A DNA stretch of 64,000 nt from Gammaproteobacteria bacterium (GTDB lineage: Bacteria; Pseudomonadota; Gammaproteobacteria; AKS1): NCBI GenBank assembly GCA_027006175.1, contig JALTKS010000056.1, positions 1-64,000 of the forward strand, in the 5' to 3' direction. The position numbers were made by a program, and so were the translations under genes. Positions 1 through 64,000 of the stretch are shown here, piece by piece. The notes beneath the pieces were generated by a model that was not told the origin of the DNA, searched no databases, and saw only the letters and a list, made by a program, of their open reading frames with translations. The stretch's first letter is position 1. Every line of letters begins with the position of its first letter.

Positions 1-176
1 GGCTAGGAAAACATGCTAAAGCAAGCATGACAGGGACAGGTAGTTGTATCTTCGCCGCGTTTGATTCCAGGCAGCAGGCAGAAGCCATACAGCAAAAATT
101 ACCTGATAATTGGCAAAGTTTTGTTGCTAAAGCCTGTAATGAGTCACCTTTATATAAAGGTGATGCAGAAAATTAA
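1..176 (+). CDS. ispE: 4-diphosphocytidyl-2-C-methyl-D-erythritol kinase, C-terminal end (partial)
   Basis: Only the last 57 codons are present; the gene enters from the left edge, reading in the frame starting at base 3. The visible part contains the GHMP-kinase glycine motif M-T-G-T-G-S-C followed by I-F-A-A-F, typical of the IspE C-terminal region, and stops at 174-176. IspE phosphorylates CDP-methylerythritol in the MEP pathway of isoprenoid synthesis in the cytoplasm. The order ispE, tRNA-Gln, prs is a standard gammaproteobacterial arrangement and supports the call. The stop codon lies inside the first copy of a 32-bp repeat shared with the tRNA-Gln leader. Confidence 0.85.
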   Translation, partial: LGKHAKASMTGTGSCIFAAFDSRQQAEAIQQKLPDNWQSFVAKACNESPLYKGDAEN

Positions 177-287
177 AAGTTTATTGGGGCGTCGCCAAGC
201 GGCGAAGGTCGGGGTGATTGAGCTCCCAACCTTCAGGCTACTTCGAGGTCTTGAGAATTAAAAGTTTATTGGGGCGTCGCCAAGCGG
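171..287 (+). repeat. 32-bp direct repeat (171-202 and 256-287) duplicating the 5' end of tRNA-Gln
   Basis: Bases 171-202 and 256-287 are identical over 32 bp, period 85 bp. The second copy covers 14 bases of leader plus the first 18 bases of the functional tRNA-Gln (acceptor 5' strand and start of the D arm). The first copy therefore leaves a truncated tRNA start at 185-202, followed by 53 unrelated bases that can fold as a stem (GAAGGT paired with ACCTTC, with GGG/CCC inside). No T arm or acceptor 3' strand follows copy one, so it is not a tRNA gene. A small tandem duplication or short insertion is the simplest reading. Confidence 0.85.
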
Positions 288-344
288 TAAGGCACGGGGT
301 TTTGATCTCCGCATGCGCAGGTTCGAATCCTGCCGCCCCAGCCA
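270..344 (+). tRNA. tRNA-Gln (anticodon TTG)
   Basis: A full cloverleaf can be read: acceptor TGGGGCG pairs with CGCCCCA (334-340), D arm GCC/GGC, anticodon stem CGGGG/CTCCG (with one G-T pair) around loop TTTTGAT, T arm GCAGG/CCTGC with TTCGAAT, discriminator G and encoded CCA (342-344). The UUG anticodon reads CAA and CAG. It lies between ispE and prs as in many gammaproteobacteria. No separate promoter is clear, so it is probably transcribed with ispE. Partial copies of this gene lie on both sides. Confidence 0.95.
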
Positions 345-504
345 TATTTTGGGTTTAGCGTTAAAGTAAGACGGCAGGATGAGAACCGAAAAGGTTCGAC
401 TAATTTGGCTGTAGTGAAACGAAAGCCAAATTAGAGCGCGCCAGGTGGCGCGACCCGCAGGGCGAAGGAACAAGTGTTCCGAGTAATCCTGCCGCCCCAG
501 CCAT
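345..504 (+). repeat. Multi-hairpin element after tRNA-Gln, ending in a duplicate of the tRNA 3' end
   Basis: Bases 326-345 (tRNA 3' end) recur exactly at 485-504, a 20-bp direct repeat with period 159. Between them lies a dense set of inverted repeats: a 9-bp closing stem CGGCAGGAT (372-380) with ATCCTGCCG (486-494); GAACC/GGTTC (383-387/393-397); an 11-bp stem (400-410/424-434); CGCGCCA/TGGCGCG (437-443/446-452); GGAACA/TGTTCC (467-472/475-480). Bases 372-387 match the reverse complement of the tRNA T arm at 14 of 16 positions. The unit looks like a non-coding, tRNA-targeted repeat or a structured transcript tail. I do not recognise a named family. Confidence 0.7.
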
Positions 505-540
505 TTTCTATTGGTAAGTGTGACTACAACGAGGTATGCC

Positions 541-1494
541 GTGCCTGAAAGCCCAATGATGGTCTTTACTGGAAATGCTCACCCACAATTAGCGAATGCA
601 ATTGTGAGACATCTGCATTTGCCCCTGGGTAAGGCTGCCGTAAGCCGTTTCAGTGATGGCGAAGTGGGCGTTGAAATAATGGAAGACGTGCGTGGTAAGG
701 ACGTTTTTATTGTTCAGCCAACGTGTAACCCGACCAATACCAATTTGATGGAATTACTAGTGATGGTCGATGCCTTGCGTCGTTCATCGGCAAGACGCAT
801 TACCGCGGTGATACCGTATTTTGGTTATGCACGTCAGGATCGTCGCCCGCGTTCAGCCCGCGTTGCGATTACCGCCAAGCTCGTTGCCAATATGATTACG
901 GCAGCAGGCACAGACCGCGTACTGACACTCGATTTACATGCTGATCAGATTCAGGGCTTTTTTGATATCCCTGTTGATAATGTTTACGGCTCACCGATTT
1001 TATTAGGTGATGTGTGGAAACATAACGGTAATGACTTAATGGTGGTCTCACCGGATGTCGGTGGTGTAGTACGAGCCAGAGCCATTGCCAAACGTCTTGA
1101 TGATGCTGACTTGGCGATTATTGACAAACGTCGCCCGAAAGCGAACGAAGCCAAGGTCATGAACATCATCGGTGATGTAACCGGACGTAGCTGTATCTTG
1201 ATTGATGACATGGTCGATACTGCCGGCACGCTTTGTAAAGCGGCTGATGCATTAAAAGAACATGGTGCTGCGCGTGTTGCGGCGTACTGTACGCACCCGG
1301 TGTTATCAGGTGCGGCAATACAGAATATTGAAGCATCTGAACTGGATGAGTTAGTGGTAACCGATTCATTACCACTGAATGAGCCAGCTCAGAATTGTTC
1401 GAGAATTCGACAACTCAGCATTGCGGCAATGTTAGCCGAAACAATGCGTCGAATTCATCAGGAAGAATCTGTTAGTTCGTTGTACATGGACTAA
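541..1494 (+). CDS. prs: Ribose-phosphate pyrophosphokinase (PRPP synthetase)
   Basis: Transfers pyrophosphate from ATP to ribose 5-phosphate, making PRPP for purine, pyrimidine, NAD, histidine and tryptophan synthesis; cytoplasmic. The protein shows the N-terminal F-T-G-N-A-H motif, the R-F-S-D-G-E-V segment, the flexible-loop region Y-A-R-Q-D-R-R-P and the PRPP-binding loop near [10 protein letters not shown] chose GTG 541 because GAGG (531-534) stands six bases before it and the resulting 317 residues match the usual length of about 315. The reading frame is open back to 511. The tRNA-derived repeat ends 36 bases upstream, so the element lies in the prs leader. Confidence 0.95.
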
Positions 1495-1575
1495 AGAACG
1501 CTTTCTCTGGTCGCGGGGAAGCGAGTATTTCACCACGGTGGTGGGGTACTTTAATTTTAACTAGGAGTATTACCA

Positions 1576-2238
1576 ATGAGTGTAACTTTTGAACTAGATG
1601 CTGAAGTTCGCACAGACATGGGGAAAGGTGCGAGCCGCCGCCTACGTCATGCGAATAAAATCCCGGCTGTAATGTATGGTGGTGGTGAAGATCCCGTGTC
1701 GTTAACAATGGATCATAACAAGGTCATGCATGCACTGGAAAACGAAGCTTTTTACTCACACATTTTGACTATCAACATTGATGGCAAAGGTGCGAAAGCT
1801 ATTTTGCGTGACTTACAACGTCACCCTGCGAAGCCTGTCATTTTACATGCCGATTTCCAACGCGTGAACATGAAAGAAAAACTTCACATGAACGTACCAT
1901 TACACTTCATTAATGAAGATATTGCACCGGGCGTGAAAGAAGAAGGTGGCTTGATTCAACATAACGTGGTTGAAGTAGAAGTCAGTTGTTTACCAACCGA
2001 CCTTCCTGAATACATCGAAGTGGATGTGGCTGAATTAACAATGGGTAATTCATTGCACTTGTCAGACATCAAACTGGGCGATGGCATTGAGCTTGTTCAG
2101 TTAGCACACGGCGAATCACATGATTTACCGATTGTTAGCATTCACAAACCACGTGCTGTGGTTGAAGAAGTTGAAGAAGTTGTTGCTGAAGCAGGTGAAG
2201 AAGCTGCTGAAGGCGATAGCGAAGAAGCTAAGGACTAA
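1576..2238 (+). CDS. rplY: 50S ribosomal protein L25, long (Ctc/TL5) form
   Basis: Binds 5S rRNA in the large ribosomal subunit. At 220 residues this is the two-domain Ctc form rather than the 94-residue E. coli protein. The N-terminal 5S-binding beta-barrel (about residues 1-95) includes G-K-G-A-S-R-R-L-R, and the TL5 domain follows; the last 25 residues are a Glu/Val-rich acidic tail. AGGAG (1563-1567) precedes the ATG at good spacing. It lies between prs and pth, the usual gammaproteobacterial order. The 81-bp gap after prs holds small inverted repeats (CGCTT/AAGCG near 1499-1523 and CACCA/TGGTG at 1531-1543) without a T-tract. Confidence 0.95.
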
Positions 2239-2253
2239 CCGCGCCTGCGCGGT
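2238..2253 (+). other. GC-rich hairpin between rplY and pth
   Basis: ACCGCG (2238-2243) and CGCGGT (2248-2253) form a six-base stem with loop CCTG directly at the rplY stop codon. No T-tract follows, so it is unlikely to be a full terminator. A role in mRNA end protection or partial attenuation between rplY and pth is inference. Confidence 0.5.
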
Positions 2254-2267
2254 CAGGGTCGGCATTA

Positions 2268-2849
2268 GTGTCGCGTATTGCACTCATTGTTGGGCTGGGG
2301 AATCCCGGTGCCGACTACGAGGCAACGCGGCATAATGCCGGGTTCTGGTTCATTGATGAACTTGCTCGCCAATCTGGCTGCGAGTTAAAAAAAGACAGCA
2401 AATTTTTTGGTTTTGCCGGTAAAGCAAATTTACACGGTGAACCGGTTTGGTTGTTAAAGCCAAACACCTTTATGAATCGCAGTGGTCAATCTGTTTCTGC
2501 ATTGGCAAAGTATTACAAGATCCCCGTTGAAGCTATTCTGGTTGTTCATGACGAACTTGATTTTGAACCCGGTGATGTGCGTTTAAAGAAGGGCGGTGGT
2601 CACGCAGGGCATAATGGACTGCGCGATATTATTAGCGCTATGGGCAGTAAAGAATTTTTACGATTACGCCTTGGCATTGGTCGCCCCAATAAGGGGAAAG
2701 ATGTGGCTGATTTTGTTCTGGCACGGCCATCGGTGAACGATAAAACACAAATAACTTATGCCATTGATGATGCGGCACGCGTAATGCCGGATCTTGTCAG
2801 TGGTGATATTGAAAAAGCCATGCAAGCTTTGCATAGCGAATCAGCATAA
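2268..2849 (+). CDS. pth: Peptidyl-tRNA hydrolase
   Basis: Releases peptides from peptidyl-tRNA dropped by stalled ribosomes. The 193-residue protein has the family start I-V-G-L-G-N-P-G, the T-R-H-N-A-G-F segment with the catalytic His, the [10 protein letters not shown] substrate motif, H-D-E-L-D and G-G-H-A-G-H-N-G-L. The GTG start at 2268 is set by the conserved N-terminus, which begins only four residues earlier. It lies downstream of rplY and upstream of ychF, a widely conserved trio. Confidence 0.95.
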
Positions 2850-2871
2850 ACGAATAAAAAGGTTTAGTAAT

Positions 2872-3966
2872 ATGGGTTTTAAATGCGGTATTGTTGGCTT
2901 ACCAAACGTTGGGAAATCAACGTTGTTTAATGCCTTAACTAAGGCAGGTATTCAAGCTGAGAATTATCCATTTTGTACTATTGAACCCAATGTCGGCATT
3001 GTTGAAATGCCTGATCCGCGTTTGGATGCACTGGCAGACATCGTTAAACCTGAAAAAACATTACCCACCACAATGGAGTTTGTCGATATTGCAGGCCTGG
3101 TTGCAGGTGCATCGAAAGGCGAAGGTTTAGGTAACAAGTTTCTCGCCAATATTCGTGAAACAGATGCCATTGCTCACGTGGTACGTTGCTTTGAAGACGA
3201 TGATGTTTTACGTCATGGTGATGCAGTCGTTGATGCCTTGTCTGATATAGAAATTATTAACACAGAACTGGCACTGGCAGATATGGACAGTGTTGAAAAA
3301 GCCATTACACGCACCAAAAAACTAACCCGTTGTGGTGATAAAGATGCTATTGCTCACCTGGCATTACTCGAAGTGGTTGCTGAACAGCTTGATAGTGGTG
3401 CACCCGTGCGCGCAATGGGTCTGGATGAAGAGCAGTTGGCGTCATTACATGATTTACACCTGCTGACGATTAAACCCACCATGTACATCGCCAATGTTAG
3501 CGAAGATGGTTTTGAGAATAACCCGCATCTCGATGCCGTTATGAAAATGGCGGAAGCAGAGAAGGCACCTGTTGTACCGGTCTGTGCGGCGATTGAAGCC
3601 GAGATCGCTGAATTAGATGAAGAAGATGCCAAAGAATTTTTAGGCGAGTTAGGACTGGATGAGCCAGGTCTGAATCGTGTTATTCGTGCCGGTTATAAAT
3701 TATTAGGCCTGCAAACCTATTTTACCGCCGGGGTGAAAGAAGTGAGAGCCTGGACCGTCCAAATTGGTGCCACGGCTCCCAAAGCCGCCGCGGTGATTCA
3801 TACTGATTTTGAAAAAGGCTTTATCCGTGCGGAAGTCGTTAGTTATGAAGATTTCATTGCCGGTAACGGTGAAGCGGGTGCCAAAGAAGCTGGAAAATGG
3901 CGTCTGGAAGGAAAGGAATACATCGTTGCTGACGGCGATGTGATGCATTTCCGCTTCAACGTATAG
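2872..3966 (+). CDS. ychF: Redox-regulated ribosome-associated ATPase YchF (OLA1 family)
   Basis: A 364-residue TRAFAC-class ATPase that binds 70S ribosomes and is linked to the oxidative stress response and translation. Visible features are the G1 loop G-L-P-N-V-G-K-S-T, the switch region [20 protein letters not shown], a helical domain, and a C-terminal TGS domain ending in [13 protein letters not shown] 2872 gives the family start [11 protein letters not shown]; the longer open frame upstream overlaps pth and is not conserved. It is the last gene before the tRNA-Met promoter. Confidence 0.96.
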
Positions 3967-3984
3967 ATTTCCTATCGTTCAATC

Positions 3985-4013
3985 TTGACAACAGGGCTCC
4001 AAATGCCCAAAAT
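3985..4013 (+). promoter_or_regulatory. Likely sigma-70 promoter of tRNA-Met
   Basis: A perfect -35 TTGACA (3985-3990) is followed, after 17 bases, by CAAAAT (4008-4013, four of six -10 matches) and a GC-rich discriminator (GCGCGGC). This is the form expected for a stringently controlled stable-RNA promoter, with a start near 4020 about 30 bases before the tRNA. The weak -10 lowers certainty. Confidence 0.55.
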
Positions 4014-4051
4014 GCGCGGCTCTCGACAACATGCTCGAGTGAAAAGTATAT

Positions 4052-4128
4052 GGCTATGTAGCTCAGCTGGTTAGAGCACAGCATTCATAATGCTGGGGTC
4101 GGTGGTTCAAGTCCACCCATAGCCACCA
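4052..4128 (+). tRNA. Elongator tRNA-Met (anticodon CAT)
   Basis: Acceptor GGCTATG (4052-4058) pairs with CATAGCC (4118-4124); D arm GCTC/GAGC; anticodon stem CAGCA/TGCTG with loop TTCATAA; T arm GGTGG/CCACC with TTCAAGT; discriminator A and encoded CCA. The overall sequence is close to E. coli metT/metU elongator tRNA rather than initiator or ileX. It is intact, with its 3' half (from the anticodon loop on) repeated 1531 bases downstream, so it is the restored left junction of an integrated element. Confidence 0.93.
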
Positions 4129-4132
4129 TTTT
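4084..4132 (+). repeat. Left 49-bp attachment-site repeat (attL, inside tRNA-Met)
   Basis: Runs from the anticodon loop (TTCATAATGC) through the encoded CCA and four following bases. It is identical to 5615-5663; identity stops abruptly at both ends (A versus T before, C versus T after). This copy is part of the functional tRNA. Confidence 0.9.
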
Positions 4133-4190
4133 CCTTTTATTATTCAACCAGTTATAACTGAGCAATTTTTGTGTTTTTGGGCACAACTCT

Positions 4191-4322
4191 TTAAGAATAA
4201 TTAACCATACCAGCCAATTTCCATCCATCTGGTTCTTGTAACACATTTAAAGACGTTCCATTTTCAATATCCCAAATCGGGTGGGTAGATTTGTCGAGCC
4301 GGGGCGGGATGTAAAGGTTAAC
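4191..4322 (-). pseudogene. Possible C-terminal gene remnant at the left end of the island
   Basis: On the minus strand an open stretch of 43 codons ends at TAA (4191-4193). It reads I-W-D-I-E-N-G-T-S-L-N-V-L-Q-E and D-G-W-K-L-A-G-M-V-N-Y-S, a composition that looks protein-like rather than random. A TAG lies just upstream at 4323-4325 and no start codon or ribosome site is present, so at most it is the tail of a lost gene. I do not recognise the family. Confidence 0.3.
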
Positions 4323-4394
4323 CTATAGATTGACAATTGATGCATAAATGTTAACTTATAAGTATCCATTAGTTATTTTATGTCAATATATAGG
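4322..4394 (+). promoter_or_regulatory. Inverted repeat bracketing the promoter of the HTH/Fic pair
   Basis: CCTATAGATTGACA (4322-4335) and TGTCAATATATAGG (4381-4394) are inverted copies with one mismatch in 14. The left arm contains a -35-like TTGACA (4330-4335). The right arm ends six bases before the ATG of the HTH gene and may overlap its ribosome site (AGG at 4392-4394). This is the pattern expected of a two-site operator for self-repression, perhaps with looping. No clean -10 at standard spacing was found. Confidence 0.55.
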
Positions 4395-4400
4395 TAGACA

Positions 4401-4865
4401 ATGAGTATTAAAGATATCGTATTTAGCCAGTATCAGGGCATTATTAATCGTGCTGCTAGTCAGGTGCGCGAGGTTACTGTGCCACCTGAGGGGTGGTTAT
4501 GCACTGCTCGTAAGGCTTTGAAGATGTCAGGGGCGCAACTGGCTAGGCGCCTTGGTGTATCCCGTGCGCAAGTCTCCAAAACTGAGAAAAACGAGCTGAT
4601 GGGCAGCGTTACTATCAAAACCATGCAGCAAATGGCTGAAAAAATAGGTTGTCGTTTTGTGTATGCCGTTGTTCCAGAAAATACCGTAGAGGATCTTATT
4701 AACGCACGTGCCAAAGAAAAGGCGACTGCGATTGTGGAGCTTACAAACAAACATATGGCGCTTGAACAGCAAGCTTTATCAAATGAACAGAGGCAATTTG
4801 AGATAGATCGCCTCCAGCAAGAGATGGTTAAGGATATACCTTTTGATTTTTGGGATGATAAGTAA
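4401..4865 (+). CDS. Mobile mystery protein A (XRE-type HTH regulator, likely Fic partner)
   Basis: A 154-residue protein with a helix-turn-helix at about residues 38-62 (L-A-R-R-L-G-V-S-R-A-Q-V-S-K) and a charged, probably coiled C-terminal third rich in Glu, Gln and Lys. Architecture and pairing fit the family named mobile mystery protein A (TIGR02612), found in mobile settings beside a Fic protein. Its stop overlaps the start of the Fic gene, so the two are translationally coupled. Residues 26-31, T-V-P-P-E-G, formally fit the Fic-inhibitory pattern [S/T]xxxE[G/N], but the two prolines make an inhibitory helix doubtful. Likely role: DNA-binding self-repressor and possible antitoxin. This is inferred from pairing, not proven. 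Confidence 0.85.
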   Translation: MSIKDIVFSQYQGIINRAASQVREVTVPPEGWLCTARKALKMSGAQLARRLGVSRAQVSKTEKNELMGSVTIKTMQQMAEKIGCRFVYAVVPENTVEDLINARAKEKATAIVELTNKHMALEQQALSNEQRQFEIDRLQQEMVKDIPFDFWDDK

Positions 4866-5455
4866 TGGTTATTGAATACCCGGAGGGTGCAACGCCAATT
4901 GATCCTGATGAGCTTGAAGGGCTTAAATTCAAGCATGTCACTACACGAGAAGAGCTTGACCATTTAGAGCAAGGTAACATTCAAGATGGTCTGGTTTGGC
5001 TTCAACGCTCCAAAGAAACGGACATTTTAAATGAAGGATTTGTACGAGAATTACACAAACGCCTATTCGGTGATGTCTGGAACTGGGCTGGCACATTCAG
5101 ACAGACAGAAAAAAGCATAGGAATTGACCCAATTCAGATCTCGGTACAATTGCGTATCCTTTTGGACGATGCACGTTATTGGGTTGAAAATGATACTTAT
5201 GAACCTCTGGAGCTAGCAGTTCGTTTTCATCATCGACTCGTTTACATACACCTGTTTCCTAACGGAAACGGACGACATGCCAGAATTATGGCTGATGCAT
5301 TGTTAATGAAAGTTTTGAAGAGAGACCCCATAGATTGGACAGCTGGGTATGATCTTCAAGAAATGAATGAACGTAGGGAGCAATATATTTTGGCGCTCCG
5401 TGCAGCAGATGCAGGAGACATTGAACCATTGATGCATTTTATTTCTGCTGAATAA
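4865..5455 (+). CDS. Mobile mystery protein B (Fic-domain protein)
   Basis: A 196-residue Fic/Doc-fold protein, matching the family called mobile mystery protein B (TIGR02613). Fic proteins transfer AMP or other phosphate-containing groups to target proteins. The core motif at 129-137 reads H-L-F-P-N-G-N-G-R: catalytic His129, the anion-binding glycines and Arg137 are kept, but the usual Asp/Glu that holds the metal is Asn133 and the usual Pro is Leu130. Residues 56-80 (N-E-G-F-V-R-E-L-H then G-D-V-W-N-W-A-G) are the conserved helix before the flap. No clear internal inhibitory motif is seen; T52 to E57 is one residue too long. The ATG overlaps the stop of the HTH gene. A toxin-like role is inference. 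Confidence 0.88.
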   Translation: MVIEYPEGATPIDPDELEGLKFKHVTTREELDHLEQGNIQDGLVWLQRSKETDILNEGFVRELHKRLFGDVWNWAGTFRQTEKSIGIDPIQISVQLRILLDDARYWVENDTYEPLELAVRFHHRLVYIHLFPNGNGRHARIMADALLMKVLKRDPIDWTAGYDLQEMNERREQYILALRAADAGDIEPLMHFISAE

Positions 5456-5614
5456 TATGTTCATATCTGGAATAATGGCAACGCTTGAATGTACCAAAAT
5501 TGTAGCAACATGAACTGAATTGGGTTAATTTGTAGTGTAATTGAATAGACTTATTGAAGCAGGAAAGCGCCGTAAACGACTGTTTAAAAAGGGAATGTAA
5601 ATTTCCCGTTAATT
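5456..5614 (+). other. Non-coding right end of the mini-island
   Basis: These 159 bases between the Fic gene and the right repeat hold no convincing gene. A stem GGGAA (5591-5595) with TTCCC (5603-5607) lies just inside the repeat and is preceded by five A bases, so it could act as a weak terminator for minus-strand transcripts. Nothing resembling an integrase remnant was seen. Confidence 0.5.
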
Positions 5615-5663
5615 TTCATAATGCTGGGGTCGGTGGTTCAAGTCCACCCATAGCCACCATTTT
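5615..5663 (+). repeat. Right 49-bp attachment-site repeat (attR, partial tRNA-Met)
   Basis: Exact copy of the tRNA-Met 3' half from the anticodon loop to past the CCA. It lacks the acceptor 5' strand and D arm, so it cannot make a tRNA. It marks the right border of the island and probably represents the pre-insertion end of the original tRNA gene. Confidence 0.9.
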
Positions 5664-5739
5664 TCTCCCCCTAGAAAAACAATCAATACCGACTGAATCC
5701 ATGAGATAATACTCAAAATGATTTAGTGATAGGAATACC

Positions 5740-6369
5740 ATGTTAGAAAAATTACTCAAGGGCCATCAGCGTTTTAAAGATGGCTACTATAAGCAAAACC
5801 GTGAGCGACTTAAGGCCCTGGCGGAGAAACAAACACCTGAAATTGCAATGGTGTCGTGTTGTGATTCTCGGGTTGATCCGAGTATCTTATTTGATCTTGA
5901 ACCTGGCGATATTTTTATTGTGCGTAATGTTGCTAACTTGGTACCCCCTTATGAAATTAAAGGTGAGTATCATGGCACCAGTGCGGCACTGGAGTTTGCG
6001 GTAACCGGTTTGGCGGTGAAACAAATCATTATTCTCGGTCATGCAAACTGCGGTGGCATTCGTGCATTGATCGAAGAAAATAATGACATAAAGAAAGATG
6101 GTTTCATTAACAACTGGATTCAAATAGCAGCAAGTGCAAAAAAAGAAGTATTGGCAAGAGCCGATTTAGAAACAGTAGAACAACAAATTGATGCCTGTGA
6201 AAAGACTGCAATTCGATATTCTATTATTAACTTAATGACCTACCCCTGGATTAAACAACGTGTTGAAGATGGCGTGCTTGAGCTAATAGGCTGCTATTAT
6301 GATCTTCACTCAGGTGAGTTGGTTATGATTGATAAAATGGATGCTGAGAAATCAAAGAAAAATAACTAA
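5740..6369 (+). CDS. can: Beta-class carbonic anhydrase
   Basis: Interconverts CO2 and bicarbonate in the cytoplasm, feeding carboxylases and pH balance. The 209-residue protein has the zinc ligands of the beta class: Cys40 in C-C-D-S-R, with the Asp42/Arg44 dyad, and His101 with Cys104 in H-A-N-C-G-G. AGGA (5731-5734) precedes the ATG. It starts 76 bases after the right end of the island, so it probably has its own promoter in that gap. It converges on the PDC-sensor gene. Whether it is closer to Can or CynT cannot be settled by eye; no cyanase gene is nearby. Confidence 0.9.
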   Translation: MLEKLLKGHQRFKDGYYKQNRERLKALAEKQTPEIAMVSCCDSRVDPSILFDLEPGDIFIVRNVANLVPPYEIKGEYHGTSAALEFAVTGLAVKQIIILGHANCGGIRALIEENNDIKKDGFINNWIQIAASAKKEVLARADLETVEQQIDACEKTAIRYSIINLMTYPWIKQRVEDGVLELIGCYYDLHSGELVMIDKMDAEKSKKNN

Positions 6370-6388
6370 ATTTCAGACAAGCTAATAA

Positions 6389-7372
6389 TCAGGTCTCGGG
6401 TGTTTTGGTTGTCACATTAGCGCCTAGCCAAAAGGCTAGGTCACGTTCAAGAAATTCTTCATAAGGCATGTAGTGCGAACCATCACAGGAAAATGTCAAG
6501 CCCAGAATACCGTTCATTAAATTGATGGAACTTGAACGTAGGTAGATTGTTTCATCAGCAAAACGTAACGCACGGAACTGTTCAAGAATTTCCTTTACCT
6601 TATCCTTTGGAATGACGGCATCCTCATGATAGGCATGTTGAGGAAACGCCAAACAAATATCGGGGTTAATTAACTCATCAGTAGTGTAAATTCGATAACT
6701 GTATGGGTCTTCCAATAGCCACATGGAAATGCGCCCACTCGAGAAATGAATTTTAGAGTGGAACACGCCGTGTTCGACCATGAGAATTTCTATTAGCTCG
6801 GATACTTCATTGATATGTTCATCGAGTAAACTTTGTACTCGCTCTTGCATAAACACCGTGCCGCGTACGGCAGGGTCACCTTTGAATTGTGTCCAGTGAA
6901 AATTCTGTTTTGTTTGTTCAACCGGTTCAGGTATATCCGCAATTGAAAAATCGGCACAGAGGAATCCAAGTAATTCGTCGCCACGGTTAATCGATTGTAG
7001 TACCGTAATACATTGTTTATGTGTACGAAGACTCATGTAAATGGATGAAAGCATGACACCACGATAGGGTAAGTTTTTCATCAAGTAAGGACGTTTGGAC
7101 TGATCCAGGCCACGCCAGCTTGTGTCGGCCTTGTCGGGCTCGACATTGGAGCTAATTTGAATCCCGTCAATGTTCAGTACAAACAAAAGATGGCTATAAG
7201 GGATCTGTTTATGCGCTTCGAGCAAAATAGTATCGAGTGCATCCGCATCTGGCCAGACATTTGCGCAGCGGTCAGCGAAAACCGCCATCGGTTTTTTAAC
7301 AAAACCGGCTAAGGCTTCTTTTTTAGATGAAATCGCTTGTTGCAACTGCGACATGTTTGGTAAATCATTCAT
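6389..7372 (-). CDS. PDC (Cache-like) sensor domain protein without output domain
   Basis: A 327-residue protein resembling stand-alone PDC-sensor proteins of gammaproteobacteria. The region around residues 40-150 has the features of a PDC/Cache fold (S-H-L-L-F-V-L-N-I-D-G, then R-G-L-D-Q-S-K-R-P-Y, then L-S-S-I-Y-M-S). The remaining half is unassigned, with no kinase, GGDEF or HTH motif. There is no signal peptide or membrane segment, unlike membrane receptors with this fold, so it is probably cytosolic. It is divergent from a receiver-domain gene across a 236-bp AT-rich gap, suggesting shared signalling. The ligand is unknown. Confidence 0.65.
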   Translation of the reverse strand: MNDLPNMSQLQQAISSKKEALAGFVKKPMAVFADRCANVWPDADALDTILLEAHKQIPYSHLLFVLNIDGIQISSNVEPDKADTSWRGLDQSKRPYLMKNLPYRGVMLSSIYMSLRTHKQCITVLQSINRGDELLGFLCADFSIADIPEPVEQTKQNFHWTQFKGDPAVRGTVFMQERVQSLLDEHINEVSELIEILMVEHGVFHSKIHFSSGRISMWLLEDPYSYRIYTTDELINPDICLAFPQHAYHEDAVIPKDKVKEILEQFRALRFADETIYLRSSSINLMNGILGLTFSCDGSHYMPYEEFLERDLAFWLGANVTTKTPET

Positions 7373-7608
7373 AAGTAAAAACTAATATACGCTAAGTGAG
7401 TAGATTGTTCTAATTAAACTACGTAGTGGTTACATTATTATTACCACTATATCCAAATGGATTATACTCATAATAATCTCTACAACTATTTGATATTAAT
7501 AATGCTACAATTTCATTGATACAAAGTATGGACTTTTTTAGAGAGTTACTTGATGATGCCATCAAATAACTTATTATAAATATATAACGTTCCTGAAAGT
7601 TAAGAATT
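7373..7608. promoter_or_regulatory. AT-rich divergent intergenic region
   Basis: This 236-bp gap separates the divergent PDC-sensor and receiver genes and must hold both promoters. It is strongly AT-rich, with several TATAAT-like boxes, so individual promoters cannot be assigned by eye. No gene, terminator or clear palindrome is visible. Confidence 0.4.
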
Positions 7609-7989
7609 ATGCCAGATAAATGTCATGTCCTGTATGTTGAGGATAATCCCGCCAATATGCGCTTAGTTGAGCAGTTGTTAAAAACCTTTCCTGATATTCA
7701 GTTGCTGGGTGCGGAAACAGCTGAAGATGGACTGGAAATGGCTCAGAAGAGTGTTCCAGACCTTATTCTTATGGATATTAATCTACCGGGTATGAATGGC
7801 TACGAGGCTCTGGATGAGTTGAAGAAGCTTGATGCCACGAAAGAGGTACCGGTTGTGGCAATTAGCGCGAATGCACTTGCCTCTGATGTTGAAAGAGGGC
7901 TCGATGCCGGTTTTTCTGACTACATTACCAAACCCATTAATTTACAAGCCTTTTTCGCTACGATTAAAAAGCACCTGAATCTTACTTAA
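7609..7989 (+). CDS. Single-domain response regulator (CheY/DivK-like receiver)
   Basis: A 126-residue protein made only of a receiver domain. Acidic pocket Glu11/Asp12, phospho-acceptor Asp56 in L-M-D-I-N-L-P-G, switch Ser86 and Lys108 in Y-I-T-K-P-I are all present, so it should be phosphorylated. With no output domain it must act through protein contacts or a phosphorelay. No histidine kinase is encoded nearby. Its stop overlaps the stop of the convergent cNMP–rhodanese gene by three bases. The chemotaxis genes expected for a true CheY are absent here. Confidence 0.9.
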   Translation: MPDKCHVLYVEDNPANMRLVEQLLKTFPDIQLLGAETAEDGLEMAQKSVPDLILMDINLPGMNGYEALDELKKLDATKEVPVVAISANALASDVERGLDAGFSDYITKPINLQAFFATIKKHLNLT

Positions 7990-9050
7990 CGTCCTCTACG
8001 TAAGTACTCCGGTGGCACCATTTCAAGACCACCTTTTAAAACAGCCGTAGAAAATCCCTGTTGCATGCCTATAAAGGCCGCGGTGTTTGATAACTTTCCA
8101 TCATTACAGCAAAAAATATATTCACGACCTTTACTGAGTTTTTCCAGCCGTAATCGTAGCATTGGTAACGGTATGTGTAGTCCGTGACCATCACGTTTGT
8201 ACTCATCAGCGCCGCGAACATCAATGAGTTTTGCACCTTTACGTAGTCGTTCTATAAGGAGACGGTAGTTAACAAAATTGGTTAGTGGTTCAACGACATA
8301 ACGTAGAAAATACTTCTTTTCCAAACGCATTAATGTGCCATCTGTGATCATCTGAATATTGGCGTTTCTCGGCATGTTAGCGATCAGCGCTTCTTCGCCA
8401 AAACTGGCACCGGCAGCAAGTTCAGCTAACAGTATTTCATTTGCACGTTGGTGGGGACGGCGGGTCACGCGGCAGCGACCATTCAGAATAGTGTAATAAC
8501 TATTATCGCGCTCGCCCTGATTGATAACGTATTCACCGTTAGAGAATTCAACGGTCTCCATTAGCGCCATAACGGTTTCGATATTTTCTGGTGGCAGTGC
8601 CAATAAACAGCGGTTTTGCAGTAATTGCGACATGGAGTGCATATCTGTTTCGACCTGCAACTCTTCGCATTCCACAACTTTATCTCTGTGTAAATGCAGG
8701 CTGGCTTCGAGTAGCTGTTTTTCGATTCTTAAAATAGCACTACTGGTGTGAGCTAAAACAGATGAATAGTTGGGTAAATTATTTGCCAGTGCCTGCGTTG
8801 CCCTGGGATGCTGAAAATTAAGTAATTTACGATGATGGTTATCGCTTAATTCAACATCACCACTGATGAGGTAATCAATATACTTTCCAGATTGAGATTC
8901 AGCGAGTGACAGCTTTAATTCTTCGCCGGGTTGCAGACGATACATCTTGGCGTAACGCGTTAGCTGTAGAAGTTGCTGGTCATCAAGTGAATCAAGTGGT
9001 TCAAATCTTTTTAAGGTGGGTGTATCAAGTTGAGCGGCAAGACTCTGCAT
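7986..9050 (-). CDS. Cyclic-nucleotide-binding and rhodanese domain protein
   Basis: A 354-residue protein with two cNMP-binding-type domains and a C-terminal rhodanese domain. The first (about 15-120) is divergent. The second (about 145-260) contains N-Q-G-E-R-D-N-S-Y-Y and F-G-E-E-A-L-I, the phosphate-cassette region. The rhodanese domain (about 270-350) has L-I-D-V-R-G and the active loop C-C-N-D-G-K-L-S with Cys. GGAGG lies ahead of the ATG. It may couple nucleotide sensing to sulfur transfer or merely use the rhodanese fold for binding. There is no HTH, so it is not a CRP-type regulator. Function is unproven. Confidence 0.85.
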   Translation of the reverse strand: MQSLAAQLDTPTLKRFEPLDSLDDQQLLQLTRYAKMYRLQPGEELKLSLAESQSGKYIDYLISGDVELSDNHHRKLLNFQHPRATQALANNLPNYSSVLAHTSSAILRIEKQLLEASLHLHRDKVVECEELQVETDMHSMSQLLQNRCLLALPPENIETVMALMETVEFSNGEYVINQGERDNSYYTILNGRCRVTRRPHQRANEILLAELAAGASFGEEALIANMPRNANIQMITDGTLMRLEKKYFLRYVVEPLTNFVNYRLLIERLRKGAKLIDVRGADEYKRDGHGLHIPLPMLRLRLEKLSKGREYIFCCNDGKLSNTAAFIGMQQGFSTAVLKGGLEMVPPEYLRRGR

Positions 9051-9166
9051 AGGTTATTCCTCCATGATGGCTAGTTTACTGATAGGTAAGGAAATGACCT
9101 TGAACCGTGTCACGTTTGAACTGTTAACCAGTCGACAATATCGATATAAACAAGGCTAACTCAGGG

Positions 9167-9172
9167 TATAAT
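9167..9172 (+). promoter_or_regulatory. -10 element of the rlmKL promoter
   Basis: A perfect TATAAT stands 31 bases before the chosen rlmKL start. No good -35 is seen at 16-18 bases. The box overlaps the upstream ATG at 9171, which is why that ATG is rejected as the translation start. Confidence 0.6.
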
Positions 9173-9203
9173 GCCGGCTCATTCTAGAAGGTTATCAATT
9201 GAA

Positions 9204-11315
9204 ATGAAGTTATTCGTCAGCGCGCCTCGTGGTACAACCGGTTTATTGGGTCGTGAATTAAGCGATTTTGGTGCCACCGATATTAAAGTTGTTGCCGCCG
9301 GCGTGCATTGTGAGGCAGAACATGCGGGTTTATACCGAATTTGCTTGTGGTCAAGAATCGCTAATCGGGTTTTATTACCAATAGGCAGCTTTAAAGCGGG
9401 TGATACGGATGCATTGTATGACGGTGCATCAAAGATAGACTGGCAAGCTATCTTTCCAGTTAGTGCCACATTTTCAGTTCATTGCACCCTGGCGCAGGCG
9501 GTGATTAACCATAGTCATTATGCGTCATTAAAAATCAAAGATGCGATTGTTGATCAATTCCGTGATGCAACGGGTGACCGACCTTCTATTGATACCGATA
9601 ACCCTGATATCCGAATTAATTTACACATCCGTCGTCGTGAGGCGCAAATTGCACTGGATCTATCGGGTGGTAGTTTGCATCGACGAGGTTATCGTGAGGC
9701 GGGTGGTGAAGCGCCCCTAAAAGAAAATCTCGCGGCAGCATTATTAATGTTTGCCGGTTGGCCGTCGCAGAAAGCATTATTTGATCCGATGTGTGGTAGT
9801 GGCACGCTGTTGATTGAAGCCGCGATGATGGCGGGTGATATTGCGCCCGGTTTATTACGTGACGGTTTTGGTTTTGAAGGGTGGGCTGATCATGATGAGA
9901 CATGCTGGCAGCAAATACGCACAGAAGCTGAACAGCGGCGAGAAAAAGGTCTGGCAACCATGCCACCTGTTCGCGGTCAAGATGCCGATAAAGTTGCGAT
10001 ACGGAAAACAATTGCAAATGTGAGGCGTGCTGGTTTGCAATCTTATATTCATGCAGAGACGTGTGCATTGAGTGAAACAGGTGCATTACCGGTAGTATTA
10101 AGCGAGGTTGAGCAGGGTTTACTCATTTGTAACCCGCCGTATGGTGAACGTGTTGCCGCGATGGGCGGGCTACGAAATTTATACGCTGCATTGGGTAAGC
10201 TAAAACAACGACAGTTACCTCACTGGCATGAGGCTGTGTTTACAGGTAGCCCTGACCTGGCGTTATATCATGGGCAGGTCGCCGATGAAGTGATTGAACT
10301 AAATAATGGTCCAATTGATTGTGAGTTACTCATTTACAATAAACCAGATAGCCTGGAAAAAACCGGCGGTGATATGTTTGCTAACCGCCTGCGTAAAAAC
10401 ATCAAGAAATTTTCACGCTGGGCAAAACGTGAAAATATAGACTGTTACCGTGTTTATGATGCGGACTTACCCGAATTTGCCGTTGCTGTTGATCTTTACT
10501 ACAGCGACAAGCTGTACGTGCATATTCAGGAATACACGGCACCCAAAACGGTAGAAGCAGAAAAGGCACTACGTCGTTTACAGGCGGCCTTCACCGTTTT
10601 ACCGGATGTATTTGACGTACCTGCAGAACAAATAAGTTTTAGGCAACGTCGTCGTCAACAAGGAAAAGAGCAATACAACCGTTTAGCAGGGACAGATGAG
10701 TTCCACGAGGTAAACGAAGGCCCTTGTCGCATGCTGGTAAACTTTTCTGATTATCTGGATACAGGATTATTTCTGGATCATCGTATTACACGAAAAATGT
10801 TTGGTGAACTGTCTGGAAACAAGCGAGTACTGAACTTGTATTGTTACACCGCAACGGCATCGTTACAGGCGATTGCCCATGGTGCTACTGAATCTGTAAG
10901 TGTTGATATGTCGAGAACTTATCTTGATTGGGCACAGAAAAATTATAGTCTTAACAATGTTGATATTGGCCAGCATCGACTTATCCGCGCCGACTGTCTG
11001 GAGTACCTTGATTCAGCATTGCAAGATAAGAAACACTTTGATGTTATTTTTATTGACCCGCCGACGTTTTCAAATTCCAAGCGGCTTGATAAAGAGTTTG
11101 ATATACAGCGAGATCATGTGCAGTTAATAAATGCCGCCGCTAAATTGTTGACAGCGGGTGGGGTGATTTTATTCTCAAATAATTTCCGTCGCTTTAAATT
11201 AGAAGAAGCAAGTTTGAAAGGTTTACAAGCAGAAGATATTAGCTTAAAAACCATCCCGGAAGATTTTGCGAGGCGTAAGAATATCCACCGTTGTTGGAGA
11301 ATCACTCAAGCTTAA
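9204..11315 (+). CDS. rlmL: Bifunctional 23S rRNA methyltransferase RlmKL
   Basis: Makes m2G2445 (RlmL half) and m7G2069 (RlmK half) in 23S rRNA. The 703-residue protein has an N-terminal THUMP domain, an RlmL methyltransferase domain with F-D-P-M-C-G-S-G-T and catalytic N-P-P-Y-G-E-R near residue 315, and a C-terminal RlmK domain with F-I-D-P-P-T-F-S-N-S. Length matches E. coli RlmKL (702). The ATG at 9204 gives the conserved M-K-L-F-V-S-A start and is preceded by AGAAGG; an earlier in-frame ATG overlaps the -10 box. A perfect hairpin covers its stop codon. Confidence 0.95.
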   Translation: MKLFVSAPRGTTGLLGRELSDFGATDIKVVAAGVHCEAEHAGLYRICLWSRIANRVLLPIGSFKAGDTDALYDGASKIDWQAIFPVSATFSVHCTLAQAVINHSHYASLKIKDAIVDQFRDATGDRPSIDTDNPDIRINLHIRRREAQIALDLSGGSLHRRGYREAGGEAPLKENLAAALLMFAGWPSQKALFDPMCGSGTLLIEAAMMAGDIAPGLLRDGFGFEGWADHDETCWQQIRTEAEQRREKGLATMPPVRGQDADKVAIRKTIANVRRAGLQSYIHAETCALSETGALPVVLSEVEQGLLICNPPYGERVAAMGGLRNLYAALGKLKQRQLPHWHEAVFTGSPDLALYHGQVADEVIELNNGPIDCELLIYNKPDSLEKTGGDMFANRLRKNIKKFSRWAKRENIDCYRVYDADLPEFAVAVDLYYSDKLYVHIQEYTAPKTVEAEKALRRLQAAFTVLPDVFDVPAEQISFRQRRRQQGKEQYNRLAGTDEFHEVNEGPCRMLVNFSDYLDTGLFLDHRITRKMFGELSGNKRVLNLYCYTATASLQAIAHGATESVSVDMSRTYLDWAQKNYSLNNVDIGQHRLIRADCLEYLDSALQDKKHFDVIFIDPPTFSNSKRLDKEFDIQRDHVQLINAAAKLLTAGGVILFSNNFRRFKLEEASLKGLQAEDISLKTIPEDFARRKNIHRCWRITQA

Positions 11316-11326
11316 CAAGCTTGAGT
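11304..11326 (+). other. Perfect 10-bp hairpin over the rlmKL stop codon
   Basis: ACTCAAGCTT (11304-11313) and AAGCTTGAGT (11317-11326) form a perfect stem with a 3-base loop. The following bases are TTTATGATAG, so only a short T run is present. It may be a weak terminator or a stability element before the ABC exporter genes. Confidence 0.6.
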
Positions 11327-11344
11327 TTATGATAGAGTTTCACT

Positions 11345-12280
11345 ATGACAAAAGCACTGCAAATTAACGATCTAAAAAAGACTTACGATAATGGCTTCAC
11401 CGCGTTAAAAGGGGTTAGCCTCGATGTGGATGAAGGCGATTTTTATGCTTTACTCGGACCTAATGGTGCAGGTAAATCGACTATTATTGGGATTATTTCA
11501 TCACTTGTGAATAAAACCAGTGGCAGGGTTTCTATTTTTGGTAAAAATACCGATGATGATTTTGCTTTAGCAAGAACGCATATTGGCTTAGTGCCGCAAG
11601 AATTTAATTTCAATGTATTTGAACCGATTGGTGAGATATTAATTAATCAGGCAGGTTATTACGGTATTTCGCGTGCTAAAGCAGCAGTAAGAGCCGATGA
11701 GCTACTACGCAAATTAGGTTTATGGGAAAAACGTCTTGAGATGGGGCGTCAGTTATCGGGTGGTATGAAGCGCCGCTTAATGATAGCACGGGCGTTGATG
11801 CATGAACCAAAATTGTTGATTCTGGATGAACCAACCGCGGGTGTGGACATTGAAATCCGTCACACTATGTGGGAGTTCTTGAAAGAAATTAATGCACAGG
11901 GAACCACCATCATTTTAACTACCCATTATCTTGAAGAAGCTGAAAATTTATGTCGAAACATTGGCATCATCGATCATGGCACGCTTATCGAGAACACCAG
12001 TATGCGTGAATTAATTTCACGACTACAACAGGAAACCTTTGTATTGGATTTAGGTAGCCGTATAACAGAGTTGCCAGACGTATCAGGCTGCAAGCTGACG
12101 TTATTGGATGATCATACGCTTGAAGTAATATTGCCACGTGAACATGCTGTTAATGATTTATTTAGTTATCTGACAAAACATGACATAAACGTATTGAGTA
12201 TGCGTAATAAAACCAATCGTCTGGAACAGTTGTTTATGGATATGTTGGATAAAAGCGAAGCGAGAGGTAATGCTTCATGA
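11345..12280 (+). CDS. yadG: ABC transporter ATP-binding protein, YadG type
   Basis: A 311-residue ATPase of the ABC-2 export class. Walker A is G-P-N-G-A-G-K-S-T, signature L-S-G-G-M-K-R-R, Walker B L-L-I-L-D-E-P-T-A-G-V-D, H-loop T-T-H-Y. The last 100 residues are the extension typical of drug or polysaccharide exporters. The next gene, overlapping by four bases, is its permease. The substrate is not known; E. coli YadGH itself is uncharacterised. The symbol is by resemblance. Confidence 0.85.
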   Translation: MTKALQINDLKKTYDNGFTALKGVSLDVDEGDFYALLGPNGAGKSTIIGIISSLVNKTSGRVSIFGKNTDDDFALARTHIGLVPQEFNFNVFEPIGEILINQAGYYGISRAKAAVRADELLRKLGLWEKRLEMGRQLSGGMKRRLMIARALMHEPKLLILDEPTAGVDIEIRHTMWEFLKEINAQGTTIILTTHYLEEAENLCRNIGIIDHGTLIENTSMRELISRLQQETFVLDLGSRITELPDVSGCKLTLLDDHTLEVILPREHAVNDLFSYLTKHDINVLSMRNKTNRLEQLFMDMLDKSEARGNAS

Positions 12281-13050
12281 CATATGCTGAGAAAATGACA
12301 GCGTTTCGTACCATTGTTATTAAAGAGTTTCTACGCTTTATTCGTATTTGGGTGCAAACAGTATTGCCTCCTGTTATTACAACGGCGTTGTATTTTATTA
12401 TTTTTGGTAATTTGATTGGTTCACAAATAGGCGATATGGAAGGCTTTCGCTACATGGATTATATCGTGCCCGGTTTGATTATGATGGCAGTGATCACGAA
12501 TTCTTATGGCAATGTTGTGTCTTCTTTCTATGGTTCTAAGTTTCAGCGTAATGTTGAAGAAATGCTGGTGTCACCGATGCCCAATTATATTATTCTTTGC
12601 GGCTATGTGGCCGGTGGCGTGGCGCGCGGAATTATTGTTGGTATTGCGGTGACGCTTATTTCGATGCTGTTTAGTGAATTGCATGTTTATAATGGGTGGG
12701 TGTTGTTTAGCGTTTTTATTTTAACATCGATCCTGTTTTCATTAGCCGGTTTCATTAATGCTGTGTATGCAAATAGTTTTGATGATATTTCAATAGTCCC
12801 AACATTTGTTTTAACGCCGCTTACCTATTTGGGTGGGATATTTTATTCAATCAGTCTATTACCGGATTTCTGGCAAACAGCATCACTTGCGAACCCTATT
12901 TTATATATGGTGAATGCATTTCGTTATGGATTTCTTGGTATTACTGATATTCATTTAAGTGTGTCATACACTATCATTATTGTATTTATTATTGCACTTT
13001 ATACATATTCATTACATTTACTGAACAAAGGCAAAGGTATTCGTACCTGA
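12277..13050 (+). CDS. yadH: ABC-2 type transporter permease, YadH type
   Basis: A 257-residue inner-membrane protein with six hydrophobic segments and the ABC-2 family motif near the C-terminal third (L-T-P-L-T-Y-L-G-G-I-F-Y-S). It overlaps the ATPase gene by four bases (ATGA), so the two are coupled and form a half-transporter pair. Substrate unknown. Confidence 0.85.
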   Translation: MTYAEKMTAFRTIVIKEFLRFIRIWVQTVLPPVITTALYFIIFGNLIGSQIGDMEGFRYMDYIVPGLIMMAVITNSYGNVVSSFYGSKFQRNVEEMLVSPMPNYIILCGYVAGGVARGIIVGIAVTLISMLFSELHVYNGWVLFSVFILTSILFSLAGFINAVYANSFDDISIVPTFVLTPLTYLGGIFYSISLLPDFWQTASLANPILYMVNAFRYGFLGITDIHLSVSYTIIIVFIIALYTYSLHLLNKGKGIRT

Positions 13051-13062
13051 CAGGAAAGTTTC

Positions 13063-13446
13063 ATGCGTTTATTACATACTATGATTCGGGTGGGTGATTT
13101 GCAGAAATCAATCGACTTTTATACACAAATTCTGGACATGAAGTTATTACGAAAGAAAGACTACCCGGAAGGGAAGTTTACGCTTGCCTTCGTTGGTTAT
13201 GGTGATGAGAAAGAAAATTCAGTCATTGAATTAACACATAACTGGGACACTAAAGCATATGATATGGGAAATGGTTTTGGTCACCTGGCCATTGAAGTGG
13301 ACGATGTATATAGAGCGGTTGATTCAATTAAAGAAAACGGTGGAAAAATATTACGAGAAGCAGGGCCGATGAATGCAGGCAGTACGATTATTGCATTTGT
13401 AGAAGATCCTGATGGATATCAAATAGAATTATTAGGTCCCAAGTAA
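13063..13446 (+). CDS. gloA: Lactoylglutathione lyase (glyoxalase I)
   Basis: Isomerises the hemithioacetal of methylglyoxal and glutathione to S-lactoylglutathione. The 127-residue length matches the family. Metal ligands in the expected places are His5 (L-L-H-T-M), Glu in V-I-E-L-T-H-N-W, His in G-F-G-H-L-A-I and Glu in Y-Q-I-E-L-L. Small form without the eukaryotic insertion, so probably Ni/Co-dependent. It follows the exporter genes after 12 bases and may be cotranscribed with them. Confidence 0.93.
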
Positions 13447-13450
13447 AACG

Positions 13451-13918
13451 CTAAGGGTAACGTGCAACAACAATAGGTTGACTGGCAGGTTTGTAAACAG
13501 GTTGGTAAAGCGTGATGGCATCTTTATCAAGACTGGCTAGTTCATTTTTAACTTCAGCCAGGGTTGTTTTGGCACTTGATACTTTGCTCTGTTTGTATGC
13601 AAGGTAAATTAATCCACCCGGCATAATGGCAGCAACAGCCATATTCTTTCCAGTATTGTTTTCACTAATAACTTTTTGTGCATTATCAATTTTTTTTGTT
13701 AACAGATGATGTGCCTGAGAGAGTGTTTTGAGTATTTCGGTTTGTGTAATGGTAGGTTGTTGAATGGCAAGTCCATCGCTACCAATATGTACCTGGGTAT
13801 TGAAAACATGTTGCCCTTCTTCGGCACTGGCTTGAACCGCGGTGAATAGACTCAGGAATCCAATCAATAAAATGGATAGTCGCTGAGTTCGTTTTGTTTG
13901 TGTCTGTGTTTTCATCAT
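13451..13918 (-). CDS. Uncharacterised exported protein
   Basis: A 155-residue protein with a clear signal peptide: basic start, hydrophobic core about residues 15-28, and A-S-A before E-E-G-Q as likely cleavage site. The mature part is mostly helical with a short hydrophobic stretch (M-A-V-A-A-I-M-P-G-G-L-I-Y-L-A) near residue 100. It has no cysteine or lipobox. I recognise no family. The gene converges on gloA with only a few bases between them. Start may be either of the first two adjacent ATGs. Confidence 0.65.
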   Translation of the reverse strand: MMKTQTQTKRTQRLSILLIGFLSLFTAVQASAEEGQHVFNTQVHIGSDGLAIQQPTITQTEILKTLSQAHHLLTKKIDNAQKVISENNTGKNMAVAAIMPGGLIYLAYKQSKVSSAKTTLAEVKNELASLDKDAITLYQPVYKPASQPIVVARYP

Positions 13919-13998
13919 GATTTAAGTATCGACGCTTTTACGTCAATTGGTAGTATTAAACATCAGGATTGCGACAAAGGTCACACATTTAGATTGAT

Positions 13999-14259
13999 TT
14001 AGTGCTGAATTAGCGCCCGTTTCTTGTGAATGGGTAGCGATTTGAGAACTGCTTCACGTTTACTGGCAGCAGAGCGGTTGGCGGCGGGTTCAGAATAAAC
14101 CATGGTGACGGGGCGACGTGCACGTGTATATCGCGCACCTTTATTGGTTTCATTATGTTCTATTAGTCGTCTTTCAAGATCAGTGGTGATGCCTGTGTAG
14201 AGGCTGTTGTCACGACAGCAAAGGATATAGACAAACCATTGGCTAGTAGATGTACTCAT
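13999..14259 (-). CDS. GIY-YIG domain protein (YhbQ/UPF0213 type)
   Basis: An 86-residue single-domain protein with F-V-Y-I-L-C-C at the GIY position, L-Y-T-G-I-T-T-D-L-E-R-R-L-I-E-H, and G-A-R-Y-T-R. This fold is that of nucleases such as UvrC; the small stand-alone UPF0213 proteins are linked to DNA repair but poorly understood. The C-terminal K-R-A-L-I-Q end is short, and the usual catalytic Glu may lie at E-A-V-L-K. Confidence 0.85.
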   Translation of the reverse strand: MSTSTSQWFVYILCCRDNSLYTGITTDLERRLIEHNETNKGARYTRARRPVTMVYSEPAANRSAASKREAVLKSLPIHKKRALIQH

Positions 14260-14292
14260 GCCAAATATTATAATGGATTAGTCTGGATGTGG

Positions 14293-15969
14293 TTAGTTGA
14301 GTTTATTAAAACCGGGTAACTCGCTTTCATCGAAATCATCGAGTTGTTCATTGTTAAGAAATTCACGGGCATATTCTTCATAGACTTTTTCATGCAGGAA
14401 AACATCAAATAAGTCTGGATCAATGTGAGACTCTAATTTCATGTTGCCCAATATTTTCAGAGCCTGAGAAATTGGCATGGCTTTTTTATAAGGGCGATCT
14501 GCTGCTGTGAGTGCTTCAAATATATCCGCTATTCCCATAATGCGAGCTTGAACTGACATTTGTTCACGGGTTAATCCACGGGGATAGCCTTTGCCATCCA
14601 TGGTTTCATGGTGACCACCTGCAATTTCGGGTACATTTTTTAAATGTTTAGGGAAGGGAAGCTTTTCAAGCATATTAATAGTAGATTGCATATGATGATT
14701 AATGACATCACGCTCTTCATCCGTGAGAGTGCCTTTGGCAATACACAGATTATAGACTTCTTCTTCGGTTAGTATTGGTTGCCATTCCCCATTGATATCT
14801 CTGTATTGGCGTTTGGCAATGTCATGCACACGCTGCTGTTTCTCTTCTTGCATATATTCACCGCCAATATTGCTGTGGCGAAGAAATTCAAGTTCTTCAT
14901 CAAGTGTATTAAGCAAGGCTTCATGATTTTTACGAAGCGCTTCCTGTTCCTCATCAGTACTACTCATGACTTCTTGTAATAATGTTATTTCTGCATCACG
15001 TTTCAATAAAGTAAAGCGTGTTTCAATTAATTTAATTCTGTCAAAAATGGTTTCAAGTTTTGTGGATTTATCGACAACATGAATAGGCGTTGTGATTTTT
15101 CCACAATCATGCATTAGTGCCGCAATTTTTAATTCATACATTTCCTGTTCAGAAAAACGTAAATCTGCGAACACGCCTTTATCTGCCCGATGCACGGCTT
15201 TGGCTAATAACATGGCTATTTCCGGTACACGGCGACAATGTCCACCTGTATAAGGTGACTTTTCATCAATGGCACCAGCAATGACTTCAATGAAACGCTC
15301 AAGCAGTATACGTAAATCGTCAATTAGTTGGTGGTTAGTGAGAGAAACCGCCGCTTGTGAAGCAAACGATTCAGCAAGACGTTGGTTTTCAGTCGAAAAT
15401 TTAATGACTTCACCGGTATGAACATCAATGGCATTAATTAACTGTAAGACACCAATAATCTGGTTGTCGTGATTTTTCATGGGTAATGTCAAGAAAGACT
15501 TAGAACGATACCCTATCTTTTTATCGTATTCTTTTGTGCCCTTAAAATTAAATCCGCGAGCACGATAGGCATCTTCAATATTAACAACTTCACCGGTGAG
15601 GGCAGCAAAGGCAGCAATTGTTTTGTTGTTGGGTTTGCCCTTGCTATCGAAGAGCGGGATAGGTTTTAGTTGAACGGCGTTGTGGGTTGGGCCGCCTAAA
15701 GCAATACCCAGGGAACGTGTACGCATCATTTCAAAGCTGAGTTTGTCGTCATCACCAAGTAGATACAGAGTGCCACCATCGGCGTTAGTCAGATCTTGAG
15801 CACTGATAAGAATATGTTCGAGTAAGCGTTCGGTATTTTTTTCAGCGGAAAGGGAAATACCAATAGAGACAAGTTGCTTAATATTATTAAGTAATTCGTC
15901 TTTATTACGTTGCGTATCTAAAGTATCTGATGAGTCAGGATCTGGCATAGGCTTTATTAATGGTTCCAT
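14293..15969 (-). CDS. GAF and HD-GYP domain protein (probable c-di-GMP phosphodiesterase)
   Basis: A 558-residue cytosolic protein: GAF sensor domain about residues 35-205, then an HD-GYP domain. The HD is in L-M-H-D-C-G-K-I and the second half has G-H-H-E-T-M-D-G-K-G-Y-P-R-G-L with the G-Y-P signature. A roughly 100-residue insertion of charged helix separates the HD from the GYP part. The preserved H, D and GYP residues suggest active hydrolysis of cyclic di-GMP, tuned by whatever binds the GAF domain. G-G-G-G before the ATG serves as ribosome site. No cyclase lies next to it. Confidence 0.9.
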   Translation of the reverse strand: MEPLIKPMPDPDSSDTLDTQRNKDELLNNIKQLVSIGISLSAEKNTERLLEHILISAQDLTNADGGTLYLLGDDDKLSFEMMRTRSLGIALGGPTHNAVQLKPIPLFDSKGKPNNKTIAAFAALTGEVVNIEDAYRARGFNFKGTKEYDKKIGYRSKSFLTLPMKNHDNQIIGVLQLINAIDVHTGEVIKFSTENQRLAESFASQAAVSLTNHQLIDDLRILLERFIEVIAGAIDEKSPYTGGHCRRVPEIAMLLAKAVHRADKGVFADLRFSEQEMYELKIAALMHDCGKITTPIHVVDKSTKLETIFDRIKLIETRFTLLKRDAEITLLQEVMSSTDEEQEALRKNHEALLNTLDEELEFLRHSNIGGEYMQEEKQQRVHDIAKRQYRDINGEWQPILTEEEVYNLCIAKGTLTDEERDVINHHMQSTINMLEKLPFPKHLKNVPEIAGGHHETMDGKGYPRGLTREQMSVQARIMGIADIFEALTAADRPYKKAMPISQALKILGNMKLESHIDPDLFDVFLHEKVYEEYAREFLNNEQLDDFDESELPGFNKLN

Positions 15970-16166
15970 ATCAATGCCCCCACGGCATTACCGATACTTT
16001 AACTATATGCCTTTTTGAGGACTATTCCAGCCCGTTACTGTCAGATGCTACGGTCTAATAATGTAGGGGAATGCTCACGAGCAGAGCTAATACAATAGTG
16101 CTATAGCCGTGTTATAAACGTACTTTAAATAGTGAAATTATTTTTATTAAATTTAGGTGACGAGAC

Positions 16167-16646
16167 TTACTTATAACAACAGCGTTTATATTTTTTACCA
16201 CTGCCACAAGGGCATGGGTCATTTCGACCAATTTTCTCTGATGTGACTGGAACGCCTTTCTTTTGTTTCCCATCGAAATAACGCCATTGACCGGCTTCTC
16301 TCTTAAAGTGGCTGCGTTCATGTAATGTTCCGGCTTGACCGTTCATTGTATAAGAGGCGATAAACTCAACGACACCCTGCTCATCATCAGTACCACCTGC
16401 TTCAGTATCGATGATTTTCAGGCCTTGCCATGAGAATCCTGCTTCGTTGGGTTCAACATCATCGGGAAGCGTAGAGCTATGCCAACTTTGCCGGATAAAG
16501 TCGAGATTATCAGTACTATAGGCACTGTATCGGGCGCGCATTAAGGATTCAGCTGTTTGGGCATTACTTATATCGTGGTGGATAAGACCACAGCACTGCT
16601 CGTAGCTACGAGGGTCGCCACAAAGGCAGGGAGTCGTGTCATTCAT
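16167..16646 (-). CDS. ychJ: UPF0225 protein YchJ (SEC-C motif protein)
   Basis: A 159-residue protein with SEC-C-type zinc motifs at both ends: C-L-C-G-D...C-C at the start and [13 protein letters not shown] at the C-terminus. The middle is an NTF2-like region ([10 protein letters not shown]). Function unknown; the C-terminal motif resembles that of SecA. I chose the ATG at 16646, which gives the conserved [10 protein letters not shown] start and normal length. The open frame extends to 16754 without similarity. Confidence 0.88.
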
Positions 16647-16810
16647 AGCAGCCAGTATATCCAACCTGAGTGATATTCGACAATACGCACAAAATGAGGG
16701 CATAGGACAAGATTGACGGATTATTAGCGATCTATGTGGTAGAAAGTGGTGCAAACATGATAATGTTGGTGCAATTTATATCAATAATATAGGTCACCCA
16801 GGGGGAAATA

Positions 16811-17995
16811 ATGGAAACACTTCAATCGGGCAGTAATACACTGTTTATCCTTTTAGGCGCGATCATGGTTTTAGCCATGCATGCCGGTTTTGCATTTCTT
16901 GAGGTTGGTACTGTCCGCAAGAAGAATCAGGTTAACGCGCTGGTAAAGATTATTGCTGACTTTGCCATTTCCACTATTGCTTATTTCTTCATTGGTTATT
17001 ACGTTGCCTATGGTCTTGGCTTTTTTGAGAGTGCAGAAATTCTGGCGCAGAAAAATGGCTATGAATTGGTTAAATTCTTCTTCCTGCTGACATTTGCAGC
17101 AGCCATTCCAGCCATTATTTCCGGTGGTATCGCAGAACGTGCCCGATTTAATCCTCAGCTCATCGCCAGTCTGTTGATTGTGGCGGGTCTTTATCCTTTC
17201 TTTGAAGGTATTGTCTGGAATGGGAATTTTGGTATCCAGACGTGGCTGGAAACAACCTATGGCGCGCCATTTCAAGATTTTGCCGGTTCGGTGGTTGTGC
17301 ATGCAGTCGGTGGCTGGATTGCGCTAGCCGCAGTATTACTGCTCGGTCCTCGTCATGGTCGTTATGGCAAGAACGGTGAAATGTCGGCTCATCCACCTTC
17401 AAGTATTCCTTTTCTTGCACTGGGGGCATGGGTACTGACAGTCGGTTGGTTTGGCTTCAATGTTATGTCGGCACAAACCATTGATGCGATTAGCGGTTTA
17501 GTCGCGGTGAATTCTTTGATGGCAATGGTGGGCGGTATCATTGCAGCCTTAATTGTTGGTAAAAATGACCCGGGTTTTATTCATAATGGACCGCTGGCCG
17601 GGCTTGTCGCGGTATGTGCAGGCTCGAGTCTGATGCATCCTCTCGGTGCCCTGGTGACCGGTCTGGTTGCCGGTGCATTGTTTGTATGGATGTTCACCAT
17701 GACACAAAATCGCTGGAAAATTGATGATGTCCTTGGTGTGTGGCCGTTGCATGGGCTATGTGGCGCATGGGGCGGTATTGCCGCGGGTATTTTTGGGCAG
17801 CAAGCACTTGGTGGTATGGGGGGCGTTGCCTTTATGTCGCAACTCATCGGCACAGTGATGGGTGTCGGTATTGCCTTTATTGGTGGATTGCTTATTTATG
17901 GTCTGATTCGTCAACTCGTTGGTATTCGCTTGAGCGAAGAAGAGGAATACCACGGCGCAGATTTGAGCATCCACAAGATCAGCGCCGAGCCTTAA
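16811..17995 (+). CDS. amt: Ammonium transporter (Amt family)
   Basis: A 394-residue channel with eleven predicted membrane helices. The conserved Asp and first pore His are in F-Q-D-F-A-G-S-V-V-V-H-A-V-G-G; the second pore His is in W-P-L-H-G-L-C-G-A-W-G. It lacks a cleaved signal and begins directly with the first helix. GGGGGAAATA precedes the ATG. No glnK/PII gene is next to it, unlike many amtB loci. It takes up ammonium across the inner membrane. Confidence 0.93.
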   Translation: METLQSGSNTLFILLGAIMVLAMHAGFAFLEVGTVRKKNQVNALVKIIADFAISTIAYFFIGYYVAYGLGFFESAEILAQKNGYELVKFFFLLTFAAAIPAIISGGIAERARFNPQLIASLLIVAGLYPFFEGIVWNGNFGIQTWLETTYGAPFQDFAGSVVVHAVGGWIALAAVLLLGPRHGRYGKNGEMSAHPPSSIPFLALGAWVLTVGWFGFNVMSAQTIDAISGLVAVNSLMAMVGGIIAALIVGKNDPGFIHNGPLAGLVAVCAGSSLMHPLGALVTGLVAGALFVWMFTMTQNRWKIDDVLGVWPLHGLCGAWGGIAAGIFGQQALGGMGGVAFMSQLIGTVMGVGIAFIGGLLIYGLIRQLVGIRLSEEEEYHGADLSIHKISAEP

Positions 17996-18008
17996 ATGGC
18001 TCTGGCGC

Positions 18009-18053
18009 TAGCCAAAATCTGCCTAAAATGCTAAGTTTGGCGCCCTTTTTTTA
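18009..18053 (+). terminator. Possible terminator after amt
   Basis: GGCGC (18009-18013) plus CAAA can pair, with a bulge, with TTTG plus GCGCC just before a run of seven T bases (18047-18053). The loop is long (about 19 bases), so folding strength is modest, but the position between amt and miaB suits termination. Confidence 0.4.
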
Positions 18054-18067
18054 AGTAGTTGATTGAA

Positions 18068-19393
18068 ATGGCGCGCAAACTCTTTATTAAAACTTTCGGT
18101 TGTCAGATGAATGAATATGATTCATCGCGCATGGCTGATGCCCTGAATGAATCCCATGATCTGGAGCGTACTAACGATCCCGCTGAAGCAGACGTATTAT
18201 TGCTCAATACGTGCTCGGTGCGAGATAAAGCGCAGGAAAAAGTTTTTTCGGAATTAGGTCGCTGGAATCAACTTAAAGAACATCGCCCTGAACTGGTGAT
18301 TGGTGTCGGTGGTTGTGTGGCAAGTCAGGAAGGTGAGGCGATTCGTTTACGTGCCCCTTATGTCGATATTATTTTTGGCCCACAAACCTTACACCGTTTA
18401 CCCGAGATGCTGACAGAGAGCGAAAAAAAACATCAGCCGAGTATTGATGTCAGTTTTCCCGAGATAGAAAAGTTTGATCGTCTGCCAGAACAAAAAGCCG
18501 AAGGCCCAACGGCGTTTGTTTCCATTATGGAAGGCTGTAGTAAATATTGTACTTTCTGTGTTGTGCCGTTTACGCGTGGCGAAGAAGTTAATCGACCGTT
18601 TGATGATGTGATTACAGAAGTAGCCGGTTTAGCTGCACAAGGTGTGCGTGAAGTTAATTTATTAGGTCAGAATGTCAACGCCTATCGCGGTGTGATGCAT
18701 GATGGTGACATCGCTGATCTGGCATTGTTAATTACCTATGTTGCCGCGATTGATGGTATTGATCGAGTGCGTTACACCACTTCTCACCCAATGGAAATGA
18801 ATGACAGTTTAATTAATGTTTATGCCGAAGTGCCTGAGCTTGTGAGTCATTTACATTTGCCGGTACAAAGTGGTTCGGATCGCATTCTTGCTGAAATGAA
18901 GCGTAACCATACTGCGGACGATTACATTAAAATCATTCAACGTTTGCGAGAAGTACGACCGGATTTAAGTATGTCGTCAGATTTTATTATTGGCTTCCCC
19001 GGTGAAACGGATGAAGATTTTGAGGCGACCATGAATTTAATTGAAACCATCGGTTTTGATCAATGTTTCAGTTTTATTTATAGCCCGCGTCCAGGCACGT
19101 TGGCGGCAGACATGGAAGATGGCGTTCCGTTGAATGTTAAACAAGCACGCCTAAAACGCTTACAGAAACGCATTAATGAAATGGCCGCGGCAATCAGTGA
19201 TTCGATGGTGGGTTCAATACAAAAAGTACTGGTCACAGGTGTGTCACGTAAAGATGACAAGGAAATGAGTGGTCGTACCGAAAATAATCGGGTGGTTAAT
19301 TTCCCCGCTGAAAACAGTTTAATTGGTCAGTTTGTTGATCTAAAAATTACCGAAGCACTACCCAATTCCTTACGCGGTGAGCTGGCGGATTAA
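18068..19393 (+). CDS. miaB: tRNA-2-methylthio-N6-dimethylallyladenosine synthase
   Basis: Radical-SAM methylthiotransferase that adds a methylthio group to i6A37 of tRNAs reading UNN codons. The 441-residue protein carries the N-terminal iron-sulfur cysteines (F-G-C-Q-M-N, N-T-C-S-V-R, G-G-C-V-A), the radical-SAM C-S-K-Y-C-T-F-C motif and a C-terminal TRAM domain. ATG 18068 gives [13 protein letters not shown]; a TTG three codons earlier is less likely. It heads the miaB, phoH, ybeY, corC, lnt series. Confidence 0.95.
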
Positions 19394-19468
19394 GTATTGA
19401 TTGCATTGCCGAACAGCATTTACTATCTTTTAATTAGAGACCAATAGCGCGAGTGACGCCAGACCATT

Positions 19469-20446
19469 TTGAGCGATAATATCCAATCTAGCCAGTTTAC
19501 TCTGGAGCCGACCGATAACCATCGTCTGGTTAATCTGTGTGGTCAATTCGATGAGCACCTGCGACAGATAGAACGCGCTTTAGGCGTAGAAATTAATAAT
19601 CGTGGTAATCAGTTTGAAGTGATAGGTGAAAGCAGATCGGTACAAGCAGCGGGTGATGTTTTATCGGGGCTTTATGTGGAAACAGACACCGCACCTCTTA
19701 ACCCTGAAAGTGTACATCTGTATTTACGTAGCTCGGGGATTGATGAAGTTGATGCCCCGCCAATGAGCGGTGAGCAGGTTAGTATTCGGACTCGTCGTGG
19801 AGTGATTAAATCCCGTACACCTAATCAACAAGTGTATCTGCGTCACATTGAACACCATGATATCAACTTTGGTGTGGGGCCAGCTGGCACGGGTAAAACC
19901 TATTTGGCGGTTGCCTGTGCAGTGAAGGCACTTGAGCAAGAAGAAGTGAGACGAATTTTATTAGTAAGACCGGCGGTTGAAGCCGGCGAACGACTTGGTT
20001 TTCTGCCAGGAGATCTAGCACAGAAGGTCGACCCATATTTACGTCCCTTATACGATGCCTTATATGAAATGCTCGGTTTTGAACGCGTAACAAAGTTGAT
20101 GGAGCGTAATGTCATTGAAGTTGCTCCACTGGCTTATATGCGTGGACGTACCTTGAATGAATCATTTGTGATTTTAGATGAAGCACAAAATACAACCATC
20201 GAACAAATGAAAATGTTTTTAACTCGTATTGGTTTTGGTTCCAAAGCCGTGGTTACCGGTGATGTCACACAAATTGATTTACCTAAGCATGTTAAGTCCG
20301 GCTTACGTCATGCGATTAAAGTGCTAGGTGATGTAAAAGGGATTAGTTTTACTTTCTTTAAATCTAAAGATGTTGTCAGACATCCATTGGTTGCACGCAT
20401 CGTCAATGCTTATGAAGCGCATGACACAAATGAAGAGCATCAGTAA
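19469..20446 (+). CDS. ybeZ: PhoH-like ATPase YbeZ
   Basis: A 325-residue PhoH-family NTPase that works with the RNase YbeY in ribosomal RNA processing. Walker A is G-P-A-G-T-G-K-T and Walker B is V-I-L-D-E-A-Q-N. The N-terminus aligns with E. coli YbeZ (T-L-E-P-T-D-N-H-R-L) only if translation begins near the TTG at 19469; no ATG or GTG fits, so a TTG start is likely. The ATG of ybeY overlaps its stop. Confidence 0.9.
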   Translation: MSDNIQSSQFTLEPTDNHRLVNLCGQFDEHLRQIERALGVEINNRGNQFEVIGESRSVQAAGDVLSGLYVETDTAPLNPESVHLYLRSSGIDEVDAPPMSGEQVSIRTRRGVIKSRTPNQQVYLRHIEHHDINFGVGPAGTGKTYLAVACAVKALEQEEVRRILLVRPAVEAGERLGFLPGDLAQKVDPYLRPLYDALYEMLGFERVTKLMERNVIEVAPLAYMRGRTLNESFVILDEAQNTTIEQMKMFLTRIGFGSKAVVTGDVTQIDLPKHVKSGLRHAIKVLGDVKGISFTFFKSKDVVRHPLVARIVNAYEAHDTNEEHQ

Positions 20447-20922
20447 TGATTGATCTACAATTGCAATTTGCCAGTGATTCAAAAAACTTACCTGAACCTA
20501 AACGGATGGAAGACTGGATTCGCCAATCCTGTCCAGATAACGAAGACGTTTCAGTTGGCATTCGTATAGTTGATGAAGAAGAAAGTGCACAGCTCAATGA
20601 ACAATATCGTCATAAGCAAGGTGCAACCAATGTATTGTCCTTCCCCTTTGAATCACCACATATGCCCGATGACACGGATGAAGACGATGAAATGCTCGAG
20701 GATTTTCTTGGCGATCTGGTGATTTGTGCGCCGATTGTTGAAGCAGAAGCCGCGCAGCAAGGTAAAACGCTGGAAGCGCATTGGGCACATATGGTGATTC
20801 ATGGCGTCTTGCACCTGCAAGGCTATGATCACGTTGAAACAAATCAAGCAGAACAGATGGAAGACATTGAACGACATATATTAGAAGGTCTCGGCTTTCC
20901 TGATCCCTATCAAGAAGATTAA
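20446..20922 (+). CDS. ybeY: Endoribonuclease YbeY (rRNA maturation factor)
   Basis: Zinc-dependent RNase involved in 16S rRNA 3' maturation and ribosome quality control. The metal site H-G-V-L-H-L-Q-G-Y-D-H (His-x3-His-x5-His) is intact near residue 120, and T-N-V-L-S-F-P-F is present. 158 residues is normal. Overlaps ybeZ by one base, indicating coupled translation. Confidence 0.95.
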   Translation: MIDLQLQFASDSKNLPEPKRMEDWIRQSCPDNEDVSVGIRIVDEEESAQLNEQYRHKQGATNVLSFPFESPHMPDDTDEDDEMLEDFLGDLVICAPIVEAEAAQQGKTLEAHWAHMVIHGVLHLQGYDHVETNQAEQMEDIERHILEGLGFPDPYQED

Positions 20923-20973
20923 TACCCATTTGTTTATATGGTTTTTACATAGCGCCGCGACCTAAAATCATCG

Positions 20974-20979
20974 TATAAT
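20974..20979 (+). promoter_or_regulatory. -10 element ahead of corC
   Basis: Perfect TATAAT followed by the GC-rich stretch GCGCG, 40 bases before the corC start. TTTACA lies at 20944-20949, but 24 bases away, too far for a standard -35. Suggests a separate promoter for corC–lnt. Confidence 0.5.
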
Positions 20980-21018
20980 GCGCGTCCTTTTAGTAATAGG
21001 GAGTGAGATTACGATCTC

Positions 21019-21879
21019 ATGAACGAAGACCGACATAGTACCGAGCCCATGCAGCGCTCATGGTTTGAAAAACTGAGCCAGGTGTTGATGGGCGAACCTC
21101 AAGATCGCGACCAACTTGTTGGATTACTCCGCGATGCCGAACAGCGTAACCTGTTAAATCCCGATGCACTCGCCATGATTGAAGGTGTGTTGCAGGTATC
21201 TGAAATGCAGGTGCGCGATATCATGATTCCACGTTCGCAAATAGTTGTGATTGACCGCGATGCTGAACTGGATGAATTCTTGCCAATGGTGATTGAAGCC
21301 TCACACTCACGTTACCCTGTGATCGGTGAAAATAAAGATGAAGTCATTGGTATGTTGTTGGCAAAAGACCTATTACCCTTCACTGCGGGTGGCGAAGCCA
21401 ATAAATTTGATATGCGTGAGATTCTTCGTCCGGCAGTATTTGTACCTGAAAGTAAACGGCTTGATGTGTTGCTAAAAGAATTTCGTTCCAGCCGTAATCA
21501 TATGGCAATTGTTGTTGATGAATATGGTGGTGTCGCGGGTGTGGTAACCATCGAAGATGTGCTGGAACAAATTGTTGGTGAAATTGAAGATGAATATGAC
21601 TTCGATGAAGGCACGTCAATAATGCAGTTAACCGAGAATGAGTTTACGGTTAAGGCACTCACTACAGTTGAAGAATTTAACGAATATTTTAATACCCGTT
21701 TTAGTGATGATGAGTTTGATACAGTGGGCGGACTGGTGATTAATAGTTTTGGTCATGTGCCCAAGCGTGGTGAAATCAGTGTTATAGATAATCTGCAGTT
21801 TAAAGTACTACGTGCGGATAACCGTCGCGTGCACCTGCTTAAGGTAGAACGATTAATAACTAAAAATAATATGACGTGA
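21019..21879 (+). CDS. corC: Mg/Co transport-associated CBS protein CorC (YbeX)
   Basis: A 286-residue cytosolic protein: N-terminal helix, two CBS domains (about residues 65-185; D-I-M-I-P-R-S-Q and V-D-E-Y-G-G-V-A-G-V-V) and a C-terminal CorC/HlyC domain (V-G-G-L-V-I-N-S-F-G-H-V-P). In E. coli it is linked to magnesium and cobalt resistance and to ribosome maturation, the latter matching the ybeZ/ybeY context. Its stop overlaps the lnt start codon. Confidence 0.93.
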   Translation: MNEDRHSTEPMQRSWFEKLSQVLMGEPQDRDQLVGLLRDAEQRNLLNPDALAMIEGVLQVSEMQVRDIMIPRSQIVVIDRDAELDEFLPMVIEASHSRYPVIGENKDEVIGMLLAKDLLPFTAGGEANKFDMREILRPAVFVPESKRLDVLLKEFRSSRNHMAIVVDEYGGVAGVVTIEDVLEQIVGEIEDEYDFDEGTSIMQLTENEFTVKALTTVEEFNEYFNTRFSDDEFDTVGGLVINSFGHVPKRGEISVIDNLQFKVLRADNRRVHLLKVERLITKNNMT

Positions 21880-23384
21880 CAGATAAAAAAAACAAACCAG
21901 CGTACTTGAAAAATGTTCTAGCGCTCATGGCAGGTGTTTTATCTGTTGCGAGTTTTGCCCCGTTGGGATACTTCCCGATTATTTTTATTTCACTGTTTGC
22001 TTTACTCTGGTTATTACAAGATACAGCGCCACGTCAGGCATTCTGGCGTGGCTTTTCTTTTGGCATCGGCCTTTTTGGTGCGGGTATATCGTGGGTCTAT
22101 ATTAGTATCCATGAGTTTGGTCACACGCCCTTGTTGTTGGCTGCTTTCCTGACACTTTTACTCGTTGCCTATCTTTCTCTTTTTCCCGGGCTATTTGCAT
22201 GGTCGGTACGTCGTTTCCGTGTGAGTGAAAAACCAGTGTTGTTTTTGGTGATGGTGCCTGCGCTGTGGACCTTAACCGAATGGATACGAGGTACTTTCCT
22301 TACCGGTTTTCCCTGGTTGAATATTGGTTATAGTCAAATAGATACATGGTTGGTTGCTTACGCACCGGTGTTCGGTGTTTATGGTATTGGTTTCCTGATG
22401 ATGTTGTCGGTAACGGCAGTGTTCATCTTGCCGCGTTATAAAATACTACCTGTTGTCTTGCTTGCCACAATTTGGGCAAGTAGCTGGTCACTGCAGTTTA
22501 TTGAATGGGCGACACCAGCAGGTAAACCATTAAAGGTGACTCTGATACAAGGTAACATATCGCAACTCAATAAATTTGAGCCAGAAAATCGTGCGCGGAT
22601 CATGAGTTTGTATGAAGAGCTTACCCTGGAAAATCTGGATAGTGATTTAATTGTCTGGCCAGAAACAGCGGTACCAGCTTTCTATCATACTGTCGCAGGA
22701 AATTACATTAGTGATATTTTATTAGAAACGCAGAAAGCCGGTGTTGATTTGTTATTAGGAATACCGATAAAGAAAGTGAGTGAAGAAGGTGGCCGGCCAC
22801 ACTACTATAATAGTGCGGTTGCTCTGGGCAGTGAGTTTGGCGTGTATAACAAACGTCATCTGGTTCCGTTTGGTGAAGTGGTTCCTTTTGGTAATATTCT
22901 TCGAGCGATCGGTGGTATTTTTAATGTCCCCTTATCTGATTTCAGTACCGGTGGCATCCAGCCGCCATTAAGTCTTGCTGGACAAAAGGCGGCGATTTCT
23001 ATTTGTTATGAGATTGTATTTGGCGAAGAATTAGCTCAGACAGCCGGTGACTCAACGATGCTCATTAATATTAGTAATGATGCCTGGTTTGGTGATTCAT
23101 TAGCACCCAAACAACATTTTTCGATGGCGCGAATGCGGGTTAGAGAAATGGCACGTCCTTTGCTGCGAGCAACGAACACGGGGATCACGGCTTTTGTTGA
23201 TCATAAAGCTGTCGTCATAAAGCAGGCGCCGTCTTTTTCGGTTCAGGTGCTGAAAGGTCAGATTCAGCCGATGCAGGGTGAGACCTTGTATGTTCGTTTT
23301 GGAAACAGCATCATCTTATTATTGGTTGTGTTGGTATTAGTACCAGGCGGTATGATTTTACGTCAGCACCAACAAGGTGTATAA
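21876..23384 (+). CDS. lnt: Apolipoprotein N-acyltransferase
   Basis: Inner-membrane enzyme that adds the third acyl chain to lipoproteins. Starts at GTG 21876, overlapping the end of corC. About six N-terminal membrane helices precede the periplasmic nitrilase-like domain with catalytic Glu in W-P-E-T-A-V-P-A-F, Lys in the following strand region, and Cys in S-I-C-Y-E-I-V-F-G-E. A last helix closes the protein; 502 residues is normal. Confidence 0.95.
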   Translation: MTDKKNKPAYLKNVLALMAGVLSVASFAPLGYFPIIFISLFALLWLLQDTAPRQAFWRGFSFGIGLFGAGISWVYISIHEFGHTPLLLAAFLTLLLVAYLSLFPGLFAWSVRRFRVSEKPVLFLVMVPALWTLTEWIRGTFLTGFPWLNIGYSQIDTWLVAYAPVFGVYGIGFLMMLSVTAVFILPRYKILPVVLLATIWASSWSLQFIEWATPAGKPLKVTLIQGNISQLNKFEPENRARIMSLYEELTLENLDSDLIVWPETAVPAFYHTVAGNYISDILLETQKAGVDLLLGIPIKKVSEEGGRPHYYNSAVALGSEFGVYNKRHLVPFGEVVPFGNILRAIGGIFNVPLSDFSTGGIQPPLSLAGQKAAISICYEIVFGEELAQTAGDSTMLINISNDAWFGDSLAPKQHFSMARMRVREMARPLLRATNTGITAFVDHKAVVIKQAPSFSVQVLKGQIQPMQGETLYVRFGNSIILLLVVLVLVPGGMILRQHQQGV

Positions 23385-23427
23385 GCTATTTTAGAATAAA
23401 GATAATCGATGCAAGGGATTTAGTATT

Positions 23428-24249
23428 ATGTTCATAGCGTTACTCGTTTTGGGTTTGGCCACGTTTATTGGTTATGTCTGGTTAGCGATTGTGATGTTCA
23501 AGCGTCATGTCATCTGGGGCTCTGTTTTTATATTACCCGTTGCAGTTGGTTTTGTTGCCGGGTTTAGTGGTTCTCCGGTAATGCTAATGGTTGCCAATGG
23601 CTTGAGTATCGTTTCTTTTCTGGTCGGAATTATTTTTGCCATTATGAATTGGTCATTGGCGAAGAAAGCATTTCTGTTATACCTCCTTCCATCGATTGCT
23701 ATTGGCGGTATTGTCGCAAGTGAAATGTTTTCACTTATGCAGACACCGGAAGTTGTTGCCATTCAGGAAAAACTATATAAGGGTGAAATAAGTCAACTTG
23801 ACGCGCAGCAGCGTATGCAAAAAATAATGCAACAGAAATTTATAGATCGTTATTTCAACTCAGGTGCAGCAACAATCAGTGATGATGATTTAATGACGCC
23901 CGAAGAGCAACGCATTGAATCTCTTCGCGAAGAATTACGCATAAAAAATGATGCGGCTCGTGCTTCACAGGAATACGCAGATGAACAAGCAAAACAGGTT
24001 GAAATTAAAGAAGAACAATTACGTAAAGTAAATATTTTTAGTCCGATTAAAATTTCGCAAGTCAAAAATTATGTGGGTAAAAAGTTACGCATAGTGAGTT
24101 TTGATGGTGTTGAACGCCAGGGAATACTGGAAAGTGCCGGTTTTGATCGACTTACTCTAAATAGAAAATTAGCTGGTGGTCAGTTTAACTTTGATATCTT
24201 GATAAAAGATATCAAAACACTTGAGGTTCAGAAGACCGTCCTGAAGTAG
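23428..24249 (+). CDS. Uncharacterised membrane protein with coiled-coil tail
   Basis: A 273-residue protein with four hydrophobic segments in the first 105 residues, followed by a strongly charged helical section (about 115-205, rich in Glu, Gln, Lys and Arg), then a beta-rich C-terminal end (V-G-K-K-L-R-I-V-S-F-D-G-V-E-R-Q-G). I recognise no family. It follows lnt after 43 bases and may share its transcript; it converges on ybeL. Confidence 0.7.
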   Translation: MFIALLVLGLATFIGYVWLAIVMFKRHVIWGSVFILPVAVGFVAGFSGSPVMLMVANGLSIVSFLVGIIFAIMNWSLAKKAFLLYLLPSIAIGGIVASEMFSLMQTPEVVAIQEKLYKGEISQLDAQQRMQKIMQQKFIDRYFNSGAATISDDDLMTPEEQRIESLREELRIKNDAARASQEYADEQAKQVEIKEEQLRKVNIFSPIKISQVKNYVGKKLRIVSFDGVERQGILESAGFDRLTLNRKLAGGQFNFDILIKDIKTLEVQKTVLK

Positions 24250-24266
24250 CGTAAGGAACGTGGCTA

Positions 24267-24770
24267 TTAGCTATGTCGCTTAAATCGTGTGCCATGGCAT
24301 TTGGGGCAGGGTGGTATGTGACCTGTTGCATGGAAGTGTAATTCTTCACCACAATCCATACAGGTTAAGCTGCCGATCCCGACAATTTCACCGGTATGCC
24401 ATTCACCGACCTCATTGGCTTGTTGTTCAAGTTGTTTGAGTTCCAGTGTTGTTTGATCGGCAAGTTGGCTAAAGGCTTCCAGAGCTTGTGATTCAACCAG
24501 TTCAGCATCAAAACGTAACCAGTCACGTAGCTCTTCGGTATCGTTGTCGGCCATCCACTGTGCCGCTGCTTCGATATCTCTGCGTAAATAGTCACTGATG
24601 GTCTCAATTTCTTCTCGACCTAACTCGTCCAGTGCGGCGGCTTCTTCAAGCCGTTTGCTTAGATTGGGTTTGAGTTTATCACCTACCTCAACCACAGTAT
24701 CGTAAACACGATGAAGCAGTTTATTGTAGGCCTCAATGAGTTTCATGCTCAGTACAAGATTATCAGTCAT
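24267..24770 (-). CDS. ybeL: Zinc-ribbon protein YbeL (DUF1451)
   Basis: A 167-residue protein: helical N-terminal 110 residues rich in Glu, then a zinc ribbon C-M-D-C-G...C-P-K-C near the C-terminus. Matches the YbeL/DUF1451 family, often found beside leuS as here. Function unknown; cytosolic. Confidence 0.88.
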   Translation of the reverse strand: MTDNLVLSMKLIEAYNKLLHRVYDTVVEVGDKLKPNLSKRLEEAAALDELGREEIETISDYLRRDIEAAAQWMADNDTEELRDWLRFDAELVESQALEAFSQLADQTTLELKQLEQQANEVGEWHTGEIVGIGSLTCMDCGEELHFHATGHIPPCPKCHGTRFKRHS

Positions 24771-24880
24771 ATTACACCTTCCTGAATATAGCGTCCCTAA
24801 ATACAGATTAGGTCAATTTTGGTGATTTTACCTTAAATTCGGTATCCTTACGCCCTTTGATTATTGGCTGTAGAAATAGC

Positions 24881-27343
24881 ATGGAAAATACTCCTTACGA
24901 ACCAGAGCAAGTTGAACAGACGGCACGTGATTATTGGCAGGATAATGCCTGTTTTCGTGCGGTAGAAGATGCCAGCCGCGAGAAATTTTATTGTCTGTCG
25001 ATGTTTCCTTACCCCAGTGGTCGGTTACACATGGGACATGTGCGTAATTATACCATTGGCGATGTGATCAGTCGTTATCAGCGCATGCAGGGTAAAAATG
25101 TTATGCAACCAATGGGTTGGGATGCCTTTGGGCTGCCTGCCGAGAATGCCGCGATTAAGAATAATGTTGCGCCGGCCAAGTGGACCTATGAAAATATCGA
25201 TTACATGCGGGATCAACTTGGTCGATTAGGCTTTGCTTACGACTGGGATCGTGAGCTGGCAACCTGCCACCAGGATTACTATCGTTGGGAGCAATGGTTA
25301 TTCACCAGGTTGTATGAGAAAGGCCTGGTCTATAAAAAAACCGCACCAGTGAATTGGTGTCCGCATGATATGACGGTATTGGCGAATGAGCAGGTTATTG
25401 ATGGCTGCTGTTGGCGTTGCGATACGGCGGTTGAGCGTAAAGAAATTCCCCAGTACTTCATGAAGATAACCGCTTATGCTGATGAGTTATTAGCCGATCT
25501 CGATGAACTGGATGAATGGCCTGAGCAAGTGCGCACCATGCAGCGTAACTGGATTGGTCGTTCAGAGGGTGTCGAAGTTGTTTTTGAAGTTAATGGTCAG
25601 CCACTTAAAGTATTTACCACCCGCCCTGATACCTTGATGGGGGTTAGCTACGTAGCGGTGGCACCGGAACATCCTTTAGCCATTGATGCAGCAAAAAATA
25701 ATCCTGAACTCGCCCGCTTTATTGATGAATGTAAGGTCATGGAAACCTCGGAAGCTGCCATGGAAACCATGGAGAAGAAGGGCGTTGATACCGGCTTAAT
25801 CGCTACACACCCCATTAGTGGTAATGAAGTTCCTGTGTTTGCCGCGAACTTTGTGTTGATGGGGTATGGCGAAGGCGCAGTAATGGCAGTACCGGCACAT
25901 GACCAGCGTGATTATGATTTTGCGCATAAATACGGCTTACCGATTAAGCAGGTGATTAAGCCGGCAGACGGTAGTGATGTTGATTTGTCGGAAGCCGCTT
26001 ACACAGAGAAAGGTGTTTGTGTTGATTCCGGTGATTTTGATGGCATGGACTTTAAGGCTGCGTTTAAAGCGATTTCTAAACAGCTATCTTCTCAATCTAA
26101 GGGTGACGTCAAAGTGAACTTCCGCTTGCGAGATTGGGGTGTGTCTCGTCAGCGTTATTGGGGAGCACCGATCCCGATTATTAATTGTCCATCATGTGGC
26201 GAAGTTGCGGTGCCTGAAGATCAACTGCCGGTTGTCTTACCGACTGATATTGATTTCGATGGTGTGGGTTCACCGATTAAGAAAATGCCTGAATTTTATG
26301 AAACCACCTGCCCGAGTTGTGGCGGCAAGGCTGAGCGTGAAACCGATACCTTTGATACGTTCATGGAATCATCATGGTATTACGCCCGTTATGCCTGTAA
26401 AGATAATGACAAGGCGATGCTGGACGAACGTGCTGCTTATTGGCTGCCGGTTGACCAATATGTTGGTGGTATTGAACATGCAATCTTACATCTGCTTTAC
26501 GCTCGTTTTTACAATAAGTTGATGCGTGATGTGATCCCCGAGGTTGCCGGTCTGGATATTAAGTTACCCAATGAACCCTTCAAACGCTTGTTGACCCAGG
26601 GCATGGTATTGAAAGATGGCAGTAAAATGTCTAAATCGAAGGGAAATACGGTTGATCCACAAGCGTTGATTAAAAAATATGGCGCTGACACTGTGCGGTT
26701 GTTTACCATGTTTGCTGCGCCACCGGAGCAATCACTGGAATGGAATGATGATGCAGTTGAGGGGGCGTCGCGATTTTTGCGGCGTTTATGGAAATTAGCG
26801 ATAGAAGCACCACAAGCGATGGAAATGGATTGGTCCACAGCCGATGCCGACGTGCGCAAGCAACGCAGTGAGTTACATAGTCTGTTAGAACAGGCAAATC
26901 ATGATGTTAAAAAATATCAGTTTAATACCGTGGTTGCAGCGGGCATGAAAATGTTGAATCTGTTATCAGACTTGGAAAAAATGGATGCATCCGGTAAAGA
27001 GGCTCTTCAGGCGGAGGGTGTGGATATTGTATTGGGTCTATTGGCACCGATAGTGCCACATATTACGCATGCACTTTGGCAGCATCGTGGACATAAAGAA
27101 GCCATGATTGATGCAAGCTGGCCATCGGTTGATGCCGATGCATTGGTACGCGATACCTTGGAGCTGGTTGTTCAGGTAAATGGTAAATTACGCGCTAAAA
27201 TCAACGTGGCGGCTAACGCCGATAAAGACAGCATTGAAGAACAAGCACTTGCCGATGAACACGTGAAGCGGCACACCGAGGGCAAGACCGTACGTAAAGT
27301 CATTGTGGTGCCTGGTAGGCTGGTGAATATCGTTGTGTCGTGA
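24881..27343 (+). CDS. leuS: Leucyl-tRNA synthetase
   Basis: Charges tRNA-Leu. Class I signature [12 protein letters not shown] (HIGH type) near residue 40 and K-M-S-K-S-K-G-N near 585; the CP1 editing domain includes T-T-R-P-D-T-L-M-G and the tyrosine pocket [10 protein letters not shown]. 820 residues, slightly shorter than the 860 of E. coli but normal. ATG 24881 gives M-E-N-T-P-Y-E-P; the frame opens eight codons earlier with TTG only. Confidence 0.97.
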
Positions 27344-27368
27344 TAACTTGGCGGCAATGGGAGAGATT

Positions 27369-27866
27369 ATGAACGTTTTACGCTTATTAATGGTTTCAAC
27401 GCTATTGCTGCTTGCTGGCTGTGGGTTTCACTTGCGCGGTAATATTGATTTACCGGCAGAGCTGCAACGTATGTATATTGAGGGCACGTCCCGGTATTCC
27501 GGGCTTGGTTTAGAGCTTCGCCGTAGTTTACGCGCCAATGGGGTTGATGTTGTTGATAAAGCCAGTAACTCTCAAGTCGTGCTTAAAGTATCAGGTACAA
27601 ATTACCGAAAACGATTACTCTCTGTATCAGGTACATCCGGTAAAACAGCTGAATATGAACTGGTTTATTCACTGAGTGTTAGCTTGCAGGATCGTCAGGG
27701 CAAGGTTTTACTCGCACCTCAAACGCTGCGTCAATTACGCGATTACACTTACGATAGAGATAATGTGCTTGGTAAGGGCAACGAAGAAGCCCGTTTTCGC
27801 GTAGAAATGGAACGTGATTTAGCTCGCCAGATTTTACGTCGTCTACAATCCTATCGCCGTGGCTAA
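27369..27866 (+). CDS. lptE: LPS-assembly lipoprotein LptE
   Basis: Outer-membrane lipoprotein that plugs LptD and delivers LPS. The 165-residue protein starts with a lipoprotein signal peptide ending in L-L-A-G-C and continues G-F-H-L-R-G, the family hallmark. GGGAGAG lies six bases before ATG 27369; an earlier ATG lies inside the end of leuS. leuS, lptE, holA is the standard order. Confidence 0.94.
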   Translation: MNVLRLLMVSTLLLLAGCGFHLRGNIDLPAELQRMYIEGTSRYSGLGLELRRSLRANGVDVVDKASNSQVVLKVSGTNYRKRLLSVSGTSGKTAEYELVYSLSVSLQDRQGKVLLAPQTLRQLRDYTYDRDNVLGKGNEEARFRVEMERDLARQILRRLQSYRRG

Positions 27867-28937
27867 ATGAAGCTCGATGCAGGACAGTTAGATACGCATC
27901 TGCAAGGTGATTTAGCACCTGTTTATATTCTCAGCGGTGATGAAACCCTTTTGGTTCAGGAAGCGGCCGATGCTATTCGCCAGGCTGCGCAACAAAAAGG
28001 ATTTACGGAACGTCAGGTCATGCATGTTGACCGTAGCTTTGACTGGAATGCCCTTAACGATGCCGCCAATGCACTCTCTCTTTTTGCTGAACAACGCTTG
28101 ATTGAATTGCGCTTGCCCACCGGTAAACCGGGTGACGCAGGACGAAAAGCACTACAAGCATGGGCTGAACAGCCTCCTCAGGACACGGTATTACTGATTA
28201 TCACCGGTAAACTTGAGGCGAGTATTTCCAAAACCAAGTGGCATAAGTCCATGGATAAGCTGGGCAAAAATATTGTGATTTGGCCGTTGGATACAAATCG
28301 TTTGGTGGGCTGGATCAGTGCACGCATGCGAGCTAAAGGTTTGCAGCCAGAAGCAGCCGCAGTGGAATTACTCAGTCAGCGTATCGAAGGGAATCTCATG
28401 GCAGCAGCACAAGAAATTGAAAAGCTGCTGTTACTGCATGGTGAAGGGCCGATTACCCTTGATGACATTGATGATGCTGTAACGGACAATGCCCGCTTTG
28501 ATATCTATCGTTTGGTCGATACCGCCTTATCGGGTGATGCGGCCTATACGCATCGTATGCTGAACCGTTTGCATGATGAAGGTGTTGAACCGGTACTGGT
28601 ATTGTGGGTTTTATCGCGTGAAATTCGTTCTTTAGCCAAAATGGCGGGTGAAAGTGCATCATCCAATGGGCGACCTGATGCAGCAAAACTAGATCAGGTT
28701 TTAACCCAATATCGTGTTTGGCAGAAGCGTAAGGCATTGATTAAGAATGTTTTAATGAAATATGGCCCTCGCCGCTGGCAAGGTCTATTGATCGCTGCCG
28801 CACGCATTGACCGAGTAATTAAAGGCCAATCAACGGGCAATGTGTGGGATGAATTGTTACAATTATGCTTGGCTTTAGCGGGCTTGAATGCAGCCATGAC
28901 CATACAGCGTAGTACGGTACGTAGTCAGGCGATGTAA
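27867..28937 (+). CDS. holA: DNA polymerase III delta subunit
   Basis: Clamp-loader subunit that opens the beta clamp. 356 residues; begins M-K-L-D-A-G-Q-L and shows the N-terminal AAA-like fold with [14 protein letters not shown] and the [13 protein letters not shown] segment. ATG follows the lptE stop directly, indicating coupling. Confidence 0.93.
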
Positions 28938-28969
28938 AACAGGCTGTCGCCTGTGTGAGATACAAAATT

Positions 28970-30253
28970 ATGCAAACAAATTTAAAAACAACGCCAACAG
29001 ATATTACCGCCTATATGCGGGAATTGGGCATGCGTGCGCGACAATCTTCGCGTGAGATGGCGCGTGCAAATACCGGACAAAAGAATGCTGCATTAATGGC
29101 AATTGCAGATGCCTTATTAGCATCACGCGCAGAACTATTGTCTGCAAATGCTAAAGACATGGAAGCAGGCCGTAAAAATGGTCTTGATGCCGCATTACTT
29201 GATCGTCTTGAATTGAATGATGAGCGCATCGATGGCATGGCAGAAGGTTTGCGCCAGGTTGCCACACTGCCTGATCCCATTGGCGAAATTGAAGACATGA
29301 AATACATGCCAAGTGGCATTCAATTAGGCAAAATGCGAGTGCCTTTAGGTGTGATTGGCATTATTTATGAATCACGCCCTAATGTAACGGCGGACGCGGC
29401 TGCCTTATGCCTGAAGTCAGGTAATGCGGCAATATTACGTGGCGGCTCAGAAGCCTTTCATTCTAATCAAGCCATCGCAAGCTGTGTACGACAAGGGCTT
29501 GCCGAAGCCGGTTTGCCTGCAGAAGCGGTACAGGTAATTGAAATCACTGATCGAGCGGCGGTTGGTGAATTAATTACCATGAGTGAATATGTTGATGTGA
29601 TAGTGCCTCGTGGTGGTAAAGGACTGATTGAACGTATTACCGATGAAGCACGCGTGCCAGTGATTAAACATTTGCACGGTGTTTGTCATGTTTATATCGA
29701 TGACAAAGCGGATTTTGATAAAGCAGTCGCGGTGGCAATGAATGCCAAAACCCAACGCTATGGCACCTGTAATACCATGGAGACTTTATTGGTGGCAGAA
29801 GGGATCGCTGCGCAGATATTGCCTGTTTTGGCAGAGCAATATTTAGCCAAAGGTGTTGAGCTTCGTGGTTGTGAAAAAACCTGTGCCATCGTTGCAGAAG
29901 CGATTGCTGCAACCGATGCCGATTGGGACGAGGAATACCTTGCACCAATTTTATCAATTCGTGTTGTTACTGATATGGATGCCGCCATTGATCATATTCA
30001 CGCACATAGCTCGGGGCATACCGAAGCAATTATGAGTGAAGACATTACTCGCGCAAGACGTTTCATTAGTGAAGTGGATTCAAGTTCGGTCATGATTAAT
30101 GCGTCAACCCGTTTCGCTGATGGCTTTGAATATGGTTTGGGTGCCGAAATAGGTATCAGTACTGATAAAATTCATGCGCGTGGTCCAGTTGGTTTAGAAG
30201 GGCTAACATCGCAGAAATACATCGTGATTGGTGATGGTCATATTCGCGGTTGA
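28970..30253 (+). CDS. proA: Gamma-glutamyl phosphate reductase
   Basis: Second enzyme of proline synthesis, reducing gamma-glutamyl phosphate to the semialdehyde with NADPH. The 427-residue aldehyde-dehydrogenase-fold protein has the catalytic Cys in [10 protein letters not shown] and the [13 protein letters not shown] motif. Chosen start is ATG 28970; a GTG five codons earlier is possible. Its place between holA and nadD is common in gammaproteobacteria. Confidence 0.96.
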
Positions 30254-30271
30254 TGTAATGGCACTGATTTA

Positions 30272-30901
30272 ATGGCTTCAATAGGTATTCTGGGCGGCAG
30301 TTTTGATCCCGTTCATCTCGCGCATATTCAGGTTGCACTAACCGCTTTAAAATATCTTCCGCTCGATGAGGTTCGTTTAATGCCCTGTCAGCAATCACCA
30401 ACACGTTCGGCTCCACAGGCAAGCGCAGAACATCGTTTAGCTATGTTGAATTTAGTTGTGGTAGAACATAAAAATTTAACCGTTGATGATCGAGAATTGC
30501 ACAGGCAAGCACCGTCATACAGTGTTGATAGTTTACGGGAACTACGGAATGAGTATCCTGACGATGGCTTGTTTTTTATTGTTGGGGTTGATGCTTTTAA
30601 TGGCTTACTGGCATGGCATCAATGGAAAGAAATAATTGAGTTAGCACATATTGTCGTTGTAGGAAGAGTCGGTGAGCAAATCGTTAGTGATGGCGAGTTG
30701 GCGAAGCTACTGCTTGAACGTGGTTGTTCTGAAAAACCAGAAGAAACAGCAGGTGCTATTATTACAGGCTTAAATTGTGATTTACCGACATCATCAACCG
30801 CTGTCAGAGAGGCATTGGAAACAGGTGAACCGGTTAATACCTTGTTAGATAAATCAGTAAGCCATTACATACAGGAAAATAGGTTGTATCAATGTCATTA
30901 A
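30272..30901 (+). CDS. nadD: Nicotinate-mononucleotide adenylyltransferase
   Basis: Adenylates NaMN to NaAD in NAD synthesis. 209 residues with the nucleotidyltransferase motif G-G-S-F-D-P-V-H-L-A-H and the C-terminal S-S-T-A-V-R-E-A-L. Ends overlapping the start of rsfS by ten bases. Confidence 0.95.
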   Translation: MASIGILGGSFDPVHLAHIQVALTALKYLPLDEVRLMPCQQSPTRSAPQASAEHRLAMLNLVVVEHKNLTVDDRELHRQAPSYSVDSLRELRNEYPDDGLFFIVGVDAFNGLLAWHQWKEIIELAHIVVVGRVGEQIVSDGELAKLLLERGCSEKPEETAGAIITGLNCDLPTSSTAVREALETGEPVNTLLDKSVSHYIQENRLYQCH

Positions 30902-31248
30902 AAAGTGAAATGAGTCAGGTTGTTGTAGAAGCGCTGGAAGATGTGAAAGCGGTTGATATAAAAGTGCTTGATGTTGAGGGGATGAGTAATTTTACTGATT
31001 ACATGATTATTGCCAGTGGTTCTTCAACACGGCAGGTGAAGGCGCTTGCCAACAGTGTGGTTGTCGAAGCAAAAAAAGCAGGGATGACAGTGCTCGGGCA
31101 GGAAGGTGAGAACCCGGGTGAATGGATTCTTATCGATTTGGGTGATGTAGTCGTTCACATTATGGTGCCACAGGTTCGAGATTTTTATAATCTTGAAAAA
31201 CTCTGGAGCGTTGAAGGTCGCCCTGTTGATGATGGCAGTGAACAATAG
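30892..31248 (+). CDS. rsfS: Ribosomal silencing factor RsfS
   Basis: Binds ribosomal protein L14 and blocks subunit joining when nutrients are scarce. 118 residues with the DUF143 core F-T-D-Y-M-I-I-A-S-G-S-S-T-R-Q and W-I-L-I-D-L-G-D-V-V-V-H. Starts inside the end of nadD, followed by rlmH as usual. Confidence 0.95.
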   Translation: MSLKSEMSQVVVEALEDVKAVDIKVLDVEGMSNFTDYMIIASGSSTRQVKALANSVVVEAKKAGMTVLGQEGENPGEWILIDLGDVVVHIMVPQVRDFYNLEKLWSVEGRPVDDGSEQ

Positions 31249-31262
31249 GTTTATACGCGTTT

Positions 31263-31733
31263 ATGCATATCCATATTCTTGCGGTAGGGCAAAAAATGCC
31301 TGCTTGGGTAAGCAGTGGCTATGATGAATTTATTAAACGCTTACCCAAAGAATTTACCCCGATACTGAAAGAAATTCCTCCTGGTCGTCGCTCCAAGAAT
31401 AGTGATTTAAAAAGAGCTATAGCAGAAGAGTCCGTACGCATTTTGCAGGCAATTCCAAAAGATTGTACGGTTATTGCCCTGGATGAAAATGGTCGTTCGT
31501 GGACAACCAGAAAGCTTGCTGAACAAATGGAAGATTGGGCTGGTTCAGGCCGTGATGTGGCACTCATTATTGGTGGCGCAGATGGGCTTTCTAACGAAGT
31601 TAAACAAAGAGCAGACCTAAGTTGGTCGTTATCGGCGCTCACTTTACCCCATGCTCTGGTCAGAGTTGTGTTAGCTGAGCAGCTTTATCGAGCCTGGTCA
31701 CTGATGACCCATCATCCCTATCATCGAGATTAA
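31263..31733 (+). CDS. rlmH: 23S rRNA pseudouridine1915 N3-methyltransferase
   Basis: SPOUT-class methyltransferase modifying 23S rRNA on the 70S ribosome. 156 residues; the SAM-binding knot is seen as F/L-I-I-G-G-A-D-G-L and L-T-L-P-H-A-L-V-R-V-V-L-A-E-Q-L-Y-R-A-W. ATG 31263 gives the typical M-H-I-H-I-L-A-V-G-Q start. Confidence 0.96.
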   Translation: MHIHILAVGQKMPAWVSSGYDEFIKRLPKEFTPILKEIPPGRRSKNSDLKRAIAEESVRILQAIPKDCTVIALDENGRSWTTRKLAEQMEDWAGSGRDVALIIGGADGLSNEVKQRADLSWSLSALTLPHALVRVVLAEQLYRAWSLMTHHPYHRD

Positions 31734-31754
31734 GTATCCCCAAAACCGGACAGG

Positions 31755-32348
31755 ATGAATAATACCATGGTGAATCAGCATTTAATCTATCTTGCTTCAA
31801 AATCGCCGCGTCGCGCTGAATTGCTGGAACAAATTGGCATTAGTTTTACATTGCTTGAGGTTGATGTCCCCGAAGTACGTGAGGTGAATGAATCGGCAGA
31901 GGATTTTGTGCAACGCCTGGCATTGGACAAGGCGCGTGCCGGCTGGCAACGCAGTGATAAAAGCTGCCCCGTATTAGGCGCAGATACGATTGTCGTTCTT
32001 GGTGGTGACATATTAGGCAAACCGGCTTCACCAACGGATGCTGAAGCGATGTTATTGAGCTTGTCAGGCAAGCAGCACACGGTAATGACCGCAATCGCAA
32101 TGGTTAACGCTGAAAAGGAGAGAATTCGGCTAAATTGTAGTCAGGTATTGTTTCGAGAAATCAGTGAAACGGAGATAAAAAACTATGTTTCCAGTGGTGA
32201 ACCACTGGATAAAGCCGGTTCTTATGCTGTTCAAGGCAGGGCGGCCGTGTTTATTGAGCGATTAGAAGGCAGTTATAGTGGTGTAATGGGCTTGCCACTG
32301 TTCGAAACGGCTGATTTATTACGAGAATTTACGATTCAAGCCTCCTGA
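31755..32348 (+). CDS. maf: Maf nucleotide pyrophosphatase, YhdE type
   Basis: Hydrolyses dTTP/UTP and related nucleotides, a housekeeping function. 197 residues with L-A-S-K-S-P-R-R-A-E-L-L and V-L-G-A-D-T-I-V-V-L. Placement ahead of rng supports the YhdE rather than YceF subgroup. Start at 31755 or 31767 (M-V-N-Q-H-L-I-Y-L) cannot be decided; AGGA precedes both. Confidence 0.92.
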   Translation: MNNTMVNQHLIYLASKSPRRAELLEQIGISFTLLEVDVPEVREVNESAEDFVQRLALDKARAGWQRSDKSCPVLGADTIVVLGGDILGKPASPTDAEAMLLSLSGKQHTVMTAIAMVNAEKERIRLNCSQVLFREISETEIKNYVSSGEPLDKAGSYAVQGRAAVFIERLEGSYSGVMGLPLFETADLLREFTIQAS

Positions 32349-32408
32349 CCCCTCTCGTTATGATGCTATGATTAGGTAAGAAAATAATAAGGAATAGATA
32401 GGCAACAA

Positions 32409-33860
32409 ATGAGTAGTGAAATTCTGATTAATATCACCCCGAATGAGTCTCGTGTTGCTTTGGTCGAAAATGGGGTACTACAAGAAGTTTATATTGAACG
32501 TGCCGCGAAACGAGGGTTAGTCGGTAATGTTTACAAAGGCAAAGTGTCCCGTGTGTTACCGGGAATGCAAGCAGCTTTCATTGAAATAGGTCTTGAACGA
32601 GCCGCATTTTTGCATGCCTCTGACATACAGGTTGATGGTGAGAATAACAAAGTCGAGTCAATCAACAGTCTTGTCACAGAAGGGCAAGAGATTTGTGTTC
32701 AGGTTGTTAAAGATCCTCTTGGCACCAAAGGTGCGCGACTAACGACTCAGGTTTCTATTCCATCTCGCTTTCTGGTCTTCATGCCGGGAGTGCAACATAT
32801 TGGTATTTCCCAAAAAATAGAAGAGGAAGAAGAACGTAACCGCCTGCGCGCTAAACTTGAAGAGTTGGCAACGGGGGAATATGCCGGTGGCTATATTGTA
32901 CGAACTGCTGCAGAAGGGATTAGCAACGAAGAAATTCAGGCAGATGTAGAGTACCTGCATCGAATGTGGATGGCGATTGGTGAAAAGATGAAAACAGACA
33001 ATCCGTCTCATTTAATTCATGAAGACCTGCCTCTTGCCATGCGAATGATGCGTGATTTAGTTAGTCCGGAAATTGAAAAAATTCGTATTGATTCAAAAGA
33101 AACCTTTGATCGTGCTGCAAAATTTGCGCGTAAGTTTATTCCGGAAGTTGCTGAACGGATTGAATACTATCCAGGTGAGCGGCCTATCTTTGATCTGTTT
33201 TCAGTGGAAGATGAAATTCAGAAAGCATTAGGGAAACGCGCCAACCTTAAGTCAGGTGGATACTTGATTATTGACCAAACAGAAGCGATGACAACTATCG
33301 ATGTTAATACCGGTGGCTTTGTTGGGCATCGTAATCTGGATGAAACTATCTTTAAAACCAATCTTGAAGCAGCTGTTGCGATTGCCAGACAAGTTCGTTT
33401 ACGAAACCTGGGTGGCATTCTGATTATTGATTTTATCGACATGCAGGATGAAGAACATAAACGACAGGTACTCCGGGCATTAGAAAAGAATCTGGAACGC
33501 GATCATGCCAAGTGTCATATCAGTCAAGTATCTGCTTTAGGTTTGGTGGAAATGACACGCAAACGAACCAGAGAGTCATTGGAACATGTGCTGTGTGAAG
33601 ATTGTCCTACCTGTGATGGGCGCGGTTCGTTACGAACCGCTGAAACAGTTTGTTATGAGATTTTCCGCGAAATAATTCGTGAAGCTCGCCAGTATGATGC
33701 AGAAACCTTTTTGGTGCTCGCCTCGCAGGAAGTTGTTGACAGGTTATTGGAAGAAGAATCGACCAGTGTGGCCGAGCTTGAGGATTTTATTGGTAAACCC
33801 ATTAAACTGCAGGTTGAAAATTTATATAGCCAGGAAAATTATGATGTGGTGATGATGTAA
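32409..33860 (+). CDS. rng: Ribonuclease G
   Basis: Single-strand endoribonuclease for 16S 5' end maturation and mRNA decay. 483 residues: S1 domain about 38-128, catalytic DNase-I-like region with D-V-N-T-G-G-F-V-G and I-I-D-F-I-D-M, and the zinc-link C-P-T-C. No long unstructured tail as in RNase E, so it is RNase G. An AT-only palindrome (33877-33890) follows the stop. Confidence 0.95.
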   Translation: MSSEILINITPNESRVALVENGVLQEVYIERAAKRGLVGNVYKGKVSRVLPGMQAAFIEIGLERAAFLHASDIQVDGENNKVESINSLVTEGQEICVQVVKDPLGTKGARLTTQVSIPSRFLVFMPGVQHIGISQKIEEEEERNRLRAKLEELATGEYAGGYIVRTAAEGISNEEIQADVEYLHRMWMAIGEKMKTDNPSHLIHEDLPLAMRMMRDLVSPEIEKIRIDSKETFDRAAKFARKFIPEVAERIEYYPGERPIFDLFSVEDEIQKALGKRANLKSGGYLIIDQTEAMTTIDVNTGGFVGHRNLDETIFKTNLEAAVAIARQVRLRNLGGILIIDFIDMQDEEHKRQVLRALEKNLERDHAKCHISQVSALGLVEMTRKRTRESLEHVLCEDCPTCDGRGSLRTAETVCYEIFREIIREARQYDAETFLVLASQEVVDRLLEEESTSVAELEDFIGKPIKLQVENLYSQENYDVVMM

Positions 33861-33909
33861 ATCATTACCATGCTAGAAAATTTAAATTTTTTGAAGTGAG
33901 TCAGAATTC

Positions 33910-36900
33910 GTGACAGTTAGAAGAGCCATTCGATGTTTAACAGGTATGCTTTGGTACGGGTTTGCCAGCGTCGTTGTTTTGGCTGCGGTACTGTTAACAC
34001 TAGCGCGATTATTACTGCCGTTGGCAGAAGATTACCGCGCAGAAGCTGAACAGGGCTTGAGTGATTATGCCGGACAGCCTATCAAGGTTACCGGCTTAAA
34101 AGCCGAATGGAGTGGTTTCGAGCCACAATTACATTTTTCTGATGTGAGATTGTACGATAAGCAAGGCGATAAAATATTATTTCAATTTGAAGATGCTCGA
34201 ATGGGTATTGATATTATTGCTTCAATTCGAAATCGTGATTTTGTTCCATCAAGTTTTACAGTAAGTGGCATTGAGCTCTCCATTACTCGACATGCCGATG
34301 AAAGTTTCAGTGTTGATGGTTTATCGACTACAACAAGTGATGATAAAAACGGTTATTCCGAGCTGGTTTTAAAATGGTTATTGCGCCAACCAGATATTGG
34401 CATTGAATCAAGTAAGATTAATTGGACAGATATCCCGCTAAATGAAAAAAATATTGTCTTTGACCATGTCGATTTAAGATTAAAGAATGATGTAGACACC
34501 CACCAACTGACAGGACATGTTGTTTTACCTGAAAAGCTGGGTAAAGAAATTCACATTGCACTCGAAATGCAGGGCGAAGTGAAAGACTTGCCATCATGGC
34601 GTGGTGAGCTATATGTCAAAGCAAATAATTTGCAGATGCCATCATGGTGGCGAAAACCTCTGGTTGACGGTCTAAGCCTGACGAATGGGAATTCAAGTTT
34701 TGAGATGTGGGGCGTTTTACAAGACAAGCAGTTACAGTCTTTGGAAGGTAAAGTCTCTCTCTCTGATTTAGCCTTTAGCGGACCCCGTGCTAAAGAAATA
34801 AAACTTAAGTCAGTAAGTACGGGCGTTCTTTGGCAGCAAAACAGTAAAGAGTGGAGTCTCCATTTCAGTAAGTTACTTCCGGTGATGGAAGGTGGTGAAT
34901 GGCCGGTTTCCGAGCTTAGTTTGCGTTTCGAGAGATCAACGAAACGATTTGCTGCTGTTGCTGGCTATATGCAGCTGTCTGATGTGCTACCTGTTGCAGA
35001 TGCATTTCAATTACTGGAAGCTGAGAGTCTGCAAAAACTAACGTCTATTAAACCCCACGCAGTACTTAAGAATACATCAATACTTATTTCTCAAAATGAT
35101 TCACAGTGGCATATTGATGGCAGATTTTCAGATCTGAGGCTGCATACAGTTGATAGCATACCGGGTGTTAGCGGTTTGTCGGGTTCATTCGTAGTGAATA
35201 ACCAGCAAGGCAGTGTGCAGATAGACAGTAATAAAGTGGTTGTCGATACAGCAGGACTATTTCGTCAGCCGGTTAATTTATTAAAGTTAACCGGCAGTAT
35301 GCAATGGAAAAACAACGATATTGGCTGGAGTGTTGATAAAGCTGACTTCGATTTAATTAATGAAGATATAAGCCTGCGTGCAAGTTTAAATTTATTAGTC
35401 CCCAGAAAAGGCTCGCCCGTTATTGATTTGTTAGTCGATTTTAAAGATGTTGACGCAAGTCATGTAAATAAATATTTGCCAGTTAAATACCTTGAGCCAG
35501 AAACCACCGCATGGCTTGATAAATCGATCATTCAAGGTAAATCACCGGCAGGTAAATTTGTTTTACGTGGTCCTTTAGATAAATTTCCTTTTGACAATGG
35601 TGAAGGCAAGTTTGAAGTGCGTTTTGATGTTGTCGATGGAAAACTGGACTATGAGCCAGGCTGGCCGCCAATTAGTGAGATGCAAGGTGAAGTGGTTTTT
35701 AGTGGACGGAGCATGGATATTATTGGTAAGTCTGGTCGTATTTTAAATGCGGGTATTCATGAAGTAAAAGCGCATATCGAAGATATTGATTTGGATGATC
35801 CATTATTAGAAATGAAAGGTCATGTTGATGCGACAACCAGCGATCTTATTAAATACGTCGTTGCATCAAATTTAGCAGAAAACTATTCAGAACAATTACA
35901 ACAATTATCTGGTTCAGGTAAGGCGGCGATACATTTAGATATAAAACTTCCTACATCCAGTGGTAAAGGGCAAGTTAATGGTGATGCCGTTCTTAAAGAT
36001 GTAAGCGTAAGCAGGAAGGGCTATGATTTCAAGCTGGATAAAATAAACGGGAAAGTATTTGTTAGTAATGAGGGGCTTGAAGGGGAAGGAATCAGCGGTC
36101 GTATATTTAAAGAGCCAGTAAAAATAAAATTATCTCATAATGATGATGCGGCAACGGCATTATCTATAAAACTATTAGGTAACTTTGATCTGAATAAATT
36201 GATTAAAGATAATTTTAATAAAGAGTTACCTACTGTAAGCACCGGAAGTACAGAATGGCTTGCTGATTTATCATTTCGAGATCCTAATTCAAGTAGGCGT
36301 TCTTTAGTCTTAGAGCTAAGTTCTGAATTAAAAGGCGTATCGATTGATATCCCCGCACCTTTTGTAAAAGAGGCGAATGCTACTGTGCCAATTAAAGCAG
36401 TCAGCTTTTTCAAGGATGATGGTGATATACAGTTAGAAATTGACTATGGCGATGATGTAAGTACTGTTGTCGCACTAAAAAATAAAGACAGGAAGTTTGA
36501 ATATGATGGTGTTTCAATTGCCTTTGGTGATGAGCTTCCTGTTCCACCAGAAAATAAGCGGGTAACGATTGCGGGTCAGCTAGATGCACTGTCATTTGAT
36601 GAATGGATAGCATATGCGCAAAAATTTAACGCCATCAATAAAGAGAATAAAAAAACCTATGCACTTGAATGGCTTGAAGAAGTTAATCTGGAAGTTTCAG
36701 CATTGAGAGCAATGGGCTCTAACTTCAATGTTAAAAAATTGAGATTAACACGTGAGGAAGAAAGCTGGCACACATTTATTGAAGCTGATCGCGTTAAAGG
36801 GGAATTACATATCCCTTATGATGTTTCTACACAACCGGTAAAAGCCAATTTAGCCTTTCTTAAATTAGTTCGTTTGGAAGAAGATGACAGTCAATCTAAT

Positions 36901-37749
36901 TTCGATCCTCGTGAATTACCTGGTTTGGCATTATCTGTTGATCGACTTGTTTTTGATGATGTTGAGCTTGGAACATTAAATGTAACTGTATCAAAAACAG
37001 ACACTGGTTTAAGAATGGATAAATTAGCCATTGTTAATCCTGATTTAAGGTTTACAGCAAATGGTAATTGGCAAGTTGAAAATGATGAGCAAGTCACGAA
37101 GCTTAATACGAAGCTCAAGTCTGAACGTTTTAGTGATTTGCTCACTGATTTAGGATACTCGGTAGGCTTTGAAGCAGGGAAAAGTCGAAATGCCGCACAG
37201 ATAGCGTGGACGGGTAGTCCATTACAATTTGCAGTTAAGAATCTTAGCGGTACCTTGCAGATAAAAATAGATAAGGGACAATTGCTTGATGTTAGTCCCG
37301 GGGCAGGGCGCATATTTGGTTTATTGAGCCTGCAAGCATTACCTCGGCGTTTAACATTAGATTTTAGCGATTTGTTTAAGAAAGGTTTTAGTTTCGATCG
37401 TATTAAAGGCAATTTCCAACTTGATCATGGTGATGCCTATACCACGGATCTTTATCTTGATGGTCCTTCGGCGCGTTTAGATGTTTCTGGTCGAACCGGT
37501 TTAGTCGCTCGAGATTATGATCAGTTAATTACTGTAACGCCCGATCTTACTGGCGGCTTACCTCTGGCGGGTGCATTAGTTGGCGGTCCGATAGCCGGTG
37601 GTGTTGTCTTTGCGTTAGATAAATTATTCCGTCCAGCGATAGATGATATTACACGTTATCAATATACGGTGACGGGAAGCTGGGATGATCCTCAGGTAGT
37701 GAAGTTAGAAGACAGCAAGCAAGAACCAATAGACGCAGAAGAGCCATAA
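33910..37749 (+). CDS. yhdP: AsmA-like envelope protein YhdP
   Basis: A 1279-residue protein with one N-terminal membrane helix (about 14-38) and a very long beta-rich periplasmic body of the AsmA/DUF3971 type. In E. coli YhdP is one of three bridge-like proteins needed for phospholipid movement to the outer membrane. The C-terminal part has G-R-I-F-G-L-L-S-L-Q-A-L-P-R-R-L and the closing Y-T-V-T-G-S-W-D-D-P. GTG start at 33910. rng–yhdP–nit–tldD is the conserved order. Confidence 0.9.
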   Translation: MTVRRAIRCLTGMLWYGFASVVVLAAVLLTLARLLLPLAEDYRAEAEQGLSDYAGQPIKVTGLKAEWSGFEPQLHFSDVRLYDKQGDKILFQFEDARMGIDIIASIRNRDFVPSSFTVSGIELSITRHADESFSVDGLSTTTSDDKNGYSELVLKWLLRQPDIGIESSKINWTDIPLNEKNIVFDHVDLRLKNDVDTHQLTGHVVLPEKLGKEIHIALEMQGEVKDLPSWRGELYVKANNLQMPSWWRKPLVDGLSLTNGNSSFEMWGVLQDKQLQSLEGKVSLSDLAFSGPRAKEIKLKSVSTGVLWQQNSKEWSLHFSKLLPVMEGGEWPVSELSLRFERSTKRFAAVAGYMQLSDVLPVADAFQLLEAESLQKLTSIKPHAVLKNTSILISQNDSQWHIDGRFSDLRLHTVDSIPGVSGLSGSFVVNNQQGSVQIDSNKVVVDTAGLFRQPVNLLKLTGSMQWKNNDIGWSVDKADFDLINEDISLRASLNLLVPRKGSPVIDLLVDFKDVDASHVNKYLPVKYLEPETTAWLDKSIIQGKSPAGKFVLRGPLDKFPFDNGEGKFEVRFDVVDGKLDYEPGWPPISEMQGEVVFSGRSMDIIGKSGRILNAGIHEVKAHIEDIDLDDPLLEMKGHVDATTSDLIKYVVASNLAENYSEQLQQLSGSGKAAIHLDIKLPTSSGKGQVNGDAVLKDVSVSRKGYDFKLDKINGKVFVSNEGLEGEGISGRIFKEPVKIKLSHNDDAATALSIKLLGNFDLNKLIKDNFNKELPTVSTGSTEWLADLSFRDPNSSRRSLVLELSSELKGVSIDIPAPFVKEANATVPIKAVSFFKDDGDIQLEIDYGDDVSTVVALKNKDRKFEYDGVSIAFGDELPVPPENKRVTIAGQLDALSFDEWIAYAQKFNAINKENKKTYALEWLEEVNLEVSALRAMGSNFNVKKLRLTREEESWHTFIEADRVKGELHIPYDVSTQPVKANLAFLKLVRLEEDDSQSNFDPRELPGLALSVDRLVFDDVELGTLNVTVSKTDTGLRMDKLAIVNPDLRFTANGNWQVENDEQVTKLNTKLKSERFSDLLTDLGYSVGFEAGKSRNAAQIAWTGSPLQFAVKNLSGTLQIKIDKGQLLDVSPGAGRIFGLLSLQALPRRLTLDFSDLFKKGFSFDRIKGNFQLDHGDAYTTDLYLDGPSARLDVSGRTGLVARDYDQLITVTPDLTGGLPLAGALVGGPIAGGVVFALDKLFRPAIDDITRYQYTVTGSWDDPQVVKLEDSKQEPIDAEEP

Positions 37750-37803
37750 TATATCCATAAATGGGTTAAATCTGCTTGATTTGCCATGGTATGATTAATA
37801 ATA

Positions 37804-38172
37804 ATGAAGCATTTACTAACATTCCTGTTAATGATGATAACGTTATCATCACAAGCATTAGAAGCTGAACCGACGGTGACTTTTTTGGCGCAAGCACAGT
37901 CGGGATTACATACTTTAAGTGCTGAATCGTGGGCGCGTCCTCGTAGTGGAGCAAGTGTTGCTGTTATGCCCGCAGTGAGAGGTGCAGTACAAGAACTATT
38001 GTCAGCGGCACCGGCTTCAAAATTAGTGATTCGCTACCCCGGTGGCGAGGAAGGAAGTTTGTGGGCAGAAGAACTACATGTGTGGTTAATTTCTTTAGGA
38101 ATTGATAAGGATTTAATGGATTTACGACCGGGTAGCAGTGAACCAGATCAAATTGAATTATACGTAGAATAA
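37804..38172 (+). CDS. Small exported protein of unknown function
   Basis: A 122-residue protein with a signal peptide (residues 1-20, hydrophobic core L-L-T-F-L-L-M-M-I-T, then S-Q-A-L-E-A). The mature part has the motif V-I-R-Y-P-G-G-E-E-G and W-A-E-E-L-H-V-W-L-I, which suggests an alpha/beta domain of the kind seen in OmpA-like or related periplasmic proteins, though I cannot assign it. It sits between yhdP and the nitrilase gene on the same strand. Confidence 0.7.
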   Translation: MKHLLTFLLMMITLSSQALEAEPTVTFLAQAQSGLHTLSAESWARPRSGASVAVMPAVRGAVQELLSAAPASKLVIRYPGGEEGSLWAEELHVWLISLGIDKDLMDLRPGSSEPDQIELYVE

Positions 38173-38189
38173 TTATAGAGAAAGTAATA

Positions 38190-39014
38190 ATGAGTCAAGT
38201 AGCAGCAGTACAAATGGCATCAGGACCAAATGTGAATGCAAATCTTATTGAAGCAGCGCGTCTTATTGATGATGCAACTTCTAAAGGAGCAGAACTTGTT
38301 GTTCTGCCAGAGAACTTTGCTTTTATGGGGCATGCTGAAACGGATATTTTAAATATTGTTGAAACCGATGGCGAAGGACCTATTCAGGAATTTTTATCAA
38401 AACAGGCAAAATCAAATAGTATCTGGATTGTCGGCGGTACTATTCCTGTCAAAGGATCAGATGCGGAGCATGTACGTTCAGCTTGTATGGTCTTTAATGC
38501 GGAAGGTGAGCGTGTGGCACGTTACGATAAGATTCATTTATTTGATGTACATATTGATGCCAGCAACGAAAGTTATAATGAATCGGAAACGACCGAGGCA
38601 GGTGATGAGGTTGTTGTTATTGATACTCCCTTTGGAAAAATGGGCGTAGCCATTTGCTATGATTTACGTTTCCCTGAGTTGTTTCGTCATATGCTTGATG
38701 CGGGTATGGAGTTGCTGGTTCTACCATCTGCTTTTACAGCGATCACTGGTAAAGCTCACTGGGAAGTCTTGACGCGAGCCAGAGCAGTTGAGAACCTTTG
38801 TTATGTGATTGCGGCAGATCAAGGCGGTTTTCATATAAGTGGGCGCGAAACATACGGTGACTCAATGATTGTTGATCCCTGGGGGCATGTTCTTAACCGG
38901 ATACAAAATGGTTCTGGCGCGATTGTTGCGGAACTGGATAATGAGCAAGTCATGAAGATTAGAAAGAACTTTCCCGCAACGGAGCATCGTAGAATGCCGT
39001 GCAAGCTACCATGA
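38190..39014 (+). CDS. Carbon-nitrogen hydrolase (Nit-type amidase)
   Basis: A 274-residue nitrilase-superfamily enzyme. Catalytic triad: Glu in V-V-L-P-E-N-F-A-F, Lys in Y-D-K-I-H-L-F-D-V, Cys in [10 protein letters not shown]. The subgroup beside tldD resembles Nit1/YbeM-type deaminated-glutathione amidases; exact substrate is inference. The stop overlaps the tldD start (ATGA at 39011-39014). Confidence 0.9.
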
Positions 39015-40456
39015 GTAACATGCTTGAGTTAGCTCAAAACCAGTTATTAGTACCGGCAGGACTAGATGAAAATGATCTGCAAAAGGTGCTGGATCAGTTA
39101 ATGCAAAATAATGTTGATGCGGCTGATCTCTATTTTCAACTAAGTAGAAACGAATCGTGGTCACTCGAAGATGGCATTGTTAAAGATGGTCGTTATAACA
39201 TCGATCAAGGTGTTGGCGTTCGAGCCATCTGTGGTGAGAAAACCGGCTTTGCCTATTCGGACGCCATACAATTTCCTGCACTAACACAAGCGGCGAATGC
39301 GGCACGTGCTATTGCTCATTCAGGCGGTAATGGTAAAAGTCAGATCCTTGTAAAAGGAGTTGGGCACGATCTCTATACACCGAATGATCCTCTTGCAAGC
39401 ATGACCGCGGATGAAAAGGTTTCCCTCCTACATGCAGCAGATGCTGCTGCGCGTGCCGCGGATCCTCGGGTTAAAGAAGTCACAGTCAGTCTATCTGCCT
39501 CTCATGACACGATTTTAATTGCCGCAGCCGATGGCACCCTGGCCGGTGATGTGCGGCCATTGATTCGTTTGAACGTAAATGTCATTGTCGAGCAGAATGG
39601 CAAGCGTGAACAAGGCGGACATGGTGGTGGCGGCCGTCGTGGCTATGAATATTTTATTAATCAATCAGCCGCAGAGGCGTTTGCACAAGAAGCCGTACGA
39701 CAAGCATTGGTTAATCTGGATGCGGTGCCTGCACCTGCCGGCAGCATGGATGTTGTTCTTGGCCCTGGTTGGCCGGGGGTGTTGCTACATGAAGCGGTCG
39801 GACATGGCCTGGAAGGTGACTTTAATCGTAAGGGTAGTTCAGCATTCAGTGGGCGTATTGGTGAACAAGTTGCCGCGAAGGGTGTGACGGTAGTTGATAA
39901 TGGCACTTTAGCTGATCGCCGTGGATCTTTAAATATTGATGATGAAGGAACACCAACACAAGAAACCGTTTTAATTGAAGACGGTATTTTGAAGGGCTAT
40001 ATGCAAGATAAAATGAATGCAGGCTTGATGGGTGTTAAATCAACAGGCAATGGTCGCCGTGAATCCTATGGCTACTTACCGATGCCTCGTATGACAAATA
40101 CGTACATGCAACCAGGTGATAAAGATCCGCAAGAAATTATCGCATCGATAGAAAAAGGCTTGTACGCCGTTAATTTTGGCGGTGGTCAGGTTGATATTAC
40201 GTCAGGTAAATTTGTTTTTTCTGCCAGTGAAGCGTATCTGGTTGAAAATGGAAAGATTACAGCACCGGTTAAAGGCGCGACCTTAATCGGTAACGGCCCT
40301 GATGTCATGAACCGAATTACGATGATTGGCAATGATCTGGAGCTCGATACCGGTGTCGGTACCTGCGGTAAAGAAGGCCAGAGTGTGCCAGTGGGTGTAG
40401 GACAACCTACCTTACGAATTGATGGTATTACTGTTGGTGGAACGGGTGGTGAATGA
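39011..40456 (+). CDS. tldD: Metalloprotease subunit TldD
   Basis: Catalytic half of the TldD/TldE heterodimer that degrades unfolded peptides and matures peptides such as microcin B17. The zinc motif H-E-A-V-G-H is present ([13 protein letters not shown]). 481 residues equals E. coli TldD. ATG 39011 overlaps the nitrilase stop. Partner pmbA is at 41335. Confidence 0.96.
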
Positions 40457-40707
40457 TGTCAGTTTACCCCGGCTTAAAACAAGGACACGTTGTCGCCTCA
40501 GTTAATGAAGATGGTGCGGTGGTATGCCTGGAAGACGGTGCCTGTTTTAAAGTCTATAAGGGTTTTCATCCAATGAGTCGTCAGTGGCAGCCACAACATA
40601 TGATTAATGTGAAGGCAAACCCGAAAAATACCGAGCACCCTTACAAGCTGATTAATATTCATTTAAATGAACAGATTGAAGTGGACTGGATTGAGGATAA
40701 GGAATAA
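40453..40707 (+). CDS. Small protein coupled to tldD, unknown function
   Basis: An 84-residue soluble protein ([25 protein letters not shown], ending in acidic D-W-I-E-D-K-E). Its start overlaps the tldD stop as ATGA, which implies translational coupling; two adjacent ATGs are possible. I do not recognise a family. Composition matches its neighbours. Confidence 0.75.
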
Positions 40708-40734
40708 AAAACAGAGCTGTTGAGATAAAATGTG

Positions 40735-41250
40735 TTAGTCAGATTTAATTTCGACTAATTCTTTGATGAGCTGAAATAATTCACGCTTGGCTTTCTTGCA
40801 GCGTTCGGGTGATTTGGTTTGTTTGGCGTTACGAACTATTTGGCGAAGTTGTTGGCGGTCGGCGGCAGAATATTGACTGATGAATTCGGTTAATGCCGCA
40901 TCATCTTCGGCAATAAGTCGGTCGCGCCAATCTTCAATGGCATGAAGTTCAGCAATCGCTTCACGTTGAGGCGCTTTAAAGTTGTCGATGGCTTGTTGAA
41001 TAGACTCAGTATCGGCATCGCTGAGAAGTTTACTGATCAATTTATGTTGGCGTTTACGAGCCCCATGTTTATGAATATTTTTACAGGTATCGATGGCATC
41101 ATAGAGCGATTCATCGAGAGCAAGTTTTTTAAGTTGACTGGTAGGTAAATCGACTAATACTTTGCCAAGATCAAATTGCGCGTGCATCTCACGTTTACGC
41201 TGAGATTTACTGGGGGGGCGGTTATCAATTATTTCGTCTTCATCAGGCAT
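40735..41250 (-). CDS. darP: Ribosome-associated protein DarP (YjgA)
   Basis: A 171-residue, highly charged protein of the YjgA/DUF615 family: P-P-S-K-S-Q-R-K-R-E near the start, then L-V-D-L-P-T-S-Q-L-K-K-L-A-L. In E. coli it binds late 50S precursors. It lies opposite to tldD and pmbA, in the common position next to pmbA. Confidence 0.93.
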   Translation of the reverse strand: MPDEDEIIDNRPPSKSQRKREMHAQFDLGKVLVDLPTSQLKKLALDESLYDAIDTCKNIHKHGARKRQHKLISKLLSDADTESIQQAIDNFKAPQREAIAELHAIEDWRDRLIAEDDAALTEFISQYSAADRQQLRQIVRNAKQTKSPERCKKAKRELFQLIKELVEIKSD

Positions 41251-41334
41251 GGTATGCGATCGTATTATGTTTACAGTCTTCTATTATAAGCAAATCAGCG
41301 TGAATATGTACGCAAATAAACGGGAAATAACGAG

Positions 41335-42693
41335 ATGAATCAAGTGGCAGCACAAAATGTTGAGGCAGGTTTGCCAGCGCAGTCTGAGCTGGAAAAGACG
41401 ATTGCGAGCGTATTGGATAAAGCCAGACTGGCCGGTGCTACAGCGGCTGAAGCCGCTATTAGTGCAGAAACAGGTTTTTGTGTTACTGCCAGAATGGGCG
41501 AAGTCGAAACAGTTGAGCATAATCGTGACAATGGATTGGGCATCACCGTTTATTTTGGACACCGAAAAGGTTCAGCGAGTACCACAGATACTTCCGAGCA
41601 GGGGATTATTAGCAGCGTACAAGCGGCATGTGATATCGCACGTTATACCGCTGAAGATAAATGTGCGGGTCCTGCCGATAAAGAAAATCTGGCTACCGAA
41701 TTTATTGATTTGGATATGAACCATCCTTGGGCGGTTGACACTAATGCGGCGATAGAATTGGCGATTCAATGTGAGGCAGCCGCGCTTGAATACGATAAAC
41801 GTATCACTAATTCTGAAGGTGGCTCAGTCTCCAGTCATACTGGTTTGCGTGTTTATGGTAATAGCCATGGTTTTTTAAATGGCTATGCAAGTAGTTATCA
41901 TAGTGCTAGTTGTGCAGTGATAGCAGAAGATGATTCAGGTATGGAACGTGATTACTGGTACAGTTCTTCTCGTCAAGCCGAGGCGCTTGAAGACATGGCG
42001 AGTATTGGTCATAAAGCAGCTGAACGTACTTTATCTAGATTAGGCGCTCAGCGACTCGGTACGCGTAAAGCCCCGATTCTTTTTTCAGCCGATGTCGCTG
42101 CAAGTTTATTAGGTCATTTTGTTTCAGCAATACGTGGTAGCAGTTTATACCGCAAAGCCTCCTTTATGCTTGATCGTGTTGATGAACAGATTTTTGCAGA
42201 ACATATCCGCATTCATGAGCAACCCCATTTGCTCGCTGCGTTGGGTAGCGCACCATTTGATAACGAAGGGGTAGTAACGACACCAAGAGATTTGGTTACT
42301 GAAGGGGTGCTACAAGGCTATGTTCTGGATAGTTACTCTGCTCGTCGACTTGGATTAAAAACAACCGGAAATGCGGGTGGTGTACATAATCTAACGATAG
42401 AACCGGGCGAACTTGATGCGCAGGGATTATTGAAAAAAATGGATACAGGTTTGTTAGTAACAGAATTAATGGGGTCAGCGGTTAATGGTGTTACAGGCGA
42501 TTATTCACGAGGTGCGGCTGGGTTTTGGGTTGAGGCTGGTGAGATACAATACCCTGTTGCTGAAATTACTATTGCCGGTCATCTGAATGATATGTATAAA
42601 AATATGGTGGCTGTGGGTAATGATGTTGATTTACGCAGAAATACCCGTACCGGCTCAATCTTACTGGAAGAAATGACCATTGCTGGGGAGTGA
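41335..42693 (+). CDS. pmbA: Metalloprotease subunit PmbA (TldE)
   Basis: Non-catalytic partner of TldD. 452 residues; it lacks the HExxxH zinc motif, as expected. Contains the conserved M-G-S-A-V-N-G-V-T-G-D-Y-S-R-G-A-A-G-F-W segment near the C-terminus. Divergent from darP with an 84-bp gap. Confidence 0.95.
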   Translation: MNQVAAQNVEAGLPAQSELEKTIASVLDKARLAGATAAEAAISAETGFCVTARMGEVETVEHNRDNGLGITVYFGHRKGSASTTDTSEQGIISSVQAACDIARYTAEDKCAGPADKENLATEFIDLDMNHPWAVDTNAAIELAIQCEAAALEYDKRITNSEGGSVSSHTGLRVYGNSHGFLNGYASSYHSASCAVIAEDDSGMERDYWYSSSRQAEALEDMASIGHKAAERTLSRLGAQRLGTRKAPILFSADVAASLLGHFVSAIRGSSLYRKASFMLDRVDEQIFAEHIRIHEQPHLLAALGSAPFDNEGVVTTPRDLVTEGVLQGYVLDSYSARRLGLKTTGNAGGVHNLTIEPGELDAQGLLKKMDTGLLVTELMGSAVNGVTGDYSRGAAGFWVEAGEIQYPVAEITIAGHLNDMYKNMVAVGNDVDLRRNTRTGSILLEEMTIAGE

Positions 42694-42795
42694 TTTCTTA
42701 ATTCCGGAGGTTAGAGAAAACCATCCGTGGTCCGTCCTTGGCACATAATCCTTAGTGTTTAAATTAGACGAGTTTGAGCCGTTCAACAATAATCA

Positions 42796-42818
42796 AAAAG
42801 TACTAATTTTGTACTTTT
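42796..42818 (+). other. AT-rich hairpin between pmbA and the LysR gene
   Basis: AAAAGTAC (42796-42803) and GTACTTTT (42811-42818) form an eight-base stem with a seven-base loop. It could terminate in either direction since the stem ends in A and T runs, but GC content is low. Otherwise the 203-bp gap shows nothing clear. Confidence 0.4.
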
Positions 42819-42896
42819 CTGTAAAATAATTATTTATATAATGCATAAAACCAGTTTGTCCGCACTAAGTGAGTGCATTTGCTATCATTTTGTGGG

Positions 42897-43817
42897 CTAA
42901 ATTTTAAGTTTTGTTTTGCTGCGACCATTTTGAAATAACCACTCTCGAGCTGTCTGCGTAATCGCTGCAACGGCGGGATGTGAAATTTTCCGTTCGACAG
43001 AAATAGCGTACAGTTGTTCGCGAACATCATTGGTTTGACCGATATTAATAACCCCGTATTGCTGTTGTACTTCTTTTTCAATTGGCGTTGGTGCAATAAA
43101 GACGCCAGTACCCGAGCGACCGAATGCCTTCATGAGCGCGCTATCATCAAATTCGCCAACAATGCGTGGATAAATATGTTGAATATCCAACCATTGTAAA
43201 AGCCGGCTTCGTATAACTGTTGTTTCACCGGGTAATAAAAGCGGTGCCTTGTTAAGGTTCTGCGGAAAATCGTTACCAAGTTTTTTAGCTAAGCCTGGAG
43301 TTGCAAAAAAAGTAATGCCACAATCGCCAAGTGGATGATTAAAGCCACTGACATTGATCATGGAAGGAATGGGGCTGTCGGCAATAACAAGATCAATTTT
43401 ATGTACAGCTAGTTCAGCCAATAACGATTTAACAGAACCTTCACGACAAATAATACGAACAGGCTCATCCAGCTCGAGCGCGGGGGCGAGTAAACGATAG
43501 GCGATAGATTTTGGAACAACATCGGCTACGCCTACTTTAAATACGAGCGGGCGATGTTCAGGAAGATGTTGCAGCATGTCTTCGAGCTCACCACCAATGG
43601 AGAAAATTTCTTCTGCATAGCTAAGCACGAGTCGACCTGTTTCCGTTAATTCCAGGTTACGTCCAACCCGGGTGAATAAGACCTCATTGAGGTTCTCTTC
43701 TAACAGGCTAAGTTGCCCACTAATGGTTTGTGGCGTTAGATTAAGTTCCTCGCTGGCTCGGGCGATACTGCCCGCTTTAGCGACCATCCAGAAATAGTGC
43801 AAATGTTTGTAATTCAT
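42897..43817 (-). CDS. LysR-family regulator, NhaR-like
   Basis: A 306-residue LysR protein whose start M-N-Y-K-H-L-H-Y-F-W and winged helix (L-N-L-T-P-Q-T-I-S-G-Q-L) resemble NhaR closely. NhaR controls Na+/H+ antiport and other stress genes in E. coli. Here no antiporter gene is adjacent; a VC0807-type membrane gene is divergent and may be its target. The start is chosen for the NhaR N-terminus; two more ATGs lie up to 43835. Confidence 0.85.
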   Translation of the reverse strand: MNYKHLHYFWMVAKAGSIARASEELNLTPQTISGQLSLLEENLNEVLFTRVGRNLELTETGRLVLSYAEEIFSIGGELEDMLQHLPEHRPLVFKVGVADVVPKSIAYRLLAPALELDEPVRIICREGSVKSLLAELAVHKIDLVIADSPIPSMINVSGFNHPLGDCGITFFATPGLAKKLGNDFPQNLNKAPLLLPGETTVIRSRLLQWLDIQHIYPRIVGEFDDSALMKAFGRSGTGVFIAPTPIEKEVQQQYGVINIGQTNDVREQLYAISVERKISHPAVAAITQTAREWLFQNGRSKTKLKI

Positions 43818-43897
43818 CATCTCTAAATAATACATCGTAAAAATCGAACAATAAAGAAATATTAATCGACTTTTTCTGGTATTGGAAAACGATTATT

Positions 43898-44680
43898 ATG
43901 TCGCTCATATCAGATTCTTTGAGAATGGCGCATGTGCGTGCCAGAAATATAAACATGCAAAACACACAATCGCAGCAACATAAGCCACGGCCATTCATTG
44001 ATTTGTTGGTGAGCATTATTATTCCATCGGTCATTTTAATGAAACTAAGTGCCGAGCAAGATCTTGGGCCAGTCAGTGCATTGTTATTGGCACTTTCGTT
44101 TCCTGTTGGCTGGGGGATGTTTGAGCTTTTAAAGTACAGAAAATTTAATTTCATTGCCTTACTTGGTTTAGTCAGTGTTTTACTGACGGGTGGAATTGGT
44201 TTGTTGAAGTTAGACCCACAATGGTTGGCCATTAAGGAAGCAGCCATCCCCGGAATTATTGGCTTGGCAGTATTGATTTCTACTCGAACCAGATACCCCC
44301 TGATTAAAACCTTAATCTATAACCCTAAAATTATGCAGGTCGATAGAATTAAACATAAATTAGGTGAACTGGGACATATAGAATTATTTGAAGCCCGACT
44401 ATTAAATGCAACTTATATGTTAGGTAGTACATTTTTTTTATCGTCAGTATTGAATTATGTTCTTGCTAAATGGATTGTTACCAGCCCGGCTGGTAGCGCC
44501 GCATTTAATGAAGAACTCGGTCAGATGACGTTACTCAGTTACCCCGTTATCGCTTTGCCTTCTACATTAATGATGATGGGGATTTTTTATTATTTGTGGC
44601 GCACGATTAATGGTATGACAGGCTTGAAACTGGAAGAAGTGCTTTGTATCGAAGTGGAACAGAATAAAATATCGAGTTGA
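43898..44680 (+). CDS. VC0807-family membrane protein
   Basis: A 260-residue protein with six or so membrane helices (e.g. F-I-D-L-L-V-S-I-I-I-P-S-V-I-L) and a cytosolic loop with the conserved P-L-I-K-T-L-I-Y-N-P. It resembles VC0807-family proteins, whose function is unknown. It is divergent from the NhaR-like regulator across an 80-bp gap. The true start may be the ATG at 43955 (M-Q-N-T-Q-S-Q-Q). Confidence 0.7.
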   Translation: MSLISDSLRMAHVRARNINMQNTQSQQHKPRPFIDLLVSIIIPSVILMKLSAEQDLGPVSALLLALSFPVGWGMFELLKYRKFNFIALLGLVSVLLTGGIGLLKLDPQWLAIKEAAIPGIIGLAVLISTRTRYPLIKTLIYNPKIMQVDRIKHKLGELGHIELFEARLLNATYMLGSTFFLSSVLNYVLAKWIVTSPAGSAAFNEELGQMTLLSYPVIALPSTLMMMGIFYYLWRTINGMTGLKLEEVLCIEVEQNKISS

Positions 44681-44742
44681 ATTCTATTTCAACACCCCCA
44701 ATCTAAACGGCATTAACGAATATTATTGAACAAGGTAAGAGT

Positions 44743-45630
44743 ATGAAACGAATTATGTTATTTATTATGACTAACATAGCCATTATGGTGGTGTTGAGTA
44801 TCACACTACGTCTGTTAGGTGTAGATAGCATTCTTGCCGAGAATGGATCTGATTTAAATATTCAGGCACTTGTGATTTTGTCCGGTGTGATTGGTTTTGG
44901 TGGTTCGTTTATTTCATTACTGATCTCAAAATGGATGGCTAAGCGCATGACAGGCGCTGTGGTGATCACTCAGCCAAGCAATAATATGGAGCGCTGGTTA
45001 ATCAGTACTGTAGAGAAACAGGCCAGGATTGTGGGTATAAAAATGCCCGAAGTTGCTATTTTTCCATCGGCAGATATGAATGCCTTTGCGACCGGTGCAA
45101 GCAAAAATAATGCGTTAATGGCTGTCTCTCAGGGCTTGTTGGATAACATGGCACAAGGTGAAATCGAAGCGGTTGTCGGTCATGAAATGAGTCATATTGC
45201 TAACGGCGATATGGTGACCTTGGCCTTGATTCAAGGTGTAGTGAATACCTTTGTGGTGTTTTTATCGCGTGTGATAGGTCATGTTGTTGACCGGGTCATT
45301 TTAAAGAATAATCAGGGCTATGGTATTGGTTATTTTGTCACTGTTTTGCTTGCACAGGTTGTTTTGTCTATTCTGGCGTCAACTATCGTGATGTATTTTT
45401 CAAGAAAGCGTGAATTTATTGCCGATACCGGTGGTGCTGATTTAGCAGGACACCGAAATATGATTAATGCGCTGAAACGTTTGGGGCAGGTTGAGCCAGA
45501 AGCCTTGCCAGAGCAAATGGCCGCATTTGGTATTAATGATAAAGGTGGAATCATGGCGTTGTTTTCCTCACATCCTCCTATCGAAGCACGAATAGAAGCA
45601 TTGGAAAAGCGTGCGATGGGACGTGCCTAA
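44743..45630 (+). CDS. htpX: Membrane protease HtpX
   Basis: M48 zinc protease for quality control of inner-membrane proteins. 295 residues with two N-terminal helices, the H-E-M-S-H zinc motif followed by I-A-N-G-D-M-V-T, then two more hydrophobic segments and third ligand Glu in R-K-R-E-F-I-A-D. It is usually under CpxR/heat control; no such site was recognised. Confidence 0.95.
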   Translation: MKRIMLFIMTNIAIMVVLSITLRLLGVDSILAENGSDLNIQALVILSGVIGFGGSFISLLISKWMAKRMTGAVVITQPSNNMERWLISTVEKQARIVGIKMPEVAIFPSADMNAFATGASKNNALMAVSQGLLDNMAQGEIEAVVGHEMSHIANGDMVTLALIQGVVNTFVVFLSRVIGHVVDRVILKNNQGYGIGYFVTVLLAQVVLSILASTIVMYFSRKREFIADTGGADLAGHRNMINALKRLGQVEPEALPEQMAAFGINDKGGIMALFSSHPPIEARIEALEKRAMGRA

Positions 45631-45637
45631 GGTTTAT

Positions 45638-46240
45638 TTATAAATCTTTACGCGCAATCACTTGAACAACGGCACTTTCTCCCTGATGGTATTTACCTTC
45701 GGCAAGACACCGCTCTGTTTCAATACCGTGAATAAAGCTTAGAGGCTTAAGTTCATCACGTAAGGTATCGAGGGACATAAAAAAATCCTTCTTATCGGCA
45801 GGTGGGCCACCGATACCCGGCATATCAAGATGGCGAGGTGTATAGGCTTCCAGGATAAAAATACCATCTGGTTTTAGCGATTCGGAAACACGGGCATGAA
45901 GAATCTTGCGTAATGTCGCGGGAACGTGTGCTGAAATGGAGACAATGCCATCCCATGAGTTAGCACCAAAATCATAGTTTTCCAGATCACTCACGACAGT
46001 GTTTATATTTACGTCATTGTCTGCGGCAAGTTTGTTGGCTTTTTCCAGTCCAACGGCCGACTGATCAACGGCAGTGACTTCATAGCCTTGTTTTGCCAGA
46101 AAAACCGCATTCCTGCCCTCACCTTCTGCAAGGCATAAGACCTTACCTGTTTTAGGTATCTGGGAGAAGAACGATTTTAAGAAGTCATTCGGCTGTGTAC
46201 CAAAGGCAAATTCATTCTCGCTGTAACGTTCATCCCACAT
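45638..46240 (-). CDS. SAM-dependent methyltransferase, TehB-like
   Basis: A 200-residue class I methyltransferase starting M-W-D-E-R-Y-S. SAM site V-L-C-L-A-E-G-E-G-R-N-A-V-F-L-A and the acidic strand end V-T-A-V-D-Q-S are clear. Resembles the TehB/thiopurine methyltransferase-like group; the target is unknown. It may be cotranscribed with the minus-strand mgtE and PTS genes upstream of it. Confidence 0.85.
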   Translation of the reverse strand: MWDERYSENEFAFGTQPNDFLKSFFSQIPKTGKVLCLAEGEGRNAVFLAKQGYEVTAVDQSAVGLEKANKLAADNDVNINTVVSDLENYDFGANSWDGIVSISAHVPATLRKILHARVSESLKPDGIFILEAYTPRHLDMPGIGGPPADKKDFFMSLDTLRDELKPLSFIHGIETERCLAEGKYHQGESAVVQVIARKDL

Positions 46241-46264
46241 GATTATGTATCTTCTATATAAAAA

Positions 46265-47626
46265 TTAAACAAGAAATAAGGCTGCAAGCCCAAGGAAGGC
46301 AAGAAAGCCAACTACGTCGGTAATCGTTGTTAAGACAACACCACCACCGAGTGCTGGATCAGCACCGAGCCGCTTTAATAGCAAGGGGATTGTTGCACCG
46401 GCAAGCGCACCAGTAATGAGATTGACAATAATAGCGGCACCGATAATGACACCGAGTTGAACATTGTCAAACCAAAGAACCGTAATAATGGCAATAATCA
46501 CTGCCCAGAGAACACCATTTAGCATGCCTACGGATAGCTCTTTAACAATAAGCCGACCGGCGTTACCGACACCAATTTGTCCAAGTGCCATAGCACGTAT
46601 CACAATGGTCAGTGTTTGGCTGCCGGCAATTCCGCCCATGCTGGCAACTACTGGCATGAGGATAGCAAGGGCGACCAGTTTTTCAATAGTCGCACCGAAT
46701 AATCCAATCACCCATGAAGCAAGTAATGCGGTGATAAGGTTTGCGCCTAACCATAGTGCACGGCGGCGGGTACTGGCAACCACCGGTGCGAACATATCTT
46801 CTTCTTCACTTAAACCCGCCATACTCATTAATGAATGTTCAGCATCTTCGCGGATAACATCAATAACATCATCGATGGTGATACGACCAAGCAGTACATT
46901 GTCTTCATCAACAACAGGAGCGGAAACAAGTTCACGATGTTCAAATAAAGTAGCCACATCTTTATCGGACATATCTGCTGGAATACCTTCTTGTTCGGTA
47001 TTCATTAAATCACCGACACGCAGGCTTGGTTCGCGTGTCAAGAGATCGGTGAGAGGAACCTGGCCCAGATATTTATTGTTACGGTCAACCACATAAAGGT
47101 GATCCGTCATTGCCGGTATTTTTCCCCGGCTGCGGCGTAAGTAACGCAGTACGACATCAATGGTATTGTTAGGGCGTACAGTGATGGTATCGGTGTTCAT
47201 TAAACCACCGGCAGTGTCTTCCTCATACGAGAGGACACGCTCTAAACGATGTCTATCCTGGCTGTCCATGGATTGCAGAACTAACTGCATCACGGTATCA
47301 GGTAAGTCCTGAATAAAGTCGGCAAGGTCGTCAACCTCAAGACTTTCAGAGGCGGCAACTAATTCAGAGGTTTCCATTTGTCGAATCAGATGCTCTCGAA
47401 TATCATCGTTAACATCAAGCAGCACATCACCCTGGAGCTCAGGCTCAACCAGCTCCCAGACAAATTCACGTTTCTCTCGGGGCAGCGATTCAAGCAAGTG
47501 AGCAATTTCAGCAGCAAACAAGCCATTGAGCATCAACTGCAATTGCTGCAAAGTACCGCTTTGCAGTACTTTGCTGAATTGTTGCAGGCGTGTCAGCGTT
47601 TGTTCTTCTTGCGTATTTTCGGGCAT
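46265..47626 (-). CDS. mgtE: Magnesium transporter MgtE
   Basis: A 453-residue Mg2+ channel: N-terminal MgtE_N helical domain, tandem CBS domains (about 130-255), connecting helix and five membrane helices containing P-V-V-A-S-M-G-G-I-A-G-S-Q-T-L. The cytosolic domains close the pore when Mg2+ is high. It stands next to ptsI as in many proteobacteria with this PTS cluster. Confidence 0.95.
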   Translation of the reverse strand: MPENTQEEQTLTRLQQFSKVLQSGTLQQLQLMLNGLFAAEIAHLLESLPREKREFVWELVEPELQGDVLLDVNDDIREHLIRQMETSELVAASESLEVDDLADFIQDLPDTVMQLVLQSMDSQDRHRLERVLSYEEDTAGGLMNTDTITVRPNNTIDVVLRYLRRSRGKIPAMTDHLYVVDRNNKYLGQVPLTDLLTREPSLRVGDLMNTEQEGIPADMSDKDVATLFEHRELVSAPVVDEDNVLLGRITIDDVIDVIREDAEHSLMSMAGLSEEEDMFAPVVASTRRRALWLGANLITALLASWVIGLFGATIEKLVALAILMPVVASMGGIAGSQTLTIVIRAMALGQIGVGNAGRLIVKELSVGMLNGVLWAVIIAIITVLWFDNVQLGVIIGAAIIVNLITGALAGATIPLLLKRLGADPALGGGVVLTTITDVVGFLAFLGLAALFLV

Positions 47627-47699
47627 GCCAGAGATTCCGGTTACTGGTATTACTTATGCTGCGGACATTCTAGCCTTCAATGGCACGGCTTGCACGCGA

Positions 47700-49445
47700 T
47701 TAGGCATCAATATCGACATTCATCCCATTAACGATCTTCTCAACATCACTTTGGCGGGCACTATTGAGGGTTTTACGTGCTGGTTTTTCAAGCGGGCGGG
47801 TATCGCTGCTGTTCACCACCCGTTTTACTTCTAACAGAGCAGAAGGATGCATACTGAATTCGCGAAGGCCGAGCCCTAGCAATAAACGAGTAAAATAGGG
47901 ATCACCTGCCATCTCACCACACATGGAGATAGGAATTTTTGCCTTATTGGCAGCTCGAATCGACATATGAATGAGTTGTAACACAGCCGGATGCAAGGGT
48001 TCGTAGAGGTAGCCGACCTCATCATCAATACGGTCGATGGCAAGAGTGTATTGAATTAAATCATTGGTACCGATAGACAAGAAGTCTAGTTGTTTGGCAA
48101 ATTGGTTCGCGGCCAGTGCGGCGGCGGGTATCTCAATCATGCCACCTAAGGGGATTTCATCAGCATAGCTAATTCCCTCACGATCGAGCTCAAGCTTGGC
48201 ATCATCAATGAGTTGTTTAACCTGGTATAGCTCGGTGAGGTTCGATAGCATCGGGATCATGATACGTACCGGCCCGTATGCAGATGCCCGTAAAATAGCC
48301 CGGAGCTGTGGCATAAACATTTCTGTATCACGCAGGCAGAGTCGAACGGCCCGAAGACCTAAAGCCGGGTTTGTTCCTGCTTGTTTACTTGATGTTGTAC
48401 CATCGACTTGTTTATCGGCGCCCAAATCAAAGGTACGAATCGTGACAGGCGCCCCTTTTAGTGATTTAACTACTTTACGGTAAACGGTGAATTGTTCTTC
48501 TTCTGACGGGAAGTCATCACGGTTCATGTAAAGGAACTCGGTACGATAAAGACCAATCCCTTCTGCCGCGACTTTTCGTACCGCCGGTATATCTTCGGGT
48601 AATTCAATATTGGCATGTAGCTTGATAGCTTGCTTGTCGTGGGTGATGGCAGGTTTACCCTTTAATTCTTTTAGTTCATTGATGCGTTTCTTTTCCTGAC
48701 GCTGACGGCGGCGATAATATTTGTGGGTGTTGTCATCGGCATCAGCGAGAAGAATACCCGCACGACCATCAATAATAATCTCGTCATTTTCTTTAAGGAA
48801 ACTTCGAGCATTGTGAAGACCAACAATGGCGGGAACCCCCAGACCTCGGGCTAAAATAGAAGTATGTGAGGTGGGACCACCAAACTCGGTAACAAAGCCA
48901 GCAATACCAAAATGTTGCATTAGCACGGTATCGGCTGGACTGAGATCATCGGCAATCAAAATGGCGCCTTTAAGCCGACTATCTACATCACTGGCATGCG
49001 CGGATTCATCGAGCAATAAACCGAGGATTCGGTTAACCACATGATCGATGTCATCTTTACGTGTGCGCAGGTAAGGATCATCCATCGCATCAAAGACGTT
49101 GACGAGCATATCACGCTGTTGTTTGAGCGCCCATTCAGCATTGCATTGTTGTTGCCGGATCATGTTGATAGGTTCATCACTCAACATGGAATCCTGAATC
49201 ATGAGTAAATGAGCATCAATAAAGGAACCAATATCGGCAGGCGTATTTTCAGGAATATGTTTACGAATGGCTTTTAATTGTGCGGCAGCGGTGACCAGTG
49301 CTTTTTTTAGTCGGCTGATTTCATCTTTAACGTATTTCTTGGGAACAACATATTCAGGAATTTCAACTTGACCACGGCGTAAGATATGCGCTTTGCCGAT
49401 AGCAATGCCACGTGATACGCCAGTACCTGAAAGCACTAAACTCAT
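47700..49445 (-). CDS. ptsI: PTS enzyme I (phosphoenolpyruvate-protein phosphotransferase)
   Basis: Transfers phosphate from PEP to HPr. 581 residues; active-site His in G-G-P-T-S-H-T-S-I-L-A-R and C-terminal PEP-binding domain with M-C-G-E-M-A-G-D. No GAF domain, so it is EI rather than EI-Ntr. With HPr and an EIIA-Man it forms a relay that has no sugar permease in this window, so it is probably regulatory. Confidence 0.94.
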   Translation of the reverse strand: MSLVLSGTGVSRGIAIGKAHILRRGQVEIPEYVVPKKYVKDEISRLKKALVTAAAQLKAIRKHIPENTPADIGSFIDAHLLMIQDSMLSDEPINMIRQQQCNAEWALKQQRDMLVNVFDAMDDPYLRTRKDDIDHVVNRILGLLLDESAHASDVDSRLKGAILIADDLSPADTVLMQHFGIAGFVTEFGGPTSHTSILARGLGVPAIVGLHNARSFLKENDEIIIDGRAGILLADADDNTHKYYRRRQRQEKKRINELKELKGKPAITHDKQAIKLHANIELPEDIPAVRKVAAEGIGLYRTEFLYMNRDDFPSEEEQFTVYRKVVKSLKGAPVTIRTFDLGADKQVDGTTSSKQAGTNPALGLRAVRLCLRDTEMFMPQLRAILRASAYGPVRIMIPMLSNLTELYQVKQLIDDAKLELDREGISYADEIPLGGMIEIPAAALAANQFAKQLDFLSIGTNDLIQYTLAIDRIDDEVGYLYEPLHPAVLQLIHMSIRAANKAKIPISMCGEMAGDPYFTRLLLGLGLREFSMHPSALLEVKRVVNSSDTRPLEKPARKTLNSARQSDVEKIVNGMNVDIDA

Positions 49446-49454
49446 AGAGAACCC

Positions 49455-49724
49455 TTATTCATTTTCACCAAATCTGTTTTTCACAAGTTCGTGAAGTTTG
49501 TCGATGGCTTCAATTTCATCATTGCCATTGACGTGCAAGGTTAGTTGTGTCCCTTTTGCCGCGGCTAGCATCATAACGCCCATGATGCTTTTTCCATTTA
49601 CTTTTCGTCCTTGATTGGATAGTTCTATTTCACTGGCAAATGACGAGGCAAGCGTGACAAATTTAGCCGCAGCACGGGCATGTAAGCCCAGTTTGTTAAC
49701 GATAGTAATATCCATATCAGCCAT
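49455..49724 (-). CDS. ptsH: Phosphocarrier protein HPr
   Basis: An 89-residue HPr. Phosphorylation sites are His15 (L-G-L-H-A-R-A-A) and Ser46 in K-S-I-M-G-V-M-M-L, the site used by HprK, whose gene is two genes upstream. The ATG at 49724 has AAGGA eight bases before it; the longer frame to 49766 lies inside the EIIA gene. Overlaps the EIIA stop. Confidence 0.95.
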   Translation of the reverse strand: MADMDITIVNKLGLHARAAAKFVTLASSFASEIELSNQGRKVNGKSIMGVMMLAAAKGTQLTLHVNGNDEIEAIDKLHELVKNRFGENE

Positions 49725-50112
49725 GAGAGGCATCCTTGTTACACGTGAGCACACCATCTTGACCACCGGTCAGGGCTTTATCAACTAATTCATCTAATTC
49801 AAGTCGAGGGTAATTTAAAACACGTACTAACATAGGCAGGTTTAAACCACTTACAATACGTACATTGTCTTGTTCACGAAGGTGGCAGGCAACATTACTG
49901 GGTGTTGAGCCATACATGTCGGTGAGTACCAATGTACTATTGTTATGCTTGATAAGTTCTTCTGCCTGAGCGCGTGCCTCATCAGGGTTAGTGGTTTTAC
50001 TAATGCCGAGTACATCAATATGTAAAGGTGTCACGCCTAACATGCTATTGGCAGTCTCAACGAGAGATTGACCAATTGTATCGTGCGTGATCACCAGTAA
50101 ACTAACAGCCAT
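49717..50112 (-). CDS. PTS EIIA component, mannose family
   Basis: A 131-residue EIIA of the ManX type, phosphorylated on His10 (L-V-I-T-H). Contains T-D-M-Y-G-S-T-P-S-N. No IIB, IIC or IID genes are near, so it probably acts as a regulator. In many relatives rapZ lies between hprK and this gene; here the gap is only 25 bases. Confidence 0.93.
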   Translation of the reverse strand: MAVSLLVITHDTIGQSLVETANSMLGVTPLHIDVLGISKTTNPDEARAQAEELIKHNNSTLVLTDMYGSTPSNVACHLREQDNVRIVSGLNLPMLVRVLNYPRLELDELVDKALTGGQDGVLTCNKDASHG

Positions 50113-50137
50113 GATTGAGTTTTTCCTGAAATTTAAC

Positions 50138-51109
50138 TTATGTAATATCCGGGTTATTATTTTTTATAAATTCATGTTGACGCTGAATAAAGCTTTCTGC
50201 GGCATTATATCCCTTGTAAGAGAGAATATGGTTACGCACGGCTATTTCTACCAGTACAGCAAGGTTTCGCCCCGGTGCGACGGGAATGGTAATTTGTTCT
50301 ACATCAACACCAAGGATGTTTTGTAATTGGTGGCTGCCACGCAAACGATCAATTTGTTGTAATTGTACTTCACTCATTTCTTCTAAATGCATAATGAGCC
50401 GCAGGTATTTATTATTTTTAATCGTATTGTCACCAAACATGGCACGTATGTTTAAAATACCCAGTCCACGCACTTCGAGAAAATCTTTAAGCTGTTCGGG
50501 ACATTCACCGCTTAAGGTGTCTGGGGCAACACGCGAAAACTCGGGTGCATCATCCGCAACCAAGCGATGCCCACGACTAATAAGTTCCAACGCCAGTTCA
50601 CTTTTACCCACACCGCTTTCACCCGTGAGTAAAACACCAATACCATTTACTTCCAGGAAAACACCATGCAGCGTGATTCGGTTAGCAAGCGTGTGAGATA
50701 AATAATATTGTAAGTGGTTAACAATAAATTGACTGTTTTGTAACGATAAAAACAAAGGGATGCCAGTGCTATCTGAAAGACTGAGCATTTCTTTTGGTGC
50801 CTGAATGCTATTCGCAACAATAATACAAAGAGGGTTACCATCGAAGAGCCCTTGAATAGCAGTATTTCGTTCTGCTTTATTGAGGCTGTCGAGGTATTCA
50901 GTTTCACGGTATCCAACGACCTGAATACGATGAGGGTGAATAAAATTCATGTGTCCGACAAAAGAAACGTCAGGGACATCTTCTACTGCAAGTTGCGTAT
51001 CCTCAAACTGGATAAATCGATCTTTACCATCGCCGCCCGCAATATGATCGAGAGTGAGTTTATCTCGATGCGTCTCGAACAAATCCTTGACGGAAATGGA
51101 TGTAATCAT
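50138..51109 (-). CDS. hprK: HPr kinase/phosphorylase
   Basis: Phosphorylates and dephosphorylates HPr at Ser46. 323 residues: N-terminal domain, Walker A G-E-S-G-V-G-K-S, and the family signature E-V-R-G-L-G-I-L-N-I-R. Present in proteobacteria with incomplete PTS. Starts two bases after the ptsN stop. Confidence 0.95.
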   Translation of the reverse strand: MITSISVKDLFETHRDKLTLDHIAGGDGKDRFIQFEDTQLAVEDVPDVSFVGHMNFIHPHRIQVVGYRETEYLDSLNKAERNTAIQGLFDGNPLCIIVANSIQAPKEMLSLSDSTGIPLFLSLQNSQFIVNHLQYYLSHTLANRITLHGVFLEVNGIGVLLTGESGVGKSELALELISRGHRLVADDAPEFSRVAPDTLSGECPEQLKDFLEVRGLGILNIRAMFGDNTIKNNKYLRLIMHLEEMSEVQLQQIDRLRGSHQLQNILGVDVEQITIPVAPGRNLAVLVEIAVRNHILSYKGYNAAESFIQRQHEFIKNNNPDIT

Positions 51110-51111
51110 AA

Positions 51112-51576
51112 TTATTCAGTTGTTGCTTGCCAATGAGTAATGAGTGTATGTATTTCTTCTGCTGATGCTGCTTGTCTGAGGTTGTCACAAATTTCTTCAT
51201 TACTAAATAGATTAGCGAGTGTTGAGAGTATTTGTAAATGTTCATCGGTTGAGTCTTCTGGTACGAGTAAGCCAAAAACGAGATCAACAGGTTTGCCATC
51301 AATGGCATCAAAATCAACTGCATTTTCTAACTGTAAAAAGCAGCCAATCGATTTTCCACCCGTTTTTACTCGTCCGTGTGGAATGGCAACACCATGACCA
51401 ATGCCGGTGCTGCCAAGCCGCTCACGAGAGACCAGACTTTCAAAGATTTCATCTTCGCTCAGCTCTGGGTTTTGGGTTGTAATAAGTCCCCCTAATTTTT
51501 CCAGTACCCGCTTTTTACTGGAAACACTGGCTGCACTCTCGATACAGTCGAGTGAGAGGATATCTATAATATTCAT
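51112..51576 (-). CDS. ptsN: PTS EIIA-Ntr regulatory protein
   Basis: A 154-residue EIIA of the nitrogen PTS; phospho-His in A-I-P-H-G-R-V-K. Affects potassium, nitrogen and sigma-54-related control. Lies downstream of rpoN and hpf in the classic order. It ends just before hprK. Confidence 0.94.
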   Translation of the reverse strand: MNIIDILSLDCIESAASVSSKKRVLEKLGGLITTQNPELSEDEIFESLVSRERLGSTGIGHGVAIPHGRVKTGGKSIGCFLQLENAVDFDAIDGKPVDLVFGLLVPEDSTDEHLQILSTLANLFSNEEICDNLRQAASAEEIHTLITHWQATTE

Positions 51577-51600
51577 AAAACGCTTCTGTTCCTTAAATAT

Positions 51601-51936
51601 TTATTCTTCAACTTGTAACGGCTGATTCTTTAATCCACCCGTTGCACGGTGATGATTAGAGTCTTTTTCTTTGTGTTTTTTAATTTGACGGTCAAGTTTA
51701 TCAGTAAGACTGTCAATGGCCGCATACATGTCTTCATTCACGGCATCCGCAAATACATTGTGACCTTTAATATGAATCGTTGCTTCTGCTTTTTGACGTA
51801 GCTTTTCTACGGTTAAAATAACATGTGTGTCAGTTACATTATCAAAATGTCTTTTCAGACGTTCGAATTTAGTATTGACGTAGTTACGCATTGAGTCAGT
51901 AATTTCGATGTGGTGTCCAGTAATATCTATATTCAT
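51601..51936 (-). CDS. hpf: Ribosome hibernation promoting factor
   Basis: A 111-residue short HPF of the RaiA/YfiA family that helps make 100S ribosome dimers in stationary phase. Contains M-R-N-Y-V-N-T-K-F-E-R-L-K-R and A-A-I-D-S-L-T-D-K-L-D-R-Q-I-K-K-H. Directly after rpoN. Confidence 0.94.
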   Translation of the reverse strand: MNIDITGHHIEITDSMRNYVNTKFERLKRHFDNVTDTHVILTVEKLRQKAEATIHIKGHNVFADAVNEDMYAAIDSLTDKLDRQIKKHKEKDSNHHRATGGLKNQPLQVEE

Positions 51937-51960
51937 AAAACTCTCCTGATTTAGGCTGGC

Positions 51961-53451
51961 CTACATTAGGCGCTTACGCTCGTTAGAAGGTGGGATCGAC
52001 ATCGCTTCGCGGTATTTTGCAACAGTACGACGGGCTACATTGATACCCTGTTGTGCCAGTATTGAAGTGATCTTATTGTCACTTAATGGCTTTTTGGTTT
52101 CTTCAGCCGCAATGAGCTTTTTAATCAGTGCGCGGATTGCGGTTGAAGAACATTCTCCTCCGCTAGCCGTACTAACATGGCTAGAGAAAAAATACTTTAA
52201 TTCGAAAATTCCTCGTGGTGTGTGTAAATATTTACGAGTGGTCACGCGGGAAACAGTTGATTCATGCATTTCAACCGTTTCAGCAACATCGTGCAGAACC
52301 AGTGCTTTCATGGCTTCTTCACCATGTTCAAGAAAACCACGTTGTCGTTCAACAATGCATGTGGCGACTTTTAATAATGTTTCATTGCGGCTTTGTAAAC
52401 TTTTTATTAGCCAGCGTGCTTCCTGCAGATTATCTTTAAGATAATTATTATCTTTGCTGTTGTCAGCGCGACGAATCAGGTTGGCATAGGTGTTATTGAT
52501 ATTGAGCTTGGGAGCAACATCGGGATTGAGTTCAACTTTCCAAATGCCTTTCACTTTGCGTACATAAACATCGGGAACAATGTATTCGGCTTTTTCGCTG
52601 GAAATCTGGCTACCAGGTCGGGGGTTCAGTGATCGAATGAGGTTAATGACTTGCTGTAATTCGGGTTCAGCAAGTTTCATCTTGCGCATCAGCTGATTGT
52701 AATCATGTCCCGCGAGCAGGTCGAGGTGCTCGCTAACCAGCTTCATTGCGATTTCTCGCCATTCATTATCGGTTTCGAGCTGTGCCAGTTGTAAGTACAG
52801 GCAATCTCCCAAATCTCGTGCGGCAACACCGGGGGGATCAAAATTCTGAATTTGTCGTAGCACGGCTTCTATTTCGTCGTGCTCAAGTTCGGGTAAATCG
52901 GCAATTAAGCTTTCGTGAATATCACTGATTGGTAAGGTGAAATAACCATCTTCAGTAATGGCATCAATAATGGCGATAGCAATTTGCATATCGGTATTGC
53001 TGAAAGGGGTGAGACTCATTTGCCAGCTAAGATGCTCATGTAAGTTTTCAGAGTCACCACTACTGATATCCATCTCGCGATCATTGAAGGAACCACCACC
53101 GGAATTATTGCCATTGAGCGATTGATAGGAAGGGGGGTCGTAAATATCTTCCCATGCCGTATCAACCGGAAGATCATCAGGGATCTCTGATTGTGCCATC
53201 GCTTTATCCGTATCGGCGGCAGCAATATCTTCAGAGGCACTGGCTTTTTCTTTGATAGGGGAGTTATCAGGTGATGCGTTGACATCGGGTTCATCTGCCT
53301 CGCTGATTTCAAGCATAGGGTTGCTTTCGAGGGCATCTTGAATTTCACTACTGAGTTCTAATGAGGATAGCTGTAACAAGCGTATAGCCTGTTGCAGCTG
53401 CGGTGTCATGGTTAAACTCTGGCCCAGCTTTAGCTGGATAGACTGTTTCAT
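51961..53451 (-). CDS. rpoN: RNA polymerase sigma-54 factor
   Basis: 496 residues: Gln/Leu-rich region I ([13 protein letters not shown]), acidic region II, core-binding domain and C-terminal HTH ending in the RpoN box [11 protein letters not shown]. Sigma-54 controls genes such as nitrogen and carbon metabolism and motility. It is flanked by lptB and hpf, as usual. Confidence 0.97.
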
Positions 53452-53538
53452 GAATAACTAAATCTTTCTCTAGAAACTAACAGTAAGTGTTACTTATATT
53501 CTAGCGCAAAATCTGTGCCAGTACAGGTCTATTATGTG

Positions 53539-54264
53539 TCAAAGCGTAAAATGATGACCAAGATAAACATCTTTTACTTGCTGGTTATTGAGTAAGTCTT
53601 TGGGCTTGCCTTCAGCGATGATATGACCTTCATTCATGATATAGGCACGTTCACAGACTTTAAGGGTTTCACTCACATTGTGGTCGGTTATTAACACACC
53701 GATACCGATTTCACGCAAGTGTTTGATAATAGAATTAATATCCACCACAGAGAGAGGATCAACACCGGCAAAGGGCTCATCAAGTAGAATAAAATGCGGT
53801 CGTGTCGCCAGTGCACGAGCAATTTCTACACGTCGTCGTTCACCCCCCGAGAGGCTCATACCGATGTTATGACGGATATGTGTGATGTGTAATTCCTGAA
53901 GTAATTCCTCAGTTTCTATCTCAATTTGTTCTTTAGAAATACCGGGTAAAGTTTGTAGAATTGCACGGATATTGTCTTCAACACTGAGCTTGCGAAAAAT
54001 GGACGCCTCTTGTGGCAGATAGCCAATACCTTGTATTGCCCGTTCATGCATGGGGAGTCGACTGATGGTTTTTTCACCAAGAATGACATTACCGCTGTCA
54101 GCCTGAATAAGCCCGACAATCATATAAAAACAGGTTGTCTTACCTGCGCCATTAGGACCAAGCAGCCCAACCACTTCACCGCTATTAATGTGTAACGAAG
54201 CATCGTTAACAACGACACGTGAACGGTATTGTTTGCTTAAATTTTCAGCGCGCAATGTGGTCAT
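53539..54264 (-). CDS. lptB: LPS export ATPase LptB
   Basis: ATPase of the LptB2FG extractor that moves LPS from the inner membrane to the Lpt bridge. 241 residues; Walker [10 protein letters not shown], signature L-S-G-G-E-R-R-R, Walker [13 protein letters not shown]. Overlaps lptA by four bases. The lptF/lptG genes are not in the window. Confidence 0.96.
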
Positions 54265-54791
54265 TTTTTAGGCGATTTTTCTTTTGGTTGAATGGTGATA
54301 TGCACACGACCATTATTAGTACGCGTATTTGTTTTGCCGCTTGTCTGTTTGGCGGTGATTTTATTACGTTTTGAATCATAGATAATATGATCGCCGGTAA
54401 ATGTATCACCACCTTGAACAATTTTGCCGTTATGGCGCATGATCAAAATTTCTTTAACAGAGTCGTAAAAGAGTTCTTCGGCTTCAGCGACCACAGGAAC
54501 ACGTTTGTTGTCGGGTGTTTGTTGAAAGTGAGCCGGTTTGCCAACCGAATGCACCTTATCGAGATTTTTTTCCTTATCACGATAGACAACGACTTTGTCA
54601 CCACTGATGCGAATACTGCCGCGGGTAATGACAACATTACCTTTAAATGTATTGGTGCCTTTTTCATCATCAATATCAACACGGTCAGCTTCGATATTCA
54701 TGGGTTGATTGCTATCGGTACTCAATGCAAATACCTGCATGGGCAGTATTAGCATTGATAACAGGCCGAGCAGGAGTAAATTATTTTTCAT
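54261..54791 (-). CDS. lptA: LPS transport periplasmic protein LptA
   Basis: Forms the periplasmic bridge for LPS. 176 residues with a signal peptide ([11 protein letters not shown]) and the OstA-like beta-jellyroll with N-I-E-A-D-R-V-D-I and [11 protein letters not shown] 54791 is chosen; it overlaps the lptC end by 11 bases. Longer start at 54845 would precede the signal peptide. Confidence 0.92.
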
Positions 54792-55350
54792 AGTTAACAT
54801 GCACATCATCCAATAGTTGCAGTTTACCTTCACGCACATAGGCACGCATGCCGATAGCGGTGGTTCGTCGTTTATTGCTGATCATCGTAACAGGTCGATC
54901 GGTTTCAGCGAAATCCAATTCAGGGTGGATGCGCAGTTTATCAGTAAACAATTTGACCGAGCGATTATTCGGGCCACTGAGGCGGTCAATACGCACATTA
55001 CCACTGAGTAAAATGAGTTCATTATTAGCAGCAACCCAGCCACGATCAGCTTTGATTTTCCAGGGCTTGCCATTTTCAGCAATCATGGTCATAAAAGGAT
55101 TATCTAATTCGGTACTATCATCATCAGGAAAATGCAGCATTTTGGCAGAAGTAAGAATTGAGCGAGGCTGACCTTTTTCATTCATACTGGTAATGGTGAA
55201 ATTTTCCATGAAATAATCAGGACTGTGTTTTTTCTTGGTTTTTTCGGTGTTGGAAGCATGCGTCTCTTTTTCACTGTTTTGCTGCACCCAAATAGCCAAA
55301 CCAGAAAGGCCAAGGAGTAAAATAATTATCCCGAGCAATCGCAGGTTCAT
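54781..55350 (-). CDS. lptC: LPS export protein LptC
   Basis: Inner-membrane anchored link between LptBFG and LptA. 189 residues: one N-terminal helix (L-L-G-I-I-I-L-L-L-G-L-S-G) and a beta-rich periplasmic domain. Its start overlaps the kdsC end by four bases. Confidence 0.92.
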   Translation of the reverse strand: MNLRLLGIIILLLGLSGLAIWVQQNSEKETHASNTEKTKKKHSPDYFMENFTITSMNEKGQPRSILTSAKMLHFPDDDSTELDNPFMTMIAENGKPWKIKADRGWVAANNELILLSGNVRIDRLSGPNNRSVKLFTDKLRIHPELDFAETDRPVTMISNKRRTTAIGMRAYVREGKLQLLDDVHVNYEK

Positions 55351-55871
55351 TGCAAATAGCTATCCAACTTTTCTTGCAGTACACCGCGCGCTTCCATCAA
55401 CATTTCACAGACATCGCGACCCGCGCCACGACCGCCGCAACTGGGGGTTTGCCAATGCGAATGTTTTAAGACCATTTCGTGAGCATCTTGTACCGCGATG
55501 GCCAAGCCAACTTTGACCATAACCGGCAAGTCGACAACATCATCACCCACATAGGCAACCTCACTGGCATCAATGGCTAATTTCTTTAGCAACTCCGTAA
55601 AGGCTTGGCGCTTATCAAGTTGGCCCTGGTAAACATGTTCAATGCCTAAGCTTTGCATGCGGTATTCAACGACTTTTGATGTGCGGCCAGTAATAATCGC
55701 AATTGTTACCCCTGATTGTTGTAGCATTTTCATGCCGTGTCCATCGCGTGAGTTAAAGGCTTTGTACTCAAGACCATCATCACCAAGAAACAGGCTGCCA
55801 TCAGTCAGTACGCCATCAACATCAAAAATAACTAATTTTATTTGAGCCGCACGCTCTAAAATATCTTTCAT
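55347..55871 (-). CDS. kdsC: 3-deoxy-D-manno-octulosonate 8-phosphate phosphatase
   Basis: HAD phosphatase making Kdo for LPS. 174 residues; motif I F-D-V-D-G-V-L-T-D-G, T-G-R-T-S in motif II, and V-G-D-D-V-V-D-L-P in motif IV. Follows kdsD. Confidence 0.95.
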   Translation of the reverse strand: MKDILERAAQIKLVIFDVDGVLTDGSLFLGDDGLEYKAFNSRDGHGMKMLQQSGVTIAIITGRTSKVVEYRMQSLGIEHVYQGQLDKRQAFTELLKKLAIDASEVAYVGDDVVDLPVMVKVGLAIAVQDAHEMVLKHSHWQTPSCGGRGAGRDVCEMLMEARGVLQEKLDSYLQ

Positions 55872-55883
55872 ACCCGTGTCCTT

Positions 55884-56855
55884 TTAGACTACACCCGCGC
55901 GTAACAGGTCATGCATATTCAACACGCCAATAAGTGTGTTGTCATTATCCGTGACTAATAAACCGTTAATCTTTTTCTCTTGCATTGTTAAGAGTGCTTC
56001 TTCGGCAAGTTGTTCACTTTGAATACAGGTAAATTTCGTACTCATGCATTCAGCGATAGATGTATTGTGAATATCCGCGCCACTATCAAGGGTTCGGCGT
56101 AAGTCACCATCTGTATAAATACCGCATAATTTTTGATCTTCATCCACAACTGCCGTCATGCCGAGACCTTTACGACTCATTTCTAATAAGGCTTCGCTGA
56201 GGCTGACATTGTCCTTAACCACAGGCATTTTGTCACCGGTGTGCATGACATCACTGATATGCAGTAGCAAGCGTCGTCCTAATCTGCCAGCAGGATGAGA
56301 ACGAGCAAAATCACGTTCATCGAAACCGCGTGCTTCAAGAAGCGCAATAGCCAGAGCATCGCCCATCACTAATGTAACTGTGGTGCTAGAGGTTGGCGCA
56401 AGGTTTAAAGGGCAAGCTTCTTCATCAACGCTGATATCAAGGTAACAGGTTGCCGCCTCACCGAGAGATGAACGTTGTTTGCCACATAAGGCGATGAGTG
56501 GCACACCGAGGCGCTTTATCAGTGGTAGTAAGGTAATGATTTCGTCCGTTTCACCTGAGTTGGAGACAGCGATAATGACATCATCCGCAGTGATCATACC
56601 AAAGTCGCCATGGGCGGCTTCACCGGGGTGAACAAAAAAGGCTGGGCTGCCGGTACTGGCTAAGGTGGAGGCTATTTTGCCACCAATATGGCCCGATTTG
56701 CCCATACCAATAACAATTATGCGGCCTTTGCAGTCAAGCATGGCATGACAGGCCTTATTGAAATCATCCCCAAGGCGTTCGCCGAGTGACTGTACGGCTC
56801 TTGCTTCGGCTTCGATTACTGCTAAGCCCATTTTACGTAGGGTTTCGTCATTCAT
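55884..56855 (-). CDS. kdsD: Arabinose-5-phosphate isomerase
   Basis: Converts ribulose 5-phosphate to arabinose 5-phosphate, the first step to Kdo. 323 residues: SIS domain (I-V-I-G-M-G-K-S-G-H-I) and two CBS domains at the C-terminus. ATG 56855 gives M-N-D-E-T-L-R-K; the longer frame runs into yrbG. Confidence 0.95.
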   Translation of the reverse strand: MNDETLRKMGLAVIEAEARAVQSLGERLGDDFNKACHAMLDCKGRIIVIGMGKSGHIGGKIASTLASTGSPAFFVHPGEAAHGDFGMITADDVIIAVSNSGETDEIITLLPLIKRLGVPLIALCGKQRSSLGEAATCYLDISVDEEACPLNLAPTSSTTVTLVMGDALAIALLEARGFDERDFARSHPAGRLGRRLLLHISDVMHTGDKMPVVKDNVSLSEALLEMSRKGLGMTAVVDEDQKLCGIYTDGDLRRTLDSGADIHNTSIAECMSTKFTCIQSEQLAEEALLTMQEKKINGLLVTDNDNTLIGVLNMHDLLRAGVV

Positions 56856-56911
56856 GAGGTGTCTGGCTGTTATTCTGTTCGTTATTGTTCTAATGGGTCG
56901 AGTATAGCACT

Positions 56912-57886
56912 TTAGACACTGGTCACATAAATCCAGAACATATAACCACACCAGGCTGCGAGGAGCGCGCCCCCTTCAAGTCGATTGATTCGGCCAGAAT
57001 TGTTTTTTAAACCAAATGACATGATAAAGAGAGTGATGGTTAATATCACCATCACACCAAAATCACGGCTCAATGCCTCTGCGGGTATTTGAAAGGGGTG
57101 GATTAAACCCGGCAGACCCAATACGCCAAGCAGATTAAACATGTTTGAGCCAACGACATTCCCGACGGCGATATCGTGCTCACCTTTCATAACACAGGTA
57201 ATGGAGGCGGCAAGTTCGGGTAAACTCGTGCCAATAGCAATGACGGTAAGACCAATCACTAAATCACTGACACCCATTGCGATGGCGATATTGCTCGCGC
57301 CCCAAACCACGCCACGTGATCCGGCAAGCAGAACCAGAATACCGATGATTAACCAGAAAGTTGCTTTGCCACTCGACATGGTTTCTGTTTCGGATAGCTC
57401 TTCTTCGTATTCCGTCTTGAGGGGGTCAGTTTTTCGGCTGCGTAGTCCAATCATAACGACCCAGCCAATCATCGCAAACATACCAATAATCAGGATTAAG
57501 CCATCAATGAAACCCAGATAGCCATCAGAAATGAGCCATAAAGCCAGCACCATAAATAAAAATAACAGTGGAAATTCGCGTCGTAGAGTATCGGAATGAA
57601 CGCTCACTGGAACAACCAATGCTGTGATACCAAGTACTAAACCAATATTGGTGATGTTTGAGCCAATGGCGTTACCAATTGAGATCCCCGGATTGCCATA
57701 CCAGGCGGCAAGGCCTGAAACGAGCATTTCTGGTGCGGAGGTACCAAAGCCGACAATGGTTAAGCCGATAATAAGAGGGGGAACGCCCAGGTTACTTGCT
57801 GTTGCGGAGGCGCCTGCGACAAAGCGATCTGCACCCCAAATGAGTAAGCCAAAGCCAGCGAGTACCGCAATAATATTGAGTAACAT
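56912..57886 (-). CDS. yrbG: Calcium/sodium antiporter, YrbG type
   Basis: A 324-residue CaCA-family exchanger with about ten membrane helices and two inverted alpha repeats, each with G-T-S-x-P-E (G-F-G-T-S-A-P-E-M and A-I-G-T-S-L-P-E-L) and G-N-A-I-G-S-N/G-N-V-V-G-S-N. Sits before kdsD as in E. coli. Confidence 0.93.
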   Translation of the reverse strand: MLLNIIAVLAGFGLLIWGADRFVAGASATASNLGVPPLIIGLTIVGFGTSAPEMLVSGLAAWYGNPGISIGNAIGSNITNIGLVLGITALVVPVSVHSDTLRREFPLLFLFMVLALWLISDGYLGFIDGLILIIGMFAMIGWVVMIGLRSRKTDPLKTEYEEELSETETMSSGKATFWLIIGILVLLAGSRGVVWGASNIAIAMGVSDLVIGLTVIAIGTSLPELAASITCVMKGEHDIAVGNVVGSNMFNLLGVLGLPGLIHPFQIPAEALSRDFGVMVILTITLFIMSFGLKNNSGRINRLEGGALLAAWCGYMFWIYVTSV

Positions 57887-57971
57887 AGGTTAAGAGTTCT
57901 TTATTTGATTAGTTAAGCGGCATTATTGTCGGTGATCTTGTGGCATTCGCCAAGCATAACTTTAATAAAGC

Positions 57972-58003
57972 ATTAAAAAAGCCCCGTTATAAAACGGGGC
58001 TTT
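57972..58003 (-). terminator. Rho-independent terminator of mlaA
   Basis: On the minus strand an 11-bp stem AAAGCCCCGTT/AACGGGGCTTT with a four-base loop is followed by a T run (TTTTTTAATG). It begins 8 bases after the mlaA stop. The stem is symmetric, so it may also stop plus-strand transcripts. Confidence 0.88.
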
Positions 58004-58010
58004 GGAAAGC

Positions 58011-58733
58011 TTATTCATCAAATTTAGGTTTCGGTGGGTTACCATCATAAACCAGATTTTGACGACGTTGCAAATAGGCATCTCGAACGAACAGGTAAGG
58101 ATCGAGAGCGGCTTCTTTAAGAATTTTACTGGCACTTAGCAGGCCTGCTCTTGTGTCAATGAGATCAACGGCAATTAGCGCAGCACGGTCATTACCCGGG
58201 TCTACATCATAAAGTGGGTTGACATAGGCATCACCGATAAGACCAATGGTGTCACGCACGTTACTTGGACCAAAGAATGGCCAAACAATGTAGGCGCCGG
58301 TATCAACACCCCAATAGCCAAGTGTTTGTCCAAAATCTTCGTTATGTTTAGGTAAGTCCAAACTGCTGGCAACATCAAAGATGCCCAGTAAACCAAAACT
58401 GGTATTAAATAAGATTCGAGCACCATCAGAAAGAGTTTGCTCGAATTTCAGCTGTAGAATGTCGTTAAATAACACAACGATATCGTCAATATTGCTGAAG
58501 AAGTTACTGACACCTTTATTAACAGGGTCTGGCAAAACAGCGTTATAGCCCTGGGCAACCGGTTTTAGTACAGCGCGATCAAGCGTGTCATTAAAGCTAT
58601 ACATAGCACGGTTGAATGACTCTAATGGATCATCAGGATCCGCTTCGCCTTCTATTGTGGCGCAACCACCAAGTAAGGAAAAGCTGAGAAGTAGGCTGAT
58701 CAATAAAGTGTATTTTTTAGCTTGTATGTTCAT
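58011..58733 (-). CDS. mlaA: Phospholipid-transport lipoprotein MlaA (VacJ)
   Basis: Outer-membrane lipoprotein that removes misplaced phospholipids from the outer leaflet. 240 residues; lipobox L-L-G-G-C at about residue 24, then D-P-L-E-S-F-N-R-A-M-Y-S-F-N-D and W-P-F-F-G-P-S-N-V-R-D-T. Divergent from the mlaFED group 1.2 kb away. Confidence 0.94.
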   Translation of the reverse strand: MNIQAKKYTLLISLLLSFSLLGGCATIEGEADPDDPLESFNRAMYSFNDTLDRAVLKPVAQGYNAVLPDPVNKGVSNFFSNIDDIVVLFNDILQLKFEQTLSDGARILFNTSFGLLGIFDVASSLDLPKHNEDFGQTLGYWGVDTGAYIVWPFFGPSNVRDTIGLIGDAYVNPLYDVDPGNDRAALIAVDLIDTRAGLLSASKILKEAALDPYLFVRDAYLQRRQNLVYDGNPPKPKFDE

Positions 58734-58754
58734 TATTTATTATTACCGATTGAT

Positions 58755-58771
58755 CCTTAACCGAGTTAAGG
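58755..58771 (-). promoter_or_regulatory. Short palindrome upstream of mlaA
   Basis: CCTTAAC and GTTAAGG form a perfect seven-base inverted repeat with a three-base centre, 22 bases before the mlaA start. It could be an operator or a 5' leader hairpin. The rest of the 58734-59002 gap is AT-rich with no gene visible. Confidence 0.4.
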
Positions 58772-59002
58772 TTTAGTCCATTCTAAAAAGTTCATGTTGT
58801 AATTACACAACAAATACCAGAACCTAAATTCCATTTATCTCCCAATGTATTTGGAATCATGTCATTTTCAGTTCGTCAAATCAAGCTCTTAGCTTGTAAA
58901 AGACCATTTTAACGAATCTTTTCTCTAGTGTAGTATATAACCGACAAGATGCATGGTGTTCGTCTTACATTATATCGACTGTGCTTGTGATAGCTTTAAT
59001 TG

Positions 59003-59188
59003 CTAGATGGTTTTAGTGCGTGTTTTGCCACAACGACTGCACTTGAATTCGGTAATAAGCCGTCCTTGTTTAACGTCAAATTTGCGTTCATTCGCGATGA
59101 CCCATTTATGTAAGCCGTTTCGGCACAAAGTATTACCTTTGTGCTTTTCTTTTAACGAGGGCTTACGAAAAGGGATGACGTTACTCAT
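59003..59188 (-). CDS. Small zinc-ribbon-like protein
   Basis: A 61-residue protein with Cys22/His27 (C-R-N-G-L-H-K-W) and C-S-R-C (50, 53), a possible zinc-binding set, and a basic start (P-F-R-K-P-S-L-K-E-K-H-K). The pattern C-x4-H...C-x2-C with F-D-V-K-Q-G-R-L between looks conserved, but I know no function. The coding call rests on the motif; a same-size frame on the other strand shows none. Confidence 0.65.
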   Translation of the reverse strand: MSNVIPFRKPSLKEKHKGNTLCRNGLHKWVIANERKFDVKQGRLITEFKCSRCGKTRTKTI

Positions 59189-59272
59189 ATTTATATAGCG
59201 ACAGCTTATTTGCTTGATGAGACTGAATAATGGATAGTCCAGCTCAAACTGTCAAAAGATTTAGGTGTTGGT

Positions 59273-59884
59273 GTGGAAACGAAGCAGTCAGAACAATATT
59301 TAGCCGATGTCGTTGTTGGTGCACGAGGTTGGTTGCATGAACGTTGGATGGAAAGTTTTTATCCGGAAGATATCCCAGAGGATTGGCGCCTGGGGTTTTA
59401 TGCGAATGAATTTAATACCTTACTGGTACCCTGGTCGCAGTGGCGTGAGTCGGTAGCGGAACTTGAAGAAGAATTGGATGATACGGCGGATGATTTTCAT
59501 CTGTATTTAGAGTTGCCATCCCAGTTCCAATCCTTACCAACGCACCTGAGTGGTATTAAAGAGCACGTGACAGGTTTGGTCTCAGTTGAGAAAGACGCGG
59601 ATAGATGGCAAGTTGAAGCGGCGGATTTAAATATAAGCTTGTTAACACAAGTAGATGATAAAAATGATTTTTTTCAACGATTTGCGGTCATTGATTCTGC
59701 AGGAAAAGTTGAATTAGTGTTGTTTGAAAGCACGAAAATCGATGATCTTGCCATGATGCGAGAACAGTTAGAAATCGCTCTGAAGGGAACCGAGCTACGC
59801 CTGGACTTTATTTTTACAGATGAAGTCCCGGATATGGAAGCAATGCAAAATACGCGAATGATTGCCGAATTAATGGGTGCGTGA
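59273..59884 (+). CDS. DUF72-like protein
   Basis: A 203-residue protein whose first 65 residues resemble the N-terminus of DUF72 proteins (G-A-R-G-W-L-H-E-R-W, then S-F-Y-P-E-D-I-P-E-D-W-R-L-G-F-Y-A-N-E-F-N-T). The remaining part is shorter and more acidic than a full DUF72 barrel. GTG 59273 is the first usable start; the frame opens 15 codons before. It ends 99 bases before mlaF. Function unknown. Confidence 0.75.
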   Translation: METKQSEQYLADVVVGARGWLHERWMESFYPEDIPEDWRLGFYANEFNTLLVPWSQWRESVAELEEELDDTADDFHLYLELPSQFQSLPTHLSGIKEHVTGLVSVEKDADRWQVEAADLNISLLTQVDDKNDFFQRFAVIDSAGKVELVLFESTKIDDLAMMREQLEIALKGTELRLDFIFTDEVPDMEAMQNTRMIAELMGA

Positions 59885-59903
59885 TGAAGTGCTATGCAAG
59901 TTG

Positions 59904-59933
59904 AGGCTTAAGCCTTTATACTTCTGCGCAGAA
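59904..59933 (+). promoter_or_regulatory. Two adjacent perfect 12-bp palindromes before mlaF
   Basis: AGGCTTAAGCCT (59904-59915) and TTCTGCGCAGAA (59922-59933) are each perfectly self-complementary, six bases apart, 50-80 bases before the mlaF start. They may be operators or a weak terminator for the DUF72-like gene. Confidence 0.5.
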
Positions 59934-59983
59934 ATGACGGACTTAAGTAATAATAAAAAATATGGATAGTTTGATTAGTCACT

Positions 59984-60820
59984 ATGAGTAGTAATTCAGA
60001 TTCAAATGATGTGCTTGTGCGGATAAGAGATCTGCATTTTTCGCGTGGCGATCGTAAAATTTTTAATGGTGTTGATCTTGATATTCATCGGGGTAAAGTC
60101 ACCGCAATCATGGGGCCGAGTGGCACGGGTAAAACAACCCTGCTCAAATTAATTGGTGGCCAGTTAAAACCGGATCAGGGCAGTATTCAAGTTAATGGGC
60201 TTGAAGTACCGAGGTTAAAATTATCCAAATTATACGAATTGCGTAAGCGCATTGGCATGCTGTTTCAAAGTGGCGCACTACTCACCGATATTAATGTGTT
60301 TGATAATGTCGCCTTTCCTATTCGGGAACATACCAATATGCCGCCTGCGATGGTTCGCGATATGGTGTTAATGAAACTTGAATCAGTGGGCTTACGTAAC
60401 GCACGTGATTTGATGCCCAGTGAACTATCGGGTGGTATGGCTAGACGTGTGGCGTTGGCTCGCGCAATCGCTCTCGACCCAATGATGATTCTTTACGATG
60501 AACCCTTTACCGGTCAGGATCCTATATCGATGGGCGTGCTGGTGCAGTTAATTCGTTTGTTAAACGATGCACTCGGTTTAACCAGTGTTGTGGTGTCACA
60601 CGATGTTCAGGAAACAGCCACGATCGCCGATGATATTTATGTTCTATCCGAAGGCAAAGTTGTTGGACACGGTACACCTCAACAACTGGCTGAAACAGAC
60701 TCTGATTGGGTTAAACAGTTTATGCAAGGTTTAGCGGATGGACCGGTACCATTCCATTACCCGGGAACGCAATATGCTGATGATTTACTCGCTGGCAGCG
60801 AACAAGGTGGGGTTGCTTGA
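59984..60820 (+). CDS. mlaF: Phospholipid transporter ATPase MlaF
   Basis: ATPase of the MlaFEDB complex that moves phospholipids between the inner membrane and periplasm. 278 residues; Walker A G-P-S-G-T-G-K-T, signature L-S-G-G-M-A-R-R, Walker [13 protein letters not shown]. Overlaps mlaE by four bases. Confidence 0.95.
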
Positions 60821-61602
60821 TGATAGGAACAATCAGAAAACTGGGCAGATGGGGTTTGGGTGGTTTTGAACGCCTGGGACGTGGACATATTTTTCTGTTT
60901 CACGTATTGATGGGTATCCCCTCAGTTATTGTAAGATTTGGTTTACTGGTACAACAGATGTTGTCAGTAGGCGTGTTGTCACTGTTAATTATTGTTGTTT
61001 CAGGTTTGTTTGTTGGCATGGTTTTAGGCTTGCAAGGCTACAACACCCTGGTTGATTTTGGTGCCGAGCAGTCATTGGGTGTTGTGGTGGCGCTATCATT
61101 AGTTCGTGAGTTGGGGCCTGTTGTTGCCAGTCTGTTATTTGCGGGTCGTGCAGGTTCAGCATTAACCGCCGAAATTGGTTTAATGAAAAGTACTGAACAA
61201 CTGTCGGGTATGGAAATGATGGCGGTTGACCCTGTTAAACGCGTTATTGCTCCGAGATTCCTGGCCGGTTTTATTTCATTGCCATTATTAGCAACTATTT
61301 TTAGTGCCGTTGGTGTTATCGGTGGTTACTTCGTTGGCGTTGGCTTGCTGGGTGTCGATGATGGCGCTTTCTGGTCGCAAATGCAGGCTAAAGTTGATTT
61401 CAGTGAAGACATTATGAACGGCGTGATCAAAAGTATTGTATTTGGTTTTGTTGTAACGTGGATTGCAGTCTTTGAAGGTTATGACTGTATACCAACGTCA
61501 GAAGGGGTCAGTCGCGCCACAACCCGTACGGTTGTGCATAGCGCTCTGGCAATACTCAGTTTGGATTTTGTTTTAACAGCATTGATGTTTGGAAATATCT
61601 AG
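60817..61602 (+). CDS. mlaE: Phospholipid transporter permease MlaE
   Basis: A 261-residue inner-membrane permease of the MlaE/YrbE family with about five helices and the conserved [17 protein letters not shown] and [10 protein letters not shown] motifs. Overlaps mlaF, and mlaD follows after 14 bases. Confidence 0.95.
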
Positions 61603-61616
61603 GGACGAGGTGTGCG

Positions 61617-62093
61617 ATGCACAATTCTAAAACGGTTGAAGTTATTGTTGGTTTATTTGTTGCGTTAGGCTTGGCAGCATTATTTATGTTGGCGATGAAA
61701 GTTAGTAACTTGAGCACCTTTTCAGGTGATGATGGTTATGTGATCACGGCGCGCTTTGAGAATATTGGTGGGCTGAAAGTACGCTCACCGGTAACGGTTG
61801 CGGGGGTAAGAGTGGGGCGAATTTCAAATATTGGCTTTGATAACACTACTTATGAAGCGGTTGTCAGTATGAATATTTCCGGTGACTACAACACATTGCC
61901 TACGGATACATCGGCAAGTATTTTTACGGCGGGTTTATTAGGAGAGCAGTATGTTGCTCTGGAACCCGGTGGTGATGAGAAATACCTGCAACAAGGTGGC
62001 GAAGTGCGTTTAACGCAATCTGCGATTGTTCTGGAGCAGGTTATTGGTCAGTTCCTCTACAGTCAGGCAGAAGGCGGTGGGGACGCGAAGTAA
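61617..62093 (+). CDS. mlaD: Phospholipid transporter MCE protein MlaD
   Basis: A 158-residue protein with one N-terminal helix and a single MCE domain (F-E-N-I-G-G-L-K-V-R-S-P-V-T, V-A-G-V-R-V-G-R-I). It forms the hexameric periplasmic ring on MlaFEB. The next gene is mlaB with its ATG overlapping the stop; mlaC, normally in between, is absent. Confidence 0.95.
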   Translation: MHNSKTVEVIVGLFVALGLAALFMLAMKVSNLSTFSGDDGYVITARFENIGGLKVRSPVTVAGVRVGRISNIGFDNTTYEAVVSMNISGDYNTLPTDTSASIFTAGLLGEQYVALEPGGDEKYLQQGGEVRLTQSAIVLEQVIGQFLYSQAEGGGDAK

Positions 62094-62413
62094 TGCAAAC
62101 GGACGATAATTCAAATATTGTTCTGAAGCGCCGCGAAGACGGGTGTTTTATCCTCTCTGGCACGCTGACATTTAAAACGGTGCCTGTTATTTGGCGTCAG
62201 GGACTGGATTTATTCAGTGAGGCACCGTCATTGATGCTGGATCTATCGGATATTGAACGCAGTGATAGTGCCGGTGTTGCCCTGTTAGTGGAATGGATGC
62301 GCTTTGCTCGAAGCCATAATAAACCTATTAGTTACATCAACATGCCCCAACAAATGCTGGCGATTGTGCGTGCCAGTAGTCTCGACACGATATTGCCGCT
62401 AGCACGAGGCTGA
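62093..62413 (+). CDS. mlaB: STAS-domain protein MlaB
   Basis: A 106-residue cytosolic STAS protein that binds and stabilises MlaF. Contains L-D-L-S-D-I-E-R-S-D-S-A-G-V-A-L-L, the STAS core. Starts one base into the mlaD stop, so the four genes are coupled. Confidence 0.92.
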   Translation: MQTDDNSNIVLKRREDGCFILSGTLTFKTVPVIWRQGLDLFSEAPSLMLDLSDIERSDSAGVALLVEWMRFARSHNKPISYINMPQQMLAIVRASSLDTILPLARG

Positions 62414-62495
62414 GTTTTCCGCCTGTTTTTTAGCCTTCCCTCGTTTTTTTCTATAGAATAGACCGCCTTTGAACGACCTGATGGGCAGATTGAGT

Positions 62496-62750
62496 ATGGA
62501 ACCGAGTGCAATTAAAGAATTAATCGAAGCTGGGCTTGAGAATTGTGAGGCGCAGGTTACCGGTGATGGCAGTCATTTTGATGCTATTGTGGTGGGTGAG
62601 ATCTTTGATGGAATGTCTTTACTTAACAAACAGCGTACTGTTTATGCGACTTTAGGCGATAGAATTACTTCAGGCGAAATTCATGCTTTAAGCATTAAAG
62701 CTTATACGCCAGCAGAATGGGAAAAGGCCAGCAAGCTGAGAGTTTCCTAG
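62496..62750 (+). CDS. ibaG: BolA-family protein IbaG
   Basis: An 84-residue BolA-like protein linked to iron-sulfur handling and acid stress. It has V-T-G-D-G-S-H-F-D-A-I-V-V-G-E-I-F and I-K-A-Y-T-P-A-E-W. ATG 62496 gives the same length as E. coli IbaG; an ATG at 62481 is possible. Normal place before murA. Confidence 0.94.
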   Translation: MEPSAIKELIEAGLENCEAQVTGDGSHFDAIVVGEIFDGMSLLNKQRTVYATLGDRITSGEIHALSIKAYTPAEWEKASKLRVS

Positions 62751-62775
62751 AAAGTTAAGGATGCAGCATAAATAG

Positions 62776-62802
62776 GCCACCGCTTACGGTGGCTTTGTTT
62801 TT
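62776..62802 (+). terminator. Rho-independent terminator after ibaG
   Basis: GCCACCG (62776-62782) and CGGTGGC (62787-62793) pair around CTTA, followed by TTTGTTTTTT. Clear terminator, 25 bases after ibaG and before murA, so murA likely has its own promoter or depends on read-through. Confidence 0.88.
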
Positions 62803-62809
62803 TATCTAG

Positions 62810-64000
<1,191 letters not shown>

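Follow-up and report, generated by a model that had tools for sequence, protein, structure and literature searches.

RtT RNA, a small RNA encoded in the tyrT operon of Escherichia coli, belongs to the 22 tRNA-linked repeats (TLRs) of that species, sequences whose last 18–19 bp are identical to the 3′ end of the tRNA or rRNA upstream (PMC8144298). TLRs are traced to Egan and Landy 1978 and Rudd 1999, as cited in PMC8144298, and are without known function, an early starvation phenotype having been retracted (PMC8144298). Northern blots have revealed RtT RNAs in Actinobacillus (PMC4986893), and both covariation and a tandem GA motif are on record for RtT (PMC7657543, PMC8250186). Neither the function nor the origin of TLR/RtT repeats has so far been settled.

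The window, which is the whole 64,000-nucleotide stretch of gammaproteobacterial DNA analysed here, carries such a repeat directly behind a tRNA-Gln gene. The Rfam model for RtT RNA (RF00391) matches positions 358–503 at 54.3 bits, above its gathering cut-off of 45; this match and the RtT/TLR literature place the element in a known family, that of RtT RNA/TLR, to which it adds a new member. The hallmark of TLRs is present, with 20/20 bp shared with the 3′ end of the upstream tRNA compared with the 18–19 bp of the E. coli repeats, and so is their placement, here behind tRNA-Gln and, elsewhere in the same genome, as a tandem pair behind tRNA-Arg. The E. coli rttR repeats (RF00391) are alike in sequence and structure, in lying directly behind a tRNA and in having a right end that equals the tRNA 3′ end. 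By contrast, they form tandem repeats behind tRNA-Tyr, whereas a single unit follows tRNA-Gln here, and the known TLRs have been described for E. coli and other Enterobacteriales (PMC8144298).

The repeat behind tRNA-Gln

The features of the locus, all on the + strand, are as follows.

172–256, +, truncated second copy of the leader and tRNA-Gln 5′ end, plus a 54-nt spacer
270–344, +, intact resident tRNA-Gln(UUG) (ARAGORN; Rfam tRNA model, 59.5 bits)
326–345, +, original copy of the direct repeat: T-arm 3′ half, acceptor 3′ strand, CCA and one further base
358–503, +, RtT RNA/tRNA-linked repeat, Rfam extent (RF00391, 54.3 bits); 368–503 with our covariance model R2 (82.9 bits)
372–387, +, left arm, matching the tRNA T arm in inverted orientation (14/16); 372–380 pairs with 486–494 and closes the element
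383–397, +, hairpin I, GAACC/GGTTC, which includes the sense T-arm 5′ half GGTTCGA (393–399)
398–485, +, core, not derived from tRNA, between the TTC-GA and ATCC of a T-loop; exact extent of the match to our core model R3, and the piece found dispersed in other genomes
400–434, +, core hairpin II, 11 bp, with compensatory changes relative to congener G003
436–452, +, core hairpin III, with one compensatory change relative to congener G003
454–462, +, CCCGCAGGG, a nearly invariant motif of the family
467–480, +, core hairpin IV, GGAAC/GTTCC
485–504, +, second copy of the direct repeat, the right end of the element, which equals the resident tRNA in most loci
541–1494, +, prs, the downstream context gene, named from homologues and known gene order; its product we take to be ribose-phosphate pyrophosphokinase

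No terminator-like site was found on the + strand between the element and prs at 541.

The earlier note had described a direct repeat of the tRNA 3′ end, a hairpin-packed spacer with a 9-bp closing stem and four good hairpins, and a left end that is an inverted T-arm copy, and these descriptions hold. The two copies of the direct repeat (326–345 and 485–504) are identical at 20/20 positions, and at 22/23 when extended to 348 and 507. The left arm (372–387) is antisense to the T arm (320–335) at 14/16 positions, a match equalled in 1/20,000 shuffles of 346–484. When refolded, 372–494 forms the 9-bp closing stem, four clear hairpins and a weak hairpin at CCCGCAGGG with a predicted energy of −58.9 kcal/mol; dinucleotide shuffles of the same segment average −32.6 kcal/mol (z −7.2), and 0/200 are as good. 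Read from left to right, the unit has an antisense tRNA 3′ end and then a sense one, the T-loop of which is interrupted by the core.

Conserved structure with paired changes, which characterizes RtT RNA, is found here as well. Among 62 elements, the closing stem is 83% paired and has a covariation of 0.495 (0.213 when shuffled), part of which stems from tRNA copying. Every helix covaries in two sets of elements, the second of which was aligned to the model’s own structure and is hence biased towards it, and the hairpin sequences vary freely while pairing is maintained. Because the comparison of this element with that of congener G003 yields 3 compensatory, 0 one-sided and 1 broken change among 41 pairs, the evidence points to selection on structure at this very locus, bearing out the covariation search across related genomes that the earlier note had recommended.

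That note had also recommended a search near other tRNAs of the genome and had worried that a single copy, combined with a lack of covariation and of a transcript, would reduce the element to a chance or decayed sequence. A blastn search of the genome itself gave no further copy, but is too insensitive for such repeats, and covariance models were used instead. The model R2, built from the 62 elements, replaced an initial model (R1) in which the default consensus structure kept only 17 pairs; it recovers four repeats in the tyrTV region of E. coli K-12. In the genome studied here, R2 finds a tandem RtT pair behind tRNA-Arg(CCT) (contig C59, 65–375), which, with the covariation described above, lays the worry to rest. 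The internal T-arm halves of this pair follow the unusual C-G pair of tRNA-Arg(CCT) (CGTTTGA...AATCG).

Congener G003 carries an element at the same tRNA-Gln and congener G001 a decayed remnant there; congener G002 has none at this tRNA-Gln and others elsewhere in its genome. The tRNA-Gln next to prs also bears an element in genomes from metagenomes (loci L181, L200, L203, L238 and L250). More broadly, the Rfam model matches 66/369 gammaproteobacterial genomes and R2 matches 58/143, with up to 18 elements per genome, and in family f207, which belongs to another class of Pseudomonadota, RtT elements occur in 24 sampled genomes at Ser, Gln and Asp tRNAs. The resident tRNAs comprise those for Ser, Gln, Tyr, Arg, Glu, Val, Lys, Pro and Asp. 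One RtT lies directly behind a tmRNA gene (genome G051, locus L326), the only such case, and its right end copies the tmRNA 3′ end.

Terminal repeats and the host tRNA

In 86 loci, right ends agree with the resident tRNA at an average of 18.4/20 positions and with tRNAs of other types at 12.4/20, and the antisense match of the left arm is 9.85/14 against 8.2; copying of the resident by the ends was confirmed in further loci. In 71/72 loci the direct repeat has its 5′ edge at a fixed place in the T-loop, with a 3′ edge that falls from 0 to >20 nt beyond the CCA, and the base before the internal GGTTCGA tracks tRNA position 51. In genome G018, elements at tRNA-Gln and tRNA-Val have cores that are 90% identical and ends that are switched, and further pairs behave alike. 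As judged from these sequence comparisons, the tRNA-derived terminal repeats are part of the host tRNA’s own sequence and change with it, and the core stays the same. The earlier note had read the ends as terminal inverted repeats made of tRNA sequence, in what looked like a small mobile repeat or a stable RNA; their tRNA origin stands, but they are not a mobile element’s own ends, as they change with the host tRNA around a constant core. The TLR texts consulted, a set to which the 1978 and 1999 originals do not belong, contain no description of the inverted left arm, the end switching or the dispersed core.

The inner core as a candidate insertion element

To follow the core apart from its ends we used R3, a covariance model of the core that excludes the tRNA-derived ends. 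Several lines of evidence emerge. First, cores split tRNAs. Three core-split copies of tRNA-Gln precede one intact copy in genome G125, duplicates of tRNA-Ser(TGA) are split by the core in G125 and G239, and in G265 a copy of tRNA-Arg(ACG) is split, as is a copy of tRNA-Ser(GCT), the latter in both the D-loop and the T-loop. Joining the flanks in G125 restores intact sequence across the junction, the intact copies thereby representing empty sites, and side-by-side sequences in G129 reveal the same restoration at the D-loop and T-loop of a tRNA-Ser. Loci without a detected tRNA are mostly split tRNAs, tRNA fragments, tmRNA or contig ends, with few left unplaced. Second, cores also lie far from tRNAs. 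R3 places 11/21 cores of G125 near tRNAs, where 0.33 would be expected, and the other 10/21 far from them; in G128, 12/14 are far from tRNAs, and in the genome studied here all three cores are behind tRNAs and none is dispersed. Third, one core in G128 adds 24 codons to a gene in frame, and a homologue on an Agarilytica plasmid is without exactly these 24 residues. The insertion points are mostly GA^A and show no target duplication, with a few dispersed copies departing on the right side. Both dispersed and tRNA-internal cores keep their hairpins through compensatory change, in an alignment that was fitted to the model and is biased accordingly. In G125 (loci L338, L347 and L357), seven near-identical cores lie within an apparently larger dispersed repeat with ends like TATTGCACCAAGG.

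Because tRNAs are split at sites that also occur empty, copies are dispersed and one insertion preserves a reading frame, the comparisons suggest that the ~80-nt core has the behaviour of a miniature insertion element whose usual entry point is GA^A and which leaves no target duplication. The earlier note’s small mobile repeat that targets tRNA genes thus survives for the inner core, with its T-loop and D-loop insertions, empty sites and dispersed copies, but not for the terminal repeats, which are not its ends. Its other reading, a stable RNA processed out of the tRNA transcript, corresponds to what is reported for E. coli RtT and may hold here too; the note did not recognise the described RtT/TLR family. 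A literature search that covered few subscription journals, with the 1978 and 1999 originals falling outside it, found no description of the core as an insertion element.

A related relic may lie upstream of the resident tRNA. Positions 172–202 are an exact 31-nt repeat of 257–287, that is, of the leader and tRNA-Gln 5′ end; the truncated copy (172–256) is broken at the D-loop and continues into a hairpin-forming spacer. In congener G001 and in G011, the corresponding upstream copy continues into a recognisable core. The segment is probably the relic of a split duplicate tRNA-Gln.

Two groups of known elements invite comparison. Rickettsia palindromic elements are small hairpin elements that occur in frame in protein genes and also in RNA genes, and in this one respect the core resembles them. 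They belong, however, to a different bacterial class, and the core described here strongly prefers tRNA loops. IS200/IS605- and REP-type (Y1) elements have hairpins at their ends, insert 3′ of a short motif and generate no target duplication, and the core is like them on all three counts. The genome studied here has no match to the Y1 transposase (Y1_Tnp), and the association across genomes is weak, with Y1 transposase in 39/58 RtT carriers and 43/85 non-carriers (Fisher p 0.059).

Taking these features together, we lean towards the view that the tRNA-linked repeats represent a miniature insertion element, so far undescribed, in the form in which it lives in tRNA genes. On this proposal, an ~80-nt core would enter mostly at GA^A, colonise tRNA T-loops and D-loops throughout Gammaproteobacteria and in one or more other classes of Pseudomonadota, tolerate in-frame insertion into protein genes, and survive in tRNA operons by having an antisense copy, which tracks the host tRNA, pair with the spare tRNA end. 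If the core is indeed such a small element targeting GA^A, its entry into a duplicated tRNA 3′ end would explain the odd anatomy of these repeats, whose ends copy the neighbouring tRNA, and the origin of TLR/RtT repeats becomes a testable question.

Proposed history and rival explanations

We consider it likely that the element is an RtT/TLR member in which a duplicate tRNA-Gln 3′ end was split by a mobile core, together with the RNA-level steps given below. The comparisons above show the family membership, the anatomy, the tracking of the host tRNA, the covariation, the insertions with their empty sites and the dispersed copies; transcription, processing, active movement today and a moving enzyme are parts that we infer within this account. 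The core, a widespread miniature insertion element of ~80 nt that forms hairpins, would have entered a surplus tRNA-Gln 3′ end and split its T-loop (TTCGA/ATCC), GA^A being its main entry site and tRNA T-loops and D-loops its preferred places. Since only a duplicate is split, the cell would still have its intact tRNA. In front of the split copy would stand the same 3′ end in inverted form, and units could be amplified on the spot by way of the direct repeats and turn up again at other tRNAs, their ends matching the new tRNA. At the RNA level, tRNA-Gln would be transcribed and fold first, the trailer would then fold as RtT and sequester the spare 3′ end in its antisense arm during folding of the real tRNA, and tRNA 3′-end processing would cut off the RtT RNA. 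We propose no function that goes further.

Folding calculations constrain the protective role of the left arm. For 270–504 and 40 other loci, nearest-neighbour folding predicts tRNA and element to be bistable, the alternative being a swapped fold in which the left arm pairs with the real tRNA and the 5′ acceptor strand with the downstream copy. The model prefers this swapped fold, which would disrupt the tRNA, in 37/41 loci, and we therefore reject protection by thermodynamic stability; the protective-arm idea rests instead on folding order. The left arm has TGAG in 30/62 elements and the exact antisense TTCG in 17/62, and TGAG in place of TTCG would be expected to weaken the swapped fold. If the protective-arm idea is true, RNA structure would here have evolved so as to shield a tRNA against a duplicate of its own end.

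A released RtT RNA could alternatively be a regulatory small RNA that acts in trans, for example on mRNAs or by way of an RNA-binding protein; such a role has been proposed for the TLRs that follow E. coli 5S rRNA. Selection on structure, the Northern-blot detection of Actinobacillus RtT RNAs (PMC4986893) and the in vitro binding of Hfq and CsrA by the three rRNA-linked E. coli TLRs (PMC8144298) would all suit such a role. The tRNA-linked repeats fare differently, however, as a predictor in that paper gives the 19 tRNA-linked TLRs a CsrA-binding probability <0.01, and the retraction of the early starvation phenotype also counts against it (PMC8144298). Moreover, presence is patchy (58/143 genomes, with 1/3 of congeners lacking an element at this tRNA), and the hairpin sequences are free to vary as long as pairing is kept. 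We regard regulation in trans as unlikely.

Passive duplication, in which replication errors duplicate and invert tRNA 3′ ends, gene conversion keeps them alike and nothing moves, would account for near-identical units in tandem arrays and for ends that follow the resident tRNA, and the T-loop TTCGAA is itself palindromic. It appears improbable as the full explanation: the core is not derived from tRNA and is common to different tRNAs with switched ends, it splits both D-loops and T-loops at sites with empty counterparts, and it is found far from tRNAs and inside a protein gene.

An element that uses a tyrosine recombinase and integrates at the tRNA 3′ end might have left the direct repeat as its attL and attR, and the 5′ edge of the repeat does fall in the T-loop, a usual crossover place for tRNA-targeting integrases. 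Such a remnant is very improbable, since the conserved, structured core turns up again and again, at many types of tRNA, in D-loops and in protein genes, and blastn finds no RtT match in phage or plasmid collections. True island or provirus insertions at RtT-bearing tRNAs also look different, leaving a tRNA fragment with the RtT on the far side. Finally, although a decayed remnant exists at the same tRNA-Gln in congener G001, the idea of a chance or decayed sequence that belongs to no family is refuted by the Rfam match, the fold z-score, the covariation and the recurrence across a class.

In a viral collection, 1/5 contigs matched by pattern carries an RtT, apparently on the host side of a filamentous-phage provirus. 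Locus L319 (5790–5950) forms the end of a viral contig whose reading frames include Zot-like and Rep-like ones, as in filamentous phages; there a 3′ piece of a tRNA precedes an RtT, as though a provirus had displaced the body of the tRNA beside an RtT that was already in place. Elsewhere in the window, just downstream of tRNA-Met (4052–4128), a helix-turn-helix reading frame is followed directly by a Fic-like reading frame (4401–5455); the two look like a small mobile gene pair.
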